NCBI GenBank assembly: GCA_027100635.1
Contig: JAMOOQ010000033.1
Coordinates: 1-38,371 of the forward strand
Direction: 5' to 3'
DNA: 38,371 bases
Origin: Campylobacteraceae bacterium
GTDB taxonomy: Bacteria > Campylobacterota > Campylobacteria > Campylobacterales > Sulfurovaceae
Shown: positions 1-38,371 of the stretch, in pieces
Numbering within the stretch: position 1 is the first letter of the stretch
Layout: each line of letters opens with the position of its first letter
Program-made: the position numbers and the translations under genes
The notes under the pieces: model-generated
Seen by the model: the letters and a program-made list of their open reading frames with translations, nothing else
Databases searched by the model: none
Told to the model about the DNA's origin: nothing

Positions 1-1
1 G

Positions 2-82
2 ACTCAATTGGACTATTTTAATGAAAATCATGAGATTATTTTGGAGTGCTTAGGGGATGATTATGAAGAGTTTTATGATTAG
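2..82 (+). CDS. C-terminal end of an unknown protein (partial)
   Basis: An open frame enters from the left edge and ends at TAG 80-82. It gives about 26 acidic and aromatic residues ending DDYEEFYD. The start and most of the gene lie outside the window. It converges on the secreted-protein ORF ending at 93, with about 10 bp between the two stops. Nothing visible identifies the family. It could also be a chance open frame, although the tight convergent spacing favours a real gene end. Confidence 0.45.
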   Translation, partial: TQLDYFNENHEIILECLGDDYEEFYD

Positions 83-92
83 TTGTTTTATA

Positions 93-1184
93 TTAGTTTA
101 AGTTTAGAGGGGTGATGAATGTCGGATTAATGGTCTTAACCCTTGCATAGTTTATAGGAATACCAGCCTTGTAATATCCATCATCAAAGTTAGTATAGAT
201 TATATTCTGCCCAGTTCGCTTTATGGTGGAGTTTTGGAGAGAGATTTGGGAGGTTTCATCTTCTATTTTTACAACAAACTCTGAACTTCCTAAATCTTTT
301 ACAAATTCAGAATCTTCATCATATAGTTTATAATATATAGTATAAGTTCCCTCCTCTTTTGGTGAAGTATAATTATCACTCCAATCTTTTAAGCCACCTT
401 CAGCTTTTAAAACAAAATAGTCATCTAGTGAATGATTAACTGCAAATTTAACTTTATAACCTATTGGTAAATCTGATTCAAAATTACAAAAAACACTCAT
501 TGAAGTTAATGAAGATATAGGATTTGGGGTTGAACCTTTTGATAAAATAATTGGTATCTCTATTAAGTTTTCTTTCACAATAACTGTTCTGTAAACATCT
601 TTAGCTTTATTTCCTTCATCATCAACAGCACTATAGGTTATATGATAAGTTCTTGCAATTGATGTATCAATATCATCTACACCTTTTATATTAAGAATAC
701 TTCCATCAGTTGTAGTTGCACCTTCATCTGTATAACTATCTCCCACTTCTATAGTAATTTTAGATTCACCATTTAAAGTTATGATAGGTGATTTATCTTC
801 TATTTGTTCTTGGGTAGGTAAAAGTATATCTAAATCAATATTTATAGCTCCTATTTCAGATTTTTCATTAGATACTGGACCTATTAAATTTATTATATTT
901 CTATAAATAGCATTAGCTTTATGCATATTTATATTAATTATATCCATGACTTCATTGTAGTTGTAATCTATATAGTTACATCTATCTTGACCAAGTTTGG
1001 GATCAACTATCCACCCAAAGAGATGTGATTCGCATAATGTATTAGATGTTCCAAACTTTTGAGCTAAAGCTTCAATTTGTTGAGTAATATTAGTAAGATT
1101 AGTTTTATTATTATTTATTAATTTATTCATATACTCTTCATTAAATCCTGATCTAAAGTTAAGAGATAACCATTCATGTGCCAC
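93..1184 (-). CDS. Ig-like (DUF5011-type) surface protein, downstream half of a split ORF
   Basis: The ORF has 363 residues from a GTG codon. Residues 1-110 are helical and show no known domain. Residues about 133-205 match the bacterial surface Ig-like DUF5011 pattern: PIITLNGE, then GDSYTDEGA, then the TYHITYSAVDDEGNKA strand and a final VIV. Residues 210-330 look like a second beta-sandwich. There is no signal peptide of its own and no Shine-Dalgarno sequence before the GTG. Reading back past the GTG in the same frame reaches the A6 tract inside the upstream ORF (stop at 1196). A -1 shift there would join the two into one secreted protein of about 880 residues. I infer that this is the C-terminal half of one extracellular protein, split either by a mutation or by recoding. 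A role in adhesion or surface display is only suggested by the Ig-like fold. Confidence 0.7.
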   Translation of the reverse strand: MAHEWLSLNFRSGFNEEYMNKLINNNKTNLTNITQQIEALAQKFGTSNTLCESHLFGWIVDPKLGQDRCNYIDYNYNEVMDIININMHKANAIYRNIINLIGPVSNEKSEIGAINIDLDILLPTQEQIEDKSPIITLNGESKITIEVGDSYTDEGATTTDGSILNIKGVDDIDTSIARTYHITYSAVDDEGNKAKDVYRTVIVKENLIEIPIILSKGSTPNPISSLTSMSVFCNFESDLPIGYKVKFAVNHSLDDYFVLKAEGGLKDWSDNYTSPKEEGTYTIYYKLYDEDSEFVKDLGSSEFVVKIEDETSQISLQNSTIKRTGQNIIYTNFDDGYYKAGIPINYARVKTINPTFITPLNLN

Positions 1185-1195
1185 TAATTTTGTTG

Positions 1196-2737
1196 TCAGA
1201 TCTTTTTTAACATTTGATGAACGAGAAATCCTCCTATTAAGTCATTTGTAATTCCTAGTCCACTTAATAGAATATTTCCTACTGATGGTGGTTCAATTTT
1301 TAATTTATATAATGATTTTATATTACTCCATTTAAATTCAAACCCTTTTATTATATCAGGTAATACTGATGGTAAAAAATTGGATAGAATAGGATTTAAA
1401 AATTTGGCATCACCATCTAATGGATTTAATATACTTATCATATTTGTACAAAAACCATTATCTTTTTTTTCTAAAACTTCACCCTTTCCATCATAAATCT
1501 TAACAATAGCTTCACATCCACTAATAGTTAAAGAAGTTAATTTGGTAAGACTATATTTAATACTATTTACACCTGCTTCTTTAGAAAGATTTACTAGAGT
1601 CCCATTCTCATTTAAAGATAATACTGTCAATACACCTTGTGCTAGTTTTATATAATGGTTTGCTATATTTCTCTGTTCTTCAATATCATCTATATTTGTA
1701 CTTGCTAATTTTAGAATATTACCTTCTATAGCCATTTCTTTTTCAAGTAAAGCTTCCCATATCCATAAATAGAGCCTTTTCCTTTGATCATTTTCTAAAA
1801 TATCAGCATTATAAAAATGACCATCTCCATAATTTTTTTCATTTGCTATAGCTTTATATAAATCAAACTCTTTTATTGATGATAATCTTGCAGATTTTGA
1901 TGAGTGTTCTAATGCTTGTTGTACACTAACAGTTTCTGGTATATTTGCAGTATGTTTAAATAACTCTGGTTTGATCTTATCAAACTCATCATTAAAAGTT
2001 TTATCAAATTGTAAATTTGATATGTTATCTCTTTTTGCATGTTCATCTACAGAACTTGATATTTGAATACCATTATCAGTATTCCCATCACTATCTATAG
2101 TTTGCAAAAATACAGCTATATTATTAGACTCTTCTGATGTATCTGCTATAGTTGTGATAGCAACCATACTACTTGGAACTGTAGAACCTATTTTAATATT
2201 TCCTACATAAAATTCTATGGTACCACCCTCAAAATACTCAAATTCACCTTTAGCATTTGTAATACCTTTTTTTGTTATTTTTTTATCTTGACTTGTAGAT
2301 ATATATCTTAAACCTATAATATGAGAATCAACAATAATTCCTATTTTTATATTATCTACATACCCATTCCAAATAAGTTTTTTATCACTATTAGCATCTA
2401 TCAATAAAATAAAATTCTCTTGCATACCCAAAGCTTTAATAAATCCATATTCAGGGTTTTTAATCTCTGTAATTACAAAAAGAGCAAGTTTATCTGTGGC
2501 GTTAAGGTTCATATAGTATATATATCTATAATTCTCATTTTCATATCCACCAGTTACATTATGTGATGACAATATCTTATCTATCATCGTAGCATTTGTT
2601 TTTAATGTGGAATCATCTTTGCTTTTTAATTGAGTTAGTGTATCATCAAGTTTAGCTATCTCTGCATCTGATGGTGTAAAAGCACCTGAGAATAAAACAG
2701 CAGTAAAAAGTGCCATCAACAGTATAATTTTTTTCAT
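1196..2737 (-). CDS. Secreted protein with G-F-Y/LQTxDxDGN repeat domain, upstream half of a split ORF
   Basis: The ORF has 513 residues. The ATG at 2737 is preceded by AAGGGA at good spacing. Residues 1-25 form a Sec signal peptide (lysines, a hydrophobic core, then cleavage around SGA/FT). Residues about 130-230 carry a motif series that I know from many Campylobacterota surface proteins: a G-x-F-x-Y-x-x-G core, an FYVGNIKIG strand and an FLQTIDSDGN-type segment ending NGIQI. Residues 270-510 are mostly helical and unrecognised. The frame ends TTA AAA AAG ATC TGA, and the next ORF continues in the -1 frame. The protein is probably exported to the periplasm or surface. The same LQT/DDDG signature occurs in the truncated gene at 3121-4179, so the two are likely paralogues. 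Function unknown. Confidence 0.75.
   Translation of the reverse strand: MKKIILLMALFTAVLFSGAFTPSDAEIAKLDDTLTQLKSKDDSTLKTNATMIDKILSSHNVTGGYENENYRYIYYMNLNATDKLALFVITEIKNPEYGFIKALGMQENFILLIDANSDKKLIWNGYVDNIKIGIIVDSHIIGLRYISTSQDKKITKKGITNAKGEFEYFEGGTIEFYVGNIKIGSTVPSSMVAITTIADTSEESNNIAVFLQTIDSDGNTDNGIQISSSVDEHAKRDNISNLQFDKTFNDEFDKIKPELFKHTANIPETVSVQQALEHSSKSARLSSIKEFDLYKAIANEKNYGDGHFYNADILENDQRKRLYLWIWEALLEKEMAIEGNILKLASTNIDDIEEQRNIANHYIKLAQGVLTVLSLNENGTLVNLSKEAGVNSIKYSLTKLTSLTISGCEAIVKIYDGKGEVLEKKDNGFCTNMISILNPLDGDAKFLNPILSNFLPSVLPDIIKGFEFKWSNIKSLYKLKIEPPSVGNILLSGLGITNDLIGGFLVHQMLKKI
1202..1208 (-). other. A_AAA_AAG slippery heptamer at the ORF junction
   Basis: On the minus strand the zero frame reads TTA AAA AAG ATC TGA, so the heptamer A_AAA_AAG sits in the exact X_XXY_YYZ phase used for -1 frameshifting. 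A -1 slip continues as GAT CTG ACA and enters the downstream 363-residue ORF. An AGGAGG lies 21 nt upstream, farther than the roughly 10 nt spacing of the E. coli dnaX stimulator. No strong downstream hairpin is obvious. A plain indel in the A6 tract, or an assembly error, explains the pattern equally well. Confidence 0.5.
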
Positions 2738-2770
2738 TTTTTGTCCCTTGTCTTTTAATCTTGTAAACTG

Positions 2771-2793
2771 TAGGGTGCGATTGCTATCGCACC
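2771..2793. repeat. Short palindrome of the TAGGGTGCG family
   Basis: TAGGGTGCGATTGCTATCGC followed by ACC is a short inverted repeat (GGTGCGAT / ATCGCACC). A related palindrome, in the opposite orientation, lies at 2963-2985 and begins GGTGCGTTGAAAACGGCACC. These bracket the cluster of dispersed repeats between the two secreted-protein loci. Confidence 0.6.
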
Positions 2794-2822
2794 ATTCGTA
2801 ATAATTTTAAACATCATTATTT

Positions 2823-2874
2823 GGAAGTGACGGCTTCAGCCTCACCTATTTGGTGGAGCTGAAGCACCACTTCC
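2823..2874. repeat. Palindromic element, intergenic copy (same family as in mnmG and dnaX)
   Basis: This 52-bp imperfect palindrome has outer arms GGAAGTG and CACTTCC, inner arms GGCTTCAGC and GCTGAAGC, and a loop of about 6 nt. It matches the elements at 15571-15621 (in mnmG) and 13995-14045 (in dnaX), sharing the block GCTTCAGCCTCAC and the closing CACTTCC. Read in the direction used by mnmG and dnaX, this copy has one extra base and meets a TGA, so it could not be in a gene in that form. It lies in non-coding DNA upstream of the 1196-2737 ORF. Confidence 0.85.
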
Positions 2875-2930
2875 GAGAATTATATTTTTCATTACATCCT
2901 TAAATTTTTGTCATTCCATGCTTGTTCTTT

Positions 2931-2957
2931 TGTCATTCCGTGCTTGACACGGAATCT
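2931..2957. repeat. Dispersed 27-bp palindrome (TGTCATTCCGTG family)
   Basis: The repeat begins TGTCATTCCGTGCTTGACAC and ends GGAATCT. The core GATTCCGTG / CACGGAATC is self-complementary. An exact reverse-complement copy of all 27 bases is at 17669-17695, between aroE and mnmG. A degenerate copy starts at about 2910. This type of repeat is common in intergenic DNA of several proteobacterial groups. A plus-strand open frame of about 63 codons across this repeat cluster is composed only of repeat sequence and is not called as a gene. Confidence 0.85.
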
Positions 2958-3025
2958 AAAATGGTGCGTTGAAAACGGCACCCTACCAATCTTAATCTTT
3001 AAATTATTTTGGAATGGAATTCAAT

Positions 3026-3090
3026 GGCAACCAAGTGATTGCCCCTACAGAGTGTTGATTATGCGTAGGGGTATCCCCTTGTGGGTACCC
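3026..3090. repeat. Dispersed double-palindrome repeat GGCAACC...GGGTACCC, copy 1
   Basis: The 65-bp unit consists of a GGCAACCAAGTGATTGCC hairpin followed by a GGGTATCCCCTTGTGGGTAC-type hairpin. It is almost identical, in the same orientation, to 32861-32927. The flanking AAATTATTTT and ATTCAA are shared too, so the repeat may extend about 20 bp to the left. A half copy lies at 21375-21402. Confidence 0.85.
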
Positions 3091-3120
3091 AAGAATTAAG
3101 ATAATTGTAAATATTTTACA

Positions 3121-4179
3121 TTAACACGCTGGTTTACCACCTAATAACTGCTCCAATGGATCATCACTACATTCACCTGTAGCTTCTGTTGTTTCATTGT
3201 TATCCTCTGTAGCTTCTGTTGTTTCTGTTGTTTCATTATTATCTTCTGCAACTCTATCTGCTTCAGATTGTTCTGTCGCAAGTTTGTCAGCTTCTTCTGC
3301 CGCAACTCTTTCAGCCTCAGCTTGTTCTGCTACAACTCTAGCATCTTTTGCCAATTTTTCCTCTTCTGTCATCTCACGAGGAGCTACAGATAAATCATAT
3401 TTAACACGCTCACTTACCATTCCATGAGAAAAAGTAACAGTTACAGTAACATTTGTAGATGATGATGTATCTACCACATCTAAGCCTATCACTGGTCTAG
3501 TTACAGCACCAGTATTAGATATAACCTTAATATTACTTGATGAATATGTTACTCTAACATTATTTTCAAAAGCAGTTGGAAATACTAAATCAGTTGTAAT
3601 ATTTGATTCTGACATATTTTCAGATTTTAAATCATCAAATGTAACTAACTTTTTAGCTTCATCAATATAATCTTGAGATATTTGATTATCTTTAGCTCTT
3701 TGTTCTGCTTGTGCTACTGCCATTTCTGCATCCAATTTATCTTGTTCTGCTTTTGCCTCTGCTTCTTCTTCTTCTGCTTTCTCTTTATCAATTACTGCTT
3801 GAACCTCTTTTGCCTCTGCATCTGCTTTATCTTGAGCCTCTGCTTTTTCTTTAGCCTCTGCTTTTTCTTTATCAGCTTTTGCTTTTGCCTCTACATCTAA
3901 TATATCTTGTGCCGTTTTTTTAGCATCTGCCAAAATCTCTTCATCATTTAGGTGCATCTTAGCCAAGTCTACTGTTACTTGATCTTTTCCTGCATCATTT
4001 AACATCACTTTTAACTCTTCTGATGTAATATCAATAAGCTTTTTACCCTCAGCCAATTTTATACTAGCATTAATTTTAATACCATCACTTACAAAACCAT
4101 CATCATCAAGAGATAATAAAAGAGATGCAATTCTTAATACCTCTTCATTATCAGTTACATTTCTATCCACTCCAGCCAA
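3121..4179 (-). pseudogene. 5'-truncated coiled-coil / Ig-like surface protein
   Basis: The longest reading is 352 residues from a TTG at 4179, with no Shine-Dalgarno sequence. The frame stays open upstream to a stop near 4258, and that upstream part still looks like family sequence (SKESYWVTADKEVHPQDLAG). Residues 1-60 carry the AGVDRNVTD...LLSLDDDGF...GIKI signature seen in the neighbour at 1196-2737. They should follow a signal peptide and a G-F-Y/VG domain, which are missing. Residues about 80-170 are an Ala/Glu/Lys-rich coiled coil. Residues about 175-265 are an atrophied bacterial Ig-like domain (VTYSSSN, then NTGAVTRPV). A second charged coil follows, then a NNETTE/ATED tandem repeat and two cysteines in the last 20 residues. 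It could be expressed from an alternative start, but without a signal peptide it would stay in the cytoplasm. I read it as a remnant. Confidence 0.6.
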
Positions 4180-4248
4180 ATCTTGTGGATGAACCTCTTT
4201 ATCTGCTGTAACCCAATAACTCTCTTTGCTAATAATGATAATCCTGTA

Positions 4249-4680
4249 ATGAAATTATTAAAAGGTAAGTGGTATCATTATTTCTATGGAGTTGATAGGT
4301 TTTGGGAAGATGAAGTTATTATTTATGATAATGGTTCTTGTGAATATATATATAATGGCGAAGTAAGGGAGATAGGTAAAGTGATTAATCAAGCATATCA
4401 ATCTACAATACTCTTTGAAGATATTAAAAGTAAAAAACTTTTTAGTATGATTTTTGATAATCAATCCTATAAACTTGAAAATGCTTGTTTTACTCGAAAT
4501 ATTGATAAACAATATGAAAAAGAGTTGTATTTATACTCCATAGGTATTCTATCTCGTAAACCAATAGAGTTAGAGGTAGCAAAAAATATTTTAGGTGATA
4601 TGAATAAGGTACGAATGCTTGAAGAAAATGAAATGGTTGATAGACTCTCTATTTACTTGAGAGATGTATATCTTTTATAA
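4249..4680 (+). CDS. Hypothetical protein, probably 5'-truncated
   Basis: From ATG 4249 the frame encodes 143 residues. The frame is open further upstream to 4183, but that part is antisense to the remnant at 3121-4179. The start of the recognisable protein is LLKGKWYHYFYG, then a beta-rich stretch (DEVIIYDNGSCEYIYNGEV, GKVINQAYQS). This looks like a small lipocalin-like or hypothetical beta-barrel fold, followed by a helical tail. No Shine-Dalgarno sequence precedes 4183 or 4249. Two genes facing away from each other both lack their 5' parts here, which suggests a deletion or recombination joint at about 4190-4255. Function unknown. Confidence 0.45.
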   Translation: MKLLKGKWYHYFYGVDRFWEDEVIIYDNGSCEYIYNGEVREIGKVINQAYQSTILFEDIKSKKLFSMIFDNQSYKLENACFTRNIDKQYEKELYLYSIGILSRKPIELEVAKNILGDMNKVRMLEENEMVDRLSIYLRDVYLL

Positions 4681-4912
4681 AAATTATAGAGTCAGGTTTG
4701 AGATTTAAAGTTGTCGAACTGGGGTTTAGAAAAAATGGACTTCCAAAAAGCAGTAATTTTTGATTCATTGTTATTTACGCAATCTATGGTTACGCTTGAA
4801 TGATTTCTTTACTTATCTCTTTTTTAATTATAATTTTCCACTTTTTTTGAGATAGGATAGTTTTAATAATTAGTTAGTTTTAGTGATACTAGCTCTTTAT
4901 ATAATAAATATC

Positions 4913-4945
4913 TACTAGACCCTGAAGTTGATTTAGGGTCTAGTA
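4913..4945. terminator. Strong hairpin, possible terminator
   Basis: A perfect 11-bp stem, TACTAGACCCT / AGGGTCTAGTA, has an 11-nt loop. The tail is only moderately T-rich on either strand, so an intrinsic terminator is likely but not certain. It separates the remnant genes on the left from the operon that starts at 5078. Confidence 0.45.
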
Positions 4946-4998
4946 AATTACTTGTGAAAAGATCCCTAACTAATAAATATAAGTTTCTTATAAAAAAA

Positions 4999-5036
4999 AA
5001 GTTGTATAATTATATAAATTGTAATTTATACAACTT
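4999..5036. promoter_or_regulatory. Inverted repeat overlapping a candidate -10 box of the operon
   Basis: Arms AAGTTGTATAA (4999-5009) and TTATACAACTT (5026-5036) are perfectly complementary with a 16-bp centre. TATAAT at 5005-5010 lies across the end of the left arm, about 70 bp before the cyclase ATG. The palindrome could be an operator covering the -10 element, or a hairpin in the 5' leader. No known regulator box was recognised. Confidence 0.4.
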
Positions 5037-5077
5037 AAATTCCCTCTCTTATTTTAATTTACCACTAGGAACTAATA

Positions 5078-6931
5078 ATGAACGCAAAAAGAAAAATCAC
5101 ACTTATTTTATCTATTATATTCTCCTTAATTTTTTTAATGATGATTATAAACATATCACTTAATTTTAGAAATTATGGTATTAAAAGTGTGGAAGACAAG
5201 GCACTAGTAATATCTGAACTTATCAAATATAGTCTTACTGCCCATATGGTAAATGGTACAATGGAGAAGAGGGAATTTTTTTTAAATCAGATAAAAGATT
5301 CTAAACATATACAGAAATTATGGATTATTAGAGCTCCATCAGTGGTTAAACAACATGGTATTGGATTTGAGAATGAAGTATCAAAAGATGAGATAGATAA
5401 AGATGTAATTCGTACAGGTATTGCTCAAAAAGTTATTAGTGAAAATATTTTTTTAGATAATACATTTAGAATGACTATTCCATATAACGCAACAAGTGAT
5501 TCTAGTTTAAATTGTTTAAAGTGCCATGATGCAAAGATTGGAGATACATTAGGTGCTATCTCTATGGTTATTGATATTGATGATGTTAAATTAATGGGGC
5601 TTAGAACAGTTCTTGATATTGCTCTTGTAGCTTTTGCTGTTTTAATATTAATTCAGATATTAACGAGTCGTTTTTTGACACCATATATGATGATATTTTT
5701 ATCTATAAAATCTGTTATGAAGAAAGCACATAGTGGTGATTATTCAAATAGGGTAGAGGTAGTGGGGAATAAAGAGAGTGTAGAGGTGGCTATATTAATT
5801 AATAAATTGATGGAAAAGTTTCAACACGTTTTAAATGAGATAGAGAGTAAAATAGATATATTTTTATCTCATAAAAAAGAGGAAAAACTAGATGATCAAC
5901 TTGAAAGCGTGAAAAATACTATTACTCAGCTATCTGATATTTATAAATTTAAAAAAACTATAGAACATGATAAAACTATTGATGATATATATAAAAGATT
6001 AATCGTCATTTTTGAGAATAAATTAAAGATTAAAGATTTTACATTTATTGAATGTGATACTACAAATAAAAAGACTACAATTATTTATCATAGTAAAAAG
6101 ATTAATTGTAATGCAGAAGAGGATGGTTGCAGAGCAGATCGTGCAAGTGTTATTATAGATTCCTGTCAATTTAAGGGATTATGTAAAAGTTTTAATAGAG
6201 ATGATGAGAGATTTTATGTATGTATTCCTTATTCTATCTCTAATGATTTAGACTTAATTATCTCTATTGTCAGCGATACTTATGAGGAAACACGGAGAGT
6301 TAATAGTTTAATACATTTTATAGATGATTATATTGATACTGCAAAAACAGAATTTGTAAGTAAGAAATTAACACAAAAGTTACGAGATAGAGCAAGAAGA
6401 GATCCTTTAACCAATTTATATAATAGGAAATATTTAGATGAGTTTATAGATACAGCAATTATTGAGCATAAAGAGATGGGAACAAGTTATGGTATTTTAA
6501 TGGCAGATATAGATTATTTTAAGATGATTAATGATACTTATGGTCATGATATTGGAGATTTAGCTCTTAAAGTGATTACTTCTACACTATTAGAAAATAC
6601 TTTGGAGAGTGATGTAGTAGTTAGATATGGTGGTGAAGAGTTTATTATTATATTATATAATTGTGATAATGATAGACTTTTAGAGGTAGCAGAGAATATT
6701 AGAATATCATTTTCTAAAAAGAAGATAAAAGTATCTGAAGATATATCATTTAGCAAAACTATTAGTCTTGGAGGTGCTTTGCTTCCTTATAATACTGATA
6801 GTTTTTGGAAAGCAATTAAACTTGCAGATGTTGCTTTGTATGAAGCAAAAAATACAGGGAGAGATAAGGTTGAGATATTTGATATAAAGTTAGAACAATA
6901 TAAAAATTTTGATTTTGACAATGAGTATTAA
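5078..6931 (+). CDS. Membrane diguanylate cyclase with periplasmic c-type heme motif
   Basis: The protein has 617 residues; the ATG follows AGGAA. Its order is: transmembrane segment (about 7-29); periplasmic sensor domain with a CLKCH heme c motif at 146-150; second transmembrane segment (about 175-196); HAMP-like linker and helices; then a cysteine-containing cytoplasmic region (CNAEEDGC, SCQFKGLC). The C-terminus is a GGDEF domain (RDPLTNLYNRKYLDEF, ADIDYFKMINDTYGH, then GGEEF at 518-522). The catalytic motif is intact, so cyclic di-GMP synthesis from two GTP is expected. The inhibitory RxxD site that normally precedes it reads LESD, so product inhibition at that site is probably absent. 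The heme suggests redox, oxygen or NO sensing (inference). It is the first gene of a plus-strand operon; TAA is followed in the same frame, after one codon, by the TTG of the next gene. Confidence 0.9.
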   Translation: MNAKRKITLILSIIFSLIFLMMIINISLNFRNYGIKSVEDKALVISELIKYSLTAHMVNGTMEKREFFLNQIKDSKHIQKLWIIRAPSVVKQHGIGFENEVSKDEIDKDVIRTGIAQKVISENIFLDNTFRMTIPYNATSDSSLNCLKCHDAKIGDTLGAISMVIDIDDVKLMGLRTVLDIALVAFAVLILIQILTSRFLTPYMMIFLSIKSVMKKAHSGDYSNRVEVVGNKESVEVAILINKLMEKFQHVLNEIESKIDIFLSHKKEEKLDDQLESVKNTITQLSDIYKFKKTIEHDKTIDDIYKRLIVIFENKLKIKDFTFIECDTTNKKTTIIYHSKKINCNAEEDGCRADRASVIIDSCQFKGLCKSFNRDDERFYVCIPYSISNDLDLIISIVSDTYEETRRVNSLIHFIDDYIDTAKTEFVSKKLTQKLRDRARRDPLTNLYNRKYLDEFIDTAIIEHKEMGTSYGILMADIDYFKMINDTYGHDIGDLALKVITSTLLENTLESDVVVRYGGEEFIIILYNCDNDRLLEVAENIRISFSKKKIKVSEDISFSKTISLGGALLPYNTDSFWKAIKLADVALYEAKNTGRDKVEIFDIKLEQYKNFDFDNEY

Positions 6932-6934
6932 CAG

Positions 6935-7978
6935 TTGCAACAGATATTACCATCATATAAAGATCCTTTATTTAGTATCTTACTAATAATAACTATTATA
7001 CTTGTAACAGTTATTGCAACTCATGGATTGAGTATATATTCTAAAAAAAAAAGTAAAAATGATTTATTAGAGTTCTTGAAAAAATTTAAAAATACTGATT
7101 GTACTTTTGACTTAAATGTTACTATTTTTGAATCTAATATGCTTAAACCACTTATTTTACTTGCAGAAGGTTTTAATAGTAATGGAGAATATCATAAAGC
7201 TATTAATATCTATTTATACCTTATAGATAATATAAATGATTATAAAATTAAAAATAATCTTCTTAATAGCTTAGGGCAACTTTATTTAAAAGCTGGTTTT
7301 TTAGAAAGAGCAAAGCATATATTTATCAAAATTCTTAAGTATTCACCAAGAAATATAGAATCACTTTATAATTTATCAATAGTTTATGATATGTTAAATG
7401 AATATAATAAGGCTCTTTTGTTAATTGAACCTTTGGATATATTAAAAGAAGATACAGAAAATTTTAAAAATTATTTTGAATATAAAATTGTTTTAACCAC
7501 TTATAAAAATTCAAAAAAACAGAAGATAATAGAATTAGAAAAGATGATAAAAAATAGACCTAGCTTATATAGAATAATATTATCTGATTTATTTATATTA
7601 GATAATCATCTTGCATGGAGAATACTAGATTATACAAGAATACAAGAAGTGTTAGATATATTATGGATGTTGCCAAAATCAAAACTTGATTTAGATATAA
7701 TTTCAAAACATAATACTTTAAGTACAATATACTATGCTAAAGGTTATATTCAAAAACCTTATGTTCAAAGTGATATATTTAGTGTAGATATGTTAGCCAT
7801 CTCAAAAAAGAGTGGTTTTGATAGAGCTGATTTAAACTTTTTATATCTATGTGATATATGTAAGCAGTCTTTTTCTCTATCATTTAATAGATGTTCAAAT
7901 TGTATGGCTATAAATAGTATAATAGTTGAGGGAAAAATTGCAGAAAAATATAAACAAACAAATTACTCTATATTCTGA
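6935..7978 (+). CDS. Membrane-anchored TPR protein with C-terminal zinc ribbon (LapB/YciM-like)
   Basis: The protein has 347 residues from TTG 6935, the first possible codon after the cyclase stop. An N-terminal transmembrane helix (about 10-32) supports this start. TPR-like helix pairs follow (GEYHKAINIYLYLI, YLKAGFLERAKHIFIKIL, YDMLNEYNKALLLIEPL). The C-terminus has two CxxC pairs (CDICKQSF, CSNCMAIN) that resemble the rubredoxin-type metal site of LapB/YciM. That architecture (anchor, TPRs, metal ribbon) is known from LapB, an LPS-assembly regulator in enteric bacteria. Whether this one does the same is uncertain. It lies directly upstream of rnhA and overlaps it by about 40 bp in another frame. 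Confidence 0.75.
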   Translation: MQQILPSYKDPLFSILLIITIILVTVIATHGLSIYSKKKSKNDLLEFLKKFKNTDCTFDLNVTIFESNMLKPLILLAEGFNSNGEYHKAINIYLYLIDNINDYKIKNNLLNSLGQLYLKAGFLERAKHIFIKILKYSPRNIESLYNLSIVYDMLNEYNKALLLIEPLDILKEDTENFKNYFEYKIVLTTYKNSKKQKIIELEKMIKNRPSLYRIILSDLFILDNHLAWRILDYTRIQEVLDILWMLPKSKLDLDIISKHNTLSTIYYAKGYIQKPYVQSDIFSVDMLAISKKSGFDRADLNFLYLCDICKQSFSLSFNRCSNCMAINSIIVEGKIAEKYKQTNYSIF

Positions 7979-8381
7979 TGGATCTTCTTTGGGAAATCCT
8001 GGACCTGGTGGATATGGTGGGATATTAGAGTATAAGGGTAAGCAAAAGAAATATAGTGGTGGAGATATATATACTACTAATAATAGAATGGAGCTTTTGG
8101 GTGTTATTGAAGGGCTTAAACTTTTGAAAGAGTCCTGTAACGTTGAAGTTATATCAGATAGTAGTTATGTAGTTAAAGCGATCAATGAATGGTTGAATAA
8201 CTGGATAAAAAAAGATTTTAAAAAAGTAAAAAATATTGATTTATGGAAAGAGTATATCATCGTATCTTCTACTCACAATATAAAAGCTACTTGGGTTAGA
8301 GGACATTCTGGTCATATTCAAAATGAAGAGTGTGATGATATGGCAAGAGATGAAGCTAATAAACAAAAATTACTTATATAG
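7938..8381 (+). CDS. rnhA: Ribonuclease HI
   Basis: RNase HI cleaves the RNA strand of RNA-DNA hybrids. The signature is complete: YSDGSSLGNPGPGGYGG (first Asp), NNRMELLGVI (Glu), ISDSSYVV (Asp), then the GHSGH histidine loop and a final ECDDMARDEA (last Asp). I prefer TTG 7938 because GAGGG lies 4-5 nt upstream. This gives 147 residues, close to the usual 150. TTG 7926 in the same frame is an alternative. The start lies inside the 3' end of the TPR gene, which implies translational coupling. Confidence 0.95.
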   Translation: MQKNINKQITLYSDGSSLGNPGPGGYGGILEYKGKQKKYSGGDIYTTNNRMELLGVIEGLKLLKESCNVEVISDSSYVVKAINEWLNNWIKKDFKKVKNIDLWKEYIIVSSTHNIKATWVRGHSGHIQNEECDDMARDEANKQKLLI

Positions 8382-8395
8382 GAACAGGAATTAAA

Positions 8396-9073
8396 ATGCA
8401 AAACTATACTAAATTAGAGGAGATTTTATCCTATAATTTTAAAGATAAAGAACTTATAAAAGAAGCTTTAACTCATAAAAGTTATAAAAAACCTTACAAT
8501 AATGAGAGGTTGGAATTTTTAGGAGATGCTGTACTTGATTTAATTGTAGGGGAATTTCTTTATGAAAAATTTTATGATTCTGATGAGGGTATATTATCAA
8601 AAATTAGAGCTTCATTAGTAAATGAGAGTGGTTTTACACTACTTGCAAAGAGGCTTAATTTAGGAGAGTATATATATCTATCTGTTGCAGAAGAGAATAA
8701 TAATGGACGAAACAAATCATCATTATTATCAAATGCTTTTGAGGCAGTTATTGGTGCTATTTATTTGGAAGCAGGATTAGAGATAGCTAAAGATATATCA
8801 ATTAAACTTTTAAATGAAGTTCATAAAAAAATAGATTTAGAAACTTTATCACAAGATTTTAAAACAGCATTACAAGAATTAACACAATCAACACATGGAG
8901 TAACTCCAACTTATCAATTGGTAAATGCTTCTGGACCAGACCATAATAAAGAGTTTGAAATAGCTATTATTTTGGATAATAAAAGTATAGCATCTGCTAA
9001 AGGTAAAAGTAAAAAAGAGGCTCAACAAAGAGCAGCAAAAAAAGCATTAGAGTGGTTAAGGGTAAGGGGATAA
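8396..9073 (+). CDS. rnc: Ribonuclease III
   Basis: This double-strand-specific endoribonuclease acts in rRNA processing and mRNA decay. It has 225 residues, normal for the family. The catalytic RNase III domain carries NERLEFLGDAVLDLIVGEF and a second acidic site in SNAFEAVIGAIYLEAG. A C-terminal double-strand RNA-binding domain follows from about residue 155 (DFKTALQELTQ, then KGKSKKEAQQRAAKKALEWL). The ATG follows AGGA with 8 nt spacing, 14 bp after rnhA. The rnhA-rnc-aroC order is familiar in Campylobacterota. Confidence 0.96.
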   Translation: MQNYTKLEEILSYNFKDKELIKEALTHKSYKKPYNNERLEFLGDAVLDLIVGEFLYEKFYDSDEGILSKIRASLVNESGFTLLAKRLNLGEYIYLSVAEENNNGRNKSSLLSNAFEAVIGAIYLEAGLEIAKDISIKLLNEVHKKIDLETLSQDFKTALQELTQSTHGVTPTYQLVNASGPDHNKEFEIAIILDNKSIASAKGKSKKEAQQRAAKKALEWLRVRG

Positions 9074-9076
9074 AAT

Positions 9077-10153
9077 ATGAATAGTTTTGGTCAAAAATTT
9101 AGATTTACAACTTTTGGAGAGTCTCATGGAAAGGCTTTAGGATGTATTATTGATGGTGTTCCTGCTGGATTAGAGATAGATGAAGAATTTATTCAAAAAG
9201 AGTTAGACAGAAGAAAACCAGGTAAATCTGCTCTTGAAACAGGTAGAAAAGAGTCTGATTTAGTAGAGATATTATCAGGTACTTTTGAAGGAGTATCCAC
9301 GGGTACACCAATAGCTATGATTATTTATAATACAAATCAAAAAAGTAAAGATTATACAAATATAAAAGACCTATTTCGTCCAGGTCATGCTGATTTTACA
9401 TATTACCAAAAATATGGAATTAGAGACTATAGAGGTGGAGGACGAAGTTCTGCGAGAGAAACAGCTGCAAGAGTGGCAACTGGAGCAATTGCTAAACTTA
9501 TACTTCAAAAAGCAGATATAACAGTTGAGAGTGGTGTATATTCTATAGGAGATATTAAAGCTAAGAAGTATGATTTTGATTATGCTAAAACAAGTAAATC
9601 TTATATATTAGATAAAGATATGCAAGAGGTTGGAGAAAAAGTTATTTTAGATGCAAAAGCATCTCATAATTCTGTTGGTGGAGTGGTATTAACAAGAGCA
9701 TTAGGTGTTCCTGCTGGACTTGGTGAACCTATGTATTATAAGCTTGATGGTGTTCTTGCTAATGCTATGATGGGAATAAATGCAGTTAAAGCAGTTGAGA
9801 TTGGTGATGGTATAGATGTTACTATGATGACTGGTTTAGAAAACAATGATGAGATAGGGAAAGATGGATTTTTAACTAATCATTCAGGTGGAATTTTAGG
9901 TGGAATTAGTAATGGTGATACAATATTAGTAAAAACTCATTTTAAACCAACACCATCAATATTTAAACCTCAACAAACTATAATAAAAGATACTAATGAA
10001 GAGGTTATCTGTGAACTAAAAGGAAGGCATGACCCATGTGTTGCACTTAGAGGTAGTGTTGTTTGTGAATCTATGATGGCTATAGTTTTAGCAGATATGC
10101 TTTTATTAAATCTTGGATCTAAAATATCTCATCTTGAGTCGATTTACAAATGA
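9077..10153 (+). CDS. aroC: Chorismate synthase
   Basis: The enzyme converts 5-enolpyruvylshikimate-3-phosphate to chorismate, the last step of the shikimate pathway, and needs reduced FMN. It has 358 residues, the usual length. All three family signatures are visible: GESHGKALGCIIDGVPAGL at the N-terminus, then RPGHADFTYYQKYGIRDYRG followed by GGRSSARETAARVA, and RHDPCVALRG near the C-terminus. It starts 3 bp after rnc and overlaps the helicase gene by 4 bp (ATGA), so it is co-transcribed. A second shikimate gene, aroE, is on the other strand at 17854-18645. Confidence 0.97.
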   Translation: MNSFGQKFRFTTFGESHGKALGCIIDGVPAGLEIDEEFIQKELDRRKPGKSALETGRKESDLVEILSGTFEGVSTGTPIAMIIYNTNQKSKDYTNIKDLFRPGHADFTYYQKYGIRDYRGGGRSSARETAARVATGAIAKLILQKADITVESGVYSIGDIKAKKYDFDYAKTSKSYILDKDMQEVGEKVILDAKASHNSVGGVVLTRALGVPAGLGEPMYYKLDGVLANAMMGINAVKAVEIGDGIDVTMMTGLENNDEIGKDGFLTNHSGGILGGISNGDTILVKTHFKPTPSIFKPQQTIIKDTNEEVICELKGRHDPCVALRGSVVCESMMAIVLADMLLLNLGSKISHLESIYK

Positions 10154-13100
10154 GATTTTTTAAATTCACACAAGAAGATGTGGTAGACAGTTTTAGTGGT
10201 GAGATATATCAGTTAGGTCAAGAATTACATGAAAAAAATAGAATTTTAGAATATGATTCATTGGCAATTTCAAGAAAAGAGATTAAAATACTCTCAATGG
10301 TTGAGGGATTTGATGATGTATCTTATGAACAAGAAACCATTATATATCTAAAAAATGATAAAATTGATGTAGAGGGTATCTGTACATGTAGTTTAGGTGC
10401 AAATTGTGAACATGTTGTAGCAGTGACACTACAACATATTAGTGATAAGGATGGTAGTAGTTCTCTTGATAATGCACAAGTTTCCACAGAAGAGATGGAA
10501 AATGATCCTAAAGATGATGTAAAAAAGTGGCTAAATTTACTATTTGAAATATCTAAACAAGAGGAAAAAAGAGAAAAGGGTGATATATTTTTAGCATATA
10601 AAATAGTTAGAAATAGTAACCAATATACAGATGATATAAAATGTTACAAAACTAGAATTATTAAAAATGGTGCATTAGGTAAAGGGACACTGTTAGATAT
10701 TAATTCTCTAGCATATAATGATTATAATTATGACTTTTTAGATAGTGGTGATATTGATATACTCAAAATTATGAATGCTATCTCTCCAAGACATCAAGAT
10801 ACATTTAAATTAAAAGATAAAATAGGTAATGACCTATTAAAAGCAATAATTGCAACAGATAGATGTTATCTTGAGGATGCTGATCAAGCTATTACTATTT
10901 CAAATGATAGAGTAGATATAAATTTTAGTTGGAGTAATGATGATAGCTTAAACAGATCTTTAGTTTCAAATATGAAAAATGATGAGTTTATTATTGCTAC
11001 AAAACCTATACTGTTTGTTAAATCTTTAAGTAATCATATCTATGAACTTTCAAGTAGATATAATTTAAAAACTCTTAAGACTCTTTTATCTTCTCCTGCT
11101 ATTCCAAATGATTTTTTTGATGAGGTTGTATCACAAATAGATAGAGAATTACCAATGATTGAGATAGAACCGCCTTCTCATTATGAAATTAGAGATATAA
11201 CAAACTCACCTAAGGTATCTATTAATATTACAACTGCACAAATAGATAATATAATTGAGCATATAATTATTATGAAATTTATATATGAAGATAATATAGT
11301 TGAGTATATTCCTCGTAATGAGACTAAGAAATTGATTAAAGATGGATATTGTATTAATATTATTAGAGATTTTACTTTAGAAGATAAATATATATCAGAA
11401 CTTAACTCTTTAGGTTTTGTAAATTTTATAGATGATGATAGATTAATCTTTAAATCACCTGACGAGCAGAGCCTTTTATCTATTGATAGATGGAGATTAT
11501 TTTTAGAGTCAGATGTTAATCGCTTAAAATTAGCAGGTTGGAAAATCGAGTTTGATAATAGCTTTAATATGGAATTTAATGATGCAGATAAAATATTAGC
11601 TTCTGTTGAAAGAGGAGGAGAAAATAGTTGGTTTGGTCTCTCTTTTGATATAGAGATAGGGGGGCAAAGAATACCAATATTGTCTATTGTAAGTTCTCTT
11701 ATTTATGAATTTAGTGATATTACAAATCTTCCTGAGTTTATCAATATTGAAATATCTAAAAATAGTTATGTTAAACTAAAATCATCAGATATAGAGCCTA
11801 TTTTAAAAACAATATTTAATCTTTATGAAAATATAAAAGAAAAAGATACTATAGAGATAGAGCCATATAATATTCATTTAATAGAGTCTTTTGAGAATAA
11901 TAATATAGAGTGGATTGGTAGTAAAGAGATAATTGAACTATCTAAAAAAATAAAAGATTTTGATGGTATAGAAAAAGTAGATATTCCTAAAAATTTAAAT
12001 GCTGATTTAAGAGAGTATCAAGAAGATGGAATAAGTTGGTTAAACTTTTTATATGAGTATAATTTTAGTGGAATTTTGGCTGATGATATGGGTCTTGGTA
12101 AAACTTTACAGATGTTAGCTCATCTTCAAAATCTTAAAGAGAGAGAAGTTTTAACTAAACCATCTCTTATTATAATGCCAACTTCACTAATTGGAAACTG
12201 GAAAAGTGAAGCAAATAAATTTACACCTAATTTAAAAATATTATCTCTTTATGGTTCAAATAGATTCGAATTATTAAAGGATATTAAAAATTATGACATC
12301 ATATTAACCACATATCAATTAGCGTCAAAAGATGAAGAGATTCTTCAAGAGGAGGATTTTTTATATATCATACTAGATGAAGCTCAAAAAATAAAGAATC
12401 CACGAACTAAAATGGCAAGGTCTATTAAATCTTTTAATAGTGATTATAGAGTGGCTCTTAGTGGAACTCCAATAGAGAATCATCTTGGTGAATTATGGTC
12501 AATATTTAGCTTTTTAATGCCAGGATTTTTAAGTAGTCTTACTCTATTTAAACGATATTATCAAAATCCTATAGAAAAAGATAATAACTTTGAAAGACAA
12601 CATATATTAAATCATAAGATTAAACCATTTATGCTAAGAAGAACAAAAGATAATGTGATAGATGAGCTTCCTGATAAAACAGAGATTATTAAATATGTTC
12701 AGTTTAATCCTGCTCAAATTAAACTTTATGAGAGCATTAGAGTAGCAATGGAAAAAGAGGTAAGGGATATGATTATCAAAAAAGGTATTGCCTCATCTCA
12801 TATCACAATTTTAGATGCTCTTCTTAGACTTCGTCAAGTATGTTGTGATCCATCACTACTTAGAAATAGACAAGATGAAGAAGCTATAGAGTCTGCAAAA
12901 TTAGAACTATTTTTAGAATTGGTGGAAGAATTATTAGAAGAGGGTCGTAAGATTTTAGTATTTTCTCAATTTACATCTATGCTAAAAATCATAGAAGATC
13001 AGTTAATCAAAAGAGGTGTTAAATATTCTAAATTAATAGGATCAACAAAAAATAGAGATGCTGTTATTGATGAGTTTAGAAATGGAGAGAGTGATATATT

Positions 13101-13392
13101 CTTAATATCTCTAAAGGCTGGTGGAGTTGGATTAAACCTTGTAGAGGCTGATACTGTAATTCATTATGATCCATGGTGGAATCCTGCTGTAGAAAATCAA
13201 GCCACAGATAGAGCATATAGAATAGGTCAAACAAAAGCAGTATTTGTATATAAACTAATTGTACAAAATTCAATAGAAGAGAAGATTATAGAGCTTCAAA
13301 AGAGAAAAAAAGGTCTTCAAGATAATCTATATAGTGTATCTAAAGATGAAAAGTTAAATTCAAAAGAGTTGCTAGACCTCTTAAAGGGTTAG
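10150..13392 (+). CDS. SNF2-family helicase with SWIM zinc finger
   Basis: The protein has 1080 residues. A SWIM zinc-binding motif lies at about 77-95 (CTCSLGANCEHVVAV, C-x-C-x(n)-C-x-H). A long helical middle follows. The SNF2 ATPase lies in the C-terminal half: LADDMGLGKTLQML (Walker A, about 643), then LTTYQLA, ILDEAQKIKNP (DEAQ box), ALSGTPIENHLGELWSIFSF, and the second RecA lobe ending DPWWNPAVENQATDRAYRIG. SNF2 proteins move along double-stranded DNA using ATP; bacterial members of this RapA/HepA-like group remodel DNA-protein or RNA polymerase complexes. The substrate here is unknown. The start codon overlaps aroC by 4 bp. It is a housekeeping-operon member and I see no sign of a phage-defence cassette around it. 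Confidence 0.9.
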   Translation: MRFFKFTQEDVVDSFSGEIYQLGQELHEKNRILEYDSLAISRKEIKILSMVEGFDDVSYEQETIIYLKNDKIDVEGICTCSLGANCEHVVAVTLQHISDKDGSSSLDNAQVSTEEMENDPKDDVKKWLNLLFEISKQEEKREKGDIFLAYKIVRNSNQYTDDIKCYKTRIIKNGALGKGTLLDINSLAYNDYNYDFLDSGDIDILKIMNAISPRHQDTFKLKDKIGNDLLKAIIATDRCYLEDADQAITISNDRVDINFSWSNDDSLNRSLVSNMKNDEFIIATKPILFVKSLSNHIYELSSRYNLKTLKTLLSSPAIPNDFFDEVVSQIDRELPMIEIEPPSHYEIRDITNSPKVSINITTAQIDNIIEHIIIMKFIYEDNIVEYIPRNETKKLIKDGYCINIIRDFTLEDKYISELNSLGFVNFIDDDRLIFKSPDEQSLLSIDRWRLFLESDVNRLKLAGWKIEFDNSFNMEFNDADKILASVERGGENSWFGLSFDIEIGGQRIPILSIVSSLIYEFSDITNLPEFINIEISKNSYVKLKSSDIEPILKTIFNLYENIKEKDTIEIEPYNIHLIESFENNNIEWIGSKEIIELSKKIKDFDGIEKVDIPKNLNADLREYQEDGISWLNFLYEYNFSGILADDMGLGKTLQMLAHLQNLKEREVLTKPSLIIMPTSLIGNWKSEANKFTPNLKILSLYGSNRFELLKDIKNYDIILTTYQLASKDEEILQEEDFLYIILDEAQKIKNPRTKMARSIKSFNSDYRVALSGTPIENHLGELWSIFSFLMPGFLSSLTLFKRYYQNPIEKDNNFERQHILNHKIKPFMLRRTKDNVIDELPDKTEIIKYVQFNPAQIKLYESIRVAMEKEVRDMIIKKGIASSHITILDALLRLRQVCCDPSLLRNRQDEEAIESAKLELFLELVEELLEEGRKILVFSQFTSMLKIIEDQLIKRGVKYSKLIGSTKNRDAVIDEFRNGESDIFLISLKAGGVGLNLVEADTVIHYDPWWNPAVENQATDRAYRIGQTKAVFVYKLIVQNSIEEKIIELQKRKKGLQDNLYSVSKDEKLNSKELLDLLKG

Positions 13393-13417
13393 TCTCTTTT
13401 GAGAAAATTATATTTAT

Positions 13418-13690
13418 TTAATCTACTAAAGTACTTAAATTTTCTTTTGCTAGAATCATAACAGTTGCATCGTTATCTTCTAGCAAAATTTTTAAAATTA
13501 TAGGGTCTGTTTTAAGGTCACTCGCTACTTCTCTTTTTATCTCTGTAGATATTTGATTATTTTTATCATAAAAATAATTATAACTCAAATCACTATATCT
13601 ATTACCCTTCTTATGTTCTGTTATAATTTTTGCATTTATACTATTGATTGCAAGAGTTGTTAATAATATCACTGTTAATAATTTTTTCAT
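13418..13690 (-). CDS. Small secreted protein of unknown function
   Basis: The ORF has 90 residues. The ATG at 13690 follows AAAGGA. Residues 1-20 form a Sec signal peptide ending INA. The mature part has a short basic, tyrosine-rich stretch and then two short helices (REVASDLKTDPIILKILLEDND, AKENLSTLVD). These faintly resemble one leucine-rich-variant / HEAT-type repeat. It converges with the helicase gene (26 bp between the stops). Two 33-bp direct repeats lie 40-105 bp upstream. Periplasmic location is likely; the role is unknown. Confidence 0.65.
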   Translation of the reverse strand: MKKLLTVILLTTLAINSINAKIITEHKKGNRYSDLSYNYFYDKNNQISTEIKREVASDLKTDPIILKILLEDNDATVMILAKENLSTLVD

Positions 13691-13729
13691 TTATAATCCT
13701 TTATTATGTTTTATATAAGAAGTATATCT

Positions 13730-13795
13730 AAATCAGATAAAATTAGTCTTAATTAAAAGATTAAATCGGATAAAATTACTCTTATTTAAAATAAA
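13730..13795. repeat. Two 33-bp tandem repeats upstream of the small secreted protein gene
   Basis: The units at 13730-13762 and 13763-13795 share AAATC[A/G]GATAAAATTA and CTTA[A/T]TT. They lie just upstream of the ATG at 13690 and just after the dnaX stop side (13815). The position would suit direct-repeat binding sites of an OmpR-type regulator, but no specific regulator was recognised. They may also be a simple AT-rich duplication. Confidence 0.6.
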
Positions 13796-13814
13796 TTAAT
13801 AATTTGACTATATT

Positions 13815-15533
13815 TTAGACATTTCTTCTTACTTTTACTTTTATAGGATTAAACAGTTTTAATGCCTCTTTTACCATAGGTTCTTCTAAAATTTCTGAGC
13901 TATCTTTCTCTTTTGCACTATATATATCTCCTGCTGGTGGTGCAACACAAGAGCTTTTAGTTTCACAATCATCAAAATAATCATTAGAACTATCGGAGGT
14001 GATAGCTTCAGCCTCACTCAAAGTTGGAACTAAAGCATCACTTCCCACTTCTTTTTTAGTTAAAACTTTTTTTTTTGAGTTACTTTTTATTTTAGTATCT
14101 ATCCCAAAAATATCTTGAGTAAAAGTTTTTATAATATTCCAATGAGATATTAACATCTTTTTATCGCTATCAATCGCTGTTGAATCCCATGTAAGGGTAT
14201 TATCTATAAAACTATAATATGCTATGTTTTTATTAAAACACTCCCCTAATTCATAGTTTCTATCATAAATTTTATCTACAAGCTTTTTAAAATTTATATT
14301 TGATATATCTATTGGTTTAGGCTCTTCTTTTATAGCCTCTTCTTTTTGTATTATAGTATCTTTTTTAAGTAAATCTTCTTTAATATTATCTTTTAGTACT
14401 TTAGCTTCAACTTTTGGTGATGGTAAAGCCGTCATTTCCGATGAGTTATCTATTTGAGTAACTGTTATTTCATGAAGTTCTTTCTCTAATGATTTTATCA
14501 TACTATCAATATCTTTTATATTCAAAGATTCCATCATTTTAAATAGTGTAAGAGCTAATATAAATTCACCATCTCCACCTATCTCAAATAATTTCTTTGA
14601 TTGTGATATTGCACGAAAAAACCTATCTATAATCATTGGCGTAAATTTTTTATCAGATGATAACAACAAATCTTTAAGATATATAGTTATCTCATCCATT
14701 ATCATCTCTGCTTCGTACTCTTTATTATGAGTTATAAACTCTAATATTTTGTCTTCCTCTCTGTTATAAATACTATTAAGCAAGTTTTCTATAAGAGATG
14801 GTTCTATGATTCCTAACATATTAACCACGGTATTCATATTAAGATAATTTTTACAATATACAATAGCTTGGTCTAAAAGTGTTATAGAGTCTCGTAAACT
14901 TCCAGCTCCTGACCTTGCAATAATATCAACTGCTTCGCTATCAAATTTAACATTTTCCATATTTAATATATGTTCAAGGTGTTTTTTTACTAATTTTTGA
15001 CTAATTTTTTTAAATCTAAAATGTTGTACTCGCGATAAAATAGTAGCAGGTAATTTTAGAGGGTCAGTGGTTGCTAATATAAATTTTACAAATGGTGGTG
15101 GCTCCTCTAACGTTTTAAGTAAAGCATTAAAAGCTTGAGTGGTCAGCATATGAATCTCATCTATAATAAAAATTTTATATCTTGCACTAGTCGGTTTATA
15201 TTTTGTATGCTCAATTAAATCTTTAATATCATCAATACCACGATTTGACGCTGCATCCATCTCTATAATATCCATATGACGGCTCTCATTCGCCATAATA
15301 CAATTAGAACACTGATTACATGGATGAGATGATGCACCTCTTTCACATAATAAAGCCTTGGCAAATATTCTTGCTGTTGATGTTTTTCCACTTCCTCTAA
15401 GACCAGAGAATAGATAAGCATGAGATATTTTATCTGTATCTAATGCCATGGACAAAGTTTGAGAAACGGTCTCTTGCCCTATTAAATCTTCAAAAGATGA
15501 TGGACGATATTTTCTTGCTAATGCAATAGACAA
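13815..15533 (-). CDS. dnaX: DNA polymerase III subunit tau/gamma
   Basis: This is the clamp-loader ATPase subunit. I choose TTG 15533 (572 residues): AAAGGAG lies 6 nt upstream and the protein then begins SIALARKYRPSSFEDLIGQ, as in the family. A longer reading from GTG 15593 would translate repeat DNA in mnmG. Visible elements are GLRGSGKTSTA (Walker A), four cysteines in CERGASSHPCNQCSNC (zinc site), IDEIHML (Walker B) and the TTDPLKLPATILSR sensor region. Domain III ends at about residue 360. The linker after it is variable and holds a diverged palindromic element (residues about 364-380), an A10 tract (about 486-489) and a clear palindromic element (497-513). Slippage at A10 in either direction gives a stop within four codons of the lysine run, leaving a 490-492 residue gamma-like product. 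The gene is 1 bp after mnmG and probably coupled to it. Confidence 0.95.
   Translation of the reverse strand: MSIALARKYRPSSFEDLIGQETVSQTLSMALDTDKISHAYLFSGLRGSGKTSTARIFAKALLCERGASSHPCNQCSNCIMANESRHMDIIEMDAASNRGIDDIKDLIEHTKYKPTSARYKIFIIDEIHMLTTQAFNALLKTLEEPPPFVKFILATTDPLKLPATILSRVQHFRFKKISQKLVKKHLEHILNMENVKFDSEAVDIIARSGAGSLRDSITLLDQAIVYCKNYLNMNTVVNMLGIIEPSLIENLLNSIYNREEDKILEFITHNKEYEAEMIMDEITIYLKDLLLSSDKKFTPMIIDRFFRAISQSKKLFEIGGDGEFILALTLFKMMESLNIKDIDSMIKSLEKELHEITVTQIDNSSEMTALPSPKVEAKVLKDNIKEDLLKKDTIIQKEEAIKEEPKPIDISNINFKKLVDKIYDRNYELGECFNKNIAYYSFIDNTLTWDSTAIDSDKKMLISHWNIIKTFTQDIFGIDTKIKSNSKKKVLTKKEVGSDALVPTLSEAEAITSDSSNDYFDDCETKSSCVAPPAGDIYSAKEKDSSEILEEPMVKEALKLFNPIKVKVRRNV
13995..14045 (-). 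repeat. Palindromic element inside dnaX (in frame)
   Basis: This 51-bp imperfect palindrome is identical at 42 of 51 aligned positions (hand count) to the element in mnmG. In DnaX it encodes [18 protein letters not shown] at residues about 497-514, against [18 protein letters not shown] in MnmG: same frame and same orientation. In the mRNA the arms pair as GGA-GTGAT-GCTT with AAGC-ATCAC-TCC around a loop. It lies in the poorly conserved linker before the tau-specific end, where an insertion would be tolerated. Confidence 0.85.
14067..14076 (-). other. A10 tract in dnaX, candidate slippage site
   Basis: On the coding strand ten A residues follow TC (TCA AAA AAA AAA GTT). With one A fewer the frame reads AAG TTT TAA; with one A more it reads AGT TTT AAC TAA. 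Both stop at once. A second tract, A6, lies at 14052-14057, and the palindromic element begins 6 nt after that. In Thermus thermophilus an A9 tract in dnaX produces gamma by transcriptional slippage; the same outcome is possible here. Confidence 0.5.
14395..14442 (+). repeat. Probable diverged, inverted copy of the palindromic element in dnaX
   Basis: Aligned by hand with the reverse complement of the mnmG element, 37 of 48 positions match, including CTTTAGCT, GGTGA and the terminal TTTCCGAT run (one change within CACTTCCGAT). It lies in frame in the DnaX linker and encodes SSEMTALPSPKVEAKVL. The opposite strand of the mnmG element, read in the corresponding frame, would encode [17 protein letters not shown]. 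Because the family is palindromic and this copy is diverged, homology is probable but not proven. Confidence 0.5.
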
Positions 15534-15534
15534 A

Positions 15535-17505
15535 CTAAACTCCTTTAAAAGATTTTTTGTAAAACTTATCGGAAGTGATGGCTTCAGCCTCACCGAAGGC
15601 TGGAGCTAAAGCACCAGTTCCAAATTTTGAAATAACTTTAACCTGTTTTTGTGCCATTTTAATATAAACATGTAAAATCTCTAACGCAGCAGGTGTTACT
15701 CCTGAAATCTGAGATGCACCAAATAGTGTAGGTGGTGTGGCAGTAAAAAGTTTTTCAACTATCTCATTGCTAAGCCCTGAAACTTTTTTAAAATCAAAAT
15801 TTTGTGGAATTTTAACCTTTAACATATCTTTCATTTTACTAACTTGAATCAATTGTTTTTCAATATATCGATTATATTTTGAATTAATTAAAATCTGCTC
15901 TATCACATCATCATTATATTTTTCAAACTCTGGAATAAGTGCAATCAATTTTTCTTTGTTAAATTCACCTCGTCCAACAATATCAATTAAAAAAGTTTTA
16001 TCATTAATTTTATCTTCACCCATATCTTTAAGTTTTACCAAAAACTCTTTAGTTGGTGTACCAAAATTCTCTTTTACAAAATCTATAGCCTCTTTTATAT
16101 TATCTCTCTTATTTTTAAATTTATCATAATATTCATCGCCTAAAAGTCCATATTTATACCCATATTTAGCAACTCGTATATCTGCATTATCTTCTCGTAA
16201 AAGTAATCTATATTCGGCACGGCTTGTAAACATTCTATAAGGCTCTTTTGTACCTTTTGTTACTAAATCATCAATTAATACACCAATATAAGCCTCTTCA
16301 CGACCCAATATAAACGGCTTCTCATCCCTTAAATTTAGCACAGCATTAATTCCTGCCATCAACCCTTGAGCTGCTGCCTCTTCATATCCAGTTGTTCCAT
16401 TTATCTGCCCTGCACAATATAATCCTGAAACTATTTTTGTCTCAAGAGTATGTTTTAAATCAGTTGGTTGCACAAAATCATATTCAATTGCATATCCATA
16501 TCGCACAATTTTAGCATTTTCCATCCCCTCAACAGAACGAATCATATCAAGTTGAACATCTGTTGGCAAAGATGTACTCATCCCATTAATATAACATTCA
16601 GTTGCTCCCATTGTTTGAGGCTCTACAAAAATTTGATGTCTTGGTCTATCACGAAAACGATTTATTTTATCTTCTATGCTCGGGCAATATCGCGGACCTA
16701 CACCATTTATTTGACCACTAAAAAGAGGGGCTCTATGAAAATTGGATTCTATAATATTATGAGTTATTTCATTTGTATAAGTTACAAAACACGGTAATTG
16801 CTTTGGATTAAATAATGCTTTATCTGTTCTAAAACTAAAAGGTGTTGCAGGATTATCTCCACCTTGTTCTTCCATTACATTAAAATCTATACTTTTTGCA
16901 TCAATTCTTGCACAAGTTCCAGTTTTTAATCTTCCAATATTTAATCCTAAATCTTTTAGATAATCTGCTAGTTTAATAGAAGCAAATTCACCCTGTCTTC
17001 CCCCACTAAGTTGTTTTTCTCCAATATGCATTACTCCATTTAAAAATGTTCCAGCAGTTATTATAACTTTAGATGATTCATATTTATTACCAAGTTCTGT
17101 TTCCACACCTTTTATAATCTTATCTTCAATTATTAAACTTGTTACCATCTCTTGTTTTACATCAAGATTATCACAATTAAGAACTTTATCTCTCATATAA
17201 ATACGATACGCATCCATATCAATTTGAGCTCTACTCCCTCGTACAGCAGGACCTTTTGAGCCATTTAAAATACGATATTGTATCCCCGTGGCATCGGTGC
17301 AAAGCCCCATCTCTCCACCAATCGCATCTAACTCTTTAACAAGATGACCTTTCGCAAGTCCACCAATCGCAGGATTACAAGATGAAGCTCCAATCTGCTC
17401 TGCTAAAATTGTGATTAAAAGAGTCTTCGCACCCATTCTAGCACTTGCTAAACTTGCTTCAATCCCAGCATGTCCACCACCTATTACAATAACATCATAT
17501 TTCAT
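15535..17505 (-). CDS. mnmG: tRNA uridine 5-carboxymethylaminomethyl modification enzyme, FAD subunit
   Basis: With MnmE it modifies the wobble uridine of several tRNAs, using FAD, GTP hydrolysis by MnmE and a folate C1 unit. It has 656 residues. The N-terminus has the dinucleotide fold [21 protein letters not shown]. Also visible are [20 protein letters not shown], the RLKTGT segment, [17 protein letters not shown] and [14 protein letters not shown]. The conserved C-terminal domain ends at about residue 620 with [20 protein letters not shown]. The last 30 or so residues are an extension made largely of the palindromic element ([18 protein letters not shown], about 629-645) plus [11 protein letters not shown]. 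That final codon run contains the Shine-Dalgarno sequence of dnaX. The ATG at 17505 is preceded by AGGAAA. Repeats fill the spacer to aroE upstream. Confidence 0.96.
15571..15621 (-). repeat. Palindromic element inside mnmG (in frame, C-terminal)
   Basis: The 51-bp element shares GCTTCAGCCTCAC and the terminal arms with the copies at 2823-2874 and 13995-14045. It is in frame near the 3' end of mnmG and extends the protein past the conserved domain. The dnaX ribosome-binding site lies 25-31 bp beyond it, so a hairpin here could affect coupling between mnmG and dnaX. Confidence 0.85.
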
Positions 17506-17853
17506 ATTTTTCCTAAGTTCTATCTAATTGCGTAATTATATCAAATTAGTTTAATATAGCTTATTAAGAATTTATTTTTTAAAAATTATTCCATTTGAAA
17601 AAACTACCATCTTTTTGTAAAATATGGCACATCTTTAATATAATAAAAAACTTGAAAAACTCTTTTTTAGATTCCGTGTCAAGCACGGAATGACAAACTA
17701 TCATCATCCCCTATCAAGCACGGAATGACAAACTATCATCATCATCCCCTATCAAGTATAGAATGACACTTGCTTGTCATTCTGAAAAAGTTGCTTGTCA
17801 TTCTGAATTTAATTCAGAATCTAGTTTTGAAAGAAGTCTATTTTTAAATTTTT
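17506..17853. repeat. Intergenic repeat cluster between aroE and mnmG
   Basis: The spacer has no gene. 17669-17695 is an exact inverted copy of the 27-bp repeat at 2931-2957. It is followed by two near-tandem units of about 35-38 bp starting AAGCACGGAATGACAAACTA (17681 and about 17717), separated by TATCATCATCCCC runs. Then come two copies of TTGCTTGTCATTCTGAA and a GAATTTAATTCAGAATCT palindrome (ending about 17822). The arrangement looks like repeated insertion and slippage of one palindrome family. 17506-17660 is AT-rich leader sequence for mnmG. Confidence 0.8.
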
Positions 17854-18645
17854 TTATATAAAAGCCTCTTTCATAAAATTCTCAATCTCATCAAAACTAT
17901 ATTTATGATTAGTAAATTTTTCAAATGCTATAATCCCCTGATAAAGTAACATATCAGAACCATCTTTTGTTGGCAGATTATACTCTTTTGAAAGCTTTAA
18001 ATATGGTGTTTCTTTTCCATAAATTACATCTATAGAACTCTTTGCAGATGATAAAACTTGTTCTAAAATCTCTTTTGGAGCAGGAAGATAATCATCTTGA
18101 AGCCCAGCACTTGTAGAGTTTACAATTAAATCATATTTTTTTGGCTCAAAATTATCAAAAGTATATGTTTTAAAATCTTTTTGCTTAAAACTCTCTAATC
18201 TTGCACTACTACGATTCAAAATCTCAACATCATAACCCTCATCTCTTAACACAACAGATATTGCCTTTGCAGTTCCACCAGCTCCAATAATCAGAACAGT
18301 TTTTATATCTTGGTTAAAAAGTAAAACAGCTTTTAAAAACCCAGGAGCATCTGTGTTATATCCATAAAGCTTTCCATCTTTTTGAACTATTGTATTTATA
18401 ACTCCAACTTTTTTAGAAAAACTATCTAACTCATCACAAACCTTAAAAGCCTCTTCTTTATGAGGAACTGTGATATTAGCTCCTGTCAAACCAAGCTCTT
18501 TAAACTTTGACTTTATTAAACTTCCATCTTCTAAAAGAGTCTTAGAATACTTTGAATTTTCTCCTAATCCATTAAAAGTTAAATTATGCATTAGTGGAGA
18601 TTTTGAATGCGAGACTGGATTTCCAAATATTGTAAATTTTTTCAT
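17854..18645 (-). CDS. aroE: Shikimate dehydrogenase (NADP+)
   Basis: The enzyme reduces 3-dehydroshikimate to shikimate with NADPH. It has 263 residues, normal length. Substrate-site motifs are NPVSHSKSPLMHN at the N-terminus and GANITVPHKEEAF (catalytic Lys). The cofactor fold shows VLIIGAGGTAKAIS and the NRSSARLE NADP-type loop, followed by VNSTSAGLQDD and a C-terminal DMLLYQGIIAFEKF. The ATG at 18645 follows AGGAAA. It is downstream of a cytosine methyltransferase gene, with 15 bp between them. Repeat DNA follows its stop. Confidence 0.96.
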   Translation of the reverse strand: MKKFTIFGNPVSHSKSPLMHNLTFNGLGENSKYSKTLLEDGSLIKSKFKELGLTGANITVPHKEEAFKVCDELDSFSKKVGVINTIVQKDGKLYGYNTDAPGFLKAVLLFNQDIKTVLIIGAGGTAKAISVVLRDEGYDVEILNRSSARLESFKQKDFKTYTFDNFEPKKYDLIVNSTSAGLQDDYLPAPKEILEQVLSSAKSSIDVIYGKETPYLKLSKEYNLPTKDGSDMLLYQGIIAFEKFTNHKYSFDEIENFMKEAFI

Positions 18646-18660
18646 TTTATTTCCTATTTT

Positions 18661-19728
18661 TTATTTTAAATGTTGTTTAATTGAATCTTTTAATGCTATT
18701 GATAAAAATGTAGGTACAGCATTTCCTATTTGTAAATTTCTTGAACTTCTTGAACCATAGAATATATAATTATCAGGAAAACATTGTATTCTTGCTCCCT
18801 CTCTTGTTGTTAATGGTCGTGGTGCTTTTGGATGAATACACCTTGAAGATGACGGAGTGCTTAGATTTCTAGTTATAGTTGGTGCTGGTTTTTCCCACCA
18901 TAATCTACAATAAGTATTTTTAAATCCTGATTTAGGTCTTAATTCCTCTGGTGCATCTTGTGGTGTTCCACCATCAGGCAAACACTCCATAAGTTTTACT
19001 AGTTTTTCATTATTTTTGGGTGAATTATGATCCATCAGTTTTTCAGGTGCTTTTATTCTCATTAGTTCTTGAAATTCATTATTTGCTTTCGTTTTATATT
19101 CAAAACTTTCTTCATTACTTTTAATTAAAGGTAAATCGTTTATCGCTTCTGATAGAGTTAAATAAGGTTTTAAATTATCATCTTTTTTATTAGAATGAGT
19201 TGGCTTTGGATATTCAAAATCTTTATTTAATTTTGTACCAATTATTATTACTCTTTCTCTAAGTTGTGGCACACCATAATCTGCTGAGTTTAAAACTTCA
19301 TACTTAACTTTATACCCTAATGATTCAAAAAGAGATAAAATTGTTTGGAGTAACTCACCTTTTTGCATTGATAAAAGACCTTTTACATTTTCAAATAAAA
19401 ATAATTTAGGATTTAACTCTTTTAAAATTCTATAATATTCTTGAAAAAGTTGCCCTCGTGGGTCATTAATTAATCTTTTTCCAGCAGTTGAAAAAGCTTG
19501 ACAAGGTGGACCACCTATAATTAAATCAATATCATCTCTTTTAATTTCTAAATTTTTTATATCACAATTATACATTTTAACAGTTGGATGATTTAAAGAA
19601 TATGCCTTAGCCATATCAGGTAAAATCTCATTTCCTGCAACTATCTCAAAATTATCATCATGAGCAAAACCGTAGCTTAATCCACCAACTCCAGAAAATA
19701 GGTCTAAAATTTTAAATTTATTGCTCAT
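18661..19728 (-). CDS. C5-cytosine DNA methyltransferase without an adjacent nuclease
   Basis: The gene has 355 residues from ATG 19728, chosen because the family starts at about KFKILDLFSG. An in-frame ATG at 19755 would add 9 residues. Motifs in order: LFSGVGGLSYGF (I, AdoMet), GGPPCQAFS (IV, catalytic Cys), ENVKGLL (VI), QLRERVIIIG (VIII), a variable target-recognition region, and QIGNAVP (X). It transfers a methyl group to C5 of cytosine in a short site that cannot be read from the sequence. Its start overlaps the end of tmk (stop at 19718) by 11 bp. It therefore sits inside a housekeeping cluster, between tmk and aroE, with no restriction gene on either side. It could be a solo regulatory methylase, an anti-restriction guard or the residue of a lost system. 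Confidence 0.92.
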   Translation of the reverse strand: MSNKFKILDLFSGVGGLSYGFAHDDNFEIVAGNEILPDMAKAYSLNHPTVKMYNCDIKNLEIKRDDIDLIIGGPPCQAFSTAGKRLINDPRGQLFQEYYRILKELNPKLFLFENVKGLLSMQKGELLQTILSLFESLGYKVKYEVLNSADYGVPQLRERVIIIGTKLNKDFEYPKPTHSNKKDDNLKPYLTLSEAINDLPLIKSNEESFEYKTKANNEFQELMRIKAPEKLMDHNSPKNNEKLVKLMECLPDGGTPQDAPEELRPKSGFKNTYCRLWWEKPAPTITRNLSTPSSSRCIHPKAPRPLTTREGARIQCFPDNYIFYGSRSSRNLQIGNAVPTFLSIALKDSIKQHLK

Positions 19729-20299
19729 CTTTAATATATTCTTTAATCTTATCATAAATATTCTCTACACTATCACTCGCATCTATAATAATATAATTAA
19801 GTCTAATTTTTTGAACACTGCTAATCATATAATCTTGAACGCTTAAAAGATATTCTAATCCTCTAAGTTCAATACCATCAAGAGTTTTTTCTCCCATCCG
19901 TTGTTGAAGCGTTTGCATATTTGTTTGAAATAAAATAACTTTATCAGGCATTGTATCTTCTAGTGAGAATCTGTTTAATTTTAAAAGTGTATCAAAATCA
20001 AAATCTTCATTTGCCAAAGCGTAGCTAATTCCAGATATAAATCCACGGTCAGATATTATAGTTTTATTAAGATTTGGCTTTATAACCTCTTCATAATGTT
20101 CTGCTCTATCGCTTAAGAATAGTAAAAGTTCAGCTTTTTTAGATTGGATTGAGCCTGAAAGTAAAATCTCTCTTGCTTTAATTCCAAACTCGGTAGCCCC
20201 AGGTTCTTTTGTAAAAATTATTTGCTTAAACTCTTGTTTTAAAAGTTCAATTTGAGTTGTTTTTCCACAAGTATCAATACCTTCAAATAATATATACAT
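19718..20299 (-). CDS. tmk: Thymidylate kinase
   Basis: It phosphorylates dTMP to dTDP with ATP for DNA synthesis. It has 193 residues. The P-loop reads FEGIDTCGKTTQ, with a Cys where many homologues have Gly or Ser. FTKEPGATEFG is the TMP-binding loop, and LFLSDRAEHYEEVI with ISDRGFISGISYA carries the DR(Y/G) motif. It starts with ATG at 20299, sharing one base with the coaD stop (TAATG), and its end overlaps the methyltransferase gene. The order ubiX-coaD-tmk is known in Campylobacterota. Confidence 0.95.
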   Translation of the reverse strand: MYILFEGIDTCGKTTQIELLKQEFKQIIFTKEPGATEFGIKAREILLSGSIQSKKAELLLFLSDRAEHYEEVIKPNLNKTIISDRGFISGISYALANEDFDFDTLLKLNRFSLEDTMPDKVILFQTNMQTLQQRMGEKTLDGIELRGLEYLLSVQDYMISSVQKIRLNYIIIDASDSVENIYDKIKEYIKDEQ

Positions 20300-20790
20300 T
20301 ATCTGTAACCTTGAATTAACTTATGAGCCTCAAAAGGGACTAAATGGTCTATTTTCCCATTAAAATGTAAAATTGAACGAACCACAGAAGAGCTAACAAA
20401 AGCGTGTTCTAAACTTGGCATAAGATATATTGTTTCAAGCTCTTTTTTTAATGAAGCATTTGCATATCCCATTTGAAGTTCATATTCAAAATCGCTAACA
20501 GCTCTAAGACCACGAATAATAATATTTGAGTCTAGTTCATCTGATAAATCTACTAATAAAGATGAGAACGAGATAACTCTTATTTTTGGAAAATCTGAAG
20601 TAACAGCTTGAAGCATCTCAATTCTTTTTTCCAAATCAAATTTTGGTTTTTTAGATTCACTTGTTGCAACTGCTACAATAATCTCATCAAACATCTTACA
20701 AGCTCTTTTAATAATATCTAAATGACCATTTGTAATTGGGTCAAATGTTCCAGGATAAATTGCCCGTTTTATATCTTTTTTTACACTCAT
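20299..20790 (-). CDS. coaD: Phosphopantetheine adenylyltransferase
   Basis: The enzyme joins 4'-phosphopantetheine and ATP to form dephospho-CoA, the penultimate CoA step. It has 163 residues. The nucleotidyltransferase motif is YPGTFDPITNGHLDIIKRA (T-x-GH). RGLRAVSDFEYELQM and the C-terminal FVSSSVVRSI are both family hallmarks. Its stop overlaps the tmk start by one base, and ubiX ends 1 bp upstream of its start. Confidence 0.96.
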   Translation of the reverse strand: MSVKKDIKRAIYPGTFDPITNGHLDIIKRACKMFDEIIVAVATSESKKPKFDLEKRIEMLQAVTSDFPKIRVISFSSLLVDLSDELDSNIIIRGLRAVSDFEYELQMGYANASLKKELETIYLMPSLEHAFVSSSVVRSILHFNGKIDHLVPFEAHKLIQGYR

Positions 20791-20791
20791 T

Positions 20792-21331
20792 CTAATCTTT
20801 TTCCCATCTTTTATATAAATTATTTTTAATGCCTAAAGAGTCATACCACTTTCCGATAATAAATTTTTCCATATCTTTTAAATTATTACTATCGGAATAA
20901 TAACCTAACATTGGTGGAGATATTATCACACCTAATCTTGAGAGTTTAAGCATATTTTCTAGTGCAATTGCCGAAAATGGCATCTCTCGTGGAGCTATTA
21001 AAAGTTTTGTTTGCTCTTTAAGTGCAACTGATGCAACTCTTGAGCTTAAATTATCACTAATTCCACAAGCAATTTTTGCTAAAGTGTTCATACTACAAGG
21101 AATTATAGCAGTTGCATCAACTCTAAATGAACCTGATGAAACTGATGCACTTATATCACTATTATCATATATCGTTAAATTATTTTGAATAGACTTTTCT
21201 TCAAAAGACTCTACAGTCAAAGCATTATTAGAAACAACAAGATGAAGTTCAATATAAGATGGTAGGTATTCTATAAATTTTTTTGCAAGATTAACTCCAC
21301 TTGCTCCTGTAATAACTAATAATAATTTCAT
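20792..21331 (-). CDS. ubiX: Flavin prenyltransferase
   Basis: UbiX prenylates FMN to make the cofactor of UbiD-type decarboxylases. I start it at ATG 21331 (MKLLLVITGASG; 179 residues), which matches the family. An upstream ATG at 21397 in the same frame would add 22 residues translated from the dispersed repeat at 21375-21402. Motifs: TGASGVNLAKKFIE (FMN loop), SSGSFRVDATAIIPCSMNTL, LKEQTKLLIAPREMPFS and the SPPMLGYY loop. The prenyl-FMN product probably serves menaquinone or aromatic metabolism; no ubiD is in the window. Confidence 0.93.
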   Translation of the reverse strand: MKLLLVITGASGVNLAKKFIEYLPSYIELHLVVSNNALTVESFEEKSIQNNLTIYDNSDISASVSSGSFRVDATAIIPCSMNTLAKIACGISDNLSSRVASVALKEQTKLLIAPREMPFSAIALENMLKLSRLGVIISPPMLGYYSDSNNLKDMEKFIIGKWYDSLGIKNNLYKRWEKD

Positions 21332-21374
21332 TTGATTGTCTTTTTTTAATATATAAGATAAATAATTCTCAAAA

Positions 21375-21402
21375 TGGCAACCACAAGGGATTGCCACTAC
21401 AC
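21375..21402. repeat. Half copy of the GGCAACC dispersed repeat
   Basis: TGGCAACCACAAGGGATTGC followed by CACTACAC matches the first palindrome of the repeats at 3026-3090 and 32861-32927. It lies between the CCG-domain subunit gene and ubiX. Confidence 0.7.
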
Positions 21403-21420
21403 TCTATAAAACTTATTGTT

Positions 21421-22305
21421 TTAATCTTTTTTTGTTAAATGAGTAGCTTTAGATATATGATATTTAAGACCAATTTCTGCTTCACTACATCCAAGAGCAA
21501 GAGCAATCATTTGTGGCATATGAAGAACAGGAAGTTCTATATCTCTACCAATAACTTTACCCATATCATCTTGATAAGTATCCATTTTTAAATGACACAA
21601 AGGACAAGGAGTAACAACAATATCAGCATTATTATCAATAGCATCAACTAAAGCATTTCCTGCTAAAAGTTCACTTGTACGATTTGCTTGAAGCTCAACA
21701 TGAAAGCCACAACATTTATTTTTGCTAGAATAATCAATAGGATTACCCTCAAGAGCCTCAATAAGTTGATCAAGAGATGTTGGGTTATATGGATTTTCTT
21801 TATTTGCACTATGAAGTTCTGATGGTCTAATATTATGACAACCATAAAATGGTGCAATATTAAGATGACTTAATGGAACTGTTACTTTATCTTTAATATT
21901 ATCTAATCCATACTCATCAATTAAAGTATATAGAAAGTGTTTAATCTCACTTGTACCTTTATATTCTAATCCAACTTCTGCTAATTTTTCATTAACTCTA
22001 GCTTTTAGTTCTGGATTACTATCAAGTGCATGTTTTGTCATTGCTGAATTTAACTGACAAGTATTACAAATTGTAATCATTGTTAAACCTAATTTTTCAG
22101 CATAACATATATTTCTAGCATTTAAAACATGAGCTAAAAACTCATCAAAATCTTGAAGGTGACTAGCTCCACAACAACTTGCCTCTTCTAAAATTGTAAT
22201 CTTAATTCCCAACTTTTCAGCTACTGCAAGAGTAGATGAAAGCAACTCAGGTGTAGATTGTTTTGCTGTACACCCTGTATATAGTGCGTAGTGTAATTGA
22301 CTCAT
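21421..22305 (-). CDS. CCG-domain subunit of succinate dehydrogenase / fumarate reductase (MfrE/SdhE-type)
   Basis: The protein has 294 residues with two cysteine-rich CCG domains, as in heterodisulfide reductase subunit B. These are YTGCTAKQSTPELLS, then EEASCCGASHLQDF and TICNTCQLN (first), and FYGCHNIRP, NKCCGFHVELQANR and TPCPLCHLKMD (second). In SDH/FRD enzymes of this class the subunit replaces the classic heme-b membrane anchor and passes electrons between the quinone pool and the iron-sulfur subunit. It is the third gene of the A-B-E operon. Its ATG at 22305 follows AGGAG, 9 bp after the upstream stop. The bond to the other two subunits is inferred from the operon and family knowledge. 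Confidence 0.9.
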   Translation of the reverse strand: MSQLHYALYTGCTAKQSTPELLSSTLAVAEKLGIKITILEEASCCGASHLQDFDEFLAHVLNARNICYAEKLGLTMITICNTCQLNSAMTKHALDSNPELKARVNEKLAEVGLEYKGTSEIKHFLYTLIDEYGLDNIKDKVTVPLSHLNIAPFYGCHNIRPSELHSANKENPYNPTSLDQLIEALEGNPIDYSSKNKCCGFHVELQANRTSELLAGNALVDAIDNNADIVVTPCPLCHLKMDTYQDDMGKVIGRDIELPVLHMPQMIALALGCSEAEIGLKYHISKATHLTKKD

Positions 22306-22314
22306 CTAGTCTCC

Positions 22315-23304
22315 TTATAACTTATTTGTTTGTGAGATTTCAATTAACTTTTGAACCTCATCTAAATTTTTAATTTTTGGCATAGAATCAATAAATGGAA
22401 CACCATCTTGCCAATGAATTTTACCTGTTTTTAACATTTTAATAGCTGTTGGAATATGTTTTGGCATCCCTAAATAACCCTCGGAATATATAACAATCTC
22501 TGCTTCATCTAAGAGACCATGTTTTTTGATACTTCTAACAAAACCTTCTGCATGACGAGTTGCAACATTACTTTTTGCCACTTTTTGTTCAAACTGCATA
22601 TTATGAAGTTTTGTAATTTTTTCAATTGGATTTATATCTTTTGGACACGCCTCAGCACATTCAAAACATTTTACACAATTCCAAACACCTTGACCTATTT
22701 CAGCAGTACTTTCTAATCTTTCAATAGTTGCTTCATCTCTAGTATCTGCACTAAATCTATAAGCAGAAACAAATGCAGCAGGACCAAAGAAATCTTCGTT
22801 TAGTTCAACAACGGGACAAGCATAATGACAAGCACCACATTGAATACAGTAATCAGCATCTAAAATAGAATTAACCTCTTCTTGAGTAATTTTATTTTCA
22901 TGCTTAGGATGCTCTTCTATCTCAGTTTCAACCCATGGTTTAACGGCTTCATGCTTATCCCAAAAATCAGCTTTATCAATAATTAAATCTTTTACAGCTC
23001 TTTTTTTACTTTGAGGCTCAATTATAAGCTCATCACCAAAAATATCAGAAACTGAAAGTGCATTCTCTTTACAAGCTAATACAGATTTACCATTTACTTT
23101 AATAGCACAAGCTCCACAGATACCATGTCTACACGATCTTCTATAAGAAAAAGACCCATCATGTTCCCATTTTACACGGTTAAGTAGATCCAAAACAAGC
23201 TCATGATCGCTCACTTGCATCTCTACAGTTTTATAATATGGAAGATAATCTGTCTCCGCATTAAATCTAAACAGTTTTAGCGTTAGTTTTTTTGTACGAC
23301 TCAT
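22315..23304 (-). CDS. sdhB: Succinate dehydrogenase / fumarate reductase iron-sulfur subunit
   Basis: The protein has 329 residues, longer than classic SdhB (about 240). The N-terminal [2Fe-2S] domain is SYRRSCRHGICGACAIKVN with a fourth Cys in VLACKE. Two further cluster motifs follow: CIQCGACHYACPV and CVKCFECAEACPKDI. The C-terminal extension beyond residue about 240 (EGFVRSIKKHGLLDEAEI, then LGMPKHIPTAIKMLKTGKI) is typical of the CCG-partnered class, where it contacts the third subunit. The ATG at 23304 follows AGGAGA, 13 bp downstream of sdhA. Confidence 0.94.
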   Translation of the reverse strand: MSRTKKLTLKLFRFNAETDYLPYYKTVEMQVSDHELVLDLLNRVKWEHDGSFSYRRSCRHGICGACAIKVNGKSVLACKENALSVSDIFGDELIIEPQSKKRAVKDLIIDKADFWDKHEAVKPWVETEIEEHPKHENKITQEEVNSILDADYCIQCGACHYACPVVELNEDFFGPAAFVSAYRFSADTRDEATIERLESTAEIGQGVWNCVKCFECAEACPKDINPIEKITKLHNMQFEQKVAKSNVATRHAEGFVRSIKKHGLLDEAEIVIYSEGYLGMPKHIPTAIKMLKTGKIHWQDGVPFIDSMPKIKNLDEVQKLIEISQTNKL

Positions 23305-23317
23305 CTATCTCTCCTTC

Positions 23318-25036
23318 TTAGTAAGTTCGTTCTATTGGTTCAAATTTACCTTGAACAACAGGAGCATACTCAATTGCAATTGAATTATCTTCTTTTAGAG
23401 TAAGATAAGTATGTTGCATAAAGTTTTCATCATCACGAGTAGGATAATCCTCTCTATAATGAGCACCACGACTCTCTTTTCTTGCAATAGCACCCTCAAC
23501 AATAAATCTTGAAAATTCAATCATATGACCCAATTCTATAGCTTCTTGTAAATCTGTGTTAAATAGGTTTGATTTATCATCAATTCTAATATTATCAAAT
23601 CGTGCCAAAATATCATTTAATATATCTCTTTGTTTAAGTAAAGTCTCTTCAACTCTAAATACACCAGCATTTTCTGTCATACTATTTTGAAGCTCTTCTC
23701 TTAGAGCAGGAACTCTCTCTTTCCCATTGCTAGTTTTTACTCTCTTAAACTCTTTTAACATCTTATCAGCATCTGCAATTGTAGCTTTTCTTAATGAAAG
23801 TTTTCCATCATCTAAATCTTTAACAATTGTTTCACCTGCATGTCTTCCAAATAAAAGTGCCTCTAAAACTGAGTTTGCACCAAGTCTATTTGCTCCATGA
23901 ACAGATACACAACTACACTCACCAGCAGCATAAAAACCATCCACAAGTTCTGTTGGAGATTTTTTAACATGACAATCTCTATCAACTGGAATACCACCCA
24001 TTGAATAGTGTGCAGTTGCAGCAATCTCAATTGGCTCTTTTAACATATCTTGACCTAAAAATGTTATTGCTAATTCTCTAAGTTCTGGTAATTTTGTCAT
24101 AATAATATTTGGGTCTAAGTGAGTTAAGTCAATATGAACAGAATCTTTATTCTCTCCAACTCCACGACCTTCTAAAATCTCTTGAGTAATAGCACGACTT
24201 ACAACATCACGAGATGCAAGTTCCATTGCATTTGGTGCATATTTAGTCATAAATCTTTCACCCTCAGAGTTAAATAATCTTCCACCCTCGCCTCTTGCTG
24301 CTTCAGATATTAAAACTCCACTTCCACCTAATCCACTTGGATGAAACTGAACAAACTCCATATCTTCTAGTGGCAATCCATGTCTTGCAACAATTGAAAG
24401 TGCATCACCAGTATTAGCATGAGCATTAGAATTAATTTTATAAGCTCTTCCATATCCACCAGTTGCAAACATTGTAGCTTTTGCATTAAATATTACAGGT
24501 TTTGAATCTTTAATATTGTATCCTGAAACACCAGATACTTTTCCATCTTTATATAAAATATCTGCTACATAATATTCATCAAAAACTTCTACACCAGCAC
24601 GATGAGCTTGTTCATATACTGTTTGAAGTAGTGTAAGACCTGTTCTATCTTTTGCATAACAAGCACGAGGCTTACTCTGACCACCAAAAGGTCGTATTGC
24701 AATATCGCCTTTTTCATCTCTTGAGAATACTGCACCCATTTTTTCTGCCCATCTAATAGTTTGAGGAGCTCTTGAACACATAAACTCTACACAATCTTGA
24801 TCAGCTAAATAATCGCTACCTTTAACTGTATCAAATTCATGAAGCTCTGTACTATCATCTGCACCTAATGCTGCGTTTATACCACCTTGAGCTGCACCTG
24901 AGTGACTTCTAAGTGGGTGAAGTTTTGTAATTACTGCTGTCTTTTTACCTGCTGTAGTAAGCTCTTTGGCTGCGGCCAATCCAGCTAATCCAGCACCAAC
25001 AATAACCACATCATAATTATGTATTTGAACATCCAT
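23318..25036 (-). CDS. sdhA: Succinate dehydrogenase / fumarate reductase flavoprotein subunit
   Basis: The catalytic subunit interconverts succinate and fumarate on covalent FAD. It has 572 residues. [18 protein letters not shown] is the dinucleotide fold. The His of [16 protein letters not shown] is the expected FAD attachment site. [20 protein letters not shown] and the [15 protein letters not shown] run form the substrate region, and [19 protein letters not shown] is near the C-terminus. The N-terminus goes straight into the FAD fold and has no twin-arginine signal, unlike the periplasmic MfrA of Wolinella and Campylobacter. A cytoplasmic enzyme is therefore expected, perhaps for the reductive or oxidative TCA cycle. 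No recognisable promoter was picked out in the 231 bp upstream. Confidence 0.95.
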
Positions 25037-25267
25037 ATCTATCCTTGTCCTTTTGGTGTAATTTGCTATGATTATATCTTGTGTTAATAGTTAATTTGAT
25101 TAATATACAATATATAAGAGAATCAGTATATCTGATGTTACTATAATTAGCATTTTAAAATTTATATAAAGCAGTAGTAACCCATTGATAGTGGCAATAA
25201 AGTGGCTATTTATTTGATTTAAATACCACCTTAGATAGGATAAAACTATAGTTGTGACGAGAGAATT

Positions 25268-28200
25268 TTATCCAAAACTCCCCAATAAACTCTTAATATA
25301 CTGAGGATTTTTCTTATTAAATACTTTAAATGTAGATAAAATATGTTCAAATTCATCTTTATTAATACCATACATTTTTGCCACAATAATATCATTTTTT
25401 ATCTTTAGCATATTAACCTGTTTCTCACTTTGTGGTAAATCCTTTTTTAATATATTATACTCTTTTGCCAACTCTTTAAAGTCATCAAAATTATAATATA
25501 ATGTAAGCTTTAGTGAATTGATAATTAGTTTTTGGTACTCTTTATTCTCTTCTAACTCTTTATCATTTGGTTGTGGTATTGGTAGTCGCATTAGATAGGT
25601 TTTATTTACATTTATTGATACACTTAGCCTAAGTATAAAATCAACAATAATAGAGTTAAATATACCCATCAAAAATAGCTTTTTATGATTACTATTTTCA
25701 ATATAAGCTTTATTAATATACTTTTTTGGTATTTCACTATAAATACTATTACCTATTCCAATATTTTTATTTAATAGTGACATAATAAGAGTTCTCTCAT
25801 TTGTATCACTAGATATACCTCTAAATGATATTCTAAAAAACTCTCTATCATATTTTATAAACCTATCATAACCTCTCTCAATAATATCTTTTTTAGTAAC
25901 TTTAACACTATTTAGACTTAAATCTTTTGCCATTCTATCAATCTCTTTAGATTTTAATCTCTCATCAAACTCTTGGAGGTTTAAAAATCGTGTAGGATTG
26001 GCAAATCTATTATTAAACTGATGTATCATTTTACCCTCATATAGAGGTATATCACTCTTGGTCTCATAAAACAAATCTTTATCATTTGTCATATCAAGCT
26101 CTCTCCTACAATCAAAATAATTAGGATTAATAGCTTCAAATTTTGTATAAGCTTTTTTTAGTATCTCAAAGACAATTTTGTTTGTAACATCGGCTAAGGC
26201 TAAATGCTTGGGTGAAAAGGCTTTTATCGTATCTATATCATACTCTATCAAATCTTTTTGATTAAAGCAAATTTTTGGTTCTATCTGCATAAATTTAGCG
26301 TTGATAATATGCTTCTCTTGTAGTTTAGATTTTTCTAATTGAAATACTCCAAACTTGTATCTACTATCTATATCAAAAAGTCTATTTCTATTTTCAAATC
26401 CATAAAAATAGTTAAGTTGATAGTTTTTAAATATCTCAATTCTAAGATTTGTGCTACCATCTTCTTGTAAAAGTCCAGAGGGAAGTACATAAGTAAAACT
26501 CCCTCCATCTCTTATAAGTTTTAGATTATTCTCTACAAAAAACCTAAATAGATTGCCATCTCCTGCACCTTTATTTAGTGGATAGTGAATTTTAAAGTAG
26601 TTATTTATAATAAACATAAACTCACTCTCATTCTCATATTTGGCTCGAATATCATCTTTAGTCAATAAATCAGACTTTATCTCCTTTTTTTTGCTATCAT
26701 TTAGTGTACGATAGTTGGAACGATACTGTGAAAAAAAATCTTTATCATCAAGTTTTGTTTTATCCCACGGAGGATTACCTATCACAATATCAAAACCATT
26801 TTTATGTGTCACTTCTGGAAACTCCACTTCATAGTTAAAAAAGCTATATTTTTTAGTATATTCTCTAATTGTATCTATAATTTTATCATCTTTACCCTCA
26901 AAAATCTTCTCTACTAATGCTGTATCTACTTTAATCTCCATTAAAGCTTTTTTATCTTTTGCTATAGTCTTAAATTTAATAAGAGTTATGAGATTTAGAG
27001 CTAAATTTAGTTTGTCTAATTTTGGTTCTATCTCCTCTTTATACTTTTTCTTTGATAAATTTATCTCATCTGCTGTAGTATCTTGAATATTATCAAGTAT
27101 CTTATAAACATCATTTAGCTTATCAAATTCAGAGATAAAATCACTTTGGAATAGTCCATCTGATTTTGGAAAATATTTGTTAAATTCTTCTATCTTAGAA
27201 CCAATCAAAGAGTTACCTTGCTTGATATGATGGGCTAAAAAACTAAGAGGTGTTCCAAATATAAGAGAATCAATCCAAAGGGCAAGTTTTGTAAGTTCTA
27301 CCGAAAATGGATTCAGATCTACTCCAAAAATACTTTTTTTAAGTAGTAATCTTTTTACTATATCATAATCACTTACCTCTATTTTCTCTTTAAACCCTAT
27401 AAGATTAGATTGTATCTTTACTCTCTCATCTGCTACCATAGATTGAAGTTGAGTATCTTCTGGAAGTGAGATAATTGCTTTTTCGGTTAAATAACTTAAA
27501 GACTCCAACAAAAAATGTCCACTACCACAAGAGTTATCTATAATTTTAAGCTCTATTGGCTTTTTTCCTTTAGATAACTCCAAATCAATTGCACTCTTGA
27601 CCATAAAGCTTGATAGTGAAGTTGGTGTATAATAACTTGCTGTTGATTTTCTTGAATTTGATGAGTTTGTGAGGTAAATATCTCCTGCTTTATAATAGTT
27701 CTCTTTTGTAATATACTCTTTTTTGATACTTCCATAATCATAACTATCCATATATCCTGATACTATTTTAGATGATTTTCTACTCTCTTTATACTCCACA
27801 TAATATAAATCCTCTTTGGCTATCTCAAAACGATACTCCAATAATCCCTCATAAATTGAACCTAGATTTATAATAGATAAATTCTTAAAATCTCTTCTAA
27901 ATTTTGAAGTACCCTTATCAAATACTAATAGTGAATTAAGTACATTATATAAACTTTTATTACTTAAAAATCTCCCTTTTTCAAGTAGTGGAGCATTATC
28001 TATATTAAAAAGACCACCATTAAATAATGGTACTTCATAAGAATCATCACCTTCATTTAATAATCTAAATAATTGCCTAAGGTCTCCATAAAAATTAAAT
28101 TCACTATCTTCATTAGAATAATTTTCTAGTTTGCTATAAAGTTTATTGAGAGACATATTATTATAATATTTATGTAGCGATAATATCTTCCTGTTCTTAT

Positions 28201-29023
28201 CTTCAAAATAAGCGATAAAAAGCAATCTAAATATAAGATAAAGAGTATTTTGATAAGTTGCTTGAAGTGACTGAGTTTTATCTATTTTATAAATATTTTT
28301 ACCAATTATCTCAAATATAGAATCTCTATACTCTATACCATAGATAATATTTTTGAGATCATTTTCTACCTCTTGCTTAATAGATTTATTCTCTTCTACT
28401 ATTTTATTAATAACTTTATTATCAATAGTATCAAAATTCTCTCTTCTAAAAATGAAATAGAAATACTTAAAAGCCTCTTCATCCTTTGCCTCAATAATAG
28501 CTTCTAAATCTACCTCATAAAAAGTCTTAGTAGTTGATATAATTGAATTATCATAAAATCGCCATTTTCTGCCATTAGTTAAAAATCCATAATCTATTTT
28601 AAATGTTTGAAGATAATTTAGTAACTGATAATGAGGATTGAGTTTTTTATCTTTGCTCGTATTGTCTAGTTCTACTTTGTAGGCTTTAGACTCAACAAAT
28701 AGCAATATATTTTCTAGCTTTGAATTATCATTGATAAACTCATCTTTTAAATCACTAGAACCAAAAAGAGTATTATCAGGCTCAAGCGACTGCCCTTGAA
28801 CACTTCCTGCATTTCCACTAATAAACTCATATCCTAATATTTTAAAAACATTATGGATAAATTGAGTTTCTAGTGTAGTTTCATTATATTTATAGAAGTT
28901 ATCTCTATCATAGAGTGTTTTGATAGATGTAAAAATAGAAGAAATATCTTCACTATTTTTATTTAGATTTTCTAAGAAGTTTGTATCAAATAAGTTGTTA
29001 TCTAAAAAGTATTTATCATTCAT
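25268..29023 (-). CDS. Type IIG restriction-modification enzyme (nuclease and methyltransferase in one chain)
   Basis: The protein has 1251 residues. An N-terminal PD-(D/E)xK nuclease is visible: Asp83 in EPDNTLF, and Glu111 and Lys113 in FVESKAYK. A helical spacer leads to an N6-adenine methyltransferase with motif I IDNSCGSGHFLLESL (about 497) and motif IV GNPPWDKTK (about 749). The C-terminal third is a target-recognition domain of the Eco57I/TaqI-like kind (RFANPTRFLNLQ, then LMRLPIPQPND). Enzymes of this build methylate and cut DNA a fixed distance from an asymmetric site, often needing AdoMet. The site here cannot be deduced. Both activities look intact. It stands alone on the minus strand, next to an insertion-sequence remnant, so horizontal acquisition is likely. 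Confidence 0.9.
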   Translation of the reverse strand: MNDKYFLDNNLFDTNFLENLNKNSEDISSIFTSIKTLYDRDNFYKYNETTLETQFIHNVFKILGYEFISGNAGSVQGQSLEPDNTLFGSSDLKDEFINDNSKLENILLFVESKAYKVELDNTSKDKKLNPHYQLLNYLQTFKIDYGFLTNGRKWRFYDNSIISTTKTFYEVDLEAIIEAKDEEAFKYFYFIFRRENFDTIDNKVINKIVEENKSIKQEVENDLKNIIYGIEYRDSIFEIIGKNIYKIDKTQSLQATYQNTLYLIFRLLFIAYFEDKNRKILSLHKYYNNMSLNKLYSKLENYSNEDSEFNFYGDLRQLFRLLNEGDDSYEVPLFNGGLFNIDNAPLLEKGRFLSNKSLYNVLNSLLVFDKGTSKFRRDFKNLSIINLGSIYEGLLEYRFEIAKEDLYYVEYKESRKSSKIVSGYMDSYDYGSIKKEYITKENYYKAGDIYLTNSSNSRKSTASYYTPTSLSSFMVKSAIDLELSKGKKPIELKIIDNSCGSGHFLLESLSYLTEKAIISLPEDTQLQSMVADERVKIQSNLIGFKEKIEVSDYDIVKRLLLKKSIFGVDLNPFSVELTKLALWIDSLIFGTPLSFLAHHIKQGNSLIGSKIEEFNKYFPKSDGLFQSDFISEFDKLNDVYKILDNIQDTTADEINLSKKKYKEEIEPKLDKLNLALNLITLIKFKTIAKDKKALMEIKVDTALVEKIFEGKDDKIIDTIREYTKKYSFFNYEVEFPEVTHKNGFDIVIGNPPWDKTKLDDKDFFSQYRSNYRTLNDSKKKEIKSDLLTKDDIRAKYENESEFMFIINNYFKIHYPLNKGAGDGNLFRFFVENNLKLIRDGGSFTYVLPSGLLQEDGSTNLRIEIFKNYQLNYFYGFENRNRLFDIDSRYKFGVFQLEKSKLQEKHIINAKFMQIEPKICFNQKDLIEYDIDTIKAFSPKHLALADVTNKIVFEILKKAYTKFEAINPNYFDCRRELDMTNDKDLFYETKSDIPLYEGKMIHQFNNRFANPTRFLNLQEFDERLKSKEIDRMAKDLSLNSVKVTKKDIIERGYDRFIKYDREFFRISFRGISSDTNERTLIMSLLNKNIGIGNSIYSEIPKKYINKAYIENSNHKKLFLMGIFNSIIVDFILRLSVSINVNKTYLMRLPIPQPNDKELEENKEYQKLIINSLKLTLYYNFDDFKELAKEYNILKKDLPQSEKQVNMLKIKNDIIVAKMYGINKDEFEHILSTFKVFNKKNPQYIKSLLGSFG

Positions 29024-29107
29024 ATAATTATCTCCATTAAGTGGAAGATTATATCATAAAAGTATCAAAAAATATCTTTGAATATTTTATTTATCCTGCA
29101 AATCAAC

Positions 29108-29610
29108 ACCTTAGCCAAAAAAACCCAAAATCATCAAGCCACATCTCCATGAATCATCGAAAATGCTGAAACTCTCCAAATTGCCTCATTAATTAAAATA
29201 TCATCCACTTTTTCCCCATATAATTTTAATACTTTTCTAGTATATTTCTCTGTTCTGAAGAGAGATTTAATATCATTTACACTATATTTTAGAAACTTGC
29301 TAATTGTACTTTCATCTGCCACTAAAATTATATTTTCGCCAAGTTTTGGTTTAATTATCTGATAATTTATACTTAACCAATTCAGTTTATTGTCAAAAAA
29401 TCTCTTTATAGTTTTATAGCTAATGGCATCATCATTCCATCTTGAGATTCCTAACATTATGACCCTTCCAGTCATTGCTAAAATTGATGATGCTATTGAT
29501 TCTATCTGCTTTAGAGAACTTTTAGTTACTTCTTCTTTTATATAGTTCTTTTGTTATAGTAGATAAAGAGTATCAAAACTTCGTTTTGGTCAATCTTTTT
29601 TGGCTAAGGT
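29108..29610. mobile_element. Internally deleted insertion sequence with 15-bp terminal inverted repeats
   Basis: The ends are ACCTTAGCCAAAAAA (29108-29122) and its exact complement TTTTTTGGCTAAGGT (29596-29610). The match extends five bases outward with one mismatch (TCAAC / ATTGA), to 29103-29615. The 503-bp interior holds a shortened transposase frame on the minus strand. No target-site duplication is obvious. It lies between the type IIG gene and the terminator of the glutamate dehydrogenase gene. The element could not move on its own but could be mobilised by a full-length relative. Confidence 0.75.
29134..29580 (-). pseudogene. Transposase remnant (N- and C-terminal parts fused, core deleted)
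   Basis: From the ATG at 29475 an open frame of 113 residues begins MTGRVIMLGISRW, then SYKTIKRFFDNKLNWL and ILVADES. This is the N-terminal part of a known DDE transposase group (IS4/IS701-like; family not certain). It then passes directly to a typical C-terminus (FRTEKYTRKVLKLYGEKVDD, AFSMIHGDVA), so the catalytic core is missing. The frame continues upstream of the ATG with family-like sequence (QKNYIKEEVTKSSLKQIESI) to a TAA at 29554-29556, beyond which SFDTLYLL still looks coding. The gene is therefore interrupted by a nonsense codon as well as deleted inside. Confidence 0.7.
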
Positions 29611-29625
29611 ATTGAAAGTAAAAAT

Positions 29626-29658
29626 ACCTCTAGTTCTATTTTCTTTGGAACTAGAGGT
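29626..29658 (-). terminator. Intrinsic terminator of the glutamate dehydrogenase gene
   Basis: An 11-bp perfect stem, ACCTCTAGTTC / GAACTAGAGGT, has an 11-nt loop. On the minus strand it is followed by ATTTTTACTTT. It begins 9 bp after the gdh stop codon at 29667 and lies just outside the IS remnant. Confidence 0.8.
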
Positions 29659-29666
29659 GTTGCGTT

Positions 29667-32600
29667 TTAATTAGATAAAAGAAGACCATTAACTATAATT
29701 ATAGCCTGTGTTAATGATAATTCACTATCAATATTTTCATTAATTATATATCTTGGTTTATGAGAAAAGTAATTATCTACACATTGAGATATAGATTCAT
29801 AATCTCTTTTAAAATCTATAACCTTTTGAGATAAATCTATAATAATTGTTTTTAATAGGAGTAATGTTTGTTTTTGTAAAGTAATCTTTAGTTCATTTTT
29901 CAGTTCAAGTTTTTGAAGATGTTGCATTAAAGGAATAAGATTTAATTTTTTTACAATTGAAAATACAACTTCTGTTAGGTCACTAAAATTAATATTATTA
30001 TTTCGTTTAATCTCAATAATAGCGGTTGTTAATTTTATATATTCAAATGATTTATATATACAATCTTCACTACAATCATTAAAGTTTATATCTGCATTAA
30101 AATCAAGCTGATTTAAGCTTTGTATTATATCTTCTCTATAACCTTTGATATTATCAAATGTCATCTCATCTTGAGACAGATGTGTTTGCATTGTATATGC
30201 ACTATAAACTATATTATCTTCTAAATCTATTAAAATTTTATAAGCACTATCTATATTTATATCACTATTATATAATTTTTCTCTTAGATTATCTGCATTA
30301 AATAGTTTATTATTTAACAGATATGTTTTGATTTTCATCAAAAATTTATCCACTCCAATATCATTAAAATCTGCAATAAAAGATGCACCACAATGGTTTA
30401 TAATATCGTTTGAGATAATCATTGATATTATCTCTTTTCTTAAAGGATGTTGTTTTATATCATTTGTATATAAATCATTAAAGTATTGAGGAAAATATCT
30501 AAATATATATCTATCAAAACCTGATCCATTTACCATATTGCTATCTTTTAGAATATTTTCTATTAGAATTTTAGAGTATAATAAGATTAAAGATAAAGTT
30601 GGTCTTGCGATTGACCCCTCTTTTGTAAGAATTTTATCAAAATCTACATCTCTTGGAATATGAAAATTTTTTCTGCTAAAATATAGTAAATTCATATCTA
30701 AAACATGAATTGTTTTTTTAAATATCTCAAGATCTTTTTTTGCTCTTTTTTCATCTAAAGATAGTGCAATTGCCTGAAGTCTACTTGAATCTAACACACT
30801 TTGAACCACATGATCTGTTAAATCTTTAAAGCTTGTATTTCTTTGTTCTTCGTTCATTACCCCTTTTGATACAAACTTATTTAAAAATATTTTAATATTA
30901 ACTTCATTATCACTAGTATTTACCCCTGCAGAATTATCAATACTATCAAGATTTACTTTACCACCGAGAAGTGCAAATTCTATACGAGAAGCTAATGTCA
31001 TACCCAAATTTGCCCCCTCACAAATCACAGAAGCTTTTATCTCATTTGCATCAAGTCTAATATTTTCATTCTCTTTATCTCCAATTTCTACATTATTTTC
31101 TGTTGAGGCCTTAAAGTATGTACCAATTCCACCTAAATATATCATATCAACTTTAAGTTGTAAAAGCTCTCTTGCTAACTCCTCTCCATTTAGTTTGTCT
31201 TTTGTGCTATTTATTAGGTTTTTTATTTCAGGTGTAAGGGTAATCTCTTTTGATGAACGATAAAATACCCCTCCACCTTTTGAGATTAAATCTTTGTTAT
31301 AATTTGCCCAATTTGAGTTTTTTTCATTAAAAAGTCTTACTCTTTCATCATAACTAATTTTAGCATTAGGGGTTGGGTCTATAAAAATCTCTTTGTGACT
31401 AATTGCAACTTTGAGCAAAAACTTATCACTTTCTATCAATCCATTACCAAAAACATCACCATTCATAGAGCCAATTCCAACAATAGTAATAGAATCTTTA
31501 TAAATATCTATACCCTTTTCAATAAAAAATCTCTCTGTTGATTTAATAGCACCTTTTGCAGTGATTCCTAATGCTTTATGATCATATCCAACGCTACCAC
31601 CACTAGCAAAAGCATCTCCTAGCCAAAATCCTTTCTCTATTGCTATAGAGTTTGCTGTATCACTCATTGTGGAAGTTCCTTTATCAGCAGCAACCACAAA
31701 ATATGTATCATCCTCATCATAAGAGACTATTTGACTATTTCTAACAATTTTTTCATCTACAATATTATCAACTAAATCAAGCAAAGAGCTTATAAACATT
31801 TTGTAATATTCTACAAACTCCTCTTTGGTTGGCTTAAGAGAGTTAATAACAAAACCACCTTTTGCACCTTTTGGAACAATAACAGCATTTTTTGCCTCTT
31901 GTGCTATCATCAACGCTTTTATCTCATCTCTATAATCATTGTGCCTATTACTCCATCTCAATCCTCCACGACTTACTTTATCCATTCTTAGATGAACTCC
32001 ATTAAAACTTGGATGAAAAACAAATGTCTCTATTTTTGGAATAATCCCTATAAGTGAATAATCTATTTGGTCTGTATGAATCTTAAGAGATATAATATCT
32101 TGATTTAAAAAATAGTTAGTTCTTTGTGTATTTTTTATAATCTCTAATATTAATCTAAGAACTTTATCTTCTGATATCGCCTCTACATTTCGGATTTTTT
32201 CTAATATTTTATTTTCAATAGTATCTAAATTTCGTGAGATATTTGGCTGAAATTTATTTATAAAATATTCTAATATTAATTTTGATATTTCAGAATGTCT
32301 AATAAAAATAGCTATAGTAGACCTATAATTTGCCATTGATAATAGTTGCTCTTTATATTTAGCTAGTGAAATAAAGAGAAAAACTTCTCTAAATGAGAAA
32401 TTTTCAAGATATACTAATTCAAATATATTAGATATAATATTAAATTCTTTGTTTAAAATAGATGTAATTAAAGTACTAATATTATCTTTTGCTTTTTTAA
32501 GTTTTTCTATATCTTTCAGTTCAATATTTAATTTTGATATAAAATACTTTTTATTCTGAATTGTAACTTCATAAGAAACTTCATCTTTTACCACAAAGTT

Positions 32601-32795
32601 AAAACTTTGCATAATTGGAATACTTTGCGTTAAAGATAATTTTTTGATTGAGTATATAATAATACTAGGTGTTTGAGATATTTCAATATCTACAAAATTA
32701 TTTTCTTGTTCTAATCTATTTTTAATCTTATCAGATAGAGCTAATTCTTTATCTGAAAGTTCATAAGTACATTTTTTATTACTATTGTTTTTCAT
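29667..32795 (-). CDS. NAD-specific glutamate dehydrogenase, large type
   Basis: The enzyme deaminates glutamate to 2-oxoglutarate with NAD+. At 1042 residues it belongs to the large NAD-GDH class rather than the 450-residue hexameric class. The catalytic core has VHLRMDKVSRGGLRWSNRHN, then YRDEIKALMIAQEAKNAVIV and PKGAKGGFV with the substrate lysines. VAADKGTSTMSDTANSIA, SVGYDHKALGITAKGA and GIGSMNGDVFGNGLI follow. The N-terminal 230 residues and C-terminal 350 residues are the helical regulatory parts of this class. It is somewhat shorter than the 1600-residue forms of other proteobacteria. The ATG at 32795 follows AGGA. It is a single-gene unit with its own terminator and probably supports amino-acid catabolism. 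Confidence 0.92.
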   Translation of the reverse strand: MKNNSNKKCTYELSDKELALSDKIKNRLEQENNFVDIEISQTPSIIIYSIKKLSLTQSIPIMQSFNFVVKDEVSYEVTIQNKKYFISKLNIELKDIEKLKKAKDNISTLITSILNKEFNIISNIFELVYLENFSFREVFLFISLAKYKEQLLSMANYRSTIAIFIRHSEISKLILEYFINKFQPNISRNLDTIENKILEKIRNVEAISEDKVLRLILEIIKNTQRTNYFLNQDIISLKIHTDQIDYSLIGIIPKIETFVFHPSFNGVHLRMDKVSRGGLRWSNRHNDYRDEIKALMIAQEAKNAVIVPKGAKGGFVINSLKPTKEEFVEYYKMFISSLLDLVDNIVDEKIVRNSQIVSYDEDDTYFVVAADKGTSTMSDTANSIAIEKGFWLGDAFASGGSVGYDHKALGITAKGAIKSTERFFIEKGIDIYKDSITIVGIGSMNGDVFGNGLIESDKFLLKVAISHKEIFIDPTPNAKISYDERVRLFNEKNSNWANYNKDLISKGGGVFYRSSKEITLTPEIKNLINSTKDKLNGEELARELLQLKVDMIYLGGIGTYFKASTENNVEIGDKENENIRLDANEIKASVICEGANLGMTLASRIEFALLGGKVNLDSIDNSAGVNTSDNEVNIKIFLNKFVSKGVMNEEQRNTSFKDLTDHVVQSVLDSSRLQAIALSLDEKRAKKDLEIFKKTIHVLDMNLLYFSRKNFHIPRDVDFDKILTKEGSIARPTLSLILLYSKILIENILKDSNMVNGSGFDRYIFRYFPQYFNDLYTNDIKQHPLRKEIISMIISNDIINHCGASFIADFNDIGVDKFLMKIKTYLLNNKLFNADNLREKLYNSDINIDSAYKILIDLEDNIVYSAYTMQTHLSQDEMTFDNIKGYREDIIQSLNQLDFNADINFNDCSEDCIYKSFEYIKLTTAIIEIKRNNNINFSDLTEVVFSIVKKLNLIPLMQHLQKLELKNELKITLQKQTLLLLKTIIIDLSQKVIDFKRDYESISQCVDNYFSHKPRYIINENIDSELSLTQAIIIVNGLLLSN

Positions 32796-32860
32796 ACTAA
32801 TCCTAAAATTTTAAGTTTTAACTAATGTTACGCATATTTAAATTATTTTTAAAATTCAAG

Positions 32861-32927
32861 GGCAACCAAGGGATTGCCCCTATAAAAGGTTGATTATCCG
32901 TAGGGGTATATCCCCTTGTGGGTACCC
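32861..32927. repeat. Dispersed double-palindrome repeat GGCAACC...GGGTACCC, copy 2
   Basis: The 67-bp unit is nearly identical to 3026-3090 in the same orientation, differing by a few substitutions and a 2-base insertion (GGTATATCCCC for GGTATCCCC). It lies upstream of the gdh start. The rest of 32796-33028 is AT-rich, with no gene seen. Confidence 0.85.
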
Positions 32928-33028
32928 TAAGATATGGATAATTATAAATATTTATATAAAGTGCGTAATATCAACTTTTAAATTATAGTATAAAATTAAT
33001 AAAAATGTACTAATAAAAAGGGGTTTTT

Positions 33029-33326
33029 ATGCAAAATATAAATTTTTCTCAAACAGGATAAAATTTAGCTTCTACTTTTGATGGGGTTGTAGATAATTCT
33101 ATGCCTGTAATACTAACAAGACAAAATAAATAATCAGTGGTGATTTATCTCTATTAAAGATTATAGAGCCATAGAAGAAACTGCTTATTTAATATAGGAT
33201 CAAGTAAATGCAAATAGATTAAATCGTGCTATTAATCAACTTGAATCAGATCTTGGTAAAAAAATAAATAGATTAGTTATAAAAAATAATTTGATGATTG
33301 CACAATGCCGTTATCACTATAGATAA
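33029..33326 (+). pseudogene. Degraded YefM-YoeB toxin-antitoxin locus
   Basis: From ATG 33029 the sequence reads as a YefM/Phd antitoxin broken by stops: QNINFSQT, stop, NLASTFDGVVDNSMPVILTR then QNK, stop, SVV. A one-base shift follows, then ISIKDYRAIEETAYLI, stop, then DQVNANRLNRAINQLESDLG. The ITRQN/SIKDYxxIEETAYL pattern is the YefM hallmark. The same frame then continues INRLVIKNNLMIAQCRYHYR and a stop. This matches the last 20 residues of YoeB/RelE toxins (RLV...I..CRYHY). The toxin body has therefore been deleted, fusing the antitoxin end to the toxin tail. Three stops and one frameshift make it clearly dead. Confidence 0.8.
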
Positions 33327-33334
33327 TTTTATGA

Positions 33335-33340
33335 TATAAT
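33335..33340 (+). promoter_or_regulatory. Candidate -10 box for the chorismate mutase gene
   Basis: TATAAT lies 28 bp before the ATG at 33368, with AAGGA at 33355-33359 as ribosome-binding site. No clear -35 box is seen, as is usual for Campylobacterota sigma-70 promoters. Confidence 0.5.
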
Positions 33341-33367
33341 GATAAAAAACCAAAAAGGATCTATTTT

Positions 33368-33661
33368 ATGAAAGAGTGTACAAACTTGCAAGAGGCTAGA
33401 GAAGAGATAGATAAAGTTGATGAAGAGATTATTAAATTAATTGCAAAAAGAAACTCTTATATCAAACAGGTAGCTCATTTTAAAAATACGATAGATGAGG
33501 TTAAAGCAAAAGATAGAGTAGCTAGTGTAGTATCAAGAGCTAGAGAACAAGCTATATCTTTAAATTTATCTCCTAATTTAATAAATGATCTTTATGTAAG
33601 AATGATTGATTATATGGTAGAGAGTGAAGTTGCTGAATTTAAAAATGCTAAAAATCATTAA
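33368..33661 (+). CDS. Chorismate mutase-family protein (AroQ / PchB-like)
   Basis: The protein has 97 residues, one AroQ-type helical domain. The pattern EAREEIDKVDEEIIKLIAKR, then IKQVAHFK and KDRVASVVSRARE gives the arginine, lysine and acidic positions of the active site. The opening CTNLQEAREEID and the short length are closest to the PchB branch, which can act as isochorismate pyruvate lyase or weak chorismate mutase. With no salicylate or siderophore genes nearby, chorismate to prephenate for Phe/Tyr synthesis is the safer guess. It begins a plus-strand group with the YheT-type hydrolase 20 bp downstream. Confidence 0.85.
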   Translation: MKECTNLQEAREEIDKVDEEIIKLIAKRNSYIKQVAHFKNTIDEVKAKDRVASVVSRAREQAISLNLSPNLINDLYVRMIDYMVESEVAEFKNAKNH

Positions 33662-33681
33662 TTTATAAGATTGGATAATAT

Positions 33682-34662
33682 TTGAATAAATATGAAGACT
33701 TTAGACCAGCAAAAGGTCTATCTAATAAACATATACAGACTCTTTTTTCTACAATCTTTAGAAAAAATAAGCATCAAGAGGCTGATATAGAGGAGTTCAA
33801 GCTAGATGATGGTGATATATTAGACTGTTTTTGGTATGGCAAAGAAAAAATAGATAAAAATAAACCAATAGTGATAATTTTTCATGGATTAGCAGGTTCA
33901 TATAAATCACCTTATATTCAAGGGGTGATAGAGAATTTAGTTAATAATGATTTTATCTGTGTTTTAATGCACTTTAGAGGATGTTCAGGCACACCAAATT
34001 ATCTTGCAAGGTCATATCATAGTGGAGAAACAAAAGATGCAAAATCTTTTATCAATAGTATACACAAAAATTATCCAAAAAATAAACTTTTTGCAATAGG
34101 TTACTCAATTGGTGGAAATATGCTTCTTAAACTTCTTGGTGAACTTCAAGATGAGTCAAAAATTGTAGCCTCAGTATCTGTATCAGCTCCAATGCAACTT
34201 GATATTACAGCTAATAGTATAAACTCCGGCTTTTCTAAGTTTTATCAATATCATCTGCTTAAAAGTTTAAAAACAACACTACTTGCAAAATATAAAAAAC
34301 ATGATATGAATCATTTACTTAATAAAAATGAACAAGATATTAAAAATATTAAAACATTTTGGGAATTTGATAATATATATACAGCTCCAATACATGGTTT
34401 TAATGGAGTTCATGATTATTATAAAAAATCTAGCTCAAGGCAATATATTAAACATATTAAATCAAATACACTTATTATTCATGCACTTGATGATCCATTT
34501 ATGAATAATGATATTTTGCCACAAGAAATTGATGTTCCCAAAAATGTAAAAATTGAAACTTATGCTAATGGTGGACATTTAGGCTTTATTGCTGGAACTA
34601 TATTTAAACCTAAGTATTGGCTAGAGGATAGAATTTTAAATTATTTTCAAAACTATTTATAG
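33682..34662 (+). CDS. YheT-family alpha/beta hydrolase
   Basis: The protein has 326 residues from TTG 33682. The family opening RPAKGLSNKHIQTLFSTIFR is intact from this start. Hydrolase fold landmarks are VIIFHGLAGSYKSPYIQG (oxyanion loop), MHFRGCSGTPNYLARSYHSG, the nucleophile elbow GYSIGGNMLL (Ser), an Asp in HALDDPFM and the final His in GGHLGFIAG, so the triad is present. The substrate is unknown; YheT is a predicted esterase or lipase of the UPF0017 type. It is probably co-transcribed with the chorismate mutase gene. Confidence 0.9.
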   Translation: MNKYEDFRPAKGLSNKHIQTLFSTIFRKNKHQEADIEEFKLDDGDILDCFWYGKEKIDKNKPIVIIFHGLAGSYKSPYIQGVIENLVNNDFICVLMHFRGCSGTPNYLARSYHSGETKDAKSFINSIHKNYPKNKLFAIGYSIGGNMLLKLLGELQDESKIVASVSVSAPMQLDITANSINSGFSKFYQYHLLKSLKTTLLAKYKKHDMNHLLNKNEQDIKNIKTFWEFDNIYTAPIHGFNGVHDYYKKSSSRQYIKHIKSNTLIIHALDDPFMNNDILPQEIDVPKNVKIETYANGGHLGFIAGTIFKPKYWLEDRILNYFQNYL

Positions 34663-34668
34663 TATAAT
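34663..34668 (+). promoter_or_regulatory. Candidate -10 box for mogA
   Basis: TATAAT lies 25 bp before the mogA ATG at 34693, with AGGA at 34684-34687 as ribosome-binding site. It begins on the base after the hydrolase stop, so mogA probably has its own promoter. Confidence 0.5.
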
Positions 34669-34692
34669 CTACTAAAAATATTTAGGATAATT

Positions 34693-35223
34693 ATGGATAA
34701 GATTAAAATTGGCGTGGTAACAACAAGTGATAGAGCAAGTGCTGGAATTTATGAAGATATTTCAGGTGTAGCAATAATTGATACAATGAAAGAGTATTTG
34801 CAAAATGAGTGTGAATATGAGTATAGATGTATTGCTGATGAACAAGATTTGATAGAAAAAACACTAAAAGAATTAAGTGCATTAGATTGTGATTTAATCG
34901 TAACAACAGGTGGAACAGGACCTGCTCTAAGAGATGTTACAACAGAAGCAACTTTAAGCGTATGCCAAAAGATTTTACCTGGATTTGGAGAAGAGATGAG
35001 AAGAGTTAGCCTTCAATATGTCCCAACTGCAATTTTATCAAGACAAACTGCTGGAATCTGTGATGGTTCACTTATTATAAATCTCCCTGGAAAACCAAAA
35101 TCAATTAGAGAGTGCCTTGATGCTGTATTCCCTGCTATACCTTATTGTGTTGATTTGATTGGTGGTAAGTTTATGGTAGCAAATGATGAAGTAATTAAAA
35201 TCTTTAGACCAAAGGCAAAGTAA
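34693..35223 (+). CDS. mogA: Molybdopterin adenylyltransferase
   Basis: It activates molybdopterin by adenylylation before molybdenum insertion in molybdenum cofactor synthesis. It has 176 residues. Motifs are IGVVTTSDRASAGIYEDISG at the N-terminus, the MPT-binding loop VTTGGTGPALRDVTTEA, and GFGEEMRRVSLQYVPTAILSR, then NLPGKPKSIRECLDAVFPA. No other moa/moe genes are in the window. The stop shares one base with the next gene (TAATG). Confidence 0.95.
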   Translation: MDKIKIGVVTTSDRASAGIYEDISGVAIIDTMKEYLQNECEYEYRCIADEQDLIEKTLKELSALDCDLIVTTGGTGPALRDVTTEATLSVCQKILPGFGEEMRRVSLQYVPTAILSRQTAGICDGSLIINLPGKPKSIRECLDAVFPAIPYCVDLIGGKFMVANDEVIKIFRPKAK

Positions 35224-35423
35224 TGGATATTAAATTTATAGAGAGTAAAATCAATGAGATTATAGCAGAACTTGAAAAAGAGGTTATGGAGGTGGTAAGT
35301 GACCAAACTATTGATAAACAAAATACAAATTTAAGATTAAAACCACTTGCTAGTACGAAAAAGATTCTTACTAATGCAATGGATAGTATTAAAATGGTTG
35401 ATGAGTTGTCTGGTAAACAATAA
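35223..35423 (+). CDS. Small helical protein of unknown function
   Basis: The ORF has 66 residues starting in TAATG with mogA, so it is translationally coupled. It is acidic and helical (FIESKINEIIAELEKEVMEV, then NLRLKPLASTKKILTNAMD), with no signal peptide or membrane segment. Its stop again forms TAATG with the next frame, an NgoPII-like nuclease remnant. I do not recognise the family. It may belong to the housekeeping group or may have arrived with the restriction genes. Confidence 0.6.
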   Translation: MDIKFIESKINEIIAELEKEVMEVVSDQTIDKQNTNLRLKPLASTKKILTNAMDSIKMVDELSGKQ

Positions 35424-35691
35424 TGTCAAACATTCTAAAAGCATTTATAAATATAACAAACAACTATCAAAACAATATTCAAACTATCACCCAAGGAAAT
35501 AATAGAGCCAATAATATGGGTGAAGGGTTAGAAAATTATATACAAAATGCTTTTATTGATGTCAAAGATATAGATAATTTAGAAGCCTAAGCAAAAATTT
35601 AAAATTTTTTTGGCTAGTTTATGGCGATTGTTTTTGTGCAAATAAAGAGACTTATAAGAGAATAAAAGATATTATCTTAAAAATTATTTAG
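35423..35691 (+). pseudogene. Remnant of an NgoPII-like type II restriction endonuclease
   Basis: From ATG 35423 a 55-residue frame reads SNILKAFINITNNYQN, then GNNRANNMGEGLENYIQNAF and ends at TAA near 35589. This is the N-terminal pattern of the NgoPII (GGCC) endonuclease family, judged from memory of that family. About 20 bp later, in another frame, comes NFFWLVYGDCFCANKETYKR and IKDIILKII ending at TAG 35689-35691. That matches the later FVYGD..A....YE.IK segment of the same family. The middle, with the PD-(D/E)xK residues, and the true C-terminus are missing, so it is non-functional. Confidence 0.65.
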
Positions 35692-35712
35692 TAATATAAA
35701 AAGGTTCAAAGA

Positions 35713-36666
35713 TTGAGTGAAAATATAGATATGAAGTTAATTAGTAATTATAAAATTATTGATTTATTTGCAGGAGTAGGTGGTATACGACTAGGATTTC
35801 AACAAATTTTTAAGTCTAAAGCTTTTTTTGTTTTCTCTTCTGAAATTGATAAATTTGCACAAACAACATACCGTGCAAATTTTGGAGAAATACCACATGG
35901 AGATATTACACTCATAGAACCCAAAGAGATACCATCTTTTGATATTTTATTAGGAGGTTTTCCTTGTCAGCCTTTTTCTAATGCAGGACTCAAAAAAGGC
36001 TTTGATGATACAAGAGGAACACTCTTTTTTGATATTGCTAATATTGTAGAGCATCATAAACCAAAAGTAGTTTTTTTAGAAAATGTCAAAGGGTTTAGAA
36101 ATCATGATAAAGGAAATACTTTTAAAGTAGTTAAAAAAACTTTAGAAGATTTGGGATATAAAGTATTTTCAGAGGTTTTAAATGCCAAGCATTTTGGTCT
36201 GCCTCAAAATAGAGAAAGAATTTATATTATTGGATTTTTGGATAATGATATTAATTTTGAATTTCCTAAGCCTTTAAATAAAGTAATAAAATTAGGTGAT
36301 ATTTTAGAAGATAAAGTAGATGATAAATATACTATTTCTGATAAATTATGGGCAGGACATCAAAGACGAAAACTAGAGCATAAGAAAAAAGGTAATGGCT
36401 TTGGATACTCTATATTTAACAAAGAATCCCCTTATACAAGTACTATAAGTGCAAGATATTATAAAGATGGTTCAGAAATTTTAATTGAACAAAAAGATAA
36501 AAATCCTAGAAAACTCTCTCCAAAAGAAGCAGGAAGTTTACAAGGTTTTCCCAAAGATTTTAAAATAGTTGTTAGCGATACCCAAGCCTATAAACAATTT
36601 GGAAACTCTGTAGCTGTGCCAGTTATTGAGGCTTTGGCAAAGAATATATTTGAAAGTCTAAATTAA
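35713..36666 (+). CDS. C5-cytosine DNA methyltransferase of the MvaI/BcnI-type system
   Basis: The protein has 317 residues from TTG 35713, with AAGG 9 nt upstream; ATG 35731 is an alternative. Motifs: IIDLFAGVGGIRLGF (I), GGFPCQPFSNAG (IV, catalytic Cys), FLENVKGFRNH (VI), LPQNRERIYIIG (VIII) and QFGNSVAVPV (X). The FAGVGGIRLGF and SSEIDKFAQTTYRANFGEIP stretches are like the M.EcoRII/ScrFI branch. That fits protection at a CC(N)GG-type site, the kind cut by the MvaI/BcnI nuclease family. It converges with the nuclease gene; the two share 4 bp at their stops. The exact site is inference. Confidence 0.92.
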   Translation: MSENIDMKLISNYKIIDLFAGVGGIRLGFQQIFKSKAFFVFSSEIDKFAQTTYRANFGEIPHGDITLIEPKEIPSFDILLGGFPCQPFSNAGLKKGFDDTRGTLFFDIANIVEHHKPKVVFLENVKGFRNHDKGNTFKVVKKTLEDLGYKVFSEVLNAKHFGLPQNRERIYIIGFLDNDINFEFPKPLNKVIKLGDILEDKVDDKYTISDKLWAGHQRRKLEHKKKGNGFGYSIFNKESPYTSTISARYYKDGSEILIEQKDKNPRKLSPKEAGSLQGFPKDFKIVVSDTQAYKQFGNSVAVPVIEALAKNIFESLN

Positions 36667-37454
36667 TAGGTATCTATAATTAGACTATGCCAAAAACCTG
36701 TACTTGCTCTCCATTGAGAGTATGGTCTTTTATTCCCTTGATACATTCCACTATCAAAAAATACAATTTTATTTTTAAATAATTTTATCCAAGTATCAAA
36801 ATTCATAGCTTGACCAAAACTAATATTTTGATAAATTCCTTCCTTATTTGTAGTGCAAGTAAACCAACCATTCTGATTAAATTTATTTTCTAATTTCTTT
36901 TTTAATATTTGAAATTTCCATTTCGCAATGATAAGATTATCAATTTGTATATTTAAAGGTACAAGTTCTGATTTATTCTCTCTCATATCTTTTGAAAAAC
37001 TATAAATGATAACAATATTATTATCATTATCTATATCTAAAGCTTGTCCAAAAGGTGATATATCTCCAAAATATGTAGGACAAGGTATACCTGACCAAGA
37101 GAGTCTATTATTTTTTAAGAAATTAGGCTTTCCAAATATTTCTAAAAAATTATCTCTAGTAATATTATAGTTTTTATTAGTGCTATTTCGTGTAGGGTTT
37201 TTACCTCTACCATGAATATAAATATACTCATCAGCAGACCAATCACCAAAAGTAATTTTTCCTGAGGTTGTTTGGTTTTTCATTTCATAACCAAATAAAT
37301 CAGGGGCATTATCGCCATTATGTTTAATTCCCATCTGTGTTTCTAGCCAATGTCCTTTTTTGCCATCATGTTTTTGATTATTAGTTGATATATCAGCTTT
37401 TTTACCTTTTATATTTTGATAAAATAGCTCAATTATCTTTTCTTTATCACTCAT
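36663..37454 (-). CDS. MvaI/BcnI-family restriction endonuclease
   Basis: The protein has 263 residues. The catalytic core is near the N-terminus: Glu38 in GHWLETQMGI, Asp52 in DNAPDLFGYEMK, and Glu57 and Lys59 in YEMK. In MvaI the equivalent residues are E36, D50, E55 and K57, an almost identical spacing. All are present, so cutting activity is expected at CCWGG, CCSGG or a close relative. GDWSADEYIYIHGRG and FGQAMNFDTWIKLFKNKI further downstream fit the same family. It starts 3 bp after the controller gene and is co-transcribed with it. Its 3' end overlaps the methyltransferase gene by 4 bp on the opposite strand. Confidence 0.9.
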   Translation of the reverse strand: MSDKEKIIELFYQNIKGKKADISTNNQKHDGKKGHWLETQMGIKHNGDNAPDLFGYEMKNQTTSGKITFGDWSADEYIYIHGRGKNPTRNSTNKNYNITRDNFLEIFGKPNFLKNNRLSWSGIPCPTYFGDISPFGQALDIDNDNNIVIIYSFSKDMRENKSELVPLNIQIDNLIIAKWKFQILKKKLENKFNQNGWFTCTTNKEGIYQNISFGQAMNFDTWIKLFKNKIVFFDSGMYQGNKRPYSQWRASTGFWHSLIIDTY

Positions 37455-37457
37455 AAT

Positions 37458-37685
37458 TTAATCATCTCCTTTTAATAAATCACTTAATGTAATTTCTAAT
37501 CCATTAGATAACTTTTCTAAATTTAAATAAGATGGGTTTCTTTTAGCTCGTTCTAGTAGGCTAATATAAGTTCTATCAAATCCACATTTATGAGCCAATT
37601 TTTCTTGAGATAGTTTTAACTTGTTTCGTTGAATCTTTATTTTTTTAGCAAGTGCTTCAAGTAATATTTTTTCTTTATTTTTCAT
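37458..37685 (-). CDS. Controller (C) protein, HTH regulator of the restriction system
   Basis: The protein has 75 residues, typical of C proteins. The Cro/CI-type helix-turn-helix lies at about 24-48 (KLSQEKLAHKCGFDRTYISL, then LERAKRNPSYLNLEKL). C proteins bind C-boxes before their own gene to give delayed autoactivation of C and the nuclease, so the methylase acts first when the system enters a new cell. A clear C-box pair lies 23 bp upstream. No good Shine-Dalgarno spacing is seen before ATG 37685 (AGGG is only 1 nt away), so the message may be leaderless. Confidence 0.9.
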   Translation of the reverse strand: MKNKEKILLEALAKKIKIQRNKLKLSQEKLAHKCGFDRTYISLLERAKRNPSYLNLEKLSNGLEITLSDLLKGDD

Positions 37686-37708
37686 ACCCTAATAATACTT
37701 TAATAGAA

Positions 37709-37734
37709 GACAATAAATCAACGGACAATAAGTC
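37709..37734 (-). promoter_or_regulatory. C-box pair (controller protein operator)
   Basis: On the minus strand the site reads GACTTATTGTC, a CGTT-type spacer, then GATTTATTGTC. The half-site pattern GACT-n3-(A/T)GTC with a CCGT centre is that of PvuII-type C-boxes. It ends 23 bp before the C-gene ATG. TATTAA / TATTAT sequences between them can serve as -10. Confidence 0.75.
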
Positions 37735-37775
37735 TCATTTATATTTCTATGATATAATTTTTAATAAAATATTGA

Positions 37776-37976
37776 GAGGCATTAATAGATGAAAATATAA
37801 AAGATGCTTTTGAGATAAATATTGATATAATGAATAAATCAATTTTACTAATAGATGATATATTTGATAGTGGTGCGACAATTAAAGAGATAGGTAAAAT
37901 GCTTACAAATAAAGGTGCAAAAATTGTAGCACCTTTAGTAATAGCAAAAACTGTAGGAGGCGATATTGCAAACTGA
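37776..37976 (+). pseudogene. C-terminal fragment of a phosphoribosyltransferase-domain protein
   Basis: A plus-strand frame, bounded by TGA 37773-37775 and TGA 37974-37976, encodes about 66 residues. The core SILLIDDIFDSGATIKEIGK is a PRPP-binding loop. It is followed by MLTNKGAKIVAPLVIAKTVG and GD. This is the end of the phosphoribosyltransferase (ComF-like) domain that is attached to some RecQ-type helicases. The upstream catalytic parts are absent and no ribosome-binding site is seen. Past the TGA the frame continues FSILDTICTSTILSTV, so one more nonsense codon may lie inside the remnant. Confidence 0.55.
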
Positions 37977-38014
37977 TTTAGTATATTGGATACTATTTGC
38001 ACATCTACAATTTT

Positions 38015-38129
38015 AAGTACCGTGTGATGAATAGCCACTTTTTATGATATAAAACTCCAAAGATAATAAAAGATGGAAAGAAGAGTACAAATAGACTTAG
38101 AAAAAGTGTAAATTCAATACACGGTACTT
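38015..38129. mobile_element. 115-bp element with 11-bp terminal inverted repeats
   Basis: The ends are AAGTACCGTGT (38015-38025) and ACACGGTACTT (38119-38129), perfect complements. The interior is AT-rich with no long frame. It separates two broken genes, the phosphoribosyltransferase fragment and the hydrolase fragment, whose frames run into the two ends. ATTCAAGTACC is repeated just outside the right end. It could be a MITE or the fused ends of a lost insertion sequence; no second copy is in the window. Confidence 0.5.
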
Positions 38130-38296
38130 GAATTGCTTGAATTGGTACTTGAATTTTGAATTTGTAAATTAAAATTCTCTAAAGATGGAAATGATATAGT
38201 TCCATAATTTTTTGCAATTTCACTTGCTAATTCGCTTTGCCAATGAGGAAAATCACTTCCTCCCCATCCATGTAATATTAAAATTTTATTTGACAT
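38114..38296 (-). pseudogene. N-terminal remnant of an RBBP9/YdeN-type alpha/beta hydrolase
   Basis: The frame has 60 residues from ATG 38296. ILILHGWGGSDFPHWQSELA, then YGTISFPSLENF is the opening of the RBBP9/YdeN serine hydrolase family (usually about 180 residues). After about residue 46 it turns into a low-complexity NSSTNSSNSSTVY tail, which is translated end-repeat DNA, and stops. The nucleophile serine and the rest are lost, so no activity is expected. It starts within the TAATG of the gene on its right. Confidence 0.65.
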
Positions 38297-38370
38297 TATA
38301 GCTCTACCACGGTTATACCCAAATTCCCTGGCATTCTATAATATTTATCAATTTTAGGATGAGATGATAA
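38296..38370 (-). CDS. C-terminal end of an unknown protein (partial)
   Basis: A minus-strand frame enters from the right edge and ends at TAA (38298-38296), sharing bases with the hydrolase ATG. The visible end is LSSHPKIDKYYRMPGNLGI followed by TVVEL. The overlap implies an operon with the broken hydrolase. I do not recognise the family from this much sequence. Confidence 0.5.
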   Translation of the reverse strand, partial: LSSHPKIDKYYRMPGNLGITVVEL

Positions 38371-38371
38371 A

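Follow-up and report, generated by a model that had tools for sequence, protein, structure and literature searches.

A recurrent A10 tract in a Sulfurovaceae dnaX gene is a probable slippage site for a short, gamma-like form of the clamp-loader subunit

Does an uninterrupted run of ten adenines near the 3' end of a dnaX gene enable that single gene to encode two proteins? The question is raised by a gene in the stretch of DNA analysed here, which is 38,371 nucleotides long and is referred to as the window. Its 572-residue product matches NCBIfam NF006280 (DNA polymerase III subunit gamma/tau; E 2.6e-214, residues 4-567), as well as the Pfam families DNA_pol3_delta2 and DNAX_ATPase_lid, although a search of the same genome with Pfam PF12169 (gamma3 domain) found no match. 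The features that define the problem are as follows:

15533..13815, minus strand: dnaX, DNA polymerase III subunit tau/gamma, with a TTG start at 15533 and 572 amino acids (translation)
14076-14067, minus strand: A10 tract, codons TC[A AAA AAA AAA], residues 486-489 (sequence)
14060..14062, minus strand: TAA that closes the frame entered by the loss of one A, giving a 490-residue product with the predicted end ...SKKKF (computed)
14056..14058, minus strand: TAA that closes the frame entered by the gain of one A or by a -1 ribosomal shift, giving a 492-residue product with the predicted end ...SKKKSFN (computed)

The coding strand at this site reads ...AGT AAC TCA AAA AAA AAA GTT TTA ACT AAA AAA GAA GTG GGA AGT.... 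An earlier note on this DNA had described an A10 run, an A6 run and a palindrome in that order, and the coding-strand sequence bears this out, with the A6 run located at 14057-14052, 3' of the A10, and the palindrome following it. Recomputing the shifted frames likewise upheld its statement that a slip in either direction ends the protein at 490-492 residues: the loss of one A yields AAG TTT TAA, and one extra A yields AGT TTT AAC TAA, which ends the protein after residue 492. The window has a G+C content of 28.7%, and three runs of nine or more adenines are present in its 38 kb when both strands are considered, the dnaX tract among them. A second ORF-internal A10 is located at 7043-7052 on the plus strand, near the start of the ORF at 6935..7978. 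As the whole assembly holds 73 nine-A matches, the chance of finding a sense-strand A9 in the ~220-nt dnaX linker is about 1%, and the window's A10 by itself is only mildly unusual for an AT-rich genome. The argument that the dnaX tract is more than chance is therefore based on a comparison with relatives, not on the single sequence.

The position of the tract determines what a shortened product would contain, and two further features are relevant:

14079..14306, minus strand: folded domain before the tract, residues ~410-485 (AlphaFold model, blocks with pLDDT 96-98)
13818..13955, minus strand: conserved C-terminal tail, SSCVAP...EEPMVKEALKLFNPIKVKV (conservation in the alignment), absent from the short form

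A gamma-like form of 490-492 residues would retain the last folded domain and all that precedes it, with the ATPase, the lid and the collar region; the flexible linker would be lost together with the conserved C-terminal tail. In the AlphaFold model the last folded domain has the predicted order helix-helix-strand-strand-helix-helix-strand. A KH fold is common to DnaA domain I, DciA and DnaX domain V (PMC9912922), and the pre-tract domain is probably tau domain V with a KH-like fold. This assignment is tentative because a profile search of solved structures with the DnaX C-terminal region returned no match and a fold search with the domain returned none below E 0.001; its Foldseek matches in the PDB are weak (best E 0.055) and include DnaA domain I complexes. 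On the 3' side of the tract, the alignment and the AlphaFold model reveal a hypervariable, low-confidence linker followed by the conserved tail, in which short helices are modelled. The Pol III alpha subunit of E. coli binds to the unstructured end of tau (Jergic et al. 2007, as cited in PMC11869525); by analogy, the alpha subunit would be held by the tail that is lost, and the short form would load clamps yet hold the polymerase less well. Because only the linker and the conserved tail are lost, the tail would be the main difference between the short form and tau, and such a difference would bear on why cells mix both forms in one clamp loader.

The tract of the window is one of many. Our main comparison comprised 133 complete, distinct dnaX genes from the same family (Sulfurovum and its allies), and an A9 or A10 run is present in the linker in 79 of them, a count of genes that are not phylogenetically independent and in which the long persistence of the tract is itself taken as the point. 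These linkers contain 49 A9 and 31 A10 runs (one gene has two) and no run longer than A10, while only four runs of nine or more adenines are found elsewhere in the 79 tract-bearing genes. The site is the linker that connects the last folded domain of DnaX to its conserved C-terminal tail, and in the first set of dnaX genes, which included 80 named loci, the tract directly follows a conserved ...FGxxTKIxNI block. Its relative position in the gene is 0.85 in the window and has a median of 0.854 among the tract-bearing genes. Run lengths in dnaX dip at A8 (6 runs) and rise at A9 (36) and A10 (12), whereas 334 kb of flanking DNA has no A9-A10 peak (20, 5 and 0 runs of A8, A9 and A10, respectively). 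The tract also occurs in family dnaX genes of 50-61% G+C. Beyond the family, a sample of 97 dnaX genes from 20 other families of the order contains 19 with a linker A9 or A10, among them genes of 51% and 59% G+C. The retention of the tract across much of the family and its renewed appearance elsewhere in the order suggest that a short form of DnaX is under selection, as judged from these gene comparisons.

The stops that follow the tract are much closer than the downstream codons would predict. The median distance to a stop is 1.5 codons when one A is lost and 2 codons when one is gained, as compared to 10 and 8 codons, respectively, when the downstream codons are shuffled; both shifted-frame stops lie within 10 codons in 90% of the tract genes, versus 31% after shuffling. 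In Sulfurovum the tract is often followed by GTA or GTG, and the loss of one A therefore creates an immediate stop; several relatives, Sulfurovum sp. AR among them, have an A9 followed by GTG. A different arrangement was observed in four dnaX genes of the family coded f15 (L270, L271, L272 and L274), where an A10 directly precedes a shifted-frame TGA (AAAAAAAAAATGA) such that one extra A leads to an immediate stop, apparently a second, independent form of the same signal. Base composition fails to explain the tract, since the G+C content of tract-bearing dnaX genes exceeds that of tractless ones (0.44 versus 0.38).

These comparisons bear on the simplest alternative, in which the tract arose by chance where a linker rich in lysine is encoded by DNA rich in A+T, and produces no useful slippage in this organism. 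Of the two other long adenine runs in the window, one also lies within an ORF, four members of the same genus (G001-G004) lack the tract, and it has been argued that some AT-rich bacteria may tolerate A9-A10 runs without much slippage (PMC1088944). However, the place, the length and the flanking stops of the window's tract match those seen across the family, GC-rich genes included, in which a string of AAA AAA AAA would be unexpected. We consider an accident unlikely, although it is the alternative that survives best. A tree built from DnaX residues 1-365, with the linker excluded, requires at least nine changes of the tract trait, as compared to 37 on average when the labels are shuffled. The tract is present in all basal clades of the family and in nearly all of the large Sulfurovum clade. 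Two clades, of 19 and 6 rows, lack it, as do all but one of the five members of the genus to which the window belongs; at the corresponding site these four congeners have AAA CCC AAA or AAA GAA AAA. On this tree, the window's tract would either have been retained while its congeners lost theirs, or have been regained by chance in an AT-rich genome. Because whole clades are without the tract, a short form made from it is inessential in the family.

The palindrome that follows the tract suggested to the earlier note that an inserted repeat had been recruited as a recoding hairpin. Two copies of the repeat are relevant to this proposal:

14048-13992, minus strand: copy of a dispersed palindromic repeat, in frame in the disordered linker of dnaX (predicted stem, repeat search)
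15567..15653, minus strand: second copy, in the part of mnmG that encodes the C-terminal end, immediately 5' of dnaX

The mnmG copy (gene identified by TIGR00136) is 74% identical to the dnaX copy, and a further copy is found in the window at about 2800-2850. The 24-mer core of the palindrome (GGTGAGGCTGAAGCCATCACTTCC) occurs at 35 places in its own genome and at none in a reversed control, and the repeat is patchily distributed, being present in 30 of 175 family genomes. It is inserted in several unrelated genes, always in frame, and the copies inside long ORFs have the same phase throughout (sense copies, 9 of 9; antisense copies, 7 of 7). An alignment shows that the dnaX gene of one congener (G001) is without the insert. 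The Rickettsia palindromic elements and intragenic REPs are also dispersed repeats that lie in frame inside genes (PMC3733652), and the repeat in the window resembles the former in being dispersed and in frame in unrelated genes, which is a likeness of behaviour; an Rfam scan of the window returned no match. Two other repeats were observed in the window: one (ATTCCGTGTCAAGCACGGAATGACA) is in tandem at 17665-17768 and has an inverted copy at 2929-2961, 14.7 kb away, and a third, of ~100 nt (TTGCCCCTA...GTAGGGGTATCCCCTTGTGGGTACCC), is located at 3018-3116 and 32853-32953, 29.8 kb apart.

If the palindrome had been recruited, its hairpin in the mRNA would promote a -1 shift of the ribosome on the A run, in the manner of the E. 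coli dnaX gene. A stable hairpin is indeed predicted 3' of the tract (the 111-nt RNA stretch that contains the palindrome folds with -26.9 kcal/mol, z -3.0), and strong palindromes of other sequence are present in the linker of several tract-bearing relatives, some of them 7-9 nt after the tract (L115, L106 and L063). However, the stem in the window begins 18-21 nt 3' of the tract, a spacing larger than that of the E. coli dnaX signal. The stability of the dnaX copy is average (rank 14 of 30 copies), none of the other 29 copies has a run of eight or more adenines within 150 nt upstream, and no Shine-Dalgarno-like stimulator is present 5' of the window's tract. A strong hairpin, past the cut-off, is present in the linker of 6 of 79 tract genes versus 0 of 54 tractless genes (p 0.08), which is no clear enrichment; a first sample had given 7 of 59 versus 0 of 51 (p 0.014), and because the larger family sample gave p 0.08, no enrichment of strong palindromes is claimed. 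A conserved hairpin 3' of the tract was also considered and rejected, as the mean z over 60 genes is -0.75 and the stretch 3' of the tract is the most stable part of the linker in 8 of 49 cases against 5.9 expected. For transcriptional slippage the geometry is no more favourable: RNA polymerase slips before any structure 3' of the tract has been transcribed. A known RNA stem-loop that stimulates polymerase slippage is located upstream of its slip site (PMC5009743). Frameshifting stimulated by a recruited hairpin is thus quite improbable, and this part of the earlier proposal is not supported, given the distance of the stem, its average stability and its absence from most tract-bearing relatives.

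The dnaX linker tolerates insertions, and recruitment of the palindrome in the window is unproven and unlikely; the palindrome would be a mobile-type, in-frame repeat that landed in a tolerant linker and stands outside the slippage mechanism. Another palindrome family (TTCGACARGCTCAG...CTGAGCYTGTCGAAG) was observed just behind the A tract in the dnaX linkers of four Sulfurovum loci (L106, L094, L103 and L063). Strong palindromes of at least four different sequences occur in tract-bearing linkers (the window, L079, L094/L106 and L115), and none as strong is found in tractless linkers. It is conceivable, if improbable, that palindromes repeatedly land behind the dnaX tract and take part in its function. 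Close palindromes would then act as ribosomal frameshift stimulators, and those farther away would be RNA structures that protect the transcript behind a stop made by slippage, as REPs may do at the ends of ordinary genes.

The manner in which lysine is encoded at the site bears on a different proposal, namely that the A run is kept for the protein because the linker needs a Lys-Lys-Lys patch. Such a patch is present at this place in many sequences, yet AAG would serve equally, and the triplet is written AAA AAA AAA in 56 of 63 cases. Among dnaX genes of at least 45% G+C, 21 of 23 Lys triplets are all AAA, while AAA accounts for 50-84% of the other Lys codons in tract-bearing genes of this composition. 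A need for lysine also leaves the stops in both other frames unexplained, and many relatives do without the patch, making this explanation very improbable. The AAA-only lysines, the twin nearby stops and the higher G+C content of tract-bearing genes together point to selection on nucleotides rather than on protein. Least credible of all is a contingency (phase-variable) locus in which DNA replication slippage switches tau, as might be suspected where a member of the Campylobacterota has a long homopolymer within a coding sequence, since the full-length frame is open through the tract in every complete family dnaX gene and tau is expected to be essential. The 23 family genes set aside as incomplete are where broken frames would be found; where checked, they end at contig boundaries or contain sequence errors away from the A run. 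The apparent frameshift in one dnaX gene (L128) is likely a sequencing error, because no A run is present there.

We therefore return to slippage, and estimate a probability of roughly three in four that the A10 tract of the window's dnaX gene is a slippage site giving two proteins; for the family as a whole the comparative evidence makes this reading very likely. Unslipped reading would produce tau, with 572 residues. When RNA polymerase omits or adds an A within the tract, translation of the resulting transcript would end one to three codons on, and ribosomal slipping on the A run may add to this. We infer both that slippage occurs at a useful rate and that it is mainly transcriptional. Of the earlier proposal that a gamma-like DnaX is made by slippage, the recurrent tract, the pure AAA codons and the twin stops thus lend support to the core, and only the recruited hairpin is set aside. 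With regard to mode, we favour transcriptional slippage by analogy with Thermus, given the length of the run and the presence of stops in both frames, together with the lack of an in-frame A_AAA_AAG heptamer, the scarcity of Shine-Dalgarno-like motifs and the lack of a conserved hairpin. The window's tract is read TCA AAA AAA AAA GTT and contains no in-frame A_AAA_AAG, no alternative slippery heptamers were found at the same place in tractless family dnaX genes, and AGGA, GGAG or GAGG occurs within 20 nt upstream of the tract in only 5 of 60 tract genes.

Two kinds of recoding are known for dnaX. The E. coli gene uses a -1 frameshift at A_AAA_AAG, two-thirds through the gene, with a Shine-Dalgarno-like stimulator and a stem-loop. 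The window's gene would resemble it in making a short form by a change of frame at an A-rich site with a hairpin downstream; unlike E. coli, it has no in-frame A_AAA_AAG and no Shine-Dalgarno-like stimulator, and its hairpin is distant and not conserved. GeneTack identified two-ORF dnaX genes, nine of them with A10, that were read as cases of transcriptional slippage and include those of Chlorobium and Chloroherpeton (PMC3711429). In those genes the long form needs a slip, whereas in the window the long form is the unslipped reading. Baranov and colleagues expressly excluded cases of truncation like dnaX from their survey of function because such cases are difficult to assess comparatively (PMC1088944), and the many genomes now available make the comparison feasible for dnaX. 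Slippage at dnaX in Campylobacterota is not reported in the open-access papers searched, an absence that is not proof.

The closest known system is the dnaX gene of Thermus thermophilus, for which transcriptional slippage has been described (Larsen et al. 2000, as cited in PMC1088944 and PMC5009743). Its A9 is located seven-eighths of the way through the gene (PMC1088944), with a stop close by in each of the other two frames (PMC5009743). The gene in the window shares a sense-strand run of the A9 type about seven-eighths through a single open frame (0.85), close stops in both other frames and a predicted short product that ends after the clamp-loader domains. It differs in that slippage was measured in Thermus and is inferred here, in a different phylum, and in that the run is A9 or A10 and is located in a linker that also takes in repeats. 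Judged by these shared features of sequence, the tract-bearing dnaX genes of the family very probably represent a further case of the Thermus-type slippage already described elsewhere.
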